Part shown: one piece after another, positions 1-64,000 of the stretch
How the letters are laid out: every line of letters starts with the position of its first letter
Position numbering within the stretch: the stretch's first letter is position 1
DNA from: Jiella marina
GTDB lineage: Bacteria; Pseudomonadota; Alphaproteobacteria; Rhizobiales; Rhizobiaceae
NCBI RefSeq assembly: GCF_024359545.1
Contig: NZ_JAKQZG010000010.1
Coordinates: 1-64,000 of the forward strand
Length of the DNA: 64,000 nt
Direction of reading: 5' to 3'
The notes under the pieces: generated by a model
What the model saw: the letters and a program-made list of their open reading frames with translations, nothing else
Databases searched by the model: none
What the model was told of the DNA's origin: nothing
Made by a program: the position numbers and the translations under genes

Positions 1-130
1 GGGGATCCATGCCTCCTCGGTGAGGCTGGCAGTCGGATGGGCAGAGTGCACCACTCTTCTTGCACCGAATCTGCAGCGAAAGCGATGAGGCATGGATCCC
101 CGTGCTGACGCACGAGGATGACGAAGTGGA
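1..130. repeat. Intergenic palindromic repeat element
   Basis: The first 14 bases (1-14) are an exact inverted copy of 88-101. Just inside the second arm is a short hairpin, CGTGC (101-105) tgac GCACG (110-114), followed by GGATGACGA. A GGATCCCC ... GAGGATGACGA layout is typical of the small palindromic repeats scattered between alphaproteobacterial genes, so this is probably one complete copy with a second, inverted copy cut by the window start. No convincing gene is present in 1-341. A 63-codon reading frame at 60-251 lies across the repeat and has no family resemblance. Confidence 0.5.
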
Positions 131-341
131 GGGGATGGCGGTTGCAAGAAGCCGAAGCGCGGGGATGAGGATGCGATCCCTTCGATCGACAATGGGGCTC
201 ACAACGCGTCGGGAAGCCTCTGTGACAAACCTCCCGGCACGTTCGCGATAAGCATCGGCCCCATCTGTTGCACCCCGTTTGACCATCGCTGCAAAATGCC
301 GTCTCATGCGGCATGGCTGACAGGATCGAGGTTGCCCCGCC

Positions 342-1709
342 ATGCCCAAGCAGTCGATCAAATCCCTGCTCGCTCACGCCTCGCCTGCCCGTTCCGGCGA
401 TTTCCTCGCGGGTGTCGCGGCCGAGAGCCAGGAAGCGCGGGTCAAGGCGCAGCGGCGGCTCGCCGACACCGGTCTTGCTGATATTCTCGCGGAATCGCTG
501 ATCGATCCGGAGGCGGACGAGGTCCAGCGCCTCATCCTCGATCAGCACGATGCTGAGGCGTTTCGCCCGATTGCGGGCTTCTCGGTCGGCGCGTTCCGCA
601 ACTGGCTGTTGTCCGACGAGGCCACCTCTGAGGCGATCGCGGCGCTTAAATGGGCGCTGACGCCGGAAATGGTCGCCGCCGTCTCGAAGATCTGCCGCAA
701 CCAGGATCTGATCGCCATCGCGAAGAAGCGGCCGGTCGTCGCGAGCTTTCGCACGACCGTCGGCCTGCCCGGCCGTCTCTCGGTGCGCATCCAGCCGAAC
801 CATCCGACCGATGACGCCAAGGGTGTGGCGGCCTCGATCGTCGATGGCCTGCAGTTCGGTTGCGGCGACGCCGTGATCGGCATCAACCCGGCGACCGACA
901 GCCCGTCGGCCATGCGGCGGCTTCTGGAACTGATCGAGGAGTTGCGGCTGCGCCTCGACTGCCCGGTGCAATCCTGTGTGCTCGCCCATGTGACCACGGC
1001 GATCGATGCGATCGAGCGCCAGGCCCCGGTCGATCTCGTTTTCCAGTCGATCGCTGGCTCGGAGAAGGCCAACGCCTCCTTCGGCATCTCACTTGCCATG
1101 CTGAAGGAAGCCCATGACGCCGCGCAGTCGCTGAAGCGCGGCACGGTCGGCCAGAACCTCATGTATTTCGAGACGGGGCAGGGGGCAGCGCTCTCGGCCG
1201 ATGCCCATCACGGGATCGATCAGCAGACCATGGAGGCGCGCGCCTATGCCGTCGCCCGCGCCTTCGACCCGCTCTTGGTCAACACGGTCGTCGGCTTCAT
1301 CGGCCCGGAATATCTCTATGACGGCAAGGAGGTCATCCGCGCCGGCCTGGAGGATCATTTCTGCGGCAAGCTGCTCGGCGTGCCCATGGGTGTCGACGTC
1401 TGTTACACCAACCATGCCGAGGCCGATCAGGACGACATGGACAACCTTCTGACGCTGCTAGGCGTCGCGGGTGTCAATTTCGTCATGGGCGTGCCGGGTT
1501 CCGACGACATCATGCTGAACTACCAGTCGACCTCCTATCACGACGCGGCCTATGTGCGCCGGGTGCTCGGCCTCAGGCCTGCGCCCGAATTCGAATCCTG
1601 GCTGCAGGACGCCGGCGTGTTCGACGACGAGGGCTTCCTCCTGCCGGAGACCGGCGGCGGCGACGGCCGGCTGATCGAACGCTCGAAGCTTCTGGAGGCG
1701 GCCGAGTGA
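342..1709 (+). CDS. eutB: Ethanolamine ammonia-lyase large subunit
   Basis: This is the large, catalytic subunit of the adenosylcobalamin-dependent enzyme that splits ethanolamine into acetaldehyde and ammonia. The 455-aa product has the length and sequence of EutB throughout, including the cores FGCGDAVIGINPATDSP, MYFETGQG and GVPMGVDVCYTNHAEADQDD, and VMGVPGSDDIMLNYQSTSYHD near the C-terminus. The ATG at 342 has GAGG 8 bases upstream; a small hairpin (296-301 with 309-314) precedes it. It overlaps eutC by 4 bases (GTGA), so the two are co-translated. No microcompartment shell, eutA reactivase or permease gene is visible downstream. I saw no recognisable cobalamin riboswitch in the 341 bases upstream. 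Confidence 0.97.
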   Translation: MPKQSIKSLLAHASPARSGDFLAGVAAESQEARVKAQRRLADTGLADILAESLIDPEADEVQRLILDQHDAEAFRPIAGFSVGAFRNWLLSDEATSEAIAALKWALTPEMVAAVSKICRNQDLIAIAKKRPVVASFRTTVGLPGRLSVRIQPNHPTDDAKGVAASIVDGLQFGCGDAVIGINPATDSPSAMRRLLELIEELRLRLDCPVQSCVLAHVTTAIDAIERQAPVDLVFQSIAGSEKANASFGISLAMLKEAHDAAQSLKRGTVGQNLMYFETGQGAALSADAHHGIDQQTMEARAYAVARAFDPLLVNTVVGFIGPEYLYDGKEVIRAGLEDHFCGKLLGVPMGVDVCYTNHAEADQDDMDNLLTLLGVAGVNFVMGVPGSDDIMLNYQSTSYHDAAYVRRVLGLRPAPEFESWLQDAGVFDDEGFLLPETGGGDGRLIERSKLLEAAE

Positions 1710-2533
1710 CCGATCGTTCCGGAGACGATTCGGCTCCGTCCGTCCGACAGGCCGAGCACCCGCTGAAGCGCCTGCGCGCCTTCACCGAAGCGCGGATCGG
1801 CCTTGGACGGAGCGGCGCCGGGCTTCCGACGGCGGCCCATCTCGACTTTGCCGAGGCCCATGCCCGGGCGCGCGATGCGGTTCATTCGGATTTCGAGGCC
1901 GACGCCATCGCGAATTCGCTTGAGACCGCCGGCCATGAGACCGTCAGGGTCGAAAGCCAGGCCGGAGACCGCGCCACCTATCTGCGCCGGCCCGATCTCG
2001 GCCGACGCCTGTCCGATGCCTCGCGCGAGCGGCTCTCGGCGATCGAGGGCGGGCCGTTCGATCTGGTCGTCATCGTCGCCGACGGGCTTTCGGCGACGGC
2101 CGTCAATTCCCATGCCGCCGCGGTCGCGCAAAATCTCCTCGACGCGATGCCCGAAGACTGGCGGATCGCAGCGGTGGTGATCGCCAGCGGCGCGCGCGTC
2201 GCCCTGTCCGATCCGATCGGAGAGGCGCTGGGGGCGAAGATCGCCCTGATGCTCGTCGGCGAACGGCCGGGATTGTCTGCGGCAAACAGTCTCGGGGCCT
2301 ATCTCACCTTCGCACCCAGGCCCGGTCGCTCCGATGCGGACCGCAACTGCGTCTCCAACATCCGGCCCGGCGGGCTGAAGCCCGAGGTCGCGGGAGAAAA
2401 GCTCGCAGGCCTCGTCGCCCGCGCGGCCGAACTCGGCCTGTCGGGCACGAAGCTCAAGGATGATTCGGACGATCGGCTGGTTTCGGACGAAACGTCCGGA
2501 CCGGCGATCGGGCAGGATGGCGCGTCCGGCTGA
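1706..2533 (+). CDS. eutC: Ethanolamine ammonia-lyase small subunit
   Basis: Small subunit that completes the B12-dependent ethanolamine ammonia-lyase and helps hold the cobalamin. The 275-aa product shows EutC landmarks: RIGLGRSG followed by an LDFAEAHARARDAV helix, the DLVVIVADGLSATAVN core, and the C-terminal stretch MLVGERPGLSAANSLGAYL followed by DRNCVSNIR and GGL. The GTG start at 1706 sits inside the eutB stop (GTGA overlap), typical of stoichiometric partners. The protein carries a C-terminal tail of about 35 residues after the conserved AELGLSGTKLKD that I do not recognise and that may be dispensable. Confidence 0.95.
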   Translation: MTDRSGDDSAPSVRQAEHPLKRLRAFTEARIGLGRSGAGLPTAAHLDFAEAHARARDAVHSDFEADAIANSLETAGHETVRVESQAGDRATYLRRPDLGRRLSDASRERLSAIEGGPFDLVVIVADGLSATAVNSHAAAVAQNLLDAMPEDWRIAAVVIASGARVALSDPIGEALGAKIALMLVGERPGLSAANSLGAYLTFAPRPGRSDADRNCVSNIRPGGLKPEVAGEKLAGLVARAAELGLSGTKLKDDSDDRLVSDETSGPAIGQDGASG

Positions 2534-2650
2534 TGCCGAGGGGGCGCATGGCAGAGCGATGACAGGGGTGGAGGTCGCGAGTTCCCGACTGCGATCGGGA
2601 AATTCTCTCGCTTGCCGGTTTGAACCTTTGAAAACCCAACACATCTAAGG

Positions 2651-2720
2651 GCGGCGTGCCGGGCTGAGGGAAACCCAACCCGGCGCTTGCACATTTTGAG
2701 GCGGTCACCCGCCGCGCACT
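2651..2720 (+). promoter_or_regulatory. GC-rich hairpin in the leader of the TerC-type gene
   Basis: The 291 bases between eutC and the TerC gene hold a nested hairpin: GCCGGG at 2658-2663 pairs with CCCGGC at 2679-2684, enclosing GGG (2668-2670) and CCC (2674-2676). Some TerC-family genes elsewhere are controlled by the manganese-sensing yybP-ykoY riboswitch. I cannot match the yybP-ykoY core here by eye, so this may be either a leader structure or a weak terminator for eutBC. Confidence 0.25.
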
Positions 2721-2824
2721 CGTCGTTTGTCGCCGCGATGGATTGTGGCACCGCCGGCGATCGATCGCGGCTTAGTTTCGAGGCCCGGCGGGTTCGCGCT
2801 GACCCTGCCGACAGGAGTTCAGAC

Positions 2825-3865
2825 TTGGAAAATCTCACGACGGGCGGATTGAGTGCCGGGGCGGTTCCGAACGTCGTATGGTTCGCCACCATCGCCGGTT
2901 TTGCAGCGCTCTTCGTCTTCGATTTCTTCACCCATGTGCGAAAGCCCCACGCGCCCAGCTTCAAGGAAGCCGGGTTTTGGTCGGTCTTCTATATCGTGCT
3001 CGCCTGCGCGTTCGGCGGCGGCGTCTTCTATTTCTGGGATCACACCCACGGGGTGGAGTTCTTTGCCGGTTTCATCACCGAAAAGAGCCTGTCGGTGGAC
3101 AATCTCTTCGTCTTCGTGATCATCATGAAGAGCTTCCAGGTGCCGGTGCAGTTCCAGCAGAAGGCCCTGCTGATCGGCATCGTGCTCGCCCTGATCATGC
3201 GCGGCATCTTCATCGCGCTCGGCGCCGCCGCGATCGAGCAGTTCTCCTGGGTCTTCTATATCTTCGGCATCTTCCTTCTGTGGACCGCCTACAAGCTCGC
3301 CGTCGAGAGCTTTGCCGGGCCGAGCACCACCGAGGAGGAATATGAGCCCAACCCCGTGGTGAAGTGGTTCCAGAACCATTTTCCCGTGACCGACGATTTC
3401 GAGGGCAATGCGCTGACGGTCAAGCATGACGGCCGCCGGCTGTTCACGCCGATGTTCGTCGTGATTCTGGCGCTGGGCCTGACGGACATCTTGTTCGCCT
3501 TCGATTCGATCCCGGCGATCTACGGCCTCACCGACGCGCCCTATATCGTCTTCACCGCCAACGCTTTCGCGCTTCTCGGGCTGTTGCAGCTCTACTTCCT
3601 GCTTGGCGGTCTCCTGGACCGGCTGGTCTATCTGGGACTGGGGCTCGCGCTGATTCTCGGCTTTATTGGCGTCAAGCTCGTCCTGCACGCCCTCGAGCAG
3701 AATACTCTGCCCTTCCTCAATGACGGGCAGCCGATCGAAGGCCTGCCGCATATCTCGACAACCTTCTCGCTGATTGTCATCGTCGCGATCCTGGTCGTGA
3801 CGACGATTGCCAGTCTGTTGAAGAGCCGGCCCTTCTCGTCGCCATTCCAGAGGAGGGAGCGGTGA
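2825..3865 (+). CDS. TerC/Alx-family integral membrane protein
   Basis: Polytopic inner-membrane protein of the TerC family, whose members are linked to metal-ion export, manganese homeostasis or tellurium resistance. From the start chosen here the protein is 346 aa with about nine hydrophobic segments. It carries the family's two conserved acidic membrane motifs, SVDNLFVFVII in the N-terminal half and LTDILFAFDSIPAI in the C-terminal half. I start it at TTG 2825 because AGGAG at 2812-2816 is correctly spaced and the hydrophobic family sequence begins directly after. A longer frame opening at 2687 adds an unconserved N-terminus. The stop overlaps the atpI start, so it may be co-transcribed with the ATP synthase genes. 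The substrate is unknown. Confidence 0.88.
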   Translation: MENLTTGGLSAGAVPNVVWFATIAGFAALFVFDFFTHVRKPHAPSFKEAGFWSVFYIVLACAFGGGVFYFWDHTHGVEFFAGFITEKSLSVDNLFVFVIIMKSFQVPVQFQQKALLIGIVLALIMRGIFIALGAAAIEQFSWVFYIFGIFLLWTAYKLAVESFAGPSTTEEEYEPNPVVKWFQNHFPVTDDFEGNALTVKHDGRRLFTPMFVVILALGLTDILFAFDSIPAIYGLTDAPYIVFTANAFALLGLLQLYFLLGGLLDRLVYLGLGLALILGFIGVKLVLHALEQNTLPFLNDGQPIEGLPHISTTFSLIVIVAILVVTTIASLLKSRPFSSPFQRRER

Positions 3866-4263
3866 TGCCACAGGAAAGAGACGGAACGGGCGACGAGGCC
3901 GTTTCGAGTGTTCCCGCTGCGCCCGAGGATCCGGTCCTCTGGGACAAGCGCCGCGAGGAACTGCAGCGGCGCTTGGCCATCCACCGCGAACGCAATGCCG
4001 CCGAAGAGCAGCGGGAGCGCAAGACCGGTGGCACCGGCCAGGGAATCGCCGAAGGGCTGAAGCTTGCCAGCGAATTCGCCGCCGGAATCATCGTCGGCGC
4101 GGCGATCGGCTATTTCGTCGACAAACTCGCGGGCACGACGCCCTTCGGCCTGATCTTCTTCCTGATGATCGGCTTCGCCGCCGGTATCCGCAACATCCTG
4201 CGATCGGTCTCGCCCACCACCACGAGCGGGCAAATTCGCCCAAAGGATGATGCCGGAAGCTGA
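3865..4263 (+). CDS. atpI: F0F1 ATP synthase accessory protein I
   Basis: Small membrane protein encoded at the head of F0 operons, thought to help assemble the c-ring and possibly to assist Mg2+ supply. The 132-aa product has a charged N-terminal half with a coiled helix (residues 28-58) and two C-terminal membrane segments built on [13 protein letters not shown] and [18 protein letters not shown], the AtpI/AtpZ pattern. ATG 3865 overlaps the upstream stop as TGATG, with AGGAGG at 3851-3856 well placed; an in-frame GTG at 3862 is possible but closer to the ribosome site. Position directly before atpB is the standard alphaproteobacterial arrangement. Confidence 0.92.
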
Positions 4264-4370
4264 GCCAACGGGCTGAAACTGCTTCACAGGGTGTTGCGAA
4301 GCGCGTTCGGGGACGCTATGGGCAATGCGGCTCTTTCGGGGCACACAATTCTGATGAGGGACCAGGCCGC

Positions 4371-5129
4371 TTGGAATACGATCCGACCGATCCGATTCAC
4401 CAGTTTCAAATCAGCAGTATCGTACCCATCAAGATCGGGTCGTGGGATTTCTCCTTCACGAACTCCGCCCTGTTCATGGTCTTGACGGTCGCGGTCACCG
4501 CTGCGTTTCTCTATTACACGACGCGCGGCCGCGGGCTGGTTCCTTCCCGCGCCCAGTCGGTGACGGAGCTGACCTACGAATTCACCGCCAACATGCTGCG
4601 CGACGCGGCCGGCACGGCGGGCATGCGGTTCTTCCCCTTCGTCTTCGCGATCTTCCTGTTCGTGCTGGTCGCGAACCTGTTCGGCATGATCCCGTTCTTC
4701 TTCACGGTCACCAGCCATCTCATTGTGACCTTCGCCCTGGCGATGCTGGTGATGACCGTTGTCGTGGTCTACGGCCTGATGAAGCACGGGCTGCACTTCT
4801 TCCACCTCTTCGTGCCGTCCGGCGTTCCGGGTATCCTGATGCCGCTGGTCGTCCTGATCGAGGTGGTGTCCTTCCTCTCGCGGCCGGTTTCGCTCTCGGT
4901 TCGTCTCTTCGCCAACATGCTGGCCGGCCACATCACGCTGAAGGTTTTCGCGGGCTTCATCGTCTCGCTGAGCGCATTCGGCTTCGTCGGGGTGATCGGG
5001 TCGATCCTGCCGCTCCTGATGGTGATCGCGCTGACGGCGCTCGAATTCCTGGTCGCGGCGCTTCAGGCCTATGTCTTCGCCGTCCTGACCTGCATGTATC
5101 TCAACGACGCCCTTCATCCCGGCCACTGA
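4371..5129 (+). CDS. atpB: ATP synthase F0 subunit a
   Basis: Subunit a forms the proton half-channels of the membrane motor beside the c-ring. The 252-aa protein has the usual five to six membrane helices, and the essential channel arginine is visible in [17 protein letters not shown]. The C-terminal helix ([20 protein letters not shown]) is also typical. The start is taken as TTG 4371, giving [13 protein letters not shown], the form seen in rhizobial subunit a; I see no in-frame ATG in reasonable range and only a weak ribosome site, so the exact start is less certain than the identity. The 107 bases after atpI contain no gene. Confidence 0.95.
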
Positions 5130-5216
5130 CGCCTCGCCGTCTCTGGCCGAACACCCTCCGCATGGCGCAACGGCGCCTTCATCAGCCGCAACGGACGCAT
5201 TCAAAGGAGTTTCGAC

Positions 5217-5444
5217 ATGGAAGCGGATGCAGCTAAGTTCATTGGTGCCGGTCTTGCCTGCCTCGGCATGGGCGGCGCCGGTATCGGTCTCGGAACCATC
5301 TTCGGTCAGTATCTGGCCGGCGCACTGCGCAATCCTTCCGCCGCCGACGGCCAGTTCGGCCGCCTGATCTTCGGCTTCGCGGTGACGGAAGCGCTGGGCA
5401 TCTTCTCGCTGCTCGTCGCGCTGCTCCTGCTCTTCGCCGTCTGA
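5217..5444 (+). CDS. atpE: ATP synthase F0 subunit c
   Basis: Monomer of the rotating c-ring. The 75-aa hairpin protein has two membrane helices joined by the polar loop [11 protein letters not shown]. The proton-carrying carboxylate is Glu58 in [12 protein letters not shown]. The first helix is rich in glycine ([15 protein letters not shown]), the packing motif of c-rings. No sodium-site signature stands out, so a proton-coupled ring is likely. AAAGGAG lies 7 bases before ATG 5217, a strong ribosome site in keeping with the high copy number of this subunit. Confidence 0.97.
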
Positions 5445-5520
5445 TCGGCGCTGACGCAAGGACCGAAAGTCTCGACCGGCGGGCGAAAGCGCCGCCGGTC
5501 TCTCATGCCGGAGAGCTGGA

Positions 5521-6129
5521 ATGTTCGTAACGCCTGCCTTTGCCCAGGAAGAAGGGCATTCGGAGACCGTGGACCTGCCCCCCGCGAGCGACGCGGCGGC
5601 CGCCCATGGCGAGACGATCCATGTGGAAGGCGAGCACGAATCGGGCTTCCCGCCTTTCAATTCCGAGTACTACCCGTCTCAGCTTCTGTGGCTGGCGATT
5701 ACCTTCGGCGTCTTCTACTGGCTCCTGAAGAACGTGCTCATGCCGCGGATCGGCGGTATTCTCGAGAATCGCCGCGATCGCATCGCGCTTGATCTCGAGG
5801 CGGCCGAGCGGATGAAATCCGACGCGGACGAGGCCCACGCGGCCTATGAGCAGGAACTCACCGAGGCCCGCAACCGCGCCCACTCCATTGGCAACGAGGC
5901 GCGTGAATCGGCGCGGGCGGACGCCGAGAAGGAGCGCAAGCGTCTCGACGCCGATCTCGATTCGAAGCTCGACGACGCCCAGGCCCGCATCGCGGAAGTG
6001 AAGAGTTCGGCGATGGGCGAGGTCGATCAGATCGCCCGCGATGTCACCGACGCGATCCTCCGCGAGGTCGCCCAGATCGAGGCGAGCCAGGACGAAATTT
6101 CAGGCGCCGTCGGCCGGGCTCGCGGTTAA
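5521..6129 (+). CDS. atpF': ATP synthase F0 subunit b'
   Basis: One of two unequal peripheral-stalk b-type subunits (b and b') found in alphaproteobacteria and photosynthetic lineages. The 202-aa product has an unusually long N-terminal periplasmic stretch of about 50 residues rich in Glu and His, a membrane helix (LLWLAITFGVFYWLL), and then a long charged coiled coil. The peripheral-stalk motif NVLMPRIGGILENRRDRI follows the membrane helix. ATG 5521 is preceded by GGAGAG. Gene order atpB-E-F'-F matches Rhizobium-like genomes. Confidence 0.94.
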   Translation: MFVTPAFAQEEGHSETVDLPPASDAAAAHGETIHVEGEHESGFPPFNSEYYPSQLLWLAITFGVFYWLLKNVLMPRIGGILENRRDRIALDLEAAERMKSDADEAHAAYEQELTEARNRAHSIGNEARESARADAEKERKRLDADLDSKLDDAQARIAEVKSSAMGEVDQIARDVTDAILREVAQIEASQDEISGAVGRARG

Positions 6130-6141
6130 GGGAGGCCACTC

Positions 6142-6621
6142 ATGGACAATACATTCTGGGCCACGGTTGGCCTCATCCTGTTCTTTGTGGTCGTGTTCTA
6201 CGTCAAGGCGCACGTGCGCGTTGGCAAGAGCCTCGACGACCGCGCCGCTCGCATCCGCAAGGAGATCGAGGAGGCGCGTGAGCTGAAGGAAGAGGCCAAG
6301 CAGCAGCTGGCCGAATATCAGCGCCGGCGCCGCGAGGCTGAGCAGGAGGCGAAGGACATCGTCGCCGCCGCCAGACGCGAAGCCGACTTGATGCTGAAGG
6401 AAGCCCGTCGCCGCAACGAGGAATATGTCGAGCGGCGTACGGCCATGGCCGAGCAGAAGATTGCTCAGGCCGAAAGCGATGCCGTGGCAGAGGTCCGGGC
6501 GACGGCCGTGAACCTCGCGGTGGCTGCCTCTGCCCAGATCATCGCCGATCGCAATTCCGGCGGCTCCAGCGGCCAGTTCATCGATCAGTCGATTTCCGAA
6601 GTGAAGAAAAGACTCAACTGA
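6142..6621 (+). CDS. atpF: ATP synthase F0 subunit b
   Basis: Second peripheral-stalk subunit, 159 aa, with one N-terminal membrane helix (TFWATVGLILFFVVVFYV) and an extended amphipathic, strongly charged coiled coil to about residue 130, where it meets the delta subunit. It starts 12 bases after the b' gene with GGGAGG just upstream and closes the operon. The F1 genes (atpHAGDC) are not adjacent, which is the usual split arrangement in Hyphomicrobiales. Confidence 0.94.
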   Translation: MDNTFWATVGLILFFVVVFYVKAHVRVGKSLDDRAARIRKEIEEARELKEEAKQQLAEYQRRRREAEQEAKDIVAAARREADLMLKEARRRNEEYVERRTAMAEQKIAQAESDAVAEVRATAVNLAVAASAQIIADRNSGGSSGQFIDQSISEVKKRLN

Positions 6622-6651
6622 GCTTCATCGGCGGACAGACGGACGAGACAA

Positions 6652-6693
6652 GAAAGCGGCGCCGATCGGATGATCGGCGCCGCTTTCGTTTGT
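6652..6693. terminator. Bidirectional terminator between atpF and rnhB
   Basis: A perfect 16-bp stem (6652-6667 with 6672-6687) with a four-base loop, starting with GAAAGC and ending GCTTTC followed by GTTTGT. It lies between two convergent genes and can end transcription from both sides. Confidence 0.85.
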
Positions 6694-6698
6694 CGGGG

Positions 6699-7445
6699 TC
6701 ACAGAAGCCGCAGGCGCGCTTTGAGGGGCGCGAAGGTCATCCGATGGATCGCCGCGGGCCCGAACTGGTCCAGGGCGGCGAGATGGGCCGCCGTTCCGTA
6801 TCCCATGTGCTGTGAGAATCCGTAGCCTGGAAAGGCACGGCACGCCCGTCGCATGAGACGGTCCCGCATGACCTTGGCGACGATCGAGGCGGCTGCGATG
6901 GAAACAGAAGAGGCGTCGCCGCCGACAACCGCCGAACCGAGACAGGGGCAGCCGGGTGGCACGTCGCGTCCGTCGACGAGAATATGATCCGGGCAGTGGT
7001 TCAGCGCCGAGACGGCGCGGCGCATGGCGATGAGCGTCGCGCCGCGGATGTTGAACCGGTCGATCTCGGTGGCGCTCGCCGACGCGCTGGCCACATGCGC
7101 CCAGGCGAGGATATCCACGAACAGCCGCTCCCGATCATCCGAAGAGAGCGCCTTGGAGTCATTCAGACCGTCTGGGATGTTCTCGGGGTCGAGAATGACG
7201 ACCGCGGCGGTTACTGGTCCGGCAAGCGGTCCCCGGCCAGCCTCGTCGACGCCTGCGATGCGGGTCAGTCCGAGAGAGATCAGATGGCGCTCACGCTCGA
7301 AGGACGGCCCAGAGGGCCGCGCCGGCTTCTTGGCTGCGCGAGGTTTCTTGACCGCAGACTTGCCGGCTTTGCCCACGGTTCGACGTGGAGCCTTCGCCGA
7401 AGCGGCTGAATCGGAGAAGAGAGAATCGGGAGGATGCGCGGTCAT
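6699..7445 (-). CDS. rnhB: Ribonuclease HII
   Basis: Endonuclease that cuts RNA in RNA-DNA hybrids, acting on single ribonucleotides misincorporated in DNA. The catalytic Asp-Glu pair is in IAGVDEAGRGPLAGPV, and further carboxylates lie in LNDSKALSSDDRERL and ILVDGRDVPPG. The protein has a basic Ala/Lys/Pro-rich N-terminal extension of about 45 residues ahead of the catalytic core, common in rhizobial homologues. I use ATG 7445 (MTAHPPD, 248 aa); an in-frame ATG at 7466 would add seven residues. Convergent with atpF, as is usual in Rhizobiales. Confidence 0.95.
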   Translation of the reverse strand: MTAHPPDSLFSDSAASAKAPRRTVGKAGKSAVKKPRAAKKPARPSGPSFERERHLISLGLTRIAGVDEAGRGPLAGPVTAAVVILDPENIPDGLNDSKALSSDDRERLFVDILAWAHVASASASATEIDRFNIRGATLIAMRRAVSALNHCPDHILVDGRDVPPGCPCLGSAVVGGDASSVSIAAASIVAKVMRDRLMRRACRAFPGYGFSQHMGYGTAAHLAALDQFGPAAIHRMTFAPLKARLRLL

Positions 7446-7577
7446 GTTGCGGCGAGACTCGCGCATCCCCCGATCCCATGCAAGTCCGGTCTGCCCACGA
7501 GGGCCGGGCGAGGCCGGACGCTCGCGCCAGCGCGGGGGTCATCGCGCCGGCGCAGCTCTGTTGTGACGATGCGGCCG

Positions 7578-8735
7578 TTACAACAGGGCAAGCTGGACAC
7601 CCGCACCCTTGGGCGGGGTGAAGAGGTCGGTGCGCAGCTGACGGCGCTCCGTGTTGAGCCCCAGGCGCCTCGCGGTCATCTCGAAGCGGCGGCGGATCTG
7701 GAAGGCGTAGGGCCCGCTGCCGCGCATCCGCTTGCCCCATTCGGCATCGTAGTCCTTGCCCTCGCGCATGGATCGCAGCAGCGACAGGACGTGGCGATAG
7801 CGATTGGGGTAGTGGCGCAGGAGCCAGTCCTTGAAGAGCGGCGCGACTTCAAGGGGCAGGCGCAGGAGGACATAGCCCGCCTCTCGGGCACCGGCCGTCA
7901 CGGCGGCTTCGAGCAGCCGCTCGATCTCGCTGTCGTTCAGCCCCGGAATGATCGGCGCCGTCATTACCATGGTCGGAATGCCCGCCTCGCTAAGCTCCTT
8001 GACGGCTTCCAGCCGCCGCGTGGGCGTCGCCGCGCGCGGCTCCATGGCGCGAGCAAGGGTGCGGTCGAGAGTGGTCACGGAGAGCGCAACCTTGGCGAGC
8101 CCCTTGTCTGCCATGCGCTGAAGGATGTCGATATCGCGCAGGACGAGGGCGGATTTCGTGACGATGCCCACCGGGTGATTGGCCGCCTCCAGAACCTCCA
8201 GGATCTCCCGCATGATCTGGAAGCGTTTTTCCGCCGGCTGATAGGGATCGGTATTTGTCCCGATGGCGATCGACTTTGGCTCGTAGCCGGGCTTCGACAG
8301 TTCGCGCTCGAGGAGCTCGGCGGCGTTGGGCTTGGCGAAGAGCTTCGATTCGAAGTCGAGTCCGGGCGACATGCCCATATAGGCATGGGTCGGCCGGGCG
8401 AAGCAGTAGACGCAGCCATGCTCGCAGCCGCGATACGGGTTCACCGAGCGGTCGAAGGAAATGTCCGGCGAGTTGTTGCGCGTGATGATCGACTTCGGCT
8501 TTTCCACCTGAACTTCGGTCTTGAAGGCGGGAAGCGTCTCGAGCGTTTCCCAGCCATCGTCGAAGCTCGTGCGCGAGAAGGGCTCGTAACGTCCGCTCGG
8601 ATTGACGCCCGCGCCGCGTCCGCGCCGCCTGTCGTCGGTGATGCGAAGACCGGAGTCCTCGATCAAATGGTTGGCGATTTCGATACCGTTGGGCGCGGCA
8701 AACGCCGCGCGGTCGGCTTCCGTGATCTGCCGCAT
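7578..8735 (-). CDS. PA0069-family radical SAM protein
   Basis: Radical S-adenosylmethionine enzyme of 385 aa. The iron-sulfur cluster motif is CEHGCVYC (CX3CX2C), preceded by NPYRGC and followed by RPTHAY, the pattern of PA0069-type and SplB-related proteins. The substrate of the family is not established; its similarity to spore photoproduct lyase has prompted ideas about DNA repair. The start at 8735 has GGGCAGGAG 8 bases upstream. A site that fits the alphaproteobacterial LexA box (8795-8809) lies 60 bases before the start, so SOS control is a reasonable inference. It follows rnhB in reverse order on the same strand with a gap of about 110 bases. Confidence 0.9.
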   Translation of the reverse strand: MRQITEADRAAFAAPNGIEIANHLIEDSGLRITDDRRRGRGAGVNPSGRYEPFSRTSFDDGWETLETLPAFKTEVQVEKPKSIITRNNSPDISFDRSVNPYRGCEHGCVYCFARPTHAYMGMSPGLDFESKLFAKPNAAELLERELSKPGYEPKSIAIGTNTDPYQPAEKRFQIMREILEVLEAANHPVGIVTKSALVLRDIDILQRMADKGLAKVALSVTTLDRTLARAMEPRAATPTRRLEAVKELSEAGIPTMVMTAPIIPGLNDSEIERLLEAAVTAGAREAGYVLLRLPLEVAPLFKDWLLRHYPNRYRHVLSLLRSMREGKDYDAEWGKRMRGSGPYAFQIRRRFEMTARRLGLNTERRQLRTDLFTPPKGAGVQLALL

Positions 8736-8794
8736 CGTCCAGGCTCCTGCCCTTGAGGGTGCGTTTGATGAACAAAGTCCTATCGCGAGAAGGA

Positions 8795-8809
8795 GAACAA
8801 GACAAGAAC
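8795..8809. promoter_or_regulatory. LexA-box-like site GAAC-N7-GAAC
   Basis: The sequence reads GAAC, seven bases, GAAC, an exact match to the direct-repeat LexA operator known in alphaproteobacteria (GTTC-N7-GTTC on either strand). It stands in the 125-base gap between the divergent radical SAM gene (start 8735) and glycosyltransferase-like gene (start 8861), about equally far from each. Repression of the radical SAM gene is the more natural reading given its relation to repair enzymes. Confidence 0.6.
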
Positions 8810-8860
8810 AAAATGGATCTGCCGCTGGCCAACCGACCTGAGCTTCGGTAAGCGAAGGGA

Positions 8861-9382
8861 ATGATGAGCGTTTTCATGGATTGCGGAGCAGCCGATCAGG
8901 CGCTGGCGGTGACGCTGGCGAGCCTGGTGCCAGGCGCCGTCGAGGGCGTGGTGCGGGAAGTGGTGCTGATCGATCGCGGCATGGAGGCGGGCAGCCGCAA
9001 GGTCGCCGATCACGCCGGCTGCGCGGTGATCCCGGTTGATGAGGTTCCCGCCCGGATCGCGGGCGCGAAGGGCGATTGGCTGCTCTTTCTGGAACCCGGG
9101 GCGCGGCTCCAGCCCGGGTGGATAGGCGCCGTCGTCGAACACGCCGAATCTGTCGAGGCGGGCCGTGCGAAGATGCCCTGCGCGCGATTTCGCCGGGCCG
9201 CCGCGGACCGGCCGAAATTCCTGGCGCGGCTGGGCCGACGTTCCGCGCTCGGCGAGGGTTTTCTGGTTCGAAAAGCCCAGGCGATCGGTCTGTCAAAAGG
9301 CGGACGCCCCCTGGCCGAGATGGCGAAAGGGGTGGCCGTCACGCAAGTGGATGGCGAGATCCGCCCTGCGCCGAGCGGGTAG
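8861..9382 (+). CDS. Glycosyltransferase family 2-like protein, short
   Basis: A 173-aa protein with the shape of a minimal GT-A glycosyltransferase: an early helix-strand segment (TLASLVPGAVEGVVREVVLID), a putative DxD-free region, and GDWLLFLEPGARLQPGWIGAVVEHAE, which resembles the acceptor/metal strand of GT2 enzymes. The classical DxD is not evident, so activity is doubtful. Related short proteins sit between the radical SAM or moaB region and rpsA in other Hyphomicrobiales. Two ATGs (8861, 8864) are possible; GAAGGGA abuts the first. Function not established. Confidence 0.7.
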   Translation: MMSVFMDCGAADQALAVTLASLVPGAVEGVVREVVLIDRGMEAGSRKVADHAGCAVIPVDEVPARIAGAKGDWLLFLEPGARLQPGWIGAVVEHAESVEAGRAKMPCARFRRAAADRPKFLARLGRRSALGEGFLVRKAQAIGLSKGGRPLAEMAKGVAVTQVDGEIRPAPSG

Positions 9383-9438
9383 CGCAAGTCCTTGAGACGC
9401 CGGCAAAGCCCGTGAGATGTTCCCGGCCTGAAGAAACG

Positions 9439-9475
9439 AAAAGGCCCGCGGCGTCGGAACGCCGCGGGCCTTTTT
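9439..9475. terminator. Bidirectional terminator between the GT-like gene and rpsA
   Basis: A 15-bp stem (9440-9454 with 9459-9473) begins with AAAA and ends in TTTTT, with a four-base loop CGGA. It is rho-independent in both directions and sits between two convergent genes. Confidence 0.9.
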
Positions 9476-9519
9476 GTCCGTCAGCTTGGACCGCGCCAGG
9501 CGCGGTCCTTTGACTGTGC

Positions 9520-11223
9520 TTATTCGTCGTCGCCGCGGTTCTTCAGAGCCGCGCCGAGAATGTCGCCGAGCGAAGCGCCGGAGTCCTGCGAGCCGTACTG
9601 TGCGACGGCTTCCTTCTCCTCGGCGATCTGCAGCGCCTTGATCGACACGCCGACCTTGCGGGCCTTCTTGTCGAACTGGGTGACGCGTGCATCGACCTTC
9701 TGACCGACCTGGAAGCGCTCGGGGCGCTGCTCGTCGCGGTCGCGGGCGAGATCGGAACGACGGATGAAGGAGGTGAGGTCCGTATCGACGATCTTCACCT
9801 CGATGCCGCCGTCCTTGATCTCGGTGACCTCGCAGGTGACGATCGAGCCGCGGCGAACGTCGCCGGCCTCGGCAGCCTCGACGAACGGATCGCCCGCGAC
9901 CTGCTTCATGCCGAGCGAGATACGCTCCTTGTCGACGTCGACGTCGAGGACCTGGGCCTTGACGATGTCGCCCTTGTTGAACTCCTCGATCACCTGCTCG
10001 CCCGGACGGTTCCAGTCGAGATCGGAGAGATGGACCATGCCGTCCACATCGCCTTCGAGGCCGATGAACAGGCCGAACTCGGTCTTGTTCTTGACCTCGC
10101 CCTCGACCACGGTGCCGATCGGGAACTTGTCCTGGAAGGCTTCCCACGGATTCTGAAGCGTCTGCTTCAGGCCGAGCGAGATGCGGCGCTTGTTCGGGTC
10201 GACCTCGAGAACGACCACCTCGACCTCCTGGGAGGTGGAGAGGATCTTGCCCGGATGGACGTTCTTCTTCGTCCAGGACATCTCGGAGACGTGGATGAGG
10301 CCCTCGATGCCCGGCTCCAGCTCGACGAACGCACCATAGTCGGTGATGTTCGTGACGCGGCCGGTAACCTTGACGCCCATCGGGTACTTGACGCCGATGC
10401 CGTCCCACGGATCCGCCTCGAGCTGCTTCATGCCGAGCGAGATGCGGTGGGTTTCCTGGTTGATCCGGATGATCTGGACCTTCACCGTCTGACCGATCTG
10501 CAGGATCTCGGTCGGATGGTTGACGCGGCGCCAGGCCATGTCGGTGACGTGCAGGAGACCGTCGATGCCACCGAGATCGACGAACGCGCCGTAATCGGTG
10601 ATGTTCTTGACGATACCCTCGACGACCTGACCCTCTTCGAGGTTCTGGACGATTTCGGAACGCTGCTCGGCGCGGCTCTCCTCGAGGACGGTGCGGCGCG
10701 AGACGACGATATTGCCGCGGCGCTTGTCCATCTTGAGGATCTGGAAGGGCTGCGGCGTGTTCATCAGCGGCGTGACGTCGCGGATCGGCCGGATGTCGAC
10801 CTGGGAACGCGGCAGGAAGGCAACGGCGCCATCCAGATCGACGGTGAAGCCGCCCTTGACCTGGTTGAAGATCTGGCCTTCGACCTTCTCGTTCGCGTTG
10901 AACTTCTCTTCCAGACGGACCCAGCTTTCCTCGCGGCGAGCCTTGTCGCGCGAAAGAACCGCTTCGCCCAGCGCGTTTTCGATGCGCTCGACATAGATCT
11001 CGACGGTGTCGCCGACGTTCAGCTCGCCGTCCTTGCCCTTGGCGCCGAATTCCTTCAGCGGCACGCGGCCTTCGACCTTGAGGCCGGCGTCGATGACGGC
11101 CATGTCCTTTTCGATCGCGACGACGGTGCCCTTGACCACCGTGCCTTCGGCGACATCCTGCTCGTGAAAGGACGCTTCGAGCAGCGACGCGAAGTCTTCG
11201 CGCGAGGGATTGAGGTTAGACAT
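9520..11223 (-). CDS. rpsA: 30S ribosomal protein S1
   Basis: Ribosomal protein S1 binds mRNA and brings it to the 30S subunit. The 567-aa product contains six S1 (OB-fold) repeats; the later repeats show the signature YGAFVDLGGIDGLLHVTDM, YGAFVELEPGIEGLIHVSEM and FGLFIGLEGDVDGMVHLSDL. The start is ATG 11223 (MSNLNPSREDFASLL) with GGAGAA directly upstream; a longer frame to 11262 adds 13 unlikely residues. It lies downstream of cmk on the same strand with a 259-base gap that holds its leader, including a GC-rich hairpin near 11378-11400. Location after cmk and aroA is the classic proteobacterial order. Confidence 0.97.
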   Translation of the reverse strand: MSNLNPSREDFASLLEASFHEQDVAEGTVVKGTVVAIEKDMAVIDAGLKVEGRVPLKEFGAKGKDGELNVGDTVEIYVERIENALGEAVLSRDKARREESWVRLEEKFNANEKVEGQIFNQVKGGFTVDLDGAVAFLPRSQVDIRPIRDVTPLMNTPQPFQILKMDKRRGNIVVSRRTVLEESRAEQRSEIVQNLEEGQVVEGIVKNITDYGAFVDLGGIDGLLHVTDMAWRRVNHPTEILQIGQTVKVQIIRINQETHRISLGMKQLEADPWDGIGVKYPMGVKVTGRVTNITDYGAFVELEPGIEGLIHVSEMSWTKKNVHPGKILSTSQEVEVVVLEVDPNKRRISLGLKQTLQNPWEAFQDKFPIGTVVEGEVKNKTEFGLFIGLEGDVDGMVHLSDLDWNRPGEQVIEEFNKGDIVKAQVLDVDVDKERISLGMKQVAGDPFVEAAEAGDVRRGSIVTCEVTEIKDGGIEVKIVDTDLTSFIRRSDLARDRDEQRPERFQVGQKVDARVTQFDKKARKVGVSIKALQIAEEKEAVAQYGSQDSGASLGDILGAALKNRGDDE

Positions 11224-11482
11224 TCTTTCTCCTTGGGAACCCTTCCTTGCGGGAAAGGGCATGCGCCAGCGAAATATCCGTTCCGCACGGGTTTGAAGGT
11301 TTCGAGCCGCCCGGTTTCGGCCAAGGTCTCCGCGATTTCCTCGCCGGAGACGTCCATCCCGCCTGATGGCGGATGGGTGGCGCTGGAGCCGCCACCGGAC
11401 GGAATTTCAAGAATGGACGATCAGGCCCGCAAAGCGGGGCATGATAGCCAAAAAGGGCACGCCTCCAACAGGAAACGGCCCC

Positions 11483-12147
11483 TCAACGCGTCTCCAGATT
11501 CGCCAGGCGCTGATCGATCACAGCGCAGGCTGCCTGGAAGGCCGCTTCTATATCCAATTCGCTGGTATCGAGCAAGTGGGCGTCCGGCGCCGGTCTCAGC
11601 GGGGCGACCGTTCGGCCGGAATCCCGCTCGTCGCGGGAGCGCACTTCCGAGAGGATCCGCTCATAGGTCACGTCGCGGCCGTGACCAATGAGTTCGTCGG
11701 TGCGTCGGCGGGCGCGCACTTCAGCCGACGCCGTGACGAAGATCTTGACGTCTGCGTCCGGGCAGATGACCGTGCCGATGTCGCGGCCGTCGAGGACGGC
11801 CCCTTCCGGCCGGGCGGCGAAGGCGCGTTGAAACTCGACCAGGGCTTCGCGGACACGTCCGTGAACGGCGATGCGCGAGGCGAGTTCGCCGGCCTCGTGG
11901 CCCCGCAGGGTCGGATCGTCCAGATGGCCGGGTTCCAGCTTCCTCGCCACTTGACCGACCCCTTCCTCGTCATCCGGGTCGACGCCCGCCAGCATCACTT
12001 GTTTGCCGACGGCCCGATAGAGCAGGCCCGTATCGAGATAGGGGAGCCCGTAATGTTCGGCGACGCGCTTGGCGAGCGTTCCCTTGCCAGCGGCGGCCGG
12101 ACCGTCGATCGCGATTGTGACGGGAGCGAGGGTCAGCGGGCTCGTGG

Positions 12148-12151
<4 letters not shown>
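11483..12151 (-). CDS. cmk: Cytidylate kinase
   Basis: Phosphorylates CMP and dCMP using ATP. The P-loop is IDGPAAAGKGTLAKRVA near the N-terminus, followed by LPYLDTGLLYRAVG and the CMP-binding ARPEGAVLDGRDIGTVICPDA. The enzyme is 222 aa from ATG 12151 (MTTSPLTLAPVTIAIDGP), the usual length. The start overlaps the stop of the small membrane-protein gene upstream by 4 bases, so aroA, the membrane protein and cmk form one operon. Confidence 0.96.
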
Positions 12152-14267
<2,116 letters not shown>

Positions 14268-14350
14268 TCATCAAAAAGGGTTCATGTCGTCGCGGAAGAG
14301 CAGCATGCAGGCTTCGCGGCGCGCAAACACAGGACAATTGTGAGGCAGCC

Positions 14351-14722
14351 ATGGCGAAGCCCGAGCTCGGCACCAAGCGGGTCGACCCCGAAACCGGACG
14401 CAAATTCTACGATCTGAACAAGGATCCGATCGTTTCGCCCTATACGGGCAAGTCCTATCCCCGAAGCTATTTCGAGGGCGACGCGCCCGAGGAAGAGGAA
14501 GTGGAAGAGACCGAGACCGCCGAGGTCGAGGCCGAGCCGAACACGGTTTCGCTTCAGGATGTCGCGGAAGAGGAATCGGAGAAGGACAACGACGACCTTC
14601 CCGATATCGACGACGACAGCGACGATTCCTCCGGCGACGACGACACGTTTCTCGAAGACGATGAAGATGACGACGACATGTCGGACATCATCGGCGGCGG
14701 TCGCGACGACGACGAGGACTGA
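14351..14722 (+). CDS. FYDLN-acid family protein (TIGR02300)
   Basis: A 123-aa protein of the alphaproteobacterial TIGR02300 family. The diagnostic N-terminus is GTKRVDPETGRKFYDLNKDP with VSPYTGKSYP, resembling a small zinc-ribbon-derived fold without the cysteines. The C-terminal two-thirds is almost entirely acidic (runs of Glu and Asp), so it is very likely disordered. Function is unknown; the family sits beside aroA, cmk and rpsA throughout Rhizobiales. ATG 14351 is the family start. It is divergent from aroA with a 380-base gap (13971-14350) that must hold both promoters; I see no gene in that gap. Confidence 0.9.
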   Translation: MAKPELGTKRVDPETGRKFYDLNKDPIVSPYTGKSYPRSYFEGDAPEEEEVEETETAEVEAEPNTVSLQDVAEEESEKDNDDLPDIDDDSDDSSGDDDTFLEDDEDDDDMSDIIGGGRDDDED

Positions 14723-14750
14723 GTTCCGACGAATTCGGAGCGGCATGTTT

Positions 14751-14790
14751 CGGGCGGGCGATCCTTTTCGGGTCGCCCGCCCGATTGCGT
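14751..14790 (+). terminator. Terminator-like hairpin after the FYDLN gene
   Basis: An 11-bp GC-rich stem (14751-14761 with 14773-14783) with an 11-base loop lies 28 bases after the stop. The following T tract is poor, so it may rely on Rho or simply protect the transcript end. Confidence 0.55.
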
Positions 14791-14869
14791 TCTGCGCCGC
14801 TTCTTGGCTTGAGGATAGGCGCAAGCGACGGGCGATGGACCCGGAACACCAGCGCTGAGGACCTCCTCA

Positions 14870-15421
14870 TCATGAGCCGCACAGGGGCATACCGTCCCAG
14901 GCGCCGGAGGCGGCCGCGGCGCGCAGATCCTGTTCGACGAGGGGAATGAACCGTCCGTTCGGTTCGATCCGCATCAGCGTGCGAACCACCAGCGGCCCTT
15001 CGGGCAGCGGGCCGACCCGGCAACCGCCCGAGACATGGACAGACAGCGTGCCCCGGCCCTCGCCGCGACCGGAGCGCGCCTTGGCCTGGGTTCTTCGAAA
15101 CCGCTCCCGGTCTGCAGGCGCCACGAAAAGGCGCTGGGCATTGCCGGCGGCGGAGGCATCTTCGAGGGCGAGAACGAAGCGCTCGTCGAATTCGAGCTCG
15201 GGTCTCGCTGCGACCTTCGAAAGCCGCATGACCGCGTCGCCCGGCCGCAGCCGAAGGTTCGACGGACTTTCAATTCGCACCACCAGACCATCGGGAGCGG
15301 CCGAAAGCGGGTCGAAGCGCGACAGGGCAGCGATATCGTCGGGCCTGTTCGTGATGCATCCGCTCAGGAAAAGCGTGAGGAGGAGAAGGCCGGACAGGCT
15401 GAAACGCGATGGGAACGACAT
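14870..15421 (-). CDS. Putative outer-membrane or periplasmic lipoprotein
   Basis: A 183-aa product with a classical lipoprotein signal: basic MSFPSRF, a hydrophobic core LSGLLLLTLFL, and lipobox LSGC, giving the lipidated Cys at residue 21. The mature part has IESPSNLRLRPGDAVMRLS and a C-terminal region of beta character ending MPLCGS; two further cysteines (in GGCRVG and PLCGS) could form a disulfide. I do not recognise a family. It is divergent from the DUF2975/XRE pair, with the 80-base gap holding an AT-rich palindrome. Confidence 0.75.
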   Translation of the reverse strand: MSFPSRFSLSGLLLLTLFLSGCITNRPDDIAALSRFDPLSAAPDGLVVRIESPSNLRLRPGDAVMRLSKVAARPELEFDERFVLALEDASAAGNAQRLFVAPADRERFRRTQAKARSGRGEGRGTLSVHVSGGCRVGPLPEGPLVVRTLMRIEPNGRFIPLVEQDLRAAAASGAWDGMPLCGS

Positions 15422-15451
15422 GGGAAAGCCTCGGATTGACGGATCGGAATT

Positions 15452-15485
15452 ATTGTTTTACGATAATTCATAATTGTCAAACGAT
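15452..15485. promoter_or_regulatory. AT-rich imperfect palindrome, candidate XRE operator
   Basis: In the short gap between the divergent lipoprotein and DUF2975 genes, 15452-15485 reads nearly the same on both strands: arms begin ATTGTTTTAC and end GTCAAACGAT, with 12 of 17 positions matching in each arm. The gap is far richer in A and T than the flanking genes. The neighbouring XRE regulator is the obvious candidate to bind it. Confidence 0.4.
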
Positions 15486-15501
15486 GATAAGGCGATTGCT
15501 C

Positions 15502-16047
15502 ATGACCTCCATCGACATGATTGTGCGTCTCGGCCGACGTCTGCGCCTCCTGGTCGCGGCGACGATGGCCTTTCTCGTGGCGGGGGCACTCGCGCTCTTT
15601 CTGATGGGCGTCTTTTCGCCCGGGACATTGCGCGACGTGTTGATGGAGCACGCGACGGCCGGTCGGCCCGTCACGCTGAGCGCCGGAGCCCTTGCAGGGG
15701 CCACGGTCCTGGGAGCGGCGGGTCTCAGCCTCCTGCTTCTGGCGCTGAAATCCCTGTGGGACATGTTTTCAGAATTCGAGAGGCGGGCGCCGCTCAGCCG
15801 GTCCGCCGCCGGGCATTTGCGTCAGGCCGGCCTGTTGTTCCTGGCCTTTGCCATCTGGCGCCTCGTTTCGGTGCCGGTTGCCAGTCTCGTCCTCAGCGTC
15901 GGCAACACGCCCGGCGAGCGCTTCGTCGCCGTCTCGATCGGCAGTGCGGATCTTCTGGCGGTCCTGACCGGCGGGGTGCTCGTCATCGTCGGCCACGTCA
16001 TGGCGCTGGCCGCGGAGATCGACGAAGACAACCGCCAGATCGTCTGA
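15502..16047 (+). CDS. DUF2975-like membrane protein
   Basis: A 181-aa protein with four hydrophobic segments (residues about 10-40, 55-80, 103-130, 150-172). Between the second and third segment it has LWDMFSEFERRAPLSRSAAGHLRQAG, the DUF2975 pattern of a short helix with bulky aromatic and acidic residues. DUF2975 genes are routinely paired with a small XRE regulator, as here (4-base gap to 16052), in a unit thought to sense membrane or redox state, though the role is not proven. I choose ATG 15502 because AAGG lies 9 bases upstream; ATG 15484 overlaps the palindrome and is less likely. Confidence 0.75.
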   Translation: MTSIDMIVRLGRRLRLLVAATMAFLVAGALALFLMGVFSPGTLRDVLMEHATAGRPVTLSAGALAGATVLGAAGLSLLLLALKSLWDMFSEFERRAPLSRSAAGHLRQAGLLFLAFAIWRLVSVPVASLVLSVGNTPGERFVAVSIGSADLLAVLTGGVLVIVGHVMALAAEIDEDNRQIV

Positions 16048-16051
16048 TCCG

Positions 16052-16270
16052 GTGCCGATCGCCGTCCATCTCGATGTGATGCTCGCCAGGCGCAAGATGC
16101 GCTCGAAGGAACTCGCCGAGCGGATCGGCATCACCGAGCAGAACGTCTCCCTGCTGAAATCCGGAAAGGTCCGCGGTGTACGGTTCGAGACGCTGGAGCG
16201 GATATGCCGCGAACTGGAGTGCCAGCCCGGCGATCTCCTGACCTTCGAACCGGATGACGCTGCCGATTGA
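16052..16270 (+). CDS. Small XRE-family transcriptional regulator
   Basis: A 72-aa protein consisting of one Cro/C1-type helix-turn-helix domain: MLARRKMRSKELAERIGI, then TEQNVSLLKSGKVRGVRFET as the recognition part, and LERICRELECQPGDLL. It belongs to the YozG-like group that travels with DUF2975 proteins. The start is GTG 16052, 4 bases after the membrane-protein stop, so the two are translated together. Autoregulation through the palindrome at 15452-15485 is an inference. Confidence 0.9.
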   Translation: MPIAVHLDVMLARRKMRSKELAERIGITEQNVSLLKSGKVRGVRFETLERICRELECQPGDLLTFEPDDAAD

Positions 16271-16317
16271 CGAGGAGCCGGAAGTGCCCGCCCGGCCTTC
16301 CCGGCCGCGTGTCTGCG

Positions 16318-16614
16318 TCAGCAGTCCTCGCCGAAACGGCTGGCGACCAGTTCCTCCAGGGCGTCGAGCACGGCGTCGGCGTCCGGTCCCGTCGCCGACA
16401 CTTCGATCGAGGTGCCCTGGCTCGCGGCCAGCATCATCAGGCCCATGATCGACTGGCCGCCGACGCTCATGCCGTCGCGCGAGATCGTCACCTCCGCCTC
16501 ATATTGTTCCACCGTTTCGACGAAGCGGGCCGAGGCGCGGGCGTGGAGGCCTCGGCGATTGACGATGGTGAAGTTCCGCGGCTTCGACGCCTCGCCGCCT
16601 TCTTCGCTTTCCAT
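16318..16614 (-). CDS. ptsH: HPr phosphocarrier protein
   Basis: Phosphocarrier of the PTS-type regulatory phosphorelay. The active-site histidine is in NRRGLHARASARFVE (His24 from the start used) and the HprK-phosphorylated serine is in GGQSIMGLMMLAAS (Ser55-56 region). The protein is 98 aa from ATG 16614 with GGGGAGG about 11 bases upstream; an in-frame ATG at 16650 is possible. No PTS sugar permease is encoded nearby, so in line with other Rhizobiales it probably works in regulation, with EIIA and HprK encoded just upstream. Gap to the EIIA gene is about 160 bases. Confidence 0.93.
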   Translation of the reverse strand: MESEEGGEASKPRNFTIVNRRGLHARASARFVETVEQYEAEVTISRDGMSVGGQSIMGLMMLAASQGTSIEVSATGPDADAVLDALEELVASRFGEDC

Positions 16615-16777
16615 GCCTTCGCCGTCCTCCCCGATCAGCGGTTGGATCATCCCTGCCGGCGCCGACGGTTCGTGCGCGCCGTGATCGGGCTGGCTTGCCG
16701 AAGCGACTATGTCGCTTGGGAGATCGCCGTCTTTCGGGTCGAGGCTGCGCACGGGGTCTCTCGTCCTTCCCGGTTCG

Positions 16778-17179
16778 CTACTTGCCGCTGAGCACACGGC
16801 TCGCGACATTGATGTATTTGCGGCCCGCATCCTGCGCGTCGACGAGGGCGTCGGCCATCGCCTTTTCCTCCCGCACACTGGCGAGCTTGATCAGCATCGG
16901 CAGGTTGACGCCGGCCAGCACGTCGACGCGGCTGTTTTCCATGACCGAAATGGCGAGGTTGGAGGGTGTGCCGCCGAACATGTCGGTCAGGATGATGACG
17001 CCCGAGCCGCGATCGGCGCGGGCCACGGCCTCGACGATGTCGATCCGCCGCTGCTCCATGTCGTCCTCCGGGCCGATCGAAATGGTCTCGAACGCCTCCT
17101 GAGGGCCGACCACATGTTCGACCGCATGGCGGAACTCGTCGGCCAGGCGGCCATGGGTGACGAGCACAAGTCCAATCAT
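16778..17179 (-). CDS. PTS EIIA component, mannose family
   Basis: A 133-aa EIIA-Man domain protein. The phosphorylated histidine is His9 in MIGLVLVTHGRLADEF; the family motif IILTDMFGGTPSNLA follows in the middle. Standalone EIIA-Man proteins in Rhizobiales have no matching EIIB/EIIC and act in a regulatory relay linked to HPr and a PtsP-type EI. The start is ATG 17179, or ATG 17191 four residues earlier; neither has a clear ribosome site. Confidence 0.92.
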   Translation of the reverse strand: MIGLVLVTHGRLADEFRHAVEHVVGPQEAFETISIGPEDDMEQRRIDIVEAVARADRGSGVIILTDMFGGTPSNLAISVMENSRVDVLAGVNLPMLIKLASVREEKAMADALVDAQDAGRKYINVASRVLSGK

Positions 17180-17364
17180 ATCAACCGTCATCGATTCGCG
17201 GTCGCGGGCGACCGGGTCCTCCATCGGCCGGCCTGCGATCGCAGAGGGCCGACACGCTCCATGGGCGCGCATCTTGGCAGGTGGTGCTCGATGCGCAAGT
17301 GAAATGATCGCGCGCGCGCCTTGCGCGGCTCTGTCGTGACCGCTTCGCCGTAATCCTGAGCCGT

Positions 17365-17817
17365 CTATCGCAGCCGCCGCCCGGGAAGTGAGAGCGTCAG
17401 GAGAATGTCGGCGTTGAGCGCCGCTTCGTGCATGGGGAGCCGGAAAACGGGGAAGGACAGGCCCATGAGCTCGGCTTCCCGCTCCGTGGGATAGCGCGCG
17501 ACCGTTGCCGGATCGACGAGGTCGACGATCCAGCGTAACGCGATGTCATCGCGTACCGGCTCTTCCACGATACCGACGCCCGACAGTTCGATGAGACCCT
17601 TGAGGGTCTCGGGCGCCGAGAGCATCACTGTCTCGCCCCGTCGCTCCGCGTTCACCCGATCGTCGGCGACCAGCGCCGCATCCAGTCCGAGGCCGGGGGC
17701 GCGGCGCAGAATCGCGAGCGTCAGCGCCGACTTGCCACTGCGTGCGGCCCCGCGAATGAGGAGGCCGTCATCGCCGATCGCAAGGGCGCAGCCGTGGAGA
17801 TTGACCGGCGCGGTCAT
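17365..17817 (-). CDS. hprK: HPr kinase/phosphorylase, short C-terminal form
   Basis: Bifunctional serine kinase/phosphorylase of HPr. At 150 aa it contains only the C-terminal catalytic domain, as in other alphaproteobacteria, with no N-terminal regulatory domain. The P-loop is IRGAARSGKSALTLA (residues 21-35), and the phosphorylase-type motif lies near VALRW/IALRWIVDLVDP. Its ATG overlaps the chvG stop as ATGA, so kinase and sensor are co-translated, the conserved rhizobial pairing. Confidence 0.93.
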   Translation of the reverse strand: MTAPVNLHGCALAIGDDGLLIRGAARSGKSALTLAILRRAPGLGLDAALVADDRVNAERRGETVMLSAPETLKGLIELSGVGIVEEPVRDDIALRWIVDLVDPATVARYPTEREAELMGLSFPVFRLPMHEAALNADILLTLSLPGRRLR

Positions 17818-19637
17818 TCCGCCGGGAGCGAAACGATGAAGCGTGCACCCGCCACGCCCTCGGGCGCGTCCTCGTCGACGATGTTCTCGGCACGGATCGT
17901 GCCGTCATGGGCTTCGACGATCTGCCGGGAGATCGAAAGACCCAGGCCCGAGTTCTGGCCGAAGGCCTCGCCCGCTGGACGGTCGGTGTAGAAGCGCTCG
18001 AAGATGCGGTCGATGATGTCGGCCTGGATGCCCGGGCCATTGTCTTCGACGGTGACGATGACCCGCTGTCCGCGCCGGCGCAGGGTGACGTCGATGCGGC
18101 CGTTTTCGGCCGGCACGAAGGACCGGGCGTTCTCGATCAGATTGGTGAAAACCTGGCTCAGCCGCAGATCATGGCCAGTAATGACATAGCCATCGCGCTG
18201 GCCGGCAGGCAGTTTCTGGGCCTGGAAATCGATCTTCACCGTCCGGCCGCCGCGCGCATGGCCGTTGGCGCCCGCGACAACCGAGCGAAGGAGCGCGGCG
18301 AGATCGACCTTGGCGGCCACCTGCCGCGCGAGTTCCGCATCGAGCCGCGAGGCGTCGGAAATGTCGGTGATCAGCCGGTCGAGGCGCCGGACGTCGTGCT
18401 GGATGATTTCCAGGAGGCGCTGGCGCGAGGTCTCGTTCTTGGCGAGTGGCAAGGTTTCGACCGCGCTTCTGAGCGAAGTCAGCGGGTTCTTGAGCTCGTG
18501 GCTGACGTCGGCGGCAAAGGATTCGATCGCGTCGATCCGGGCGTAAAGCGCGTTGGTCATGTCATGGAGCGCGCGGGCGAGATTGCCGATCTCGTCGGTC
18601 CGGTCACCGAAATCGGGGATCGCCGCGCGATCCCGAACGCCACGGCGCACGCGAATGGCCGCGGCCGACAGCCGTCTGAGGGGTGTTGCGATGGTCGAGG
18701 CAAGCAGCGTCGACAGGACGATGACGACGAGAGCCGCAACGCCGAAGACCCGTACGATCGCCATTCGCTCGGCCTGGACGATCTTGTCGATATCGCCGCC
18801 CTGGGTCGACAGGAGAAGCACCCCGAGCACAGCCCGGAAGCGCTGGATCGGCACGGCCACGGACACGATCAGCTCGCCGGTCTCGGTGGCGCGCACCACG
18901 GTCGCCGGCCCGCCGGTCAGCGCGCTCATCACCTCCGGATAGGCGGTGCCGGCGCCGCCAGGCGTCTCGCGATAGATCGGCAGGTCGCTGCCGGTGAAGA
19001 GATTGCGGAAGAAGTTCAGGAATTTGGTGCTGACATCCGGACTGTCTTGGGCGACCGGCGGCAGGTCATAGCGCAGGATCTGGCCGCGCGAATAAAGATG
19101 CCGGGAATCGAGAATCAGATTGGCGTCCCGGTCATAGAGGCGGGCGCGGGTCCGCGTCGGCGAGATCAGCCGCCTGAGAAGCGGCGCCACGCGCTCGGGA
19201 TTGATCGGGAAGTCGAGGCTGTCCGTCGCCTCCGTCGAGGGTGCCAGCGTATCGCCGGCCTGAAGCTCCAGCAGCCGCTCGGGATCGAGCGTGATCGAAT
19301 TGGTCTCGACGGTGGCCGAGGAGGCGATCGCCGAGGCGATGATCTCGCCCTGGGTCAGCAGGCTCTCGACCCGCGCATCGATCAGGCCGGCCCGGAACTG
19401 GTTGAGATACAGAATGCCCGAGACGAGCACGATCAGGGCGACGAGGTTGAGGAAGACGATGCGGCGCGTGAGCGAGGAAAAGATCGAATGGCCGAGCAGC
19501 CAGCGGATGCGGTAGAGCACCCGCCGGATGAAGGGCAGGCGCCGCAGCCGGCGACGCAGCATGACCTGGCGCCGGCGCTCGTGCTCCGCCGGACCGCGCT
19601 TGTCTTCCTTGTTGCCGGTTTCAGAAATCGAGACCAT
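17814..19637 (-). CDS. chvG: Sensor histidine kinase ChvG/ExoS
   Basis: Membrane histidine kinase that, with ChvI, responds to acid and envelope stress and is needed for host interaction in Agrobacterium and Sinorhizobium. It has two membrane segments (IVFLNLVALIVLVSGILYL near residue 65 and a second near residue 290), a periplasmic domain of about 200 residues, a HAMP domain (IATPLRRLSAAAIRVRRG), the phosphoacceptor box FAADVSHELKNPLTSLRS, and an ATPase domain with NLIENARSF, VEDNGPGI and GLGLSISRQIVEAH. ATG 19637 gives 607 aa; a TTG precedes it. The ChvI gene lies upstream with a 174-base gap. Confidence 0.95.
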   Translation of the reverse strand: MVSISETGNKEDKRGPAEHERRRQVMLRRRLRRLPFIRRVLYRIRWLLGHSIFSSLTRRIVFLNLVALIVLVSGILYLNQFRAGLIDARVESLLTQGEIIASAIASSATVETNSITLDPERLLELQAGDTLAPSTEATDSLDFPINPERVAPLLRRLISPTRTRARLYDRDANLILDSRHLYSRGQILRYDLPPVAQDSPDVSTKFLNFFRNLFTGSDLPIYRETPGGAGTAYPEVMSALTGGPATVVRATETGELIVSVAVPIQRFRAVLGVLLLSTQGGDIDKIVQAERMAIVRVFGVAALVVIVLSTLLASTIATPLRRLSAAAIRVRRGVRDRAAIPDFGDRTDEIGNLARALHDMTNALYARIDAIESFAADVSHELKNPLTSLRSAVETLPLAKNETSRQRLLEIIQHDVRRLDRLITDISDASRLDAELARQVAAKVDLAALLRSVVAGANGHARGGRTVKIDFQAQKLPAGQRDGYVITGHDLRLSQVFTNLIENARSFVPAENGRIDVTLRRRGQRVIVTVEDNGPGIQADIIDRIFERFYTDRPAGEAFGQNSGLGLSISRQIVEAHDGTIRAENIVDEDAPEGVAGARFIVSLPAE

Positions 19638-19811
19638 CAATTCAGCGCGTCGCTGGGCCTTTCGGGTTCGCTTTGCCGCACTCGAGGCGGGTCGGCGGGA
19701 ATTGCGTCGTTATCCGGCTGGATCACGCACTCGTCTGCAAGAGACAGACAGCCAGCGCCGGCCAGGGGCGTTAAGGAAGCCGGTCCGGATCGCGGCAGAT
19801 TGCCCGGAACC

Positions 19812-20528
19812 TCACATCTCGCGGAAACGATATCCCACCCCGTACAGCGTCTCGATCATGTCGAACTCGTCGTCGATCGCCTTGAACTTCTTGCGAAGCC
19901 GCTTGATGTGGCTGTCGATCGTGCGGTCGTCGACATAGACCTGTTCGTCATAGGCGGCGTCCATCAGGGCGTCGCGGCTCTTCACCACGCCGGGGCGAAG
20001 CGCGAGGGCATGCAGGATGAGGAACTCCGTCACCGTCAGCGTGACGGGCTTGCCCTTCCAGGTGCAGGTGTGACGCTCCTGGTCCATGACCAGCTGGCCG
20101 CGCTCCAGCGAGGATTCGGGCTGGGACGTCACGCCACCGGGCTTGCCCGGCGCCGCGGCCTCGCGGGGCATGCCCCGCCGCAGGATCGCCCGTACCCGTT
20201 CCACGAGCAGGCGCTGGGAGAAGGGTTTGCGGATATAGTCGTCCGCGCCCATCTTCAGGCCGAACAGCTCGTCGATCTCCTCGTCCTTCGAGGTGAGGAA
20301 GATCACGGGCAGGTCGGATTTCTGGCGCAGCCGGCGCAACAGTTCCATACCGTCCATGCGCGGCATCTTGATGTCGAAGATCGCCAGATGCGGTGGGCTA
20401 GATTGCAGGCCTTCCAGCGCGGACGCGCCGTCCGTGTAGGTTTCGACCCGATACCCCTCGTTCTCCAAAGCGATCGACACGGACGTCAGGATATTGCGGT
20501 CGTCGTCCACGAGGGCAATTGTCGGCAT
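19812..20528 (-). CDS. chvI: Response regulator ChvI
   Basis: OmpR-type response regulator, 238 aa. The receiver domain has [12 protein letters not shown], the phosphorylated Asp in [24 protein letters not shown] and [12 protein letters not shown]; the C-terminal winged helix ends with [16 protein letters not shown] and YGVGYRF. The start is ATG 20528 ([10 protein letters not shown]) with GGAGAAG upstream; a longer frame to 20606 adds unconserved residues. It is divergent from pckA, as in Sinorhizobium. Confidence 0.95.
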
Positions 20529-21085
20529 TGTCAGTCTTCTCCAATGTTCGACCCGGCATTGGCGGCTCGTCAGCCAAGCTGGCGAGCACTCCCGGGACGC
20601 GACCACCTCTCAGACGGGGAACGCCGGTGCCTTCGCACTCTTGTCCCGTCTGGTGTCGCGACCCCTGCCGTCGAAATCGCCCTTCCTCGCCATCAATCTG
20701 CGTAAAATGTGGCGGAAAAGAAAGCTTGCCAGGCTTCGATTCCAGCAGCCGGATCGTGTCGTGCGTCCGGTTCTTCCACACCGGATCGTTCGCGATAGCG
20801 GCGCGGCGATTCGGACGCTGGCCGACAATATAGGGCAAGTGGCCAAAAATACAGCAGTTGCAGCAAGGGAAGGCGTTTCGCGCAGCCCTCCTGCCATACG
20901 GGGTTCGCGCCCGTGCCCCGCGGCAGGGACGTCACGGCCATGGCTTTGAACCGGCAGTCGGCCAGCAAATCAGCAGTTTTTCGGCCGTTGCCCCGCAATG
21001 GACCTGCCGTCGAGGACGCTGTCATGGCCGGTGCGCGAACCGCTCGGCCCCTCCATGCCGTTCAAGTTGGCGCAAAGACAATCTG

Positions 21086-21147
21086 AACGGATTAAAGCAT
21101 CAAACCGATTAGATCATGTGGATTCCCGACTAAATCGATTAAATCAT
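21086..21147 (+). promoter_or_regulatory. Three 15-bp direct repeats upstream of pckA
   Basis: Three related 15-mers occur at 21086-21100 (AACGGATTAAAGCAT), 21103-21117 (AACCGATTAGATCAT) and 21133-21147 (AATCGATTAAATCAT). Each pair matches at 12 or 13 of 15 positions. The last two are 30 bases apart, three helical turns, and the third contains the palindrome AATCGATT. They end at the -35 of the likely pckA promoter, as expected of an operator or activator array. In Sinorhizobium a LacI-family protein (PckR) controls pckA; binding here is an inference. Confidence 0.5.
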
Positions 21148-21175
21148 TGATCGTATTAAGCTTTTTTCGTCATAC
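21147..21175 (+). promoter_or_regulatory. Likely pckA promoter
   Basis: TTGATC (21147-21152), 17 bases, TCATAC (21170-21175) is a good fit to a housekeeping promoter, about 78 bases before the pckA start. Confidence 0.5.
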
Positions 21176-21252
21176 TGCTTGCCCGGAACTCTTATGTGGC
21201 TTATCTAGGCGCAATAAAGCCGTGAGGCGATAGGCCATTTTGGAGGCGACAG

Positions 21253-22863
21253 GTGGATCAGATCGGGACGCACAATCCGAACAGCGGGATCGAAACGACG
21301 GGGCTGGCGGATCTGTCCTCCCTCCGCTGGAACCTGACCGAAGCCGATCTGATCGAGACGGCGGTGCGCCGCGGTGAAGGGCGTCTTTCGGCCCATGGCG
21401 CGCTGGTCGTCACGACCGGCAAGCACACTGGGCGTTCGGCCAAGGACAAGTTCGTCGTGCGCGACGAAAATACCGATCCGGTCGTCTGGTGGGACAACAA
21501 CGCCGAGATGTCGCCCGAGGCGTTCGAAGCCCTCTACGAAGACTTCAAGGAAGCCGCCAGGGGCCGCGATCTGTTCGTGCAGGATCTCGTCGGGGGCGCC
21601 GATCCCGCCAACGCGATCAACGTCCGCGTGGTCACGGAATATGCCTGGCATTCCCTGTTCATCCGCAACCTCCTGATCCGTCCGGACCGCGATGCGCTCG
21701 CAAGCTTCGTACCGGAGATGACGATCATCGACCTTCCCTCCTTCCGCGCCGATCCCGAACGTCATGGTTGCCGCTCGGAGACGGTGATCGCCTGCGATCT
21801 CACCCGCAAGATCGTTCTGATCGGCGGGACCTCTTATGCCGGCGAGATGAAGAAGTCGGTCTTCACGGCCCTGAACTACAGCCTGCCGGAAAAGGGCGTC
21901 ATGCCCATGCATTGCTCGGCGAACATGGGACCGAACGGCGATGGTGCCGTGTTCTTCGGTCTTTCGGGCACGGGCAAGACAACGCTTTCGGCCGACGCGA
22001 CTCGCACCCTCATCGGCGATGACGAGCACGGCTGGGGCGAGAACGGTATCTTCAATTTCGAAGGCGGCTGCTACGCCAAGACGATCCGGCTGTCGGCGGA
22101 AGCCGAGCCCGAGATATTCTCCACCACGAGGCGCTTCGGCACGGTTCTGGAAAACGTCGTTCTCGACGAGGACCGGGTTCCGGATTTCGACGACGGCTCG
22201 ATGACCGAGAACACCCGCGCCGCCTATCCGCTGCACTTCATCGCCAATGCGTCGGAAACCGGCCGCGACGGGCATCCGAAGAACATCATCATGCTGACGG
22301 CCGACGCCTTCGGCGTTCTGCCGCCGATCGCCAAGCTGACCCCGGCCGAAGCGATGTATCACTTCCTGTCCGGTTACACCGCAAAGGTGGCGGGCACCGA
22401 AAAGGGCGTGACCGAACCGCAGGCGACCTTCTCGACCTGTTTCGGCGCCCCCTTCATGCCGCGCCACCCGACTGAATACGGCAATCTCCTTCGCGACCTG
22501 ATCGCCAAGCACGGCGCCGATTGCTGGCTGGTCAACACCGGCTGGACCGGCGGCGCCTACGGCACCGGCAAGCGCATGCCGATCAAGGCCACCCGGGCGC
22601 TCCTGAATGCTGCCCTCGACGGCAGCCTGAACACGGCCGAGTTCCGGACCGATCCGAATTTCGGCTTTGCCGTCCCGGTGTCGGTCGACGGCATCGACGA
22701 CGCGCTGCTCGATCCCCGTTCCACCTGGGCTGACAAGCGCGCCTATGACGTCCAGGCCCAGAAGCTCGTTTCGATGTTCGTCCAGAATTTCGAGAAATTC
22801 GCCGGGCATGTGGACGACGCCGTTCTGGAAGCCGCGCCTTCCATGCCGCTGGCGGCCGAGTAG
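21253..22863 (+). CDS. pckA: Phosphoenolpyruvate carboxykinase (ATP)
   Basis: Converts oxaloacetate and ATP to PEP, the first committed step of gluconeogenesis. The 536-aa enzyme has the ATP-type PEPCK signatures: [17 protein letters not shown] and GSAT-like RNLLIRP in the N-terminal half, the P-loop [34 protein letters not shown], and [14 protein letters not shown]. It starts at GTG 21253 with TGGAGG 6-7 bases upstream. Divergent from chvI, a conserved rhizobial arrangement linking carbon control with the ChvG/ChvI system. Confidence 0.97.
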
Positions 22864-22900
22864 GCTTGCGCCTTTCAGCCGAAACCGGACGACAATTGTT

Positions 22901-22937
22901 GGCCCGCCGACCCGAAAGGGTTCGGCGGGCCTGTTTC
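22901..22937 (+). terminator. pckA terminator
   Basis: A 13-bp stem with one bulge (22901-22913 with 22918-22931) closed by a GAAA loop and followed by TGTTTCTT, 38 bases after the pckA stop. Confidence 0.8.
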
Positions 22938-23019
22938 TTGTGAGAAGCGGCGCGCCTCGCGCTCTGCCCTATCTGGTCGCCGAGGCGGGACGGAAATCGA
23001 TCGCAAGAGGGAAGGGGAC

Positions 23020-23454
<435 letters not shown>

Positions 23455-23724
23455 GAACGGTGCCTTGGTGTCGTTACGGTCACCGCGGCAGGAGGCGACC
23501 ACGTCGTCGCTGTAGAAAAGCGGTCGAGGTGTCTTCGTTGCGCGCTGAACCGTGATGATTGTGCGATCCTCACAAGATGAAATTGCGTTGAACGCAGATG
23601 TCTTTCAGCTCAACATCATGTGAATCGAATATTTCGAAGCCGCTGTGACTCCCGTTTCGTAACTTGATCATCCTCTCTCCTGCGGGAGGAGCAATCATGA
23701 CGATTCAACCCGGGAGACAATGAT

Positions 23725-24360
23725 ATGCGAAAGACCATGATCCGCGCCGCTACGGCCTCCTCGATCCTCGCCATCAGCGCCTTTGCCCTGGCGCCAGCCG
23801 CTTTTGCTCAGGACACGATGGAATCGGAAGGTTCGATGAGTTCGGATTCCATGAGCTCCGACTCGATGGCATCCGGCGACATGCCGATGGTTGGCGGTGC
23901 CGCGATGGATCCGGCAAAGACGATCCCCGAGAATGCTTCCGCCGCCTCCAATCTTTCGACGCTCGTCGCTGCCTTGCAGGCGGCCGACCTGGTCGAGACC
24001 CTGAGCGGCGAGGGACCCTTCACGGTCTTTGCGCCGACCAATGCGGCCTTCGAGAAGCTGCCCGACGGGACCGTCGACACGCTGCTGCAGCCGGAGAACA
24101 AGGAACAGCTGACCAAAATCCTGACCTATCACGTGGTTTCGGCTGAGGCGACGTCCGAAGCGGCGATGCAGATGATCGAGGACGATGGCGGCGAGCATGA
24201 CGTCACGACCGTGTCTGGCGACACGCTGACGCTCAAGATGGATGGCGACAATCTCGTCATCATCGACGAGAGCGGCGGTGGTGCGGTGGTCGAGCAGGCC
24301 GACGTGATGCAGGCGAACGGCGTGGTTCACGTGATCGACTCTGTGCTGATGCCGGAGTGA
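23725..24360 (+). CDS. Secreted fasciclin-domain protein
   Basis: A 211-aa exported protein. An N-terminal signal peptide (basic MRKTMIRAAT, hydrophobic SILAISAFALAPAAFA, cleavage after AFA) is followed by a linker of Met, Ser and Asp (SEGSMSSDSMSSDSMASGDM) and one fasciclin/FAS1 domain with the H1 box TVFAPTNAAFEKLP and the H2-like region GVVHVIDSVLMPE. FAS1 domains mediate adhesion. The Met/Ser/Asp-rich linker could bind metals or be an oxidation target, and the next gene encodes a methionine sulfoxide reductase; that link is speculative. The 270-base gap upstream (23455-23724) holds a small hairpin (CTCC/GGAG) just before the start. Confidence 0.92.
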   Translation: MRKTMIRAATASSILAISAFALAPAAFAQDTMESEGSMSSDSMSSDSMASGDMPMVGGAAMDPAKTIPENASAASNLSTLVAALQAADLVETLSGEGPFTVFAPTNAAFEKLPDGTVDTLLQPENKEQLTKILTYHVVSAEATSEAAMQMIEDDGGEHDVTTVSGDTLTLKMDGDNLVIIDESGGGAVVEQADVMQANGVVHVIDSVLMPE

Positions 24361-24390
24361 GGTCGCCCATCTTTTGAAGCCGGGAGGCAT

Positions 24391-24420
24391 GCGGCCGGGC
24401 CGAAAGGTCCGGCCGTCTTC
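24391..24420 (+). terminator. Terminator after the fasciclin gene
   Basis: A 10-bp stem (24392-24401 with 24406-24415, one G-T pair) is closed by a GAAA loop and followed by TCTTCGTT. The T tract is weak. Confidence 0.65.
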
Positions 24421-24600
24421 GTTCGCTCTGTTGCGTGTAACCTTTTCCGGGTGACAGGCGAAGAAGCGAACAAGAAGCAGTGAGAAGCGGACCATCCGGT
24501 GGCGTTTGCGATCCTGATGGCCCATGTCTCGCCTAAGAGCATGATCCTTGCCGCGCCATGAGGGGCGGCGGGTGCGAACGACCGAGGAGACCGAAGAGGT

Positions 24601-25107
24601 ATGAACAGAAGACATTTTCTCGCCGGTGGCCTGGTGGCCGCAACGACCGCGCTCGGCGGCGGACTGTTGTTCCGCTCGCGCGCCTCGGCATCCGAAGGCG
24701 AATTCCCCGTGACCCGCACCGAAAAGGAATGGCGGAAGATCCTGACGCCCGATCAATATGCCGTCTTGCGGGAAGAGGCGACCGAGCGGCCGTTTTCCAG
24801 CCAGCTCAATGACAACAAGAAGGCCGGTCTCTATGCCTGCGCCGGCTGCGACACGCCGGTCTATTCCTCCGAGACGAAGTTCGATTCGGGCACCGGTTGG
24901 CCGAGCTTCTGGGCGCCGGTTTCCGAGGAAGCAGTGGCAACGAGAACGGACTTCAAGCTGGTCTATCCGCGCACCGAAGTGCATTGCGCCACCTGTGGCG
25001 GCCATCTCGGCCACATCTTCAATGACGGCCCGCAGCCGACCGGCAAGCGCCACTGCATCAACGGTGTGGCCCTGAACTTCAAGCCGGGTCTGCCGACCGC
25101 ATCCTGA
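24601..25107 (+). CDS. msrB: Exported peptide-methionine (R)-S-oxide reductase
   Basis: Reduces methionine-R-sulfoxide in damaged proteins. The N-terminus MNRRHFLAGGLVAATTA with its basic twin-R and hydrophobic run is a likely Tat or lipid-anchored export signal, so the enzyme probably acts in the periplasm. The MsrB fold follows: two zinc CxxC pairs (CAGCDTP and CATCGGHLGH), FDSGTGWPSFW, and the catalytic cysteine in RHCINGVALNF. Total 168 aa. The gene follows the fasciclin gene by 240 bases, separated by its terminator. Confidence 0.94.
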   Translation: MNRRHFLAGGLVAATTALGGGLLFRSRASASEGEFPVTRTEKEWRKILTPDQYAVLREEATERPFSSQLNDNKKAGLYACAGCDTPVYSSETKFDSGTGWPSFWAPVSEEAVATRTDFKLVYPRTEVHCATCGGHLGHIFNDGPQPTGKRHCINGVALNFKPGLPTAS

Positions 25108-25150
25108 GACCGGATCGTCAAGCTTCCCAGAGGGCAGGCAGATAAGCGAC

Positions 25151-25216
25151 GCCTGCCGGTCGATGGACCGGCGGGCGACGTGCGGCGCAGGCCTCCGCCA
25201 ACCCGCCCGGCGGGTT
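25151..25216 (+). promoter_or_regulatory. Two stable hairpins in the Hsp20 leader region
   Basis: CCGGTC (25156-25161) pairs with GACCGG (25166-25171) over a GATG loop, extended by flanking GCC/GGC pairs; AACCCGCC (25200-25207) pairs with GGCGGGTT (25209-25216) almost without loop. They could be msrB terminators without T tracts or part of an RNA thermometer; alphaproteobacterial Hsp20 genes often carry ROSE thermometers, but the diagnostic anti-Shine-Dalgarno pairing is not apparent. Confidence 0.3.
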
Positions 25217-25376
25217 CTTAAGCCTTTGAAAAGGTTTGAAGACCACCATCGCTTGAAAGGGTTCCTGGCGGACAAGCATTGAAGCTGAGGAATGGAGTCG
25301 CCATATCTCGGAGGCGAAAGGGTGCCGCAAACGGGCCCTTTCGAATGAAGTCGCTTTATCAAGGGCTTTTGAACCG

Positions 25377-25817
25377 ATGAGCCGCATGACGCCGTTTTCC
25401 AGCCCGTTGCTGCTTGGCTTCGACAGTGTCGAAAAGACGCTGGAGCGTATCGCCAAGGGTGGTGACGGATATCCGCCCTACAATATCGAGCGGATCAGAC
25501 CCGACAGGGCCGAAGACAAGGCCGAAAACGGCGATCTGATCCGGATCACGCTCGCTGTCGCCGGTTTCATGCCGGAAGATCTGGAGGTCACGGTCGAGGA
25601 GAACCAGCTCCTCATCCGCGGACGCCAGAGCGACGACGAAGAGCGCGAGTATCTGCATCGCGGCATCGCCGCGCGGCAGTTCCAGAAGTGCTTCCTTCTG
25701 GCGGACGGTATGCGGGTGATCGGTGCGCAGCTCAAGAACGGGCTGCTTCTGATCGATCTGGCGAAGCCCGAGCCTGAGCGTATCGTCAGGAAGATCGAGA
25801 TCGCGGTCAACGAATGA
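25377..25817 (+). CDS. Hsp20-family small heat-shock protein
   Basis: Small chaperone that holds unfolded proteins. The 146-aa product starts like IbpA/HspD (MTPFSSPLLLGFDSVEKTLERI), with an alpha-crystallin core from RIRPDRAED to LLLIDLAKPEPE and the motif PYNIERI. The C-terminal IxI/V anchor is in KIEIAVNE. ATG 25377 is used; an in-frame ATG at 25386 matches the family N-terminus equally well. The promoter region has CTTGAAA at about 25253, which resembles a sigma-32 -35 box, without a convincing -10. Followed at once by the DUF1150 gene, the usual pairing. Confidence 0.92.
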   Translation: MSRMTPFSSPLLLGFDSVEKTLERIAKGGDGYPPYNIERIRPDRAEDKAENGDLIRITLAVAGFMPEDLEVTVEENQLLIRGRQSDDEEREYLHRGIAARQFQKCFLLADGMRVIGAQLKNGLLLIDLAKPEPERIVRKIEIAVNE

Positions 25818-25852
25818 CCGGGTTTCGCGTTTGCCTTTCAAAGGAGACGACC

Positions 25853-26104
25853 ATGAGTCACACAGTCGACAATGTCAGCCAGAGCGATCTCGCCGCCATC
25901 GGCGAAGGCCATATCGCCTATCTGCGGCATATGAGCTCCGACGAGATCCGCGCCCGCTTCCCTGGCGCGCAGCAGATCCAGCCCGGCCTCAAGCTCTGGG
26001 CGCTGTTCGGGGCCGACGGAACGCCGCTCGCGGTGTCCGACGACCGTTCCAGCATCCTCCAGAGCGCCTCTCAGAACGAGCTCGCTACGGTCAGCCTGCA
26101 CTGA
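25853..26104 (+). CDS. DUF1150 family protein
   Basis: An 83-aa protein of the alphaproteobacterial DUF1150 family, recognised by IAYLRHMSSDEIRARFPG and LWALFGADGTPLAVSDDRSSI. The gene directly follows an Hsp20 gene in many Rhizobiales and is presumably heat-regulated with it; its biochemical role is unknown. AAAGGAG is 7 bases before ATG 25853. Confidence 0.92.
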   Translation: MSHTVDNVSQSDLAAIGEGHIAYLRHMSSDEIRARFPGAQQIQPGLKLWALFGADGTPLAVSDDRSSILQSASQNELATVSLH

Positions 26105-26130
26105 GCCCCTGAGCGCCTTCGAACGCAGAC

Positions 26131-26160
26131 GAGCCGGCCTTTTGGCCGGCTCGGCGTTTT
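26131..26160 (+). terminator. Terminator after DUF1150
   Basis: A 9-bp stem (26131-26139 with 26144-26152), GAGCCGGCC-TTTT-GGCCGGCTC, followed by GGCGTTTT. It ends the Hsp20-DUF1150 unit. Confidence 0.8.
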
Positions 26161-26212
26161 CGATACCCACCTGTCCGAACAATCCAGCCCGAACGTCGCT
26201 TGCCGCGAGCCC

Positions 26213-27001
26213 TCAGGCCGCCGCCATCGACGGATCGGGCTTTTTTGCGCCGGTCATCAGCGCGACCGCGTCGTTCATCGTGGCGAGCTTCGGATCGATG
26301 ACGCAGAGCCGCTTACCCAGGCGGTGGACATGAATGCGGTCCGCCACTTCGAAGACATGCGGCATGTTGTGCGAGATGAGCACGATCGGCATGCCGCGCG
26401 AGCGCACATCCTGGATGAGCTCCAGAACCTTGCGCGATTCCTTCACGCCGAGCGCCGCGGTCGGCTCGTCGAGAATGATGACCTTCGACCCGAAGGCCGC
26501 CGCGCGAGCGACGGCCACGCCCTGGCGCTGCCCGCCCGACAGGGTCTCCACCGCCTGGCCGATGTTCTGAATGGTCATCAGCCCGAGATCGGAGAGCTTG
26601 TCACGGGCGAGCTTTTCCATCGCCTTGCGGTCGAGCAGCCGGAGATACTGGCCGAGAAAGCCGGATTTGCGAATTTCGCGGCCGAGGAACATGTTGTCGG
26701 CGATCGACAGGGCCGGCGACAGGGCAAGGTTCTGGTAGACCGTCTCGATGCCGGCCTCGCGCGCCTCGATGGGCGAGGTGAAGCGCACAGGCTCGCCGTT
26801 GAGCTTGATCTCGCCCTCGTCCGGCACGACCGCGCCGGAGAGGGTCTTGATCAACGAGGACTTGCCCGCGCCGTTGTCGCCGATCACCGCCAGGATTTCG
26901 CCGGGGTAAAGGTCGAAATCGGCATGGTCGATGGCGGTGACGCGGCCATAGTGCTTGACGATGTTGCGGCCGGTGAGAACCGGTTGCTTCTTGGCGCTCA
27001 T
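26213..27001 (-). CDS. frcA: Fructose-type sugar ABC transporter ATP-binding protein
   Basis: ATPase of a carbohydrate-type ABC importer, with only one ATPase domain (262 aa) rather than the double RbsA form; this is the FrcA layout. Walker A is GDNGAGKSSLIK, the signature is ETLSGGQRQGVAVARA, Walker B VIILDEPTAALG, and the switch His is in VLISHNMPHVFEVADRI. ATG 27001 overlaps the permease stop as ATGA. Last gene of the frcBCA set in this window (the fructokinase gene frcK found next in Sinorhizobium is absent). Substrate specificity rests on the binding protein. Confidence 0.88.
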   Translation of the reverse strand: MSAKKQPVLTGRNIVKHYGRVTAIDHADFDLYPGEILAVIGDNGAGKSSLIKTLSGAVVPDEGEIKLNGEPVRFTSPIEAREAGIETVYQNLALSPALSIADNMFLGREIRKSGFLGQYLRLLDRKAMEKLARDKLSDLGLMTIQNIGQAVETLSGGQRQGVAVARAAAFGSKVIILDEPTAALGVKESRKVLELIQDVRSRGMPIVLISHNMPHVFEVADRIHVHRLGKRLCVIDPKLATMNDAVALMTGAKKPDPSMAAA

Positions 27002-28068
27002 GACGAAATCTTCCGGATCCATTGGTCGATCGCGACCGCGATGATGATCAGCCAACCTGTGGCGAAGAGCTGCCAGAGGACGTCGACGCCTGCCAAGCGC
27101 AGGCCGGAATTGAACACGCCGACGATCAGCGCGCCGATCATGGGCCCGAGGATCGAGCCGCGCCCGCCGAAGAGCGAGATGCCGCCGATCACCACGGCGG
27201 TGATCGATTCCAGATTGGCTTCGAAGAAGGAGGTCGGCGACACCGATCCGACGCGGCCGATCGAGGCCCAGGCGGCGAGCGCGCAGATGAAGCCCGACAA
27301 CACGTAGACCGAGACCAGCGTCCGGTCCGTGCGGATGCCGGCGAGTTCCGCAGCCTCCTTGTCGTCGCCGATGGCGTAGACATGCCGGCCCCAGGCCGTG
27401 CGGTTCAGGATGTACCAGAGGACGAAAAAGATCGCGACCATCAGCACGACGCCCCAGGTGAGCACCGCATTGCCGATGTTGAAGCGCTCGCCGAAGAGCT
27501 TGAGCAGCGGCGCGTCGGCGTCCAGCGTCTGGGAGCGGATCGTTTCGCGACCGGAGAAATAGTAGTTCAGTGCCAGGAAGATGTTCCAGGTGCCGAGCGT
27601 CGTGATGAAGGGCGGCAAGCGCACTTTCGTGACGAGCAGCCCGTTGAGCAGTCCGGTCAGGCAGCCGCAGATGAAGCCGATCAGGATCGCGACGGGAACG
27701 GGAATGCCGAATTCGACGCTGAGGCGGCCCATGATCACCGAGATCATCACCATCACGGCCGCGACCGAAAGGTCGATGCCCGCGGTCAGGATGACGAGGC
27801 TCTGGGCGGCCGCCAGAATGCCGACGATCGCCACCTGCTGCATGATCAGCGAGAGATTGAAGGCGGAAAAGAAATTCGGTGCGACGATGCCGAAGACGAT
27901 GACGGACAGGATCAGGACGATCACCGGCACCATGGTCGGGCTGCCGTGGAGGAAATGCTGCGCGGTTCCAAGCACACCGCGATGCTTCTGTTCGAAGGCG
28001 GCGATCGAGGAGTCGCTGTCCTTCAGGGAGGATTCGTAGTCACTCCCCTTGCTGCTCGTTTCGCTCAT
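26998..28068 (-). CDS. frcC: Fructose-type sugar ABC transporter permease
   Basis: Membrane subunit of the importer, 356 aa from ATG 28068 (MSETSSKGSDYESSL). A hydrophilic N-terminus of about 45 residues precedes eight to ten membrane helices, and the family motif GRGSILGPMIGALIVGVFNSGLRLAGV and GISLFGG stand near the end. Belongs to the RbsC/BPD_transp_2 family. Overlaps frcA by 4 bases. The 297-base spacer to frcB holds a hairpin (28272-28290). Confidence 0.9.
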   Translation of the reverse strand: MSETSSKGSDYESSLKDSDSSIAAFEQKHRGVLGTAQHFLHGSPTMVPVIVLILSVIVFGIVAPNFFSAFNLSLIMQQVAIVGILAAAQSLVILTAGIDLSVAAVMVMISVIMGRLSVEFGIPVPVAILIGFICGCLTGLLNGLLVTKVRLPPFITTLGTWNIFLALNYYFSGRETIRSQTLDADAPLLKLFGERFNIGNAVLTWGVVLMVAIFFVLWYILNRTAWGRHVYAIGDDKEAAELAGIRTDRTLVSVYVLSGFICALAAWASIGRVGSVSPTSFFEANLESITAVVIGGISLFGGRGSILGPMIGALIVGVFNSGLRLAGVDVLWQLFATGWLIIIAVAIDQWIRKISS

Positions 28069-28271
28069 GACGGCTGCTCCGCGTGAGGGGGAACCGGGCC
28101 GCCGGAGGACGGCTCGGGCGACTCCTGAATGCGCGACGTCTCGATTTGCGTCGCCCAGCATCGAATGGCTGCGGTTTATCCCGACGGCCGAATGGCGGCG
28201 ACAGGGCCACCGCCATTCGAAGGATCGCTCACGGTCGAGACCGCGATCTGTCCGGGCCCGCGGCTGTGCTC

Positions 28272-28290
28272 TCCCGCGGTTCGAGCGGGA
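28272..28290 (-). promoter_or_regulatory. Hairpin between frcB and frcC
   Basis: TCCCGC (28272-28277) and GCGGGA (28285-28290) form a small hairpin inside the 297-base spacer. Attenuating or mRNA-stabilising hairpins after the binding-protein gene are common in ABC operons and raise the binding protein over the permease. No gene is visible in the spacer. Confidence 0.3.
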
Positions 28291-28365
28291 AGCCCTGGCG
28301 GCAGGTCTCGGCCCGGATCAGACGAGCGTCGCCGATCGCGCACCCGTGCTCCCGGGACGAAGGCC

Positions 28366-29391
28366 TCAGCCCCAGCAGCGGTCGAGGCCTTCCTCGACGG
28401 AGATCGACGGAACACCCTCGACCGGTGCGTCGGTTACGAGACTGACGCCGGTATTGAAGAAATCGAGGCCTTCCGAAGGCTGCGGCAGCGTGCCGTCCTT
28501 GGCGTACTGGACGATCGCCTCGATGCCTTTCGACGCCATCAGCAGCGGGTACTGCTGGGATGTCGCGCCGATCACGCCTTCCTGAACGTTATTGACGCCC
28601 GGGCAACCGCCATCGACCGAGACGATCAGGACGTTGTCTGCCATGCCGAAGGACTTGAGGGCCTCATAGGCTCCGGCGGCGGCCGGCTCGTTGATCGTGT
28701 AGACCAGATTGATGCCCGGGTCGCGCTGGAGGAGGTTCTCCATCGCCGTGCGGCCGCCTTCCTCGTTGCCCGAGGTGACGTCGTGGCCGACAATGCGCGG
28801 ATCGTCCTCGTCGCCGATCGTGCCTTCGTCCTTGATGTCGATGCCGAAGCCCTTGAGGAAGCCCTGGTCCCGCAGAACGTCGACCGAAGGCGCCGAGGGC
28901 GAGAGGTCGAGCAGGGCGATCTTGGCGTTTTCCGCCTCGTCGCCGAGCGTCGCGCGCGCCCACTGACCGATCAGTTCGCCCGCCTTGAAATTGTCGGTGG
29001 CGAAAGTCGCATCGGCTGCGTCGATGGGCTCGAGCGGCGTGTCGAGCGCGATCACCAGAACGCCGTTGTCGCGAGCCTGCCCGACCACATCCGTGATGGC
29101 CTTGGTGTCGGAGGCGGTGATCAGGATGCCCTTGGCACCGGACGCGATGCAGCTTTCCACCGCCTGGACCTGCGTCTCATGGTCGCCATCGACCTTGCCG
29201 GCGAAGGTCGAGAGACTGACGCCCAGCTCGTTGGCCTTTTCCGTGGCACCTTCCTTCATCTTGACGAAGAAGGGATTGATGTCCGTTTTGGTGATCAGGC
29301 AGGCGCTGATATCACTGTCCTGCGCCAAAGCCGGTGTCGCGAGGGCAAAAGCGGCGAATGCGGTGGACGCGAGTAGGGTGCGAAATGTCAC
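28366..29391 (-). CDS. frcB: Fructose-type sugar ABC transporter periplasmic binding protein
   Basis: Exported sugar-binding protein of 341 aa. Signal peptide [23 protein letters not shown], then the FrcB-like mature sequence with [95 protein letters not shown] and SVDGGCPGV. This is close to the Sinorhizobium fructose/mannose/ribose-binding FrcB as I recall it. The start is GTG 29391 with GGGAGG 7 bases upstream; an in-frame ATG at 29406 is less well placed. Confidence 0.93.
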
Positions 29392-29752
29392 GTAAGTTCC
29401 TCCCAAAACCGAAATACAAGCCGCGGCGCGCCACGGCCCGTCCGAACGACCTCCTATCGCTCGGTTGCGTCGATCGAAACATCAAACATCAGCTATTGTC
29501 AACAAAGATAATTCATGTAGATTTATTTATTATCGAATCGCTAACCGCATGCGGGCGTGACCCGATCCCCACGTGGCGCTTCGAGATGGTGGGGGATAGC
29601 ATCAGGCGGCCGGTCGCCCCGGCGACCCGTCCGCCACTTGGACCGCAGCGACGTTGTGCGGACGCGGGTCGCGCGAGTTCCCGTCGCCCGTTCAAACGTC
29701 TCCGGACCGCGGGACCGGGCGAGGCGAGGACGGGCGCCTTCGGAGGAGTGTG
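29392..29752. other. 361-bp frcB-ROK divergent promoter region
   Basis: The gap between frcB and the divergent ROK regulator has an AT-rich core (29490-29535). On the minus strand TTGACA lies at 29497-29502, a strong -35 for frcB with only a poor -10 at the right distance. No reading frame is convincing. Binding by the ROK protein is expected. Confidence 0.45.
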
Positions 29753-31006
29753 ATGGCCATCATGGACGATGATCTGGACGGCGCCGGCGGCGAAGCGCCC
29801 GAAAGCCGGGTGCGCGGCTCGAACCAGTCGGGACTGCGGGCCCACAACAAGCGGGCCGTCCTGTCGCTGATCCGCCGCCACGGCCGGATCGCGAAAGCCG
29901 AGATCGCGCGACGCACCGGCCTGTCTCCCCAGACCGCTTCGGTCATCATGCGCAGCCTGGAAGCCGAACAACTCGTCTTGCGAGACAAGCCGCAGCGCGG
30001 CCGTGTCGGTCAGCCCTCGATCCCGATGCGTCTCAACCCCGACGGTGCGTTCTCCCTCGGCCTGAAGATCGGCCGGCGTTCGGTGGATCTCGTCTTGATG
30101 GATTTCATCGGGCGCATCCGGGTGCGGGAGGGGCAGAACTATCCCTATCCGCGCCTTCAGACGATTCTGGACTTCGTTGCCGAAGCCGCTCCAAAGCTTC
30201 GCTCGGCGATCTCTTCCTCGCAGGCCAAGCGCATTTCCGGGCTTGGCGTGGCGATGCCCTACGAATTGTGGTCCTGGGGCGACGAGATCGGCGCGCCGGC
30301 GGATTCGATCGCCGAATGGAGGGACCTCGACATTGTCGCCGCCCTCCAGAATGTCTGCGATCTTCCGATCTATGTCGCCAATGACGCGACCGCGGCCTGC
30401 GCTGCCGAGAACGTGTTCGGCACCACCCAGTCGGCGGATTTCGTCTATTTCTTCGTGGGCGCGTTCGTCGGCGGCGGGATCGTGATGAATGGCGATCTCG
30501 TCTCGGGCCGGGGCGGCAATGCCGGGGCACTCGGCTCGATGCCGATCCCGCGTGAAGGGGGCGGTTCCGACCAGTTGATCAACTTCGCTTCCCTGCATGT
30601 TCTGGAAAAGATGTTCGAGGCGGAAGGTGGCGATGCCCTGCCGATCTGGCGCGGCGAGGAGACCTGGAAACAATTTGGTCCCTCGCTGGAACGATGGATC
30701 GATATCGCCGCTTACGGGCTCGCCCATGCCATCGTGGCGGCGAGTTCGGTCTACGATTTCGAGGCGGCGGTGATTGACGGGCGGATCCCCGAAAGCGTGC
30801 GGGCCCGTCTGGTCGCAAAGACGATAGCCGCGATGAAGCCGCTGAATCGTCAGGGACTGTCACCCATTGCGGTGGAGGTCGGGACGATCGGCGCGTCGGC
30901 CCGCGAAATCGGCTCGGCCAGCCTGCCCTTCTTCGCCCATTACCTTCTCGATCACCGGGTGCTGTTCACCGAGGGCGATCGACTTCCCTCTGTGATCGGT
31001 GGCTGA
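29753..31006 (+). CDS. ROK-family transcriptional regulator
   Basis: A 417-aa repressor-type ROK protein. The N-terminal winged helix reads AHNKRAVLSLIRRHGRIAKAEIARRTGLSPQTASVIMRSLEAE (residues about 31-73); the rest is a ROK/ASKHA sugar-binding domain with VANDATAACAAENVFG, GAFVGGGIVMNGDLVSGRGGNAG. The N-terminus begins with about 25 acidic residues not part of the fold. ATG 29753 has GGAGGAG upstream. Its divergent position makes it the probable fructose-pathway regulator (FrcR-like). The ROK zinc motif (HxCxxGxxGC) is absent; DNA-binding ROK proteins can lack it. Confidence 0.88.
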   Translation: MAIMDDDLDGAGGEAPESRVRGSNQSGLRAHNKRAVLSLIRRHGRIAKAEIARRTGLSPQTASVIMRSLEAEQLVLRDKPQRGRVGQPSIPMRLNPDGAFSLGLKIGRRSVDLVLMDFIGRIRVREGQNYPYPRLQTILDFVAEAAPKLRSAISSSQAKRISGLGVAMPYELWSWGDEIGAPADSIAEWRDLDIVAALQNVCDLPIYVANDATAACAAENVFGTTQSADFVYFFVGAFVGGGIVMNGDLVSGRGGNAGALGSMPIPREGGGSDQLINFASLHVLEKMFEAEGGDALPIWRGEETWKQFGPSLERWIDIAAYGLAHAIVAASSVYDFEAAVIDGRIPESVRARLVAKTIAAMKPLNRQGLSPIAVEVGTIGASAREIGSASLPFFAHYLLDHRVLFTEGDRLPSVIGG

Positions 31007-31202
31007 AGGCTGCGGTGATTCAAGGCGAAGCAGACCTGGCGGCAGAAAGCTCTGACGGTCTTTCCCGTTGTCGCCTGCGCCGGGCGAACCGGCGGGCGTT
31101 CAGGCAGGGCAATTTCTCCCGATGAATCCGGCGACTTCCGCGATTGCACGGGGCGATCGACTGGACATGACGTCTGGGGCTCCTATCCCTTAAGGCCACG
31201 CA

Positions 31203-31226
31203 GGAACCGGGCTCGCACCCGGCCGT
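31203..31226 (+). promoter_or_regulatory. Candidate EcfG-type promoter upstream of glgE
   Basis: GGAAC (31203-31207) and CGTT (31223-31226) are 15 bases apart. The general-stress sigma factor of alphaproteobacteria uses GGAAC-N16/17-CGTT, so this is one base short. The 270 bases between the ROK gene and glgE contain no gene. Confidence 0.25.
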
Positions 31227-31276
31227 TCTGCGGAGTGGAGAGCACCTGACCTGACATCCTTTTAGAAGGTTCGTCC

Positions 31277-33322
31277 ATGGCCGACGCCGCAATTGAGCCA
31301 CGCAAGTCCAAGAAAGCCGCCAAGGCGAAGAGCGCCGAAAGCGAGGCCGCGCTGCTGGCCCTGGCCGAAAACCGCGTCGCCATCGAGGGCGTGGAGCCAG
31401 AGATCGATGGGGGGCGCTTTGCCCTCAAACGACTCGTGGGCGAGCCCCTGACCATTTCGGCCGACATCTTCTGCGACGGACATGACAAGATCGACGCGGC
31501 TCTGATCTACGGTCCGGCCGATGCCGATCCGTCGAAATGGTCCGAGGTGAAGTTCGAGTTCCTCGTCAACGACCGTTGGGAAGCGACGATCCGTCTCGAC
31601 GAACCGGGTCCGTACCGCTTCTCCATCATTGCGTGGCGCGATCTTTACGCGACTTGGCGCGACGAGGCGAAGAAGAAGCGCGACGCCGGAAAGCTGACCG
31701 ATCTCGAACTGATCGAGGCGCGCGAACTCGTCCTCAAGGCCAAGGATTCGGGCCGCGGCGCCAAGGCCGATCACAAGAGCCTCGCCAAACTCCACGACAA
31801 GCTCGAGAAGATGGCCCAGAAGGGCGATGCGGACGGCCAGTACGAGCTGATGCAGTCCGACGAGGTGACGGCACTGCTCGAAGCCGCGGGCACGCGCACC
31901 AATCTCTCGCGCTATCCTGGCAACATTCCGGTCTGGGTCGACCGCGAGGCGGCCGGCTTTTCGTCCTGGTACGAGATCTTCCCGCGCTCCCAGTCAGGGG
32001 ACGTCAACCGCCACGGCACCTTCGACGACGTCATCAAGCGGCTGCCCGACATTCAGGCGATGGGCTTCGATGTCCTGTATTTCCCGCCGATCCATCCGAT
32101 CGGCTCAACCAACAAAAAGGGCAAGAACAACTCCCTGACCCCGGCGCCGGACGACCCGGGCAGCCCTTACGCCATCGGCTCCAAGGATGGCGGGCATGAT
32201 GCGATCCATCCCGAACTCGGCTCGTTCGAGGATTTCTCCCGGCTGATCGAAGAGGCGAAGAAGCACGGCCTCGAGATCGCCATCGACTTTGCCATTCAGT
32301 GTTCGCCCGACCATCCCTGGATCAAGGAGCATCCGGAGTGGTTCGACTGGCGGCCGGATGGCACGATCAAGTTCGCCGAGAACCCGCCGAAGAAATACGA
32401 GGACATCGTCAACGTCCATTTCTACCGCGGCGCGCTGCCGTCGATCTGGTACGAGTTGCGCGACATCGTCCTGTTCTGGCTGAACAAGGGCGTGAGGATC
32501 TTCCGCGTCGACAATCCGCACACCAAGCCGTTCCCCTTCTGGGAATGGATGATCGCCGAGGTCCGCAAGGTCGATCCCGGCGCGATCTTCCTGGCCGAAG
32601 CCTTCACCCGGCCGAAGGTCATGAAGCGCCTCGCCAAGGTCGGCTACAATCAGTCCTACTCCTACTTCACCTGGCGGAACGAGAAGTGGGAGCTCGCCGA
32701 ATATCTGACCGAGCTGACTCAGGAGGAATGCGCCGAATACATGCGGCCAAATTTCTTCGTGAACACGCCGGACATCAATCCGATCTATCTCCAGACGAGC
32801 GGCCGGCCGGGCTTTCGCACGCGCCTTGCGCTCGCGGCCACGCTCGCCGGCAATTACGGCGTCTATTCCGGATTCGAGCTCTGCGAATTCCTGCCCGTGC
32901 CGGGCAAGGAGGAATACCTCAATTCGGAAAAATACGAGATCCGCGCCTTCGACTGGCACGCCGAGGGCAACATCCGCGACGACGTGGCCTTCTTCAACGG
33001 CCTGCGGCGCTCGGAACCCGCGCTGCAGGACTTCCGCTCGCTCGCCTTCTTCAATTTCTGGAACGACCAGATCCTCTATTACGGCAAGCGCACCGCTGAC
33101 CGGTCGAACTATTTGATCTTCATGGTCAATCTCGATCCCCACCACGCCCAGGGCGGGCATTTCGAGGTGCCGCTCTGGGAGTTTGGCCTGCCGGACGACG
33201 GATCCGTGGTCGCCGAAAACCTCGTCACCGGCCAGCCGATCACCTGGCACGGCAAGATCCAGCACTGGTGGCTGAACCCGGCCGACTGCCCCTATGCCGT
33301 CTTCAAGCTCCGGCCGGCCTAG
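31277..33322 (+). CDS. glgE: Alpha-1,4-glucan:maltose-1-phosphate maltosyltransferase
   Basis: GH13_3 enzyme that adds maltosyl units from maltose-1-phosphate to alpha-glucan. An N-terminal Ala/Lys-rich tail and a DUF3416-like domain are followed by YEIFPRSQSGD, then the catalytic barrel with VLYFPPIHPIGSTNKKGKNN, the nucleophile Asp in GVRIFRVDNPHTKPFPFW, the acid/base Glu in IFLAEAFTRPKVM, and YSYFTWRNEKWEL. At 681 aa it has the usual length. ATG 31277 is preceded by GAAGG. First gene of an operon with treS-mak and glgB. Confidence 0.96.
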   Translation: MADAAIEPRKSKKAAKAKSAESEAALLALAENRVAIEGVEPEIDGGRFALKRLVGEPLTISADIFCDGHDKIDAALIYGPADADPSKWSEVKFEFLVNDRWEATIRLDEPGPYRFSIIAWRDLYATWRDEAKKKRDAGKLTDLELIEARELVLKAKDSGRGAKADHKSLAKLHDKLEKMAQKGDADGQYELMQSDEVTALLEAAGTRTNLSRYPGNIPVWVDREAAGFSSWYEIFPRSQSGDVNRHGTFDDVIKRLPDIQAMGFDVLYFPPIHPIGSTNKKGKNNSLTPAPDDPGSPYAIGSKDGGHDAIHPELGSFEDFSRLIEEAKKHGLEIAIDFAIQCSPDHPWIKEHPEWFDWRPDGTIKFAENPPKKYEDIVNVHFYRGALPSIWYELRDIVLFWLNKGVRIFRVDNPHTKPFPFWEWMIAEVRKVDPGAIFLAEAFTRPKVMKRLAKVGYNQSYSYFTWRNEKWELAEYLTELTQEECAEYMRPNFFVNTPDINPIYLQTSGRPGFRTRLALAATLAGNYGVYSGFELCEFLPVPGKEEYLNSEKYEIRAFDWHAEGNIRDDVAFFNGLRRSEPALQDFRSLAFFNFWNDQILYYGKRTADRSNYLIFMVNLDPHHAQGGHFEVPLWEFGLPDDGSVVAENLVTGQPITWHGKIQHWWLNPADCPYAVFKLRPA

Positions 33323-33391
33323 CGGCTTTCAAATCCCTCGCGCCGCACACCCGGACCATCACCCATCCCGACCGGAACGACTGAAAACTTC

Positions 33392-38940
<5,549 letters not shown>

Positions 38941-38959
38941 TGGCGCGGCCCGCGAGCGC

Positions 38960-40162
38960 TCAGGCCGTTGCCGGGCCGTTTCGTGCCAGGGGCGATGGCG
39001 GCGGGGCACCGGCCGCAAGGCGAAGGGGTTTGGCGATGACCACGCGGTCGCGGCCCGACCGCTTCGCCTCGTAGAGCGCGCCGTCGGCGAGTTCCATCAG
39101 CAATTCGAGGCTGCCGGCCTGGCGCGTTGTCGCGAGGCCGATGCTGACGCTGAGTTCCAGCCCGGCGTGGCGGCGCGAGACGGCTGCGGCGAAACTGGTT
39201 CTGATCGTTTCGGCTTCCGCCGCGGCCGAGGCGGCCGTCCGACCCTTCAGGAGGATGGCGAATTCCTCGCCGCCCAGGCGCGCAAAGACGTCCTTGCGTG
39301 ACACTCGCTCGGAGACGGCGGAGGCCAGGCACTGGAGAATCTCGTCGCCGAACGCATGGCCATGGGTGTCGTTCACCTGCTTGAAGTGATCGATGTCGAG
39401 GACCAGAAGCGCGACCTCCTCGTTTGGAGAACTCCCGGCGATCATCGCCCGCGCCCTGGAAGAGAACGCCCGCCTGTTGGCTATCCCGGTCAGAAAGTCC
39501 GTGTCGGCCAGTCGTTCGAGCGACGACTCCCGTTTCTCCCGGTTCCAGGCGATGAGCAGGTAGCTGAGGAGCATCGCGGACCAGATGCCCTCCATCATCA
39601 CCAGCGTCAGGTCGACGCCGGTCAGCAGTTCGGCTGCGGCCCCACTGGGGTTCTGGATCGTCCAGACCAGCCTTCCTACATGGAAGAGTGTGCGGAGCCC
39701 GAACAGAAGCACAAGCGCCAGAGAGATGGCTCCCATCGGGCGGTATTTGAAGACCAGCCAGCCGGCGATGAGAGAATAGAAGGCCATCCCTGCCGAGACG
39801 ACCACGACGCGGTCGTCGAAGGACGCGGCAGCAGGGCAGAACTGCCAGAAGACGAGCCACAACGCACCCCCAAGCCATGCGATTCCCGTCAGATCCTTTC
39901 GGCCGACGAAATGCGCCACGCCGGCGAAAAGCGCCCCGTAGCCGAGGAGCAGCGCTGCATTTCCAACGCCGATCGACAGCCCGTTGAGACCGACCAGTCT
40001 GAGAGGCAGGAAAGCCACGGATAGGCCGGCGAGCAGGAAGCCGGCACACCACCAGATCATCGCGGACTCGTGGCCCCTGCGCCATTCAATGAAGGTCGAG
40101 GCGGCTGCGATGGCGCAGGCACCCGACAGAAGAATGAACAGGATCTCGAGACTACCGGGCAT
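38960..40162 (-). CDS. Membrane-bound diguanylate cyclase
   Basis: Makes cyclic di-GMP from two GTP. The first 205 residues carry six or seven hydrophobic helices of the 7TM-like sensory type starting MPGSLEILFILLSGACAIAAAS. The GGDEF domain begins at LADTDFLTGIANRRAF and has the active site FARLGGEEFAILL and DIDHFKQVNDTHGHAFGDEIL, so catalytic residues are complete. The inhibitory I-site RxxD, five residues before GGEEF, is absent (SRKD instead), so feedback inhibition is unlikely. Its stop is 19 bases from the convergent glgB stop. Strongly resembles the next gene; a tandem duplication. Confidence 0.92.
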   Translation of the reverse strand: MPGSLEILFILLSGACAIAAASTFIEWRRGHESAMIWWCAGFLLAGLSVAFLPLRLVGLNGLSIGVGNAALLLGYGALFAGVAHFVGRKDLTGIAWLGGALWLVFWQFCPAAASFDDRVVVVSAGMAFYSLIAGWLVFKYRPMGAISLALVLLFGLRTLFHVGRLVWTIQNPSGAAAELLTGVDLTLVMMEGIWSAMLLSYLLIAWNREKRESSLERLADTDFLTGIANRRAFSSRARAMIAGSSPNEEVALLVLDIDHFKQVNDTHGHAFGDEILQCLASAVSERVSRKDVFARLGGEEFAILLKGRTAASAAAEAETIRTSFAAAVSRRHAGLELSVSIGLATTRQAGSLELLMELADGALYEAKRSGRDRVVIAKPLRLAAGAPPPSPLARNGPATA

Positions 40163-40356
40163 GATGTCTATCGCAACAACCGTGCTCTTCCCGATCGCGC
40201 AGAACGCGAAGCGTCAATACCGTCTTACGCCACGACAGTTGTGGACTTCTTAAGACTGAAGCTTCTGCCGGCCTGAGAACTGGGAAACATGCTGTCTGAC
40301 GCATACCCGGTCATGAAGACGTGAAACGCTTCGCTCGGCGGCGAGAGCCGTTTGCG

Positions 40357-41571
40357 TCAAACCGGGTAGGCCAGGCCTTTCGAGACCGGTTGGGATGTGG
40401 CTTTGGTGGCGGATGAGGCCGCTTTTCGCACCGCGGGGGTTATCATCTCGACGCGGTTCCGCCCCTTGCTCTTGGCCAGATAGAGCGCGTCGTCGGCCCA
40501 TTTCATCAATTCGTCCAGATCTGCCGCCTGCCGGGTCGTGGCAACACCGATGCTGACGGTCGCGGTTCGTCCGAGGCTCGTCACACCTCTCGTCCGGCTC
40601 TCGAAGTCGAGACGGATGGCTTCAGCCATCGTCGCGGCAACGGCCGCATTCCCGCCGGGTAGAAGCAGCGCGAATTCCTCTCCTCCGAGGCGGGCGAAGG
40701 AGTCGGTCGGTCCGACGTGTCGACGCACGATCTCGGCGAATTCCTTCAAGATCTCGTCGCCGAAGGCGTGACCATGTTCGTCGTTGATCTGCTTGAAATG
40801 GTCAAGATCGAGCATCAGGAGCGCCGTCTCTTCCAGGCTCGTCGACTGCGCCACGATGGCTTCGCCCTTCAGCACGAAGGCGCGCCGGTTGTCCGCGCCG
40901 GTGAGAGCATCGGTCTCGGCCAGTCTCACCAGGGAACTCTCCCGGCTCTCATGCGTGAGCGCCAGCAGGAGATGTCCGAGAAGGACCGTTGACCACAGCC
41001 CCCACATCAGGACGATCGTCACGCCATAGCCCGCCAGCAGCGGATGGTTGAAGTCCAGGCCCGTAGCGGCGGCAACCCCTCTCGCGACGGAGAAAGCTGC
41101 CCGCAATGCGAAGACCCCGGCGACAAGCTGGACGAGCCAACTCCGGCTGGCGAAGCGAAGCAGAAAATGGGCGCCCGCATAAGAGTAGATGGCAGTAATG
41201 CTGGAGGAAAGGGCGAGGCGCCAGCCTTGTTGGTCCGCCAGGGGGCTGAACATCCAGAAGACCAGCCAAACCGCGGCTCCCACCACACCGTATTTTGCGA
41301 GGTTGGGCCGTCCGCAGAACGCCGCGACTCCCGAAAAGAGCATGCCGTGCCCGAGGAGTACCAGCACGATGGCAGCACCGAGCGAGGGAACGCCCCAGGA
41401 CGAAAAGCGAAGGGGCAGGAGAGCTGCAGACATGCTGAGGGCGAGAAAGGCCGAAAAGAACCATGCCAGGGCGATATCGCGGCACCGCAGCCACTCGGCG
41501 AACATGACCGCGGCGGCAATGAGATTCGTACCTATCAACAGCACGAGGATAGTATCGACGTCGATCAGCAT
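40357..41571 (-). CDS. Membrane-bound diguanylate cyclase, tandem paralogue
   Basis: A 404-aa protein with the same layout as its neighbour: hydrophobic helices to about residue 205 (MLIDVDTILVLLIGTNLIAAAVMFAEWLR), then a GGDEF domain with LAETDALTGADNRRAF, DLDHFKQINDEHGHAFGDEIL and SFARLGGEEFALLL. GPTD occupies the I-site position instead of RxxD. Both genes share the upstream sequence GTTGCGAT near the start and GCGTAAG further up (minus strand), which supports duplication of the gene with its promoter. The ligand of the membrane sensor is unknown. 194 bases separate the two genes. Confidence 0.92.
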   Translation of the reverse strand: MLIDVDTILVLLIGTNLIAAAVMFAEWLRCRDIALAWFFSAFLALSMSAALLPLRFSSWGVPSLGAAIVLVLLGHGMLFSGVAAFCGRPNLAKYGVVGAAVWLVFWMFSPLADQQGWRLALSSSITAIYSYAGAHFLLRFASRSWLVQLVAGVFALRAAFSVARGVAAATGLDFNHPLLAGYGVTIVLMWGLWSTVLLGHLLLALTHESRESSLVRLAETDALTGADNRRAFVLKGEAIVAQSTSLEETALLMLDLDHFKQINDEHGHAFGDEILKEFAEIVRRHVGPTDSFARLGGEEFALLLPGGNAAVAATMAEAIRLDFESRTRGVTSLGRTATVSIGVATTRQAADLDELMKWADDALYLAKSKGRNRVEMITPAVRKAASSATKATSQPVSKGLAYPV

Positions 41572-42261
41572 ATCTTCTCAATCGCAACGGTCGCATTTCG
41601 TCACAAAGACGCTAACTCCCAAAGGTCGAAAAAAGCCTTACGCTACGAGCGCGCTTCCGATGGTTCCGGTGCGAAGTTCGTAGGCAGCACATGAAAGTGA
41701 ACGCTTCGCATTCGTCGGACTCGGGCAGCGAAGGGCTGGAGGCGTCCGGCAAAACCCGTCAGGCCGCGCCGGCGCCCGCCGGAACTCGGTCCACCGAGCG
41801 ACTCGTTTCCTGCAGCCCCGAGCCGACAAAGACGCCGGCGATGGGGGAGACATCGCGATAGTATTGCCCCCGCAGCGACGACGATGTGATCGTCATCCGA
41901 CGTCTCGCCATTCGTCAGGACGAAGCCGAATTAGCCACGATTCGGGCCGACCGGGCGACACATTCTCTCCTGTCGCGCCGCGACTGAGTTCGAGATCCGA
42001 ATCTCCCGCACGGCTTGCGCGGTCGCGCCGATCATCGTTCAACCTGCTTCTTCGGATAAAGCTGCCGAGTGGCAACAGGATGTGGCGCATGACGTAAAGA
42101 ATTGTCGGCAAATAGCGATGATTATTTATCAATGATTTGCGCCGATCAAACGCATACGTGTTCGCTCTACTGCGGGTTGTTTGTTGACATTATGCGTCAA
42201 GAGGCTTCGTCTGACGAGGCAAGGCAGTCTTCGATGTGAATACTGAAGCGGAGATCAGGCC
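41572..42261. other. 690-bp gap holding a dead gene fragment and the promoter of the unknown pair
   Basis: Contains the 3' remnant of a transglutaminase gene (41759-41958, separate entry) and an AT-rich segment (42100-42200). Near 42184-42200 is TTGAC-N7-GTCAA, an operator-like inverted repeat, and at about 42209-42219 TCGTC-T-GACGA. No intact gene is present. Confidence 0.6.
41759..41958 (-). pseudogene. Decayed 3' end of a transglutaminase-like gene
   Basis: The minus strand encodes a C-terminal fragment related to the intact protein at 46046-46939. In one frame it reads DVSPIAGVFV...QETSRSVDRVP and ends at a TGA (41759-41761); the intact protein has DVSPIAGVFV...QETSHSVDVVP. Further upstream the homologous text is FGFVLTNGETSDDDHIVV against VGFDPTNGVTAGDDHIVV, in another frame: one base is inserted near 41872, and a TAA replaces the conserved Trp (41931-41933). 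The catalytic Asp is lost. My hand alignment of 41791-41951 with 46081-46241 gives about four of five bases identical. Homology fades beyond about 41958. Confidence 0.8.
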
Positions 42262-44712
42262 ATGGAAGATGAATCCCGGATAACCGACACAGATGAAGCC
42301 GGCGTATCCGCCAATTCCAATCCGTTTCAGACACTGTCGACCATGCGACAGACGAAGACCGTCGCGAAGGCGGTCTCGGCTGACCGGGAAGGTGTCTTTT
42401 TCCAGAACGCGGCCGGCGAACTCGAAATTCTCGCGATCGGGACGGATCTCGAGCTCAACCGGATCAAGCGGGATGCGGCGAGCGACACGGGCTGGAGCCT
42501 CCAGGCGACGGGCATCAGCGCCTATGCCCTCGCCAAACCCGATCCGAGCACTGCGGACGCCAACACGCCGATCTTCGCCGTCATCAAGGGAGGCGACGGC
42601 AGGCCCGCCTTCGCCCGGATGGAATACGAGAAGGAAACCGACAGCTTCCGGCCCGCCCAGATCGGCGGGGAGATCATCACCTTTCCCCTCGCCACGGATG
42701 TGATCAGCTTCGCCGTCCTGCAGGATCCCAAATTCCCGGATCAGTTCCAGCTTACGGCCACGGTCGTATCGGGAACGGTCTACAAGTCCTGCTATGTCAG
42801 GACCGGCTCCTTTGCGCAGCCGACGGTGAAGCCCCTGTGGTTCTATGAAACCGCGCTGCTGGGCGGATCGAAAGTTCAGACGCTCAGCCGTTTTCGTGCG
42901 CCCTCCGGAGGCGATACGTCGGATTACTCGTTCCTGACCATCGCCGGTCGGATGCTGACCACTTATCTGCCGAGCCATGTTCATCCGACCCCATCCTTCG
43001 ACGACCTGGACGTCGTCAAGGATGTGACGCCGGGCTCCGTGCCCGCGCCGACGACAGCCCGGCTGTTCGAGATCGCCGGCGCATCGAGCGAAGCGCCGGA
43101 AGTGTTCCTTATCGACGACGAGAAAACTCTCAAATGCGCGACGGGAGCACCTGCCGACGCCAGCGACAACGCGACCATTTGGCCGTCAAACTATCAGACC
43201 GTACCGACGACCACGCAGTTCGGCGACACCGTCTCCATCACCAAGCTGAAAGCCGTTCGCTTGGGAAATGGCCTGCCGACCCAACTCTTCGGCCTCGCAA
43301 AAAACGGAACGCTCCTGCATTTCCCGCGCCAAGCCGACGGAACATGGCTGCCGGTGGTCGATACCGGTGTGCCGGCCTCCAACATCGCCGTCACCGAACT
43401 CGGCGATGCCGGCCAGGATGACGACAGCGCCGTGCGCGTGGCGGCGGTCAGTTCGTCGGGCGATCTGAGACTTCTCCGCATCACGACGGCCGGCGAATAC
43501 ATCGTCGAGCCGATCGATTTCGAGGACGATCAGACGGCAAAGACGCTGACGGATGTCTATCGCTACACGACGCGCCTGGTCGTCACCGACGAGAACGGCC
43601 TGCCGCAGCCGAAGCTGACGGTCATGCTGAAGTCCTCGACGGAACTCGCCGCCACCGTCAACAATGTCCAGATCCTGCTTCCCAACGCCTTTCCCATCGC
43701 GGTCACCACCGACGGGCTTGGGCATCTGACGATCATCGCCGATCTGAACGAGCAGTTGGGAGCGCCCTCGTTCAGCCTGGAATCGGACGCGTTCCCCGAC
43801 GGGCCGATGACCACGAGCCCGCAGGAAACCGTCAGAAGCGTCCTGCGCGATGTTTCGGGCGACATGCTGCAGGCGGCGACCGATCCCGCGAGCGGCCAGC
43901 CGGTCATTCCGGACAAGGACGGCAAGACGAACTATGGCGACATCGCTTCGGCCCTCAACAAGGCTATGCAACCGGCCTCCAAGTTCGACGATTTCGCCCC
44001 GCTCGACGTGAATATCCAGGCCCTGGACGTTGCGGGCAGCGGTTTTTCCGTCGATTTCACCGATGACGGTATCCGTACTTCCGATGTGGCGGATGAGGAC
44101 TTCGAGGCGTTCTGGGGGGCTGCGGCCGAGATCGAAGGAACCCGCGACTTCGAAGAGCCTCTCGGCTTCTTCCACGGCGTGAATTGGGGCGCGGCCTGGC
44201 GGGCCATCAAGGATGGGCTGGTAAAGGCCACCAAGGTGGTGATCAAGGGCGCGCGCGCCGTGATCACGATCGCGGGCAAGGCTTATCGTTTCACGCTCAA
44301 GGCTGCGCGCGACTTCTTCGACTTCGCCCAGGCGCTCCTCGAAATCGCTGGGGCGGCGTTCGGGCGTCTGGTGGGCTGGTTGCTCAAGGAACTGGGCTTC
44401 TTCACCGACTGGGTGCAGGTCATCAAGAACAAGAATGCGCTGAAGCGCTACGTCAAGGCCAAGCTGCCCGTGCTGATCGGCAGGCTGCCGGACCCGGCCG
44501 GGCTGAAGCCGATGATCGACCAGTATTTCATGACGTTCGAGAACGACCTCGAACAGCTCTTCATGACCGCGAATGCTGTTCTCGGCGAGCGAAACCGAAC
44601 CCTCGGTGCGGCGGCCAAGGGGCGCTACAACCAGATGCCGTCACGGGCCGCCTTGCGGGCGACGACGGCCATGAGCGGGCCCCCGATCGGCTTCGGATTG
44701 CTGGACCGGTGA
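42262..44712 (+). CDS. Large protein of unknown function, first gene of an unassigned pair
   Basis: I do not recognise this 816-aa protein. Residues 1-40 look disordered and acidic. Residues 40-430 are beta-rich with repeated short motifs of aromatic-Asn/Asp-Gly type (GVFFQNAAGELEILAIGTD, LFGLAKNGTLLHFPRQADG, VSSSGDLRLLRITTAGEYIV), suggesting a propeller or tectonin-like lectin fold. Residues 432-515 (YRYTTRLVVTDENGLPQP and VTTDGLGHLTIIADL) resemble an Ig-like or carboxypeptidase-regulatory strand domain. Residues 635-720 hold amphipathic, basic helices (AWRAIKDGLVKATKVVIKG, FDFAQALLEIAGAAFGRLVGWLL) that could bind or enter membranes. No signal peptide. It overlaps the next gene by 4 bases (GTGA). 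Confidence 0.75.
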   Translation: MEDESRITDTDEAGVSANSNPFQTLSTMRQTKTVAKAVSADREGVFFQNAAGELEILAIGTDLELNRIKRDAASDTGWSLQATGISAYALAKPDPSTADANTPIFAVIKGGDGRPAFARMEYEKETDSFRPAQIGGEIITFPLATDVISFAVLQDPKFPDQFQLTATVVSGTVYKSCYVRTGSFAQPTVKPLWFYETALLGGSKVQTLSRFRAPSGGDTSDYSFLTIAGRMLTTYLPSHVHPTPSFDDLDVVKDVTPGSVPAPTTARLFEIAGASSEAPEVFLIDDEKTLKCATGAPADASDNATIWPSNYQTVPTTTQFGDTVSITKLKAVRLGNGLPTQLFGLAKNGTLLHFPRQADGTWLPVVDTGVPASNIAVTELGDAGQDDDSAVRVAAVSSSGDLRLLRITTAGEYIVEPIDFEDDQTAKTLTDVYRYTTRLVVTDENGLPQPKLTVMLKSSTELAATVNNVQILLPNAFPIAVTTDGLGHLTIIADLNEQLGAPSFSLESDAFPDGPMTTSPQETVRSVLRDVSGDMLQAATDPASGQPVIPDKDGKTNYGDIASALNKAMQPASKFDDFAPLDVNIQALDVAGSGFSVDFTDDGIRTSDVADEDFEAFWGAAAEIEGTRDFEEPLGFFHGVNWGAAWRAIKDGLVKATKVVIKGARAVITIAGKAYRFTLKAARDFFDFAQALLEIAGAAFGRLVGWLLKELGFFTDWVQVIKNKNALKRYVKAKLPVLIGRLPDPAGLKPMIDQYFMTFENDLEQLFMTANAVLGERNRTLGAAAKGRYNQMPSRAALRATTAMSGPPIGFGLLDR

Positions 44713-45995
44713 GCCAGGTTCTGGACGAGGTCTCCTGGCTGGCAGGGGAGGTATTCCGCAATGTTCCCAAGGCGAAACTCCCCGACAACATTTCGCTGCC
44801 CAATACCAGGTCGGCCTTCGAGAAGCTGATCTCGGATGTGGGGACCGAATTCGTCGACGATGCCAGCAATATCGTCGACGCGCTCGCCTCGGACCTCGCC
44901 GATTGGGCGTCCGATCCCAAGGCGCTCGAAGAAAAGGCCTTTACCGAACTGGTCGAAACGGTGATCGAGCCGATCATTCTCGACATCGTCAAGCTGACGA
45001 ATACGGTGATCGACGATGGCATCGACGTTCTCGAGGGCGGCAAGAAGGACCTTGCCAATCTGGTCGACTGGCTCGATACGGAAATCGAACTGCCCTTCTT
45101 CACCGCCTTCTACGACAATTTCGAGAACGTGATCGTCGACGACAGCGACAACCTCCTGTCGCTCCTCGACCTATCCCTGCTCCTCATGAGCATCCCGGCG
45201 ACCAAGGCCCTCGGCGACCTCACGGGCACCTTCGCTCTCGATCAGGAAACGGCGGATGGCGCGGCGGGAGAGATTCCGGACATCGCCATCGCCGCCAACG
45301 TACTGCTCGGCGCCGCGGGATTGCTCACCTTCCTCTACGATCTGATCGGGCTGAATATCGACGCCTTTTTCGAAGACGAGGATTCGGAACTCGGGCCGGC
45401 CTTGGATCTTGGGGAGAACATCGTGCTCGTCCTGGCCAGCTTGTTCGCGTCCATCGTTGGCACCGTGGCGAGCGAGCAGGAAGACGATCTGACGGAGATC
45501 GAACTCGCAACCTACTGGATCGCCTCGCTTTCGAGGGATTTGATCAACCTCTTGATCGTGAGCGCCGGTGCCGGGATTCTGGCGCTCACTCGCGGCCAGA
45601 ACGCCAAGCTGATCAATTTGGGCGTTTCGATCATGTTCTTCCTCGTGTCGCTTCTGTTCGTGGTCATCAGACCGATCGCCGCCGCAACGGAAGCGGCCAG
45701 AATCAAGGGTCAGGCGGACCCGAACGAGAGAGCGGAAGCGACCTATGCCAATGTCGTCGAATGGCTTGGCGTGACCGGTGAGTTCCTCAATGTGGGGCGT
45801 CCGATCATCGCCAAGACGATCGGAACCATCGGCTTCAAGGGCGTGGCGGAGTCGGTCGCCGTCGAATCGGTGATCATCCTGTTCTCGTTCTTGCGAGGCC
45901 TCGTCACGGGCACGACCGTGGCGGTCGATCTTCTCGTGGTCGACCAGTCGCAAGAGGCCGAAAATGACGGACGCGGCGCTGCTCGACGAGCATGA
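44709..45995 (+). CDS. Helical, partly hydrophobic protein of unknown function, second gene of the pair
   Basis: A 428-aa protein with no family I recognise. The first 150 residues are acidic and predicted helical (FEKLISDVGTEFVDDASNIVDALASDLADW and further). From residue 150 hydrophobic stretches alternate with acidic ones: SLLDLSLLLMSIPATKAL, IAANVLLGAAGLLTFLYDLIG, NIVLVLASLFASIVGTV, LINLLIVSAGAGILAL, LGVSIMFFLVSLLFVVI and SVIILFSFLRGLVTGTTVAVDLLVV. This suggests four to six membrane-associated helices. GTG 44709 lies within the stop of the first gene, implying fixed ratios. A third short reading frame begins at 45964. Confidence 0.72.
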   Translation: MSQVLDEVSWLAGEVFRNVPKAKLPDNISLPNTRSAFEKLISDVGTEFVDDASNIVDALASDLADWASDPKALEEKAFTELVETVIEPIILDIVKLTNTVIDDGIDVLEGGKKDLANLVDWLDTEIELPFFTAFYDNFENVIVDDSDNLLSLLDLSLLLMSIPATKALGDLTGTFALDQETADGAAGEIPDIAIAANVLLGAAGLLTFLYDLIGLNIDAFFEDEDSELGPALDLGENIVLVLASLFASIVGTVASEQEDDLTEIELATYWIASLSRDLINLLIVSAGAGILALTRGQNAKLINLGVSIMFFLVSLLFVVIRPIAAATEAARIKGQADPNERAEATYANVVEWLGVTGEFLNVGRPIIAKTIGTIGFKGVAESVAVESVIILFSFLRGLVTGTTVAVDLLVVDQSQEAENDGRGAARRA

Positions 45996-46116
45996 ACTGG
46001 CCATGGCGTGCGTTCGTCTCGGCGGCCGGTCTCGCCGAGTATTGGTCAGTCCGCCGCCAATTCCTCGATTGGCACGACATCCACCGAGTGGCTCGTTTCC
46101 TGCGGTCCCGTCGTGA
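45964..46116 (+). CDS. Possible truncated third cistron of the unassigned module
   Basis: ATG 45964 opens a 50-codon frame inside the end of the 428-aa gene (32 bases overlap) with AAGAGG six bases upstream. It begins MTDAALLDEHELAMACVRL, a plausible cytoplasmic start, and then runs into the transglutaminase 3' end in antisense, where the sequence becomes Arg/Pro-rich and stops at 46114-46116. It may be a real gene cut by the same event that placed the module here, or chance. Confidence 0.3.
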   Translation: MTDAALLDEHELAMACVRLGGRSRRVLVSPPPIPRLARHPPSGSFPAVPS

Positions 46117-46939
46117 CAAAGACGCCGGCGATGGGCGAAACGTCGTCATAGTCCCGCCCCACGGCGACGACGATATGATCGTCGCCCGCCGTCACGCCAT
46201 TCGTCGGGTCGAAGCCGACCCAGCCATGATCCGGACCGAGCCAGACATCGACCCAGGCATGCATGGCATCGGCGCCTTCGAGGCGGGGCTGGCCCTCGGG
46301 CGGGTTGGTGCGCAGGAAGCCGCTGACGTAACGGGCAGGAATGCCATTCGCGCGCAGCCCCGCGATCATCACATGGGAAAAGTCCTGGCAGACGCCGCGT
46401 CTGGCCGTGAAGGCCTCCCTGACCGTCGTGCCGACGCTGGTCGAGCCAGGAACATAGGCGAAATCCGCACGGATGCGCTTCGTCAGCGCGAGCATAGCGT
46501 CGCCCGCCGGCGAAGCGCGGTCGCCGAGCGTCTCGCGAACGAAGCTCGTCAAAGCCGTGACACCCACGATCCGGCGGCTGGGTCCGAGGAAATGGATCGG
46601 CGAGGATGCATCGCTCCGGCGACTGGCCTGCGCCTCTCCGGCGACGAGCGGGGCGGGCGGCGTCTCCGAAAGTGGCGGTTCGTTCCGCTCGACGTCGACC
46701 CGGGCGCGCATCTCGACCGCAAGCTTGGTGTGCGCGCTGAAGAAGGCGATGCTGTCCACCGGATTGTCGAAGAAGTCGAACTCGGCGTCTCTCTCCTCGG
46801 GGCGCGGCGCGATCGACACGGTCGCAGTCTCGACCCGCTGCCCATGGTCGGTACGGGGGCGGATGCGCAGAATATGGCGGGCATCTGCCACGGCGGAGGG
46901 ATAGTCATAGGTGATCTTCAGCCGGATCGCGTATTTCAT
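46046..46939 (-). CDS. Transglutaminase-like cysteine-protease-fold protein
   Basis: A 297-aa protein with an N-terminal bacterial transglutaminase-associated beta domain (MKYAIRLKITYDYPSAVADARHILRIRP) and a core with the catalytic triad: Cys in TARRGVCQDFSHVMIAGLRA, His in DAMHAWVDVWLG and Asp in GFDPTNG. Proteins of this type are usually encoded with the ATP-grasp and Alpha-E proteins and are thought to work in peptide or amide bond formation or cleavage, substrate unknown. ATG 46939 has GGAG 9 bases upstream and overlaps the preceding stop as ATGA. Its 3' end is duplicated in decayed form at 41759-41958. Confidence 0.92.
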   Translation of the reverse strand: MKYAIRLKITYDYPSAVADARHILRIRPRTDHGQRVETATVSIAPRPEERDAEFDFFDNPVDSIAFFSAHTKLAVEMRARVDVERNEPPLSETPPAPLVAGEAQASRRSDASSPIHFLGPSRRIVGVTALTSFVRETLGDRASPAGDAMLALTKRIRADFAYVPGSTSVGTTVREAFTARRGVCQDFSHVMIAGLRANGIPARYVSGFLRTNPPEGQPRLEGADAMHAWVDVWLGPDHGWVGFDPTNGVTAGDDHIVVAVGRDYDDVSPIAGVFVTTGPQETSHSVDVVPIEELAAD

Positions 46940-49353
46940 TCCGGCCCTCCGCTCCATTCCTTGGCGCCTGGCGGGCTCGACAGGAGATAACGGCTCGTCA
47001 GCAGATTCGAGATGAGGCCGAGATCACCGACGACCCGCTCGAGAAAGGCGGGGTCGACTTCGACGGCATCGGCGGTCTGGAGGCGAACCTTCAGGCGGGC
47101 GAGGCGGCGCAGCAGCATGTCGGGCGTCTCACCCACATGGACCCCCGGCAGTACCGAGGTGACGTCGGACAGGGTGTTCACTTGAAAGGCGAGAGCGCGA
47201 GGGTTGAGCGGATCGAGAACCGTCAGGTCGACCACCGTTTCGCGGGAGAGATCGACCGAATAGCGACGGCGATAGGTGACGCTGGAATCGGTGAAGGTGA
47301 GAAGCGCCTCGAGGACGCCCTCGGGCGGATCGCCCGCGAGAAGCTGAGAGGCGATCGTCGCCGTCGACTGCCCGCGCTCCAGCGCCCGGCCGCACTGCAT
47401 GAAGCGCCAGCCGGTGAACTGGTACATGTTTTCATGGGCCAAGCCGGCAAAGCCGGAGAGATGCGTGAGGATTTGGCTCGTCAGGTCGACGATGTCCTCG
47501 TCCTCCTCCGCGATCGCTTCCAGAACGAGGCTCACGATCTCTTTCAGCGTATGCCAGGCTTCAGGCGAAAAACGCTCGCGAATGCGCGATGCCGTATCCG
47601 CCGCCTGGCGGGCCAGAACCAGAAGTCCGCGCTGCGGCCGGTCGTCCTCCACCTCGATGCCGAAACCGGCGAGAACCTTCGCGACCCGCGCTTCCAGCCC
47701 GCCAGAGGTCCAGCCCTCGCTGGTGCGGGCCGCGTACAGCCGCAGCAGCCGGGTGGCCACTTCGCATCGCTCGGCATAGCGGCCGAGCCAGAACAGATTG
47801 TCGGCGGCGCGCGCCGGAAGGGCGCCCGGCAGCCGCCGCGAGAAACGATCGCCCTGAGACGCCAGAAGCGTGACCGGTTTCGCGGGTGTCGCCGAAGGAA
47901 TCCACACGTCGATCGAGCCGCCGCCGCGCTGCATGGAAATTACCCGGGCGTCGCGGGAATCGGCGACACGGGCAAATCCGCCGGGCATGACATGCCAGCC
48001 ATCCTCGTCGCGCATCAAGAAGGCGCGCAGCGTCACCGGCCGCGGGGCGAGATGGCCATCGACGAAGACCGGCGCCGTCGACAGGGCCGCGATTTCCTGG
48101 CCCACCAGATCGACGCCCTCGCGGGCCGAAGCCGGGAAGCTGCGCGATTTGCCGTCGCGGCGGGCCGCAGTCTCTTCGCTCGAGCGGGCATTGGCCGAGG
48201 GCGGAAAGGCCGGGCCGAGCTGCAGGCGCGCGGCATTGTCGATCACATAGCGGCGTGCCTCCTCCTGGCCGCACCACCAGGTGGCAACCGTCGGCAGCTT
48301 CAGCTCTTCGCCGATCAGCGCGCTTGCGAGAGACTGTTGAAAGGCGAGAAGTGCGGGGGTCTCCAGAATGCCCGAGCCAAGCGCGTTGACCACCTGAAGC
48401 GCGCCAGAGCGCACGGCCCGCAACAGGCCCGGCGTGCCGATCTGCGAGCCGGCGAACAATTCCAGCGGATCGCAGAAATCGGCATCGAGGCGCCGCCAGA
48501 GCACCTTGATCGCCTGGAAACCGTCGACGGTGCGCACTTCCGCCCGGTCGCCATGGACGACGAGATCGCCGCCTTCGAGGAGAAGCAGGCCGAGATAGCG
48601 CGCCAGATAGGCGTGCTCGTAATAAGTCTCGTTGTGCGGTCCCGGCGTCAGGAGGCCGACCCGGGTCACCTCGGGCCCGGCGAGGCGATAGAGCATCTCG
48701 CGGAAACGGCGGAAGAACGACGCCAGACGCTCGATGTTCAGGGACCGGCTGAGATCGGGAAAGGCTTTGGACGTCGCGACCCGGTTTTCGAGGGCAAATC
48801 CAGCGCCGGAAGGCGCCTGGGTGCGATCGCCGAGGACCCACCAGCGGCCATCCGGGCCACGCCCAAGATCGACCGCGATGAAGCGCAGGAGCGGTGCCCC
48901 GTTCTTCGCCTGATCGGCGAGAGGCCGCAGGAACTCGGGATTCTGCCCGAGAATGATGCCGGGCAGATGGCCTTCGCGGATCGTGCGCCGCTCGCCGTAA
49001 AGATCGGCGAGAAGCGTCTCCAGGAATTCGGCGCGCTGGACGAGGCCCTCTGAAAGCGTCGACCACTCCTGCCGGTCGACGATGAGGGCGGGATGGCCGA
49101 GGGGCCAGTCACGGCTCTGCTCGCTGCCGTCGCCGGCGCCATAGACCTGATGGAAAACACCGGCTTCGGAGAGATATTGCCGGGCCGAGGCGAAGCGCCG
49201 CGAGATCTCCCGCTCCGGCATCGCCGACAGCGCCTTCATCAACGGTGCGTAATGGGTTTTGAGCGTGCCGTCGCGCGCGATCATCTCGTCGCGCCCGCCG
49301 GCCACATGCTGCGAATAGCCAAGCGCGAGTTTTGAAAGAATCGTGGGCGGCAT
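46936..49353 (-). CDS. Circularly permuted ATP-grasp protein fused to Alpha-E (DUF403) domain
   Basis: An 805-aa fusion. Residues 1-about 480: circularly permuted ATP-grasp enzyme with YGERRTIREGHLPGIILGQNPEFLRP, DLGRGPDGRWWVLGDRTQAPSGAGFALENR, LTPGPHNETYYEHAYLARYLGLLLLEGGDLVV and LLRAVRSGALQVVNALGSG. Residues about 510-800: alpha-helical Alpha-E domain beginning ARAADNLFWLGRYAERCE with its ER motif. In many genomes these are two separate genes next to the transglutaminase. The family is suspected of ligase chemistry with a peptide partner. Starts at ATG 49353; co-translated with the transglutaminase by ATGA overlap. Confidence 0.93.
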   Translation of the reverse strand: MPPTILSKLALGYSQHVAGGRDEMIARDGTLKTHYAPLMKALSAMPEREISRRFASARQYLSEAGVFHQVYGAGDGSEQSRDWPLGHPALIVDRQEWSTLSEGLVQRAEFLETLLADLYGERRTIREGHLPGIILGQNPEFLRPLADQAKNGAPLLRFIAVDLGRGPDGRWWVLGDRTQAPSGAGFALENRVATSKAFPDLSRSLNIERLASFFRRFREMLYRLAGPEVTRVGLLTPGPHNETYYEHAYLARYLGLLLLEGGDLVVHGDRAEVRTVDGFQAIKVLWRRLDADFCDPLELFAGSQIGTPGLLRAVRSGALQVVNALGSGILETPALLAFQQSLASALIGEELKLPTVATWWCGQEEARRYVIDNAARLQLGPAFPPSANARSSEETAARRDGKSRSFPASAREGVDLVGQEIAALSTAPVFVDGHLAPRPVTLRAFLMRDEDGWHVMPGGFARVADSRDARVISMQRGGGSIDVWIPSATPAKPVTLLASQGDRFSRRLPGALPARAADNLFWLGRYAERCEVATRLLRLYAARTSEGWTSGGLEARVAKVLAGFGIEVEDDRPQRGLLVLARQAADTASRIRERFSPEAWHTLKEIVSLVLEAIAEEDEDIVDLTSQILTHLSGFAGLAHENMYQFTGWRFMQCGRALERGQSTATIASQLLAGDPPEGVLEALLTFTDSSVTYRRRYSVDLSRETVVDLTVLDPLNPRALAFQVNTLSDVTSVLPGVHVGETPDMLLRRLARLKVRLQTADAVEVDPAFLERVVGDLGLISNLLTSRYLLSSPPGAKEWSGGPE

Positions 49354-49439
49354 GGGACCGAAGAGCTCCTGTGAGCCGACCTATAGCAGGCTTCGGCGCC
49401 AGCGACACCGGTCTCGCCTGCGGAGCCCGGACCTCCGCT

Positions 49440-50096
49440 TCAGCCAAACGCCGCCGTGTGAAACGCGATTTCGAGAGCGATCACTTCGCCGAAGAGCGTG
49501 ATCAGCCGCTCGCGCTCGCCATCGTCCATCGTCTTTGCCACCGCATCGATCCGCGCTTTCAGCCAGTTCGCCTGGGCCTCGAAGCCGGGCGCGACGTGGA
49601 GCGCGACCCATTCGCGGGGAAAGCCCTCAGCGCTCATGCGGGCGAGTGCAGTGCGGCACCAGTTGAGATACATCCATTCGGCACAGAACATCGCGGTGAC
49701 GATGTCGGCGAAGCCTCCGGTCTCAGCGATCGTCAGCATGCCCCGGTCGAAGGCCGTAAAGCCGGGCGCACCCCGGTCGAAGGCGGTGGGATCGACGCCG
49801 AGATCGCGATAGGCGCGGTCGAAATAGTCGAGCTGCTCGGCAAGCAGCGCGCCGACCACGCCGTGGAGCCAGCGCTGGTCCTCGATCGTCGGTGCCTTGG
49901 CGAGCGCGAACGAGAAGATGCGGACCGCCGTCGCCACGAAGGCGCCTTCATAGACGAGATAGCGGTGGAACGCCTGCTCCGGCAGGGTGCCGGTGGCGAT
50001 CTCCTCGACGAAGCGATGGGCCTGCATGGCATCCCAGGCGGCCTGGTTTTCGCCGACGAGACGGTCGGAGAATGGGATTGCGGCTTTGGATGTCAT
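49440..50096 (-). CDS. TenA-like family protein
   Basis: A 218-aa all-helical protein of the TenA/thiaminase II/heme-oxygenase-like superfamily, with AWDAMQAHRFVEEIATGTLPEQAFHRYLVYEG, AMFCAEWMYLNWC, where TenA proteins keep their catalytic cysteine and glutamate, and ITLFGEVIALEIAFHTAAF at the C-terminus. Members hydrolyse thiamine degradation products or related amino-pyrimidines; others have different substrates. Starts at ATG 50096, 15 bases after the BtpA-like gene, so it is probably in the same operon. The substrate is not deducible. Confidence 0.85.
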   Translation of the reverse strand: MTSKAAIPFSDRLVGENQAAWDAMQAHRFVEEIATGTLPEQAFHRYLVYEGAFVATAVRIFSFALAKAPTIEDQRWLHGVVGALLAEQLDYFDRAYRDLGVDPTAFDRGAPGFTAFDRGMLTIAETGGFADIVTAMFCAEWMYLNWCRTALARMSAEGFPREWVALHVAPGFEAQANWLKARIDAVAKTMDDGERERLITLFGEVIALEIAFHTAAFG

Positions 50097-50111
50097 GTCG
50101 CGCCCTCGGCT

Positions 50112-50948
50112 CTAACGCACCTCATCGGCGGCCGCGACGAAACGCTCGACGCGGGCCTGTTCGACCGGATTCCACCACACACCGCCCTCCTTCAGGGCGC
50201 TCGCGACGATGACGCCTTCCGTCTGCCCGAGAATGCGGGCGATATTCTCCGTGGTCGCACCGCTGCCGACGAGAATCGGCAGATCGGTGGCGGAACGGAT
50301 CTCGTCGATCTCCTCGACCGTCGCCGCGTCACCCGTGCGATGCCCGGTGGCGATCACCGCATCGGCATCGAAGAAAGCGACGTCTCGGGTGAGTTCGACG
50401 ATGGAGCGATCGGCGACGATGGCGTGGCTGCCGTGCTTGACGTGGCTGTCAGCGAAGACCTTGATGCCGTTCGCCCGAAGGTTCGCCCGATAGCGCAGCG
50501 CCTTGGCGGCCGCGCCCTCGACGAAGCCCTCATTGGCCACATAGGCGTTGGCCCACTGATTGACCCGAATGAAGTCCGCCCCGCCGGCCGCCGCGACAGC
50601 GAGCGCTGGAATTGCGGCATTAGCGAGAACGTTGATCCCGAGCGGAACCGCGAACTCGCGGCGGACGCGGTCGGTGATCACCGACATGAAGGCTGCCGTC
50701 TCGTGGCCGATGTCGTCGGGCTTCAGAAACGGGATGTCGCCATGGTTCTCGACGATCAGCCCGTCGAGTCCGCCTTTCACGTAGGCTTCCGCATCGCGCA
50801 TCGCCCGGTCATAGATGGCCGAGACCGGCGCCCCGTCATATTGCGGCGAGCCGGGGAAAGAAATGCAGTGTATAACGCCAATCAAGATTTTATTTTTCTT
50901 GAAAATTTCTTTGACTGTTTTGCTTTTTTCTCTAGAAACAGGAGGCAT
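50112..50948 (-). CDS. BtpA/SgcQ family protein
   Basis: A 278-aa TIM-barrel-type protein of the BtpA/SgcQ family (VKEIFKKNKILIGVIHCISFPGSP, GGLDGLIVENHGDIPF, GINVLANAAIPALAVAAAGGADFIRVN, ADSHVKHGSH, GHRTGDAATVEEI, ILVGSGATTENIARIL). BtpA was described in photosystem I biogenesis in cyanobacteria, but SgcQ-type members sit in sugar and nucleoside catabolic clusters, as here. The first 25 codons are strikingly AT-rich in this GC-rich genome. Start at ATG 50948; 23 bases separate it from the divergent PfkB start. Confidence 0.88.
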   Translation of the reverse strand: MPPVSREKSKTVKEIFKKNKILIGVIHCISFPGSPQYDGAPVSAIYDRAMRDAEAYVKGGLDGLIVENHGDIPFLKPDDIGHETAAFMSVITDRVRREFAVPLGINVLANAAIPALAVAAAGGADFIRVNQWANAYVANEGFVEGAAAKALRYRANLRANGIKVFADSHVKHGSHAIVADRSIVELTRDVAFFDADAVIATGHRTGDAATVEEIDEIRSATDLPILVGSGATTENIARILGQTEGVIVASALKEGGVWWNPVEQARVERFVAAADEVR

Positions 50949-50971
50949 TGTTTCGCCTTTTCGAGATTTTC

Positions 50972-51883
50972 ATGGTCATTCATGTCATCGGCAACGTCGG
51001 CATCGACGAAACCTTTGTGATTGAAGCGCTACCGACGCCGGGGGAATCCATTCTCGGCCGTTCGGTCATGCGCGATATGGGCGGCAAGGGCGCCAATCAG
51101 GCGGTGGTTCTCACCCGCGCCGGCCTCTCCGTGCGTTTCGTCAGCGCCTGTGGTCGGGACGAGCGGGGCGACGAGATCCTGGGCATGCTCGCATCCGAAG
51201 GGTGCGAGACCGAAGCCATCCTGCGCCGCGACGTCGCGAGCGACGTGTCGGTCATCCTGTCGCTTCCGGCAGGCGAGAATTCGGTGATCACAACCACGGA
51301 GGCCGTCGAGACGATCGACGAGATGGCGGTCGCCGAGGCGCTGGGCTCCAGCCGGCCTGGCGACTGGCTGGTGCTTCAGGGCAATCTCACGGTTGCTACC
51401 ACCCGGGCCGCGATCGCCATCGCCCGCGAAAAAGGTCTGGCGACGGCTTTCAATCCGTCTCCCATCAAAGCCGGCTTCGAAGCCCTGTTTGGCGACTGCG
51501 AACTCGTCATCGTCAATCAAAGCGAAGCGCAGGCCTTCACCGGTCGATCGGGCGAAGACGCGGCCCGCGCGATCGTCGAGAGGGGAGCTCGGAACGCGGT
51601 CGTGACGCTCGGGGCCGCGGGCAGCGTTCTCTGTCGCCGGGACGGCGCGATGCTGCGGGCAGAGCCCGCTCCGGCCACCGTCATCGACACGACCGGTGCG
51701 GGCGACAGCTTCGCCGCCATGCTTCTCGCCGCGCGTCTGCGTCGGGCCGAATTCGATATGGAATGCCTGATGGCAGCCGCTCGAGCGGCGGCGCTGACGA
51801 TCGGCCGCCTCGGCTGCCGTCCCGCTTTTCCGAGCCGAGCGGAGATCGCCGAAATCCTCGACGTGGCACAGGCCGGCGACTGA
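50972..51883 (+). CDS. PfkB-family carbohydrate kinase
   Basis: A ribokinase-like kinase, 303 aa. N-terminal PfkB motif RDMGGKGANQAVVLTRAG and FVSACGRDERGDEIL; C-terminal ATP site VTLGAAGSVLC and the catalytic/anion-hole motif DTTGAGDSFAAMLLAARL. Members phosphorylate ribose, fructose or nucleosides; which one cannot be read from this sequence. I start at ATG 50972 (MVIHVIGNVGIDE), which begins the fold; a TTG at 50948 is upstream but badly spaced to its AGGAGG. Convergent with the amidotransferase-like gene, and probably part of the same pathway as the BtpA-like and LacI-cluster genes. Confidence 0.92.
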   Translation: MVIHVIGNVGIDETFVIEALPTPGESILGRSVMRDMGGKGANQAVVLTRAGLSVRFVSACGRDERGDEILGMLASEGCETEAILRRDVASDVSVILSLPAGENSVITTTEAVETIDEMAVAEALGSSRPGDWLVLQGNLTVATTRAAIAIAREKGLATAFNPSPIKAGFEALFGDCELVIVNQSEAQAFTGRSGEDAARAIVERGARNAVVTLGAAGSVLCRRDGAMLRAEPAPATVIDTTGAGDSFAAMLLAARLRRAEFDMECLMAAARAAALTIGRLGCRPAFPSRAEIAEILDVAQAGD

Positions 51884-51927
51884 TTTCACCAGGCGATCCG
51901 CTTGCATCGGAAGAGGCCCTTTCCGGA

Positions 51928-52692
51928 TCATCGCGCGTTCGTCAGCCAGCCGAGAATGTTGGTCCATAGCCGCTTGTAGCCGTCCCATTCGCAGAAGGCG
52001 GGCGAGAGCCAGTGCGGGCCGATATCCGAGGTCCAAGCGACGCTGCGACCTTTCCCATACTCGCCACAGACCAGAAGCGGGTGACCACCTTCGTCCTCGG
52101 GAAGCGTCGCGACGGTCTCGGCATTGTCCTTGGCCACCACCTCGTTTGCGCCGAGAAGCAGCGGCCATTCGCCCTCCAGACCTTCCAGCAGCTCGTGGCC
52201 GGGCGCCGTCTTGACGCCCTGCGCACCCTCCGGAATTTCGATCCGGTCGTCATAGGGCAGGCAGGTGACGGGCAGCACGTCCTCCACCGGCGTGCGCCGC
52301 CAGCGCGCTTTGCCGTCGATGCCCTGGAAGGAAAAATAGCCGCCGCACATCAGAAGGCCGCCGCCGGCGAGCGTCCAGTCGCGGATGAGCTTCAGCCGGT
52401 TCGGCACGGTCTGCATTTCGAGCCAGACCTTGGGCGGCAGAAGCAGGGAGTTGGCGCCGATATCCGACAGGATGATCGCGTCATAGGTGCTCAAGCCTGC
52501 CATGTCATAGGGAAAGCGATCGACCGCCTCATGGGCCGGCATGTAGGTGAGGTCGAACTCGGTTCCTTGGAGCGCCTTCACCAGCGGCTCGGCGCCGAGA
52601 TGGAAGGTAACGCTGCCGAACTGGTCGAAGCCCTTGTAGTGGGTGGCGGAACTGATCCAGCTCTCGCCGACGAGGAGAACCTTCTTGGTCAT
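51928..52692 (-). CDS. Class I glutamine-amidotransferase-like protein
   Basis: A 254-aa protein starting VLLVGESWISSATHYKGFDQFGS, with AIILSDIGANSLLLP and LAGGGLLMCGGYFSFQGIDGKARWRRT. The nucleophile-elbow Cys is in GLLMCGGYFSF. This is the domain also seen in trehalose-utilisation ThuA-like and putative cytoplasmic glutamine-amidotransferase proteins. It is the last gene of the LacI-controlled operon, 20 bases after the phosphotriesterase gene. Activity is not known; an isomerase or hydrolase role in sugar catabolism is as likely as amide transfer. Confidence 0.8.
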   Translation of the reverse strand: MTKKVLLVGESWISSATHYKGFDQFGSVTFHLGAEPLVKALQGTEFDLTYMPAHEAVDRFPYDMAGLSTYDAIILSDIGANSLLLPPKVWLEMQTVPNRLKLIRDWTLAGGGLLMCGGYFSFQGIDGKARWRRTPVEDVLPVTCLPYDDRIEIPEGAQGVKTAPGHELLEGLEGEWPLLLGANEVVAKDNAETVATLPEDEGGHPLLVCGEYGKGRSVAWTSDIGPHWLSPAFCEWDGYKRLWTNILGWLTNAR

Positions 52693-52712
52693 GGGAGATC
52701 CCTTCTCGGGTG

Positions 52713-53798
52713 TCAGATGGCGGCGGCGTGAAAGACGCGTTGCGGATTTTCGACCATCAGCGCCTCGATCGTGGCGTCATCGGCGCCAAAGCGATTCAGG
52801 CGCGGCACGAAATTGCGCAGCACGTGGTCGTAGCCGAGGCCGCCATAGCGGGTGAGCATCATCTTCAGGAAGACGTCCTGGGAGAGGAGAAGCCGGCCGA
52901 GATGGCCCGCCTCGATCAGCCGCATGATCGCGGCGGCATTGTCGTCGTCCGAGGGGCACTGGACCTTCTGGTCGTCATACCAGAAGTCCATGCCGATCAT
53001 GTCGTATTCCAGGAAGGCGCCGCGCCTGGCGAGCGCATCCTGGTAGGCGAAGTCGCCGTGGGACGGGTTCATGTGGCAGAGCACGGTCTGCGAAACGTCG
53101 CCGCCTTCCTCCTCGACGATGTCGAGCACCTTATGCGCGAGACGGAACCAGCCGGGCAGGTGCACCATCAGCGGCAGGCGCGTGCGCGCCTGGGCGCGAA
53201 CCGCGCCGCGCAGGCTCTTCTCCTCGTCCGGCGTGAAGTCCGACGAGACGCCGATCTCCCCGATCAGCCCGATCTTCGCATCCGTCCCGTCGACACCGAG
53301 CGTGGCATCGGCGACGATCTCGTCGGCAACACCGTCGATCGAAAGGCTGGCGAGTTCCGGCGGGTGGGAGGACTGGAGATAGTAGCCCGCCCCCATCACG
53401 ATCTGGAGGCCCGTCGCCTCGGCGATCCGGCGGAGCGCGCGCGGATTGCGCCCGATGCCCCGGCAGGTGGGATCGACGACGGTGCGCCCACCGAGCCCTG
53501 CGAAGCGCAAGAGTTCGGCGATCGCCAGGGGTTCGTCGTCCAGCGCGCAATTGTGGAGATTGACGAAGGGGTCCATTTTCAGCTCGCCGAGAATGCCGAT
53601 ATGGACCGGCTCGGTGGCGAGATGCAGCCGCTCTGGTTCTTCCGGCTTGTTCCACCAGCAGCGGCAGTCATTCAGGATATGCTCATGCATGAGGGTGACG
53701 CCCATCGCCTCGACCGGGATCGGGCCGTTCACGGTCATCACCTTGCCGGAGCCGACATGGGCCTCAGAGGTTTCGCGGGTGGTCGTGTCAGAGGTCAT
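52713..53798 (-). CDS. Phosphotriesterase-family metal hydrolase
   Basis: A 361-aa amidohydrolase-fold enzyme of the phosphotriesterase family. Metal ligands: HEH in VTLMHEHIL (residues 38 and 40), bridging Glu in IGEIGVSSDFTPDEE in place of the carbamylated Lys, His in LMVHLPGWF and LCHMNPSHGD, and the last Asp in LLLSQDVFLKMMLTRYGG. Many such family members are lactonases of sugar acids rather than phosphotriesterases. Position between a sugar permease and an amidotransferase-like gene supports a catabolic role. Starts at ATG 53798, 10 bases after the permease. Confidence 0.9.
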   Translation of the reverse strand: MTSDTTTRETSEAHVGSGKVMTVNGPIPVEAMGVTLMHEHILNDCRCWWNKPEEPERLHLATEPVHIGILGELKMDPFVNLHNCALDDEPLAIAELLRFAGLGGRTVVDPTCRGIGRNPRALRRIAEATGLQIVMGAGYYLQSSHPPELASLSIDGVADEIVADATLGVDGTDAKIGLIGEIGVSSDFTPDEEKSLRGAVRAQARTRLPLMVHLPGWFRLAHKVLDIVEEEGGDVSQTVLCHMNPSHGDFAYQDALARRGAFLEYDMIGMDFWYDDQKVQCPSDDDNAAAIMRLIEAGHLGRLLLSQDVFLKMMLTRYGGLGYDHVLRNFVPRLNRFGADDATIEALMVENPQRVFHAAAI

Positions 53799-53808
53799 TT
53801 CTCTTTCC

Positions 53809-54810
53809 TCAACTCTTCTTGCGTCCGATCCTCAGCCCGGAGGCGAAGATGCGGGTGTTGAGCCAGATCGCCGCGAGAATGATCGCGCCGGTGACGATCT
53901 GGGTGAAGAAGGGCGAGACATGCATCAGGATCAGGCCGTTGCCGATTGCGGCGATGGTGAGGGTGCCGAGGACGGTGCCGATGATCGTGCCGCGCCCGCC
54001 CATCAGGGACGTGCCACCGAGGACGACGGCAGCGATCACATCGAGCTCGAAGCCGACGGCCGCATTGGACGAGCCCGAGCCGAGGCGCGCGGCGATCAAC
54101 AGGCCCGCAAAGGCCGAAGCGACACCGGTGAGCCCGTAGACCGAAGCCGTGACCCAACGAGCTGGCATGCCGACCCGGCGCGCCGCCTCGCGATTGGCGC
54201 CGACGGCGATCACCTGCCGCCCATAGCGCATCCGGTCGAGCACCACATAGGCGACGATCGCGACCAGGATGCTGAGGATGGCCGGAATCGGCAGGCCGGC
54301 GATGGCACCGCGTCCGAGAAAGGTGAAGCCGTCCGCATCGCGGATCGGAACCGAATAGCCCTTGGTCAGGAGAAGCGCGACGCCCCGGAAGATCGAAAGG
54401 CCGGCGAGCGTGACGATGAAGGCGGGGATGTCCTGATGGGCGATGAACCAGCCCTGGGCGAGCCCGATCATGGCGCCCGCGGCAAGCATCATGGCAATCA
54501 CCAACGGCCACGGAATGCCTGCCGCGATCGCAATGGCCGCCAGCGCATTGACCAGCGCCACCTGCGAGCCGACCGACAGGTCGATCCCGGCCGTGGTGAT
54601 CACGAAGGTCATGGCGCTCGCCACGATCAGGATGGGAGCGGCCTGGCGCAGCAGATTGAGAATGTTGCCGCCGGTGAGAAACGTGTCCGTCATCGTGGCG
54701 AAGAACAGGACGCACACCAGGAAGAAGCCGGCGATCGACAGGACCTGGGCATGCTCGGCAAGGAAATCTTCGACAGCGGAGCCCTGGCCCCGTTCGGTAT
54801 AGAGCGTCAT
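53809..54810 (-). CDS. Sugar-type ABC transporter permease
   Basis: Membrane subunit of an RbsC/BPD_transp_2 importer, 333 aa, with about eight to ten helices. Family motifs are TTAGIDLSVGSQVALVNALAA, QDIPAFIVTLAGLSIFRG, VIAVGANREAARRVGMP, FELDVIAAVVLGGTSLMGGRGTIIGTVLGTLTI. Starts at ATG 54810. Ten-base spacing from the ATPase and from the hydrolase gene shows one operon. Confidence 0.93.
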   Translation of the reverse strand: MTLYTERGQGSAVEDFLAEHAQVLSIAGFFLVCVLFFATMTDTFLTGGNILNLLRQAAPILIVASAMTFVITTAGIDLSVGSQVALVNALAAIAIAAGIPWPLVIAMMLAAGAMIGLAQGWFIAHQDIPAFIVTLAGLSIFRGVALLLTKGYSVPIRDADGFTFLGRGAIAGLPIPAILSILVAIVAYVVLDRMRYGRQVIAVGANREAARRVGMPARWVTASVYGLTGVASAFAGLLIAARLGSGSSNAAVGFELDVIAAVVLGGTSLMGGRGTIIGTVLGTLTIAAIGNGLILMHVSPFFTQIVTGAIILAAIWLNTRIFASGLRIGRKKS

Positions 54811-54820
54811 GATGGGTCCC

Positions 54821-55636
54821 TCATCTCACGCTTTCGTCGCCGACGATCAGCCGGACGAGATCTTCCAGGCTCGTCTCCTGCACCTGGCGCTCGGCGACCT
54901 TGGTGCCCTCGTACATGACCGCGATCCGGTCGCAGACCCGGAAGAGGTCCTGCAGGCGGTGGGTGATCAGCACGACCGAGACGCCGGTCGCCTTGACCCG
55001 CTCGATCAGCGCAAGCACAGCCTCGACTTCCGCTACCGCCAGGGCAGAGGTCGGCTCGTCCATGATCAGCACCTGGGGCTGGAAGGATGCGGCGCGGGCG
55101 ATCGCAATGGCCTGGCGCTGGCCGCCGGAAAGCTGCGCGACCTTGGCGGAGAGGTTGGGGATGCGGATGTCGAGCGCTTCGAGCATGTCCTTGGCCTTTT
55201 CGGCCATGGCGCGCTTGTCGAGAAAGCCGTTCTTCGTGATCTCTCGGCCAAGAAACAGATTGCCGGCGACGTCGATCGTGTCGCAGAGGCTCAGATCCTG
55301 AAACACCATCTCGATATGGCGCGCGCGGGCATCGGACGGGCCGGTCAGCCTTACGGCCTCGCCATCGATCGTCAGCGTGCCGCCATCGGGAATGTAGGTG
55401 CCGGAGAGGATCTTCGTCAGCGTCGACTTGCCGGCGGCGTTGTCGCCAACGAGTCCGAGACACTCGCCCGGATAAAGGTCGAGATCGACACCGCGCAGCG
55501 CTTCCACCGAGCCGAAGGTCTTGACGATGCCGCGCATCGAGACGCGCGGGCGCCGCCGGGCTGGCGCATCGTCGATCCGGTCTGATGGGAGGCCGGCTGA
55601 ACCGGCCTCCGTCTTCGTTTCGCTTTCAGCGATCAC
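54821..55636 (-). CDS. Sugar-type ABC transporter ATP-binding protein
   Basis: Single-domain ATPase of 271 aa: Walker A GDNAAGKSTLTKILSGTY, signature AQLSGGQRQAIAIARAASF, Walker B VLIMDEPTSALAVAEVEAV, and switch VVLITHRLQDLFRVCDRIAVM. The GTG at 55636 overlaps the binding-protein stop as GTGA. It resembles the frcA protein at 26213 but is not identical. Confidence 0.92.
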   Translation of the reverse strand: MIAESETKTEAGSAGLPSDRIDDAPARRRPRVSMRGIVKTFGSVEALRGVDLDLYPGECLGLVGDNAAGKSTLTKILSGTYIPDGGTLTIDGEAVRLTGPSDARARHIEMVFQDLSLCDTIDVAGNLFLGREITKNGFLDKRAMAEKAKDMLEALDIRIPNLSAKVAQLSGGQRQAIAIARAASFQPQVLIMDEPTSALAVAEVEAVLALIERVKATGVSVVLITHRLQDLFRVCDRIAVMYEGTKVAERQVQETSLEDLVRLIVGDESVR

Positions 55637-56589
55637 TGGAAGGTCTCGCGATAGGGATCGACATTCTCCTTGGTCACGATCTCGACCGGCACCGAGATCG
55701 ATTCCTCGACCGTGCCGCCCTCGCGCAGCGTTTCGAGCGCCTCGATCGCGGCCGCGCCCATACCCGCCGGATCCTGCTGGACCACGGCAAGGACGAAGCC
55801 TTCGTCGATCGCATCGATGACCTGGGCAGTCAGGTCCCAGCCGAAGATCGTGATGTCATCCTGCTTGCCCTGGCTCTCCACCGCGGCGATGGCGCCGACC
55901 AGAGCCGGCTCACCGGTGGCGTAGATCGCCGACAGGTTCGGATTGGCGGTGATCAGATTCTCGGCCGCCGCCAGCGCTTCGTCCTGGATGTTGCGGCCGT
56001 CGACGACGCCCGCCATCTCGACACCCTCGGTGCCTTCGATGGAGCTTTCGAAGCCCTCCTGGCGGACATTCTGGATATAGGAGTTGAGCGCCCCGACGAT
56101 GCCGAGCGTCGCCGAACCGCCATTCTCCGAGACCCAGCTCTTGAAGTCTTCGCCGATCATGCCGCCGGCGGCCGCGTTGTCGACGCCGATCTGAGCTTTC
56201 TGGGGGCCGTCCGGCAGGATGGCGTCGACCGCGACCACCGGGATGCCGGCCTCGTCGGCGGCTTCCACAGCCGGCATGATGCCGTTGACGTCGATGGCGA
56301 TGACGATCAGCCCGTCGACGCCCTGCTGGATATAGGTCTCGATGGCGTCGTTCTGGCGGGCCGGGTCGTCGTTCGCGTTGAAGACGACGAGTTCGGCACC
56401 GGCCTCGTCGGCGGCCTTCTGGGCGCCTTCGATCATCTGGTTGAAGAACAGCGCCTGCTGGTTGATCTGGATCATCGCATAGGTCGGGGTGTCGCCCTCC
56501 TGCGCGAAAGCGGGAGCGAACATGGTCGAGGCGAGAAGGGCTCCCCCCGCAAGGGCGAGGACGCTTCGTCTCTTGAGGCTGTGCAGCAT
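55633..56589 (-). CDS. Sugar-type ABC transporter periplasmic binding protein
   Basis: Exported binding protein, 318 aa, Peripla_BP_4 type. Signal peptide MLHSLKRRSVLALAGGALLASTMFAPAFAQ, then IQINQQALFFNQMIEGAQKAA, VFNANDDPARQNDAIETYIQQGVDGLIVIAIDVNGIMPA and VDAILPDGPQKAQIGVDNAAAG. Ligand unknown. Starts at ATG 56589 with GGAAGGA upstream, directly after the LacI stop (56591) in the operon. Confidence 0.92.
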   Translation of the reverse strand: MLHSLKRRSVLALAGGALLASTMFAPAFAQEGDTPTYAMIQINQQALFFNQMIEGAQKAADEAGAELVVFNANDDPARQNDAIETYIQQGVDGLIVIAIDVNGIMPAVEAADEAGIPVVAVDAILPDGPQKAQIGVDNAAAGGMIGEDFKSWVSENGGSATLGIVGALNSYIQNVRQEGFESSIEGTEGVEMAGVVDGRNIQDEALAAAENLITANPNLSAIYATGEPALVGAIAAVESQGKQDDITIFGWDLTAQVIDAIDEGFVLAVVQQDPAGMGAAAIEALETLREGGTVEESISVPVEIVTKENVDPYRETFQ

Positions 56590-56590
56590 G

Positions 56591-57721
56591 TCAATTCCTT
56601 CCGCTGATGGCCGCCGCGCGTTCGCGCACGGTCTCCGTCGGCGGCTGGACGGAGGCGCGATGGACGATTTCGACGGGAAGCAGCTCGGGCGGCGGCGCCT
56701 CGGCGGGCCGCGCATCGAGCGATGCCAGAAGTTCGACGCCGCGCCGGCCGATCTCGCGCACCGGCTGGCGGATCGTGGTCAGCGGCGGGTCGATGAGGTG
56801 CAGCGGCCCGGTGTCGTCGAAGCCGATGAGCGAAAGTTCGGCCGGAACCCGGATCCCGGCGTCTCGGAAGACTTCGAGAAGGCCGAGTGCGATCTCGTCG
56901 GAGGCAGCGAAGAGCGCCGTGGCCGGCAGGCCGCGCTCGATGAACTCGGCGGCCGCCCTGCGGCCGAAGGCGCGGGTGTAATCCCCATGGCTGACGAAGG
57001 AGACCTGGCCGCCGCCATCGCAGATCTGCCGCGCAAAGCCGCCGAGGCGCCCGGAGGTGGAGATCATCGCCGCATCGCTACCGACGAAACCGACATGACG
57101 ATGCCCGCTGGCGAGAAAGGCTTCGGCCGCAAGACGCCCGGCCGCCTCGTTGTCGCAGTAGATCTTCGGAACGCCCACTCCGGGAACGTCCTCGTCGAGC
57201 ACGACCACCCGCTCGACGCGGTCGATCTCGGCGGCGAGCGCGCCGGTCTGGTCGATATGGTTGGTGACGAAGATCAGCCCGTCGACCTCGTTATGGCGCA
57301 ACTGGTCGAGATATTTGAGCTCGCGCCCCGGCCGGTTGAGACTGGAACGCAGTGCGACGCCGAGGCCGCGTGCGTCCGCCTCCTCTTCCACCGCTGCCGC
57401 AAGGGTCGCGAAGAAGGGATTGGCGATGTCGGGGATCACCAGTCCGATCGTGTCGGAGCGGCCGAGGCTGAGGCGCCTGGCATGGGGGTTCGGCCGGTAG
57501 CCGAGCTCTGCGATCGCCGCTTCGATCCGGGCAACCGTTGCATCGGGCAGCGTAAGTGACCGGTTGAGATGGCGCGAAACGGTGGCGACCGAGACACCCG
57601 CGGCCTTTGCCACGTCGCGGAGATTGGCGAGCCGCTTCGTGCCGGCGAGCTTGGTGGTCGAAGCGTCACCGGACATCTGCGGTGCGTTCGCGGCTCCCGT
57701 TGTCTTCGGTCCACCGATCAT
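56591..57721 (-). CDS. LacI-family transcriptional regulator
   Basis: A 376-aa repressor that heads the operon for the sugar-type ABC transporter. An N-terminal extension of about 30 residues precedes the helix-turn-helix NLRDVAKAAGVSVATVSRHLNRSLTLPDATVARIEAAIAELGYRPN, followed by the effector domain with GLVIPDIANPFFATLAAAVEEEADARG, LIFVTNHI, VVVLDEDVPGVGVPKIYCDN and IGFDDTGPLHLIDPPLTTIRQP. It is encoded one base ahead of the binding protein, an arrangement that gives autoregulation through the two operators at 57744-57770. Confidence 0.94.
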   Translation of the reverse strand: MIGGPKTTGAANAPQMSGDASTTKLAGTKRLANLRDVAKAAGVSVATVSRHLNRSLTLPDATVARIEAAIAELGYRPNPHARRLSLGRSDTIGLVIPDIANPFFATLAAAVEEEADARGLGVALRSSLNRPGRELKYLDQLRHNEVDGLIFVTNHIDQTGALAAEIDRVERVVVLDEDVPGVGVPKIYCDNEAAGRLAAEAFLASGHRHVGFVGSDAAMISTSGRLGGFARQICDGGGQVSFVSHGDYTRAFGRRAAAEFIERGLPATALFAASDEIALGLLEVFRDAGIRVPAELSLIGFDDTGPLHLIDPPLTTIRQPVREIGRRGVELLASLDARPAEAPPPELLPVEIVHRASVQPPTETVRERAAAISGRN

Positions 57722-58060
57722 GCGGCTCTCGACGGCTCCATTTGTAAAGCGGTTTAGTAAACCCGTTTACCAATGTGCCACACGTCAGATTTTGTGCAAG
57801 CCTATTTTTCTGGCAGCTCACGCTGATCTTGTATCGAGGTATGACTGCTCGAAGCATGGCGGGTCGAAACCCCGCGGCTCGATCTCGCTTCGTCTCGCGG
57901 CCGGCCCACGAAGTCGCAGGCTCCCCAGCCTTCTTTACGCGTGCTTCAAGCGCGAGAAGGAATCGCGCGGGTTCAGGCAAATCCGGATGCGAACGCAGTT
58001 GTTCGAGAGGCGGCGAGGCCCCCAACGCAAGGACCTTGTCTCTTCAAGACCGCGACTGCC
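57722..58060. other. 339-bp gap upstream of the LacI gene
   Basis: Holds the tandem operators near the LacI start. The remainder (57775-58060) shows only short, mutually overlapping frames on both strands, none with family resemblance; probably the leader region of the operon and the tail of the alcohol-dehydrogenase transcript. Confidence 0.5.
57744..57770. promoter_or_regulatory. Two abutting LacI-type operators
   Basis: GTAAAGCGGTTTAG (57744-57757) and GTAAACCCGTTTAC (57757-57770) overlap by one base. The second is a perfect inverted repeat GTAAAC/GTTTAC with a CC centre; the first differs by two positions from GTAAACCGGTTTAC. Both are of the size and symmetry of LacI/GalR operators and lie 23-49 bases ahead of the LacI start on the operon side, hence autoregulation. 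Confidence 0.7.
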
Positions 58061-59218
58061 TCACCAAGCCTCCTTGTAGATCGCCAGGGCGTCAGCCTCG
58101 CTTACCTCGCGCGGATTGTTGACGAGGAGGCGCGTCTGTTTCATCGCATCCGCCGCCATGCGGGGGAGCGCGTCTTCGGGAATGTCGACGTCGCGCAGGC
58201 GGGTGGGCATCGAAAGCCTGATGCGCAGTGCCTCGAGTTCGCCGATGAAGGCGTCGGCGCGGGCCTGGGTGCCGATCTCTCCGAGCTTCGGAAAGGCGTC
58301 CGCCGCGATCTCGGCATAGGTGCCGGCCGCTTCTGGCAGGTTGAAGCGCAGCACCGCCGGCAGGACGAGCGCGTTCGAAAGCCCGTGCGGAATGTGGAAG
58401 ATGCCCCCGACCGGATAGGCCAGCGCATGGACGGCGGCGACCGGCGAATTGGCGAAGGCCTGGCCGGCGAGCATCGAGCCGAGCAGCATCGCGCCGCGCG
58501 CCTCGCGGTTGGCGCCGTCATGGACCGCCGTCTCGATATGGGCGCCGAGAAGCCGCAATGCCTCGCGCGCAAGGGTGCGCGACAGTGGATTGTTGTTGGG
58601 GCTGGTCGACGCATAGGCCTCGATCGCATGCACCATGGCGTCGACGCCGGTCGCCGCGGTGATGGCGGGCGGCAGGCCGAGCGTCAGATCCGGATCAAGC
58701 ACCGCAATGTCCGGCATTATGACGGGGCTCGAAACGCCGCGCTTCTCGTTCTCGCCCATGGTGATGATCGAGACCGGCGTCACCTCGGACCCGGTGCCTG
58801 ACGTGGTCGGGATGAGAACCAGTGGCAGGCGCGGGCCCCTGGCGTTGCCGACGCCCCAGGCTCCGTCGAGATCCTCGCCCGATCCGAGGAGCAGCGCAGC
58901 GAGCTTCGCCACGTCGAGCGAGGATCCGCCGCCGAAACCGACAACGCCTGTGACGTCAGCCGACCGACCTGCTTCGATCGCGCCCATCAGCGTGGCATGC
59001 GAGGGATCGGCTTCCACCGTATCGAACACCGTGACGACTGTTCCTGCCGCCTCGAGTGCCGCTATGGCCGGATTGCAGAGCCCGAGCTTGCAGATGCCGG
59101 GATCGGTGACGAGAAGGACCCGCTCGCCGAGACGCGGGCCGGCGACCGTTGCGAGATCCGCCGACGCACCGGGCCGGAACACGATGGCGTGCGGCGTATG
59201 GAAGGCGAAAGGGTTCAT
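58061..59218 (-). CDS. Iron-type alcohol dehydrogenase
   Basis: A 385-aa group III iron-dependent alcohol dehydrogenase. NAD-binding glycines are in GFGGGSSLDVAKLAA, the LIPTTSGTGSEVTP motif follows, and the metal ligands lie in GVDAMVHAIEAY, and GSMLAGQAFANSPVAAVHALAYPVGG and FHIPHGLSNALVLP. Substrate alcohol or aldehyde unknown. Starts at ATG 59218; the longer frame reaching 60103 is a shadow of the permease gene. It ends the branched-chain-type ABC operon, 47 bases after the LivM-like permease. Confidence 0.92.
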   Translation of the reverse strand: MNPFAFHTPHAIVFRPGASADLATVAGPRLGERVLLVTDPGICKLGLCNPAIAALEAAGTVVTVFDTVEADPSHATLMGAIEAGRSADVTGVVGFGGGSSLDVAKLAALLLGSGEDLDGAWGVGNARGPRLPLVLIPTTSGTGSEVTPVSIITMGENEKRGVSSPVIMPDIAVLDPDLTLGLPPAITAATGVDAMVHAIEAYASTSPNNNPLSRTLAREALRLLGAHIETAVHDGANREARGAMLLGSMLAGQAFANSPVAAVHALAYPVGGIFHIPHGLSNALVLPAVLRFNLPEAAGTYAEIAADAFPKLGEIGTQARADAFIGELEALRIRLSMPTRLRDVDIPEDALPRMAADAMKQTRLLVNNPREVSEADALAIYKEAW

Positions 59219-59265
59219 GTCGGTCACGCTGGTCTCGTTCGAAATGATGCCGCGATTATCCCGGA

Positions 59266-60273
59266 TCAGGACCGGCCGCGCCAGCTTTTCCAGCGATAGC
59301 CGATCTCGCCGACGATCCCGCGCCGGAACAGGAGAACGCAGAAGACGAAGACCCCGCCCTGCACGATGGTGGAGATCGAGCCGATCTGCGCGAGTTCGTT
59401 CTGCAGGATGACGATGATCGACGCGCCGACAATGGGCCCGAGCATCGTGCCGATGCCGCCGAGAACGGCCATCAGGACGACTTCGCCGCTCATCTGCCAT
59501 TGCACGTCGGTCAGCGAGGCGAGTTGGAACACCATCACCTTGGTCGAGCCGGCCAGACCGGCAAGCGCCGCCGAAAGCACGAAGGCGAGCAGCTTGTAGC
59601 GGTCGGCGTCGTAGCCGAGCGAGATGGCACGGGGCTCGTTCTCGCGGATCGACTTCAGCACCTGGCCGAAGGGCGAGTGAACGGCGCGATAGACGATGAA
59701 GACGCCGATACAGAAGACCGCCAGCACCAGATAATAGACGCTCATATTGCTCGACATGTCGATCAGGCCGAAGAGCGGGCGCCGGGGAATTCCCTGCATG
59801 CCGTCCTCGCCGCCGGTGAATTCGAGCTGGATGCAGGCGAAATACACCATCTGCGAAAGCGCCAGCGTGATCATCGCGAAATAGATGCCCTGCCGGCGGA
59901 TCGCCAGAAGCCCCATGACGAGGCCGAGGAGAGCTGCAGTCGCAGTTCCGACGAGGATGCCGAGTTCGGCCGTCAGCCCGAGCGACTGCAGGCAATAGCC
60001 GGTGACGTAGGCCGAGAAGCCGAAGAAGGCGGCGTGGCCGAAGGAGAGAAGCCCGGCAAAGCCGAGCAGCAGGTTGAAGGCGGCGGCGAAGAGCGCGAAG
60101 CACAAGACCTTCGCGACCATCACCGGATAGACGAAATGGGGGATCACGAGCAGGAAAACGAGTCCGATCAGCGCCCAGAGCCTGAGGTCGGCAATCAGCG
60201 GCGTCCGAGACTGTGCTTCCGCGTTCCCCGCATCGGACAATTCGCCGGATCGTTTGACGGAGGTCTCGCTCAT
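59266..60273 (-). CDS. Branched-chain-amino-acid-type ABC permease, LivM-like
   Basis: A 335-aa permease with eight to ten helices and LivM landmarks FALFAAAFNLLLGFAGLLSFGHAAFFGFSAYVTGY, ITLALSQMVYFACIQLEFTGGEDGMQGIPRR and IRENEPRAISLGYDADRYKL. The conserved pairing with LivH-like permease (stop 60278) leaves a four-base gap. Together with the alcohol dehydrogenase, this could import an amino acid, urea-type or aromatic compound; HAAT transporters are not restricted to amino acids. Confidence 0.92.
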   Translation of the reverse strand: MSETSVKRSGELSDAGNAEAQSRTPLIADLRLWALIGLVFLLVIPHFVYPVMVAKVLCFALFAAAFNLLLGFAGLLSFGHAAFFGFSAYVTGYCLQSLGLTAELGILVGTATAALLGLVMGLLAIRRQGIYFAMITLALSQMVYFACIQLEFTGGEDGMQGIPRRPLFGLIDMSSNMSVYYLVLAVFCIGVFIVYRAVHSPFGQVLKSIRENEPRAISLGYDADRYKLLAFVLSAALAGLAGSTKVMVFQLASLTDVQWQMSGEVVLMAVLGGIGTMLGPIVGASIIVILQNELAQIGSISTIVQGGVFVFCVLLFRRGIVGEIGYRWKSWRGRS

Positions 60274-60277
60274 GGCG

Positions 60278-61162
60278 TCAGGCCGCCTTTCCGAACAGGC
60301 CGGCGGGGCGCACGATGAGCACCACGGCCATGACCACGAAGATGATGATGTTGGAGGCCTCCGGGTAGAAGACGCGCGTCAGGCCTTCGAACAGACCGAG
60401 CATGAAGCCGGAGGCGATGGCGCCCTTGATCGAGCCGAGACCGCCGATGACGACGATGGCGAAGACGACGATGATGATGTTCGACCCCATCAGCGGGTTC
60501 ACCGAGTAGATCGGCGCCGCGAGCACGCCGGCGAAGGCCGCGAGTCCGACGCCCAGCCCGTAGGTGAGGGTGACGAGCAGCGGAACATTGACGCCGAAGG
60601 CGCGCACCAGATCGGCGTTCTCCACGGCCGCGCGCATGGTCGCGCCGAGCCGCGTCTGTTCGATCAGGAACCAGGTCGCGCCGCAGACGATCACCGCGGC
60701 GACGATCACCCAGGCGCGGTAGGTCGGCAGGAACATGAAGCCGAGATTGAAGCCGCCCTGGAGCGAGGCGGGGATGGCATAGGTCTCGCCGGAAACGCCG
60801 TAGACCTGGCGGAAGATGCCTTCGAGCAGAAGCGCGAGGCCGAAGGTGAGGAGCAGGCCGTAGAGATGGTCGAGATCGGCGATCGGCCTGAGCAGAAAGC
60901 GCTCGATCACCATGCCGAAGGCGCCGACGATCAGCGGCGACAGGATGAGCGCCGGCCAGTAGCCGATGCCCACATAGTCGAGCAGCAGGAAGGCCACGAA
61001 GGCGCCGACCATGTAGAGCGCGCCATGGGCGAAATTGACGATGTTGAGAAGCCCGAAGATCAGGGCGAGCCCGAGGCTGAGCACCGCGTAGAACGCGCCG
61101 TTGATCAGGCCGATCAGCAACTGGCCCATGAAGACGGGCAGGGGAATGCCGAGAAAGTCCAT
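60278..61162 (-). CDS. Branched-chain-amino-acid-type ABC permease, LivH-like
   Basis: A 294-aa permease, with LIGLINGAFYAVLSLGLALIFGLLNIVNFAHGALYMVGAF, AENADLVRAFGVNVPLLV and LGSIKGAIASGFMLGLFEG. The glycine/asparagine-rich first helix NIVNFAHGA is the LivH hallmark. It is followed by the LivM-like gene. Starts at ATG 61162. Confidence 0.93.
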   Translation of the reverse strand: MDFLGIPLPVFMGQLLIGLINGAFYAVLSLGLALIFGLLNIVNFAHGALYMVGAFVAFLLLDYVGIGYWPALILSPLIVGAFGMVIERFLLRPIADLDHLYGLLLTFGLALLLEGIFRQVYGVSGETYAIPASLQGGFNLGFMFLPTYRAWVIVAAVIVCGATWFLIEQTRLGATMRAAVENADLVRAFGVNVPLLVTLTYGLGVGLAAFAGVLAAPIYSVNPLMGSNIIIVVFAIVVIGGLGSIKGAIASGFMLGLFEGLTRVFYPEASNIIIFVVMAVVLIVRPAGLFGKAA

Positions 61163-61264
61163 GCGTCAGGTCATGTCCTTCGAAAGGGGCGGCGGCGGGC
61201 GGATTATCGTGTCGCCTCGCCGCCGACCGGACCGGTCCGGTCCTTCGGGTTCTGGCCCGAAGGC

Positions 61265-62515
61265 CTAGTTGCTCTGCTCGCCGCCGGAGGCCATTTCCTT
61301 GGCCGCCTCGCAGGAGCCGTCCTCGATCGACTGGAAGGCCTGATCACCCGGAATGGTGCGGATGATGTTGTAGTAGTCCCACTTGCCTTCGCTCTCGTCC
61401 GGGGTCTTCACCTGAGCGAGGAACATGTCGTGCTCCATCAGGCCGTCGGCGCGCACCTTGCCATTCCGGGCGAAGGCATCCTCGATCGGCATGGTCTTGA
61501 GCTGGGCGATGACCTGTTTGGAATCGTCCGTCCCGGCCGCCTCGACCGCCTTGAGGTACTGAAGCGCGGAAGAATACATGCCCGCCTGCACCATGGTGGG
61601 CTTCGAGCCGGTCTTCTCCTCGAACTTCGCGCTCCACTCGCGCGCCTGTTCGTCCTGGTCCCAGTAGAAACCGGTTGTCAGGGTCAGGCCCTGCGCCGCG
61701 TCGAGGCCGAGGGCGTCGACATCGGTCAGGAAGAGAAGCAGCGAGGCGAGCTTCTGGCCGCCCTGGACGATGCCGAATTCCTGCGCCTGCTTGACCGAGT
61801 TCTGGGTGTCGGTGCCGGCATTGGCCAAGCCGATCACCTGCGCGCCGGAGCCCTGCGCCTGCAGGAGGAAGGACGAAAAGTCCTGGGTCGGGAAGGGCGC
61901 TGCGACACTGCCGACGACTTCGCCGCCATTCTCCTTCACCGCATTCTCGGCCGTCTTCTGGAGATTATGCCCGAAGGTGTAGTCGGCGGTGATGAAGTAC
62001 CAGGACTCGTTGCCCTCCTTCACCATGGCGACGGCGGTGCCGTTCGACAGCGCATCGGTGTCGTAGGTCCAGTGCAGGCCGGTCTCGGGCGCGCAACTCT
62101 CATTGGTCAGGCTGTTCGACGCCGCACCATTGTTGATGTAGGCGACGCCCTTCTCGCTGGTGATCTCCTGGAGCGCGATGCCGACGCCGGAATTCGCGCC
62201 GCCGAGAATGAGGTCGACATTCTCCTGGTCCGCCCATTCCCGGGCAATGTTGGAGCCGATATCCGCCTTGTTCTGATGGTCGGCGGAGACGAGTTCGACC
62301 GGTGCGCCATTCACCTCGCCGCCCATTTCCTCGATCGCCATTTCGACGGCTGCGACGGAGCCCTGTCCGTCGAGGGCCGAATAGGCACCCGACATGTCGA
62401 GGATCATGCCGATCTTCACCGCGTCATTGCTGATTCCGCCGCCGTCCTGGGCGTTGGCGGCCGTGGCGAGCGCAGTCGCGGCGCCGGCCATGAGAATCGT
62501 CTTCATCAGTTTCAT
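61265..62515 (-). CDS. Branched-chain-amino-acid-type ABC periplasmic binding protein
   Basis: A 416-aa binding protein of the Leu/Ile/Val type. Signal peptide MKLMKTILMAGAATALATAANAQ, mature start DAVKIGMILDMSGAYSALDGQGS, then DHQNKADIGSNIAREWADQENVDLILGGANSGVGIALQEI and NNGAASNSLTNESCAP. Located between the ATPase and permease genes of the same operon. ATG 62515 with GGGAGG upstream; a longer frame to 62623 is not supported. Ligand not predictable. Confidence 0.93.
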   Translation of the reverse strand: MKLMKTILMAGAATALATAANAQDGGGISNDAVKIGMILDMSGAYSALDGQGSVAAVEMAIEEMGGEVNGAPVELVSADHQNKADIGSNIAREWADQENVDLILGGANSGVGIALQEITSEKGVAYINNGAASNSLTNESCAPETGLHWTYDTDALSNGTAVAMVKEGNESWYFITADYTFGHNLQKTAENAVKENGGEVVGSVAAPFPTQDFSSFLLQAQGSGAQVIGLANAGTDTQNSVKQAQEFGIVQGGQKLASLLLFLTDVDALGLDAAQGLTLTTGFYWDQDEQAREWSAKFEEKTGSKPTMVQAGMYSSALQYLKAVEAAGTDDSKQVIAQLKTMPIEDAFARNGKVRADGLMEHDMFLAQVKTPDESEGKWDYYNIIRTIPGDQAFQSIEDGSCEAAKEMASGGEQSN

Positions 62516-62663
62516 GTGTTTCCTCCCTTGAAGGTTCATCCGTCGAACCGAAGTCCGAACTCTAGAGCAGGATGCCAGCATGTTGAATTGCAGGACCTGC
62601 TCCAACTCCCTGTTTGTCGACATGACGCCATCGAAGACGTCATGAGCCTTCCGGCATCGTCAT

Positions 62664-63368
62664 TCAGACGCCGAGATAGCCGGTAATCTTCTCCCTGTTG
62701 GCGGCAACCTCGTCCCGCTCGAAGCGGTCGACGACCTCGCCATGCTCGACAACATAGTGGCGGTCTCCCACCCGCTCGGCAAAACGGAAGTTCTGCTCGA
62801 CCAGAAGGATCGTGAAGCCTTCCTCCCGAAGCTTGGTGATAATCTCACCGATCTTCTCGACGATGACGGGGGCAAGCCCTTCCGTCGGCTCGTCGAGAAG
62901 CAGAAGCCGCGCGCCGGTTCTCAGGATCCGGGCGATGGCCAGCATCTGCTGTTCGCCGCCGGAGAGCTTGGTCCCCTGGCTGTTTCCACGGGTCTTCAGG
63001 ATCGGGAAGAGCTCGTAGACCCGCTCCGTGCTCATTCCGCCCTGGGCGATTTCCGGCGGCAGGAGCAGGTTTTCCTTCACGGTGAGCGAGGAAAAGATAC
63101 CCCGCTCCTCCGGGCAGAAGGCGATGCCGGAGCGCGCGATCTGATTCGCCGAGAGCTTGATGGTCTCTTTGCCCTCGTAGCGGACCGATCCGCTCCGCTG
63201 CTTCACCAGCCCCATGATCGAACGAAGCGTCGTCGTCTTGCCGGCGCCGTTGCGGCCCAGCAGCGTGACGATCTCGCCCTTGCCGACCTCGAAGCTCATG
63301 CCGTGGAGGATATGGCTTTCGCCGTACCAGCTCTGCAGTTGGTCGACGACAAGAAGCGGCTCAGCCAT
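62664..63368 (-). CDS. Branched-chain-amino-acid-type ABC ATPase, LivF-like
   Basis: A 234-aa ATPase with LQSWYGESHILHGMSFEV, Walker A GRNGAGKTTTLRSIMGLV, signature GTKLSGGEQQMLAIARIL, Walker B LLLLDEPTEGLAPVIVEKI and LLVEQNFRFAERVGDRHYVVEHG. It overlaps the LivG-like gene by eight bases. Starts at ATG 63368 ([10 protein letters not shown]); a longer frame to 63491 is not supported. Confidence 0.94.
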   Translation of the reverse strand: MAEPLLVVDQLQSWYGESHILHGMSFEVGKGEIVTLLGRNGAGKTTTLRSIMGLVKQRSGSVRYEGKETIKLSANQIARSGIAFCPEERGIFSSLTVKENLLLPPEIAQGGMSTERVYELFPILKTRGNSQGTKLSGGEQQMLAIARILRTGARLLLLDEPTEGLAPVIVEKIGEIITKLREEGFTILLVEQNFRFAERVGDRHYVVEHGEVVDRFERDEVAANREKITGYLGV

Positions 63369-64000
63369 ACACTTCACCCATATAGGCCGACCGGACCTCG
63401 CGATTGTTGCTGACCTCGTCATAGGTCCCCTCGGCGAGCACGGCGCCGAGTTGGAGAACCGTGATCCGATCGGACAGATCGGCGACGACATTCAGATTGT
63501 GTTCGACCATCAGGACGGTGCGTCCCTTCGCCACCCGGCGGATGATCTCCGCCACGCGCGCGACGTCGCCCGTGCCCATGCCGGCCATCGGTTCGTCCAG
63601 CATCAGGACCTTCGGGTCCATGGCAAGCGTCGTGGCGAGCTCCAGAAGCCGCTTGCGGCCATAGGGAAGCTCGCTCGCCAGGCTCTTCTCGGAGCCTTCG
63701 AGGCCGACATCGGCGAGGATCGCGCGCGCGTCGTCGTTGAGCACGTCGAGGTCCGATTCGGGCTTCCAGAAGTGGTAGGAATTGTGCATCCGCCGCTGCA
63801 GGGCGACGCGGATGTTCTCGAGCAGCGTCAGATGCGGAAACACCGAGGAGATCTGAAAGCTGCGAATCGCACCGCGCCGCGCGATCTGCGCCGGCTTCTC
63901 CCCGGTGATGTCGACGCCATCGAGATGGATCGACCCGCTCGTCGGTTCGAGAAACTTGGTGATCAGGTTGAACATCGTGCTCTTGCCGGCGCCGTTCGGG
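63361..64000 (-). CDS. Branched-chain-amino-acid-type ABC ATPase, LivG-like, cut by the window edge
   Basis: Partial: the 5' end lies beyond base 64000. The visible 213 residues start inside Walker A ([22 protein letters not shown]) and continue with [38 protein letters not shown], signature [19 protein letters not shown] in place of LSGGQ, Walker [20 protein letters not shown] and [16 protein letters not shown]. This is the LivG type; the substituted signature is common in this family. First visible gene of the operon. Confidence 0.92.

What the first reader, a model, noticed from the sequence alone, without database searches (positions are those of the whole stretch)
42262..45995. Two-gene module of unknown function with no assignable family
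Two overlapping genes (816 and 428 aa, GTGA overlap) encode, in order, a large protein with a beta-rich repeat region, an Ig-like strand domain and basic amphipathic helices, and a second protein with acidic helices and four to six hydrophobic segments. Neither matches a family I know. Neither has a signal peptide. A membrane-acting pair (lectin-like targeting plus a membrane-inserted partner) would explain the build, but that is only inference. The module is bracketed by direct copies of a host gene end, so it was probably acquired.
Basis: partly seen in the sequence, partly recalled or inferred. Interest (0 to 1): 0.8.

Follow-up and report, generated by a model that had tools for sequence, protein, structure and literature searches.

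The report
Split member of undescribed lectin-membrane family
Two overlapping bacterial genes together encode what is one large protein in distant relatives across many bacterial phyla: a sugar-binding-type wheel joined to a membrane-seeking helical part, often beside a lipid-binding-type partner, and no protein-family library searched here names it.

Summary
Both genes (42262-44712, 44709-45995, GTGA overlap) are real; no significant Pfam, NCBIfam, PHROGs, PADLOC or PDB match. They are the halves of one protein that is a single long ORF in 36 of 38 whole copies found elsewhere. A profile of nine relatives, without window rows, matches ORF1 (E 3.5e-27) and ORF2 (E 7.9e-12); best of 600 shuffles 0.098. 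Searches gave 58 loci in many phyla. A modelled Caulobacter relative has an N-terminal beta-propeller nearest PLL-type lectins (Foldseek 1.7e-6; profile 1.8e-5), a beta-domain, helices, a disordered linker and a helical, partly hydrophobic C-terminus. The window's break falls in that linker. In 22 of 58 loci a neighbour, nearly always directly upstream, has a predicted TULIP fold (top six matches BPI, LBP, OrfX1-OrfX3); none was found in the window's genome. No congener showed the module; a decayed copy of the neighbouring gene's end lies left of it. Likely function: lectin-guided membrane-acting protein. Natural split, broken remnant or assembly error stays open.

The parts
42262..44712 (+). 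ORF1, 816 aa: N-terminal two thirds of the family protein (propeller-type region, beta-domain, first helical segment)
   Evidence: profile of 9 relatives E 3.5e-27; 27-row profile E 1.6e-36
42364..43551 (+). region of ORF1 (about residues 35-430) that corresponds to the PLL-lectin-type beta-propeller of relatives; residues 94-403 have no match to the 27-row profile (319-403 match the nine-row one) but about the same length
   Evidence: relatives; mapping
   Evidence: no separate fold match obtained
44179..44466 (+). helical segment of ORF1 (about residues 640-735) with the ...FxDWxxI... counterpart
44709..45995 (+). ORF2, 428 aa: C-terminal third of the family protein
   Evidence: E 7.9e-12; E 1.2e-10; E 1.5e-11
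44811..45227 (+). part of ORF2 (residues 35-173) that matches the family profile; holds the motif ELPFFTAFY...LLSLLDLSLLLMSIPAT (consensus IPVxSxLY...LSxLDLxCLIxAIPxTIxYK)
45273..45911 (+). five hydrophobic stretches of ORF2 (residues 189-401)
   Evidence: Kyte-Doolittle, window 19, 1.6 or more
44590..44740 (+). stretch in which the coding frame changes from ORF1's to ORF2's; corresponds roughly to the disordered linker (726-777) of the Caulobacter model
41790..41950 (.). decayed partial copy (80% identical) of the 3' end of the neighbouring transglutaminase-like gene
   Evidence: E 1.5e-33
46080..46239 (-). matching 3' end of the intact gene 46046-46957 (transglutaminase-like by reading)

Best explanation
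The module is a horizontally acquired, divergent copy of an undescribed family of large proteins (normally one gene, about 1070-1320 aa, up to about 1700 in a few) that bind a glycosylated surface through a lectin-type head and act on the membrane with a helical, hydrophobic tail. Here the gene is split in the flexible linker. ORF1 would carry the propeller, the beta spacer and the first helices; ORF2 the hydrophobic part; the two would associate to rebuild the single-chain architecture, coupled by the GTGA overlap. In many relatives an adjacent gene makes a TULIP-fold protein that could keep the hydrophobic part soluble or supply or take up lipid; that partner was not found here. Shown: membership of both halves, the domain order in relatives, the partner gene and its predicted fold. 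Inferred: glycan binding, membrane insertion, assembly of the two halves, release without a Sec signal, target.
For: Both halves match a profile made without them, in collinear order (ORF1 to profile 301-729, ORF2 to 834-961 of 1223; repeated with other profiles). Relatives are single ORFs in 36 of 38 whole copies. Lectin head: family profile against PDB, PLL2 E 1.8e-5; model against PDB, PLL3 E 1.7e-6, with PLL2, PHL, AOL, AFL and AAL also among the matches. The head varies while the helical part is kept: Undibacterium has a Laminin_G domain, Variovorax two of them and a PQQ-type propeller. Helical, hydrophobic C-terminus. Partner: 22 of 58 loci; of 37 with at least 600 nt upstream, 20 directly upstream and 1 downstream; TULIP fold by model (pLDDT 82, pTM 0.77), all six matches at E 0.001 or better being BPI, LBP or OrfX1-OrfX3. 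Acquisition: no ORF1 relative in 9 congeners and 91 further relatives; gene-end fragment.
Against: The window's own proteins were not modelled; most of the propeller part of ORF1 is too divergent for a safe profile match, and ORF1 alone found no lectin in PDB. ORF2 beyond residue 173 has no detected relative. The fold search did not name the helical part; the model's pTM is 0.44, and some listed matches are large assemblies that fit poorly (ranks 2 and 7). Hydrophobic stretches vary much among relatives (one to seven). No partner found in this genome. ORF2's segments would also suit an ordinary membrane protein, so a non-toxin role is open. An NTGA overlap is expected in 3 of 4 cases when a TGA stop meets an open frame one base back, so it is weak evidence for a designed split.
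Confidence: 0.45

Rival explanations
1. A decaying remnant: the gene was acquired whole, lost its partner and was broken in the linker by an indel; the two ORFs are the still-open pieces and do nothing.
For: Very long branch (2.77, median 0.76); no TULIP partner found; no congener showed it; the frame change cannot be pinned to the overlap.
Against: Both pieces are open over 816 and 428 codons with positive codon scores (means 0.28 and 0.38), and most of the conserved motif of ORF2 is kept. The break lies in a variable linker, the least harmful place.
Confidence: 0.25
2. An assembly or base-calling error in an intact single gene of the family.
For: Relatives are single genes; a small error in 44590-44740 would account for the break.
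Against: None direct; no reads or second assembly of this species could be examined.
Confidence: 0.2
3. A housekeeping-type envelope or lipid-handling system: a lectin-type sensor with a membrane anchor and, in relatives, a TULIP lipid carrier, without toxic action.
For: TULIP fold of the partner; hydrophobic segments like those of ordinary membrane proteins; many members in soil and water genera by record title.
Against: Patchy occurrence (2 of 384 other genomes of the window's class by profile; 2 of 397 others of the phylum with ORF1 alone), plasmid copies (only plasmids were searched there) and varied heads look like an accessory, arms-race trait; the few main proteins examined have no strongly hydrophobic start.
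Confidence: 0.25
4. An anti-phage defence module.
For: Accessory, horizontally acquired, membrane-type effector possible.
Against: No PADLOC match; no known enzymatic domain found in the two proteins.
Confidence: 0.05

Closest known systems
[quoted passage not shown]
   Same: Predicted fold of the N-terminal ~410 residues of a Caulobacter member and a significant family-profile match
   Different: PLLs are about 370 aa and, as recalled, stand-alone soluble lectins; here the propeller is the head of a ~1150 aa protein with a hydrophobic helical tail; sugar-binding residues were not checked
OrfX/P47 TULIP proteins of clostridial and insecticidal toxin clusters; BPI/LBP
   Same: Predicted fold of the conserved partner protein; TULIP gene beside a large protein; OrfX/P47 bind lipids and stand beside toxin genes according to passages read in PMC7020563 and PMC13030710
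   Different: No significant Pfam match of the partners and no PDB sequence match (E 0.087 at best); the main protein matches no toxin family; no partner found in the window's genome
LamG/concanavalin-type lectin proteins (Undibacterium, Variovorax members)
   Same: Same helical C-terminal part next to a sugar-binding-type head
   Different: Head is Laminin_G_3 (with a PQQ-type propeller in Variovorax), not a PLL-type propeller
Lipocone superfamily systems (PMC12419801, passages read)
   Same: Some combine TULIP or beta-propeller/Ig domains with membrane-associated helical domains
   Different: Membership of the helical part was not tested; the passages read do not describe this family or a gene pair like it

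Membership tests
The family described here (single-gene propeller + beta-domain + helical protein) | Profile match of beta-domain and first helical segment | tested here: met
   ORF1 residues 319-735, E 3.5e-27 for the whole protein; 404-765
The family described here (single-gene propeller + beta-domain + helical protein) | C-terminal motif IPVxSxLY...LSxLDLxCLIxAIPxTIxYK | tested here: met
   ORF2 residues 35-173, E 7.9e-12; the TIxYK end of the motif is only partly kept (T kept, YK not)
The family described here (single-gene propeller + beta-domain + helical protein) | N-terminal PLL-type propeller | tested here: inconclusive
   ORF1 35-93 matches weakly (8.3 bits); the rest up to 403 is not matched by that profile, length about the same; not modelled
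The family described here (single-gene propeller + beta-domain + helical protein) | One gene | tested here: not met
   Window: two ORFs; three other loci of 58 also split, elsewhere, and one looks broken
The family described here (single-gene propeller + beta-domain + helical protein) | Adjacent TULIP-fold partner | tested here: not met
   No match in G000 with profile A7, control G864 E 6.6e-204; 16 of 37 relatives with enough upstream sequence also lack it
PLL lectins | Propeller fold / sequence similarity | tested here: met
   For relatives only; ORF1 itself found none
PLL lectins | Glycan binding | not testable with these tools
   needs a glycan array
TULIP superfamily (partner of relatives) | TULIP fold | tested here: met
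   Model of the Caulobacter partner: BPI 5.4e-7, OrfX1-OrfX3 1.0e-6, LBP 1.6e-6; TM-scores 0.34-0.36 over the target, so distant
OrfX/P47 (Pfam Clostrid P47; name recalled) | Sequence match to the Pfam model | tested here: not met
   No such match for P0004, P0016, P0017 or the 20 partner rows, whose best hits are E 0.04 or weaker in one row each
Pore-forming toxin | Membrane insertion or lysis | not testable with these tools
   hydropathy only
Anti-phage defence system | PADLOC profile match | tested here: not met

The most novel reading that the evidence does not exclude
A new, phylum-crossing class of lectin-guided, TULIP-assisted membrane-acting proteins, in which an exchangeable sugar-binding head is wired to a conserved helical membrane module and a BPI/OrfX-like lipid-binding partner; the window shows a lineage that does without the TULIP partner and has divided the protein into a targeting subunit and a membrane subunit.
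Probability: 0.3. Interest if true: 0.85.

Novelty: new variant of a known kind. Interest (0 to 1): 0.6.

Why it matters
A family seen here in 58 loci (Pseudomonadota, Bacteroidota, Acidobacteriota, Actinomycetota, Cyanobacteriota, Nitrospirota, Bacillota, Myxococcota, Armatimonadota by record title) has no significant Pfam match over its helical part in the members scanned. If it acts as inferred, it links lectin targeting, membrane action and a TULIP partner in one cassette outside Clostridium, and would let the question of what OrfX/P47-like TULIP proteins do beside large proteins be tested in harmless laboratory-tractable bacteria such as Caulobacter.

Tried and rejected
Single-protein searches gave little: no relative in the 100 closest genomes or in 60 for ORF2; nothing in plasmids at limit 1e-5 for either ORF; at limit 10 the same search for ORF1 returned one plasmid at E 8e-9 (why the stricter run missed it I do not know), and ORF2 still none; genome contigs and viral contigs with peptide patterns found no relative. 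Three weak hits in 385 genomes of the class (E 0.0014-0.0096): L002 is the antisense strand of a chemotaxis-receptor-like gene by reading; L003 and L004 have in-frame stops and were not followed. Pairwise BLASTP could not show ORF2's kinship (best E 0.029); the profile did. Weak Pfam hits (Big_1, DUF211, MG4, PRD1_P5_C and others, E 0.0069 or worse) and weak PDB profile hits were dismissed, except that CV39L lectin (E 0.03) pointed the right way; Baculo_PEP_C (E 1e-4, below its cut-off, no stretch passing on its own) in one member was taken as chance. A second upstream partner type in four loci (L049, L061, L075, L082) is not TULIP by hhalign, nor are single large neighbours in L044, L059, L069 and L079; the same test meant for L009 and L045 did not run (names did not match). 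The idea that the GTGA overlap proves a designed operon was rejected. The tree does not place the window safely: its branch is long.
Full report
Observation. The two ORFs are present at the stated coordinates: ORF1 42262-44712 (+), 816 aa, and ORF2 44709-45995 (+), 428 aa, GTG start, overlapping by GTGA. Codon scores trained on six neighbouring genes are positive in ORF1's frame to about 44590 and in ORF2's frame from about 44740; between them neither frame clearly leads. ORF2 has five hydrophobic 19-residue stretches (189-401), ORF1 none. In Pfam, NCBIfam, PHROGs, PADLOC and PDB the best hits were E 0.037 for ORF2 and E 0.57 for ORF1, all below any cut-off.

Host and site. ORF1 has no relative at E 0.001 in the 100 closest genomes, nine of them congeners. 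Gene names here are by reading. In the nine congeners the transglutaminase-like gene to the right is present (9 of 9); the glycogen branching enzyme gene and a GGDEF gene to the left were found in the fetched stretch of 8 of 9; no stretch matched ORF1 or ORF2. On the left of the module 161 bp (41790-41950) are an 80% identical copy of the 3' end of that transglutaminase-like gene (46080-46239); no congener showed a comparable second copy, though two have a 58-bp match to a partly overlapping piece elsewhere. The fragment resembles the window's own copy (80%) more than any congener's (75% at best over shorter stretches). This fits insertion of foreign DNA with a duplicated or imported gene end, long enough ago for the fragment to decay. 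The mechanism of insertion is inference.

Relatives. The first true relatives came from the phylum (G765, E 5.3e-10; G498, E 1.8e-6; 398 genomes with the window's) and a Stanieria plasmid (E 8e-9). Each is one gene of 1197-1217 aa whose N-terminal part aligns with ORF1. From these, tblastn on plasmids gave Methylocystis, Streptomyces, Undibacterium, Kovacikia and Variovorax members, and profiles gave G864 in 229 genomes of G498's class and G133 and G443 in 385 of the window's class. A profile of nine of them, without window rows, matched ORF1 at E 3.5e-27 (profile 301-729 of 1223) and ORF2 at E 7.9e-12 (834-961); the best of 600 shuffled copies reached 0.098 and the best other window ORF 2.1. 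ORF1 and ORF2 are therefore two parts of one protein, in order. A DNA pattern back-translated from the motif LDLxxLIxAIPxTIxYK was scanned over the collection of 84,980 species genomes: 53 stretches, 48 of which carry a family member (E 2.4e-19 or better). With the 11 found before, 58 loci with a member of at least 120 aa were studied (the short piece in L084 was dropped by that length limit). Of 47 stretches, 20 are cut by an end of the fetched DNA; of the 27 whole ones 25 are one ORF of 1081-1317 aa, one is split (L051) and one looks broken (L091); the 11 earlier members are single ORFs of 1072-1696 aa. Hence 36 of 38. The scan favours members with an intact motif, so it says nothing on true frequency; in the even samples the family is rare (above).

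Anatomy. AlphaFold2 on a Caulobacter member (L055, 1142 aa, 27 rows; pLDDT 73.4, pTM 0.44) gives strands 5-410 (block means of pLDDT 67-93), a second beta-domain 420-540, helices from 546 with a long low-confidence stretch, helices 677-723, a disordered linker 726-777 and helices 774-1136. Foldseek places the N-terminal part with PLL3, PLL2, PHL and the fungal fucose lectins AOL, AFL and AAL (best E 1.7e-6, TM 0.68 over the target); the list also holds large assemblies with poor fit (ranks 2, 7) and other propellers. The family profile finds PLL2 in PDB by sequence at E 1.8e-5 (profile 311-395). Undibacterium's member has a Laminin_G_3 domain (E 7.6e-8) and Variovorax's two (E 4.9e-35) with a PQQ-type propeller (E 1.6e-13). 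ORF1 maps to this architecture at 35-93 (8.3 bits) and 404-765 (27-row profile, E 1.6e-36); the stretch between has nearly the same length as in relatives. ORF1's last ~50 residues and ORF2's first ~34 fall on the linker; ORF2 35-173 holds the conserved motif; the rest of ORF2 is hydrophobic and unmatched. Fourteen relatives have one to seven hydrophobic stretches, most of them C-terminal.

Partner. In 22 of 58 loci a gene of about 470-620 aa (whole copies) lies beside the main gene; of 37 loci with at least 600 nt upstream, 20 have it directly upstream on the same strand and one (G864) downstream; 16 lack it; one more (L053) has it with 560 nt of upstream sequence. It has no significant Pfam match (20 rows, best E 0.04 in one row) and no PDB sequence match (best E 0.087). 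AlphaFold2 on the Caulobacter partner (L086, 589 aa, 20 rows) gives pLDDT 82.0, pTM 0.77, and the six PDB matches at E 0.001 or better are BPI (two), LBP (two) and the OrfX1-OrfX3 complex of the PMP1 cluster (two), which are TULIP proteins (for OrfX, BPI and LBP see passages). TM-scores of 0.34-0.36 over the target show a distant relation. The window's genome has no match to this profile; neither have G765, G498, G133 and G443; G864, the control, has. Of three partners examined, two have a moderately hydrophobic start (1.69 and 1.39), one not (0.49).

Split genes. Three Bacteroidota loci (Chitinophaga dinghuensis L051, two Pedobacter L067 and L094) also have the main gene ending early, followed at once by a 242-267 aa ORF. 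There the break is after the motif; in the window it is before it. That these small ORFs are the C-terminal part is inferred from position and length, not shown by a profile. A Streptacidiphilus locus (L091) has the family match in two frames and looks broken. Splitting has thus happened more than once, which makes a working two-piece form thinkable, but the window's break could also be a mutation or an assembly error: any TGA stop with an open frame one base back gives an NTG start in three of four cases.

Mechanism. Most likely the family binds a sugar-bearing surface with the exchangeable head and acts on the membrane with the helical tail; the TULIP partner, where present, would handle lipid or shield the hydrophobic part. 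OrfX/P47 proteins bind lipids and stand beside toxin genes, Cry and VIP among them, in passages of PMC7020563, and the TULIP nature of OrfX/P47 is described in passages of PMC13030710. For the window the two ORFs would have to associate. Steps after the architecture are inference. Rivals are a decaying remnant, an assembly error, a non-toxic envelope or lipid function, and, unlikely, phage defence.

Literature. Six searches of the open PMC library listed no paper whose title or abstract start describes a TULIP gene beside a lectin-propeller membrane protein; I saw search listings for all, and passages of PMC7020563, PMC12419801 and PMC13030710 only. Most subscription papers are not in that library.

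Verdict. A real, interesting lead, but re-drawn: the finding is a divergent, split, partner-less member of a widespread family that the protein-family library scans run here did not name.

Noticed in passing
window 38960-40162 (-) and 40357-41571 (-): Two adjacent GGDEF-type genes (by reading) of similar build; in eight congeners both match the same stretch, so this looks like a tandem duplication in the window's lineage.
   Followed up: partly
L049:7240-7998, L061:1491-2843, L075:2-1411, L082:262-1542: A second kind of upstream neighbour in one subfamily: repeats with CPxGW...GR...H.H, some with a signal-peptide-like start by reading (phage tail-collar-like by recollection); not TULIP by hhalign.
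   Followed up: partly
L051:4246-5046, L067:6486-7232, L094:2410-3135: Small second genes directly after a shortened main gene, similar to each other: another split of the same family in Bacteroidota, at a different point.
   Followed up: partly
L009:7713-11945 (-): In G765 the main gene is preceded by three genes without a significant Pfam match (792, 329 and 291 aa) on the same strand instead of a TULIP gene; the 291-aa one has a weak alpha-macroglobulin TED hit (E 0.042).
   Followed up: no
L045:3995-6466 (+): In G133 a large ORF (823 aa, beta-rich by reading) follows the main gene on the same strand; it was not among the TULIP-profile matches and was not modelled.
   Followed up: no
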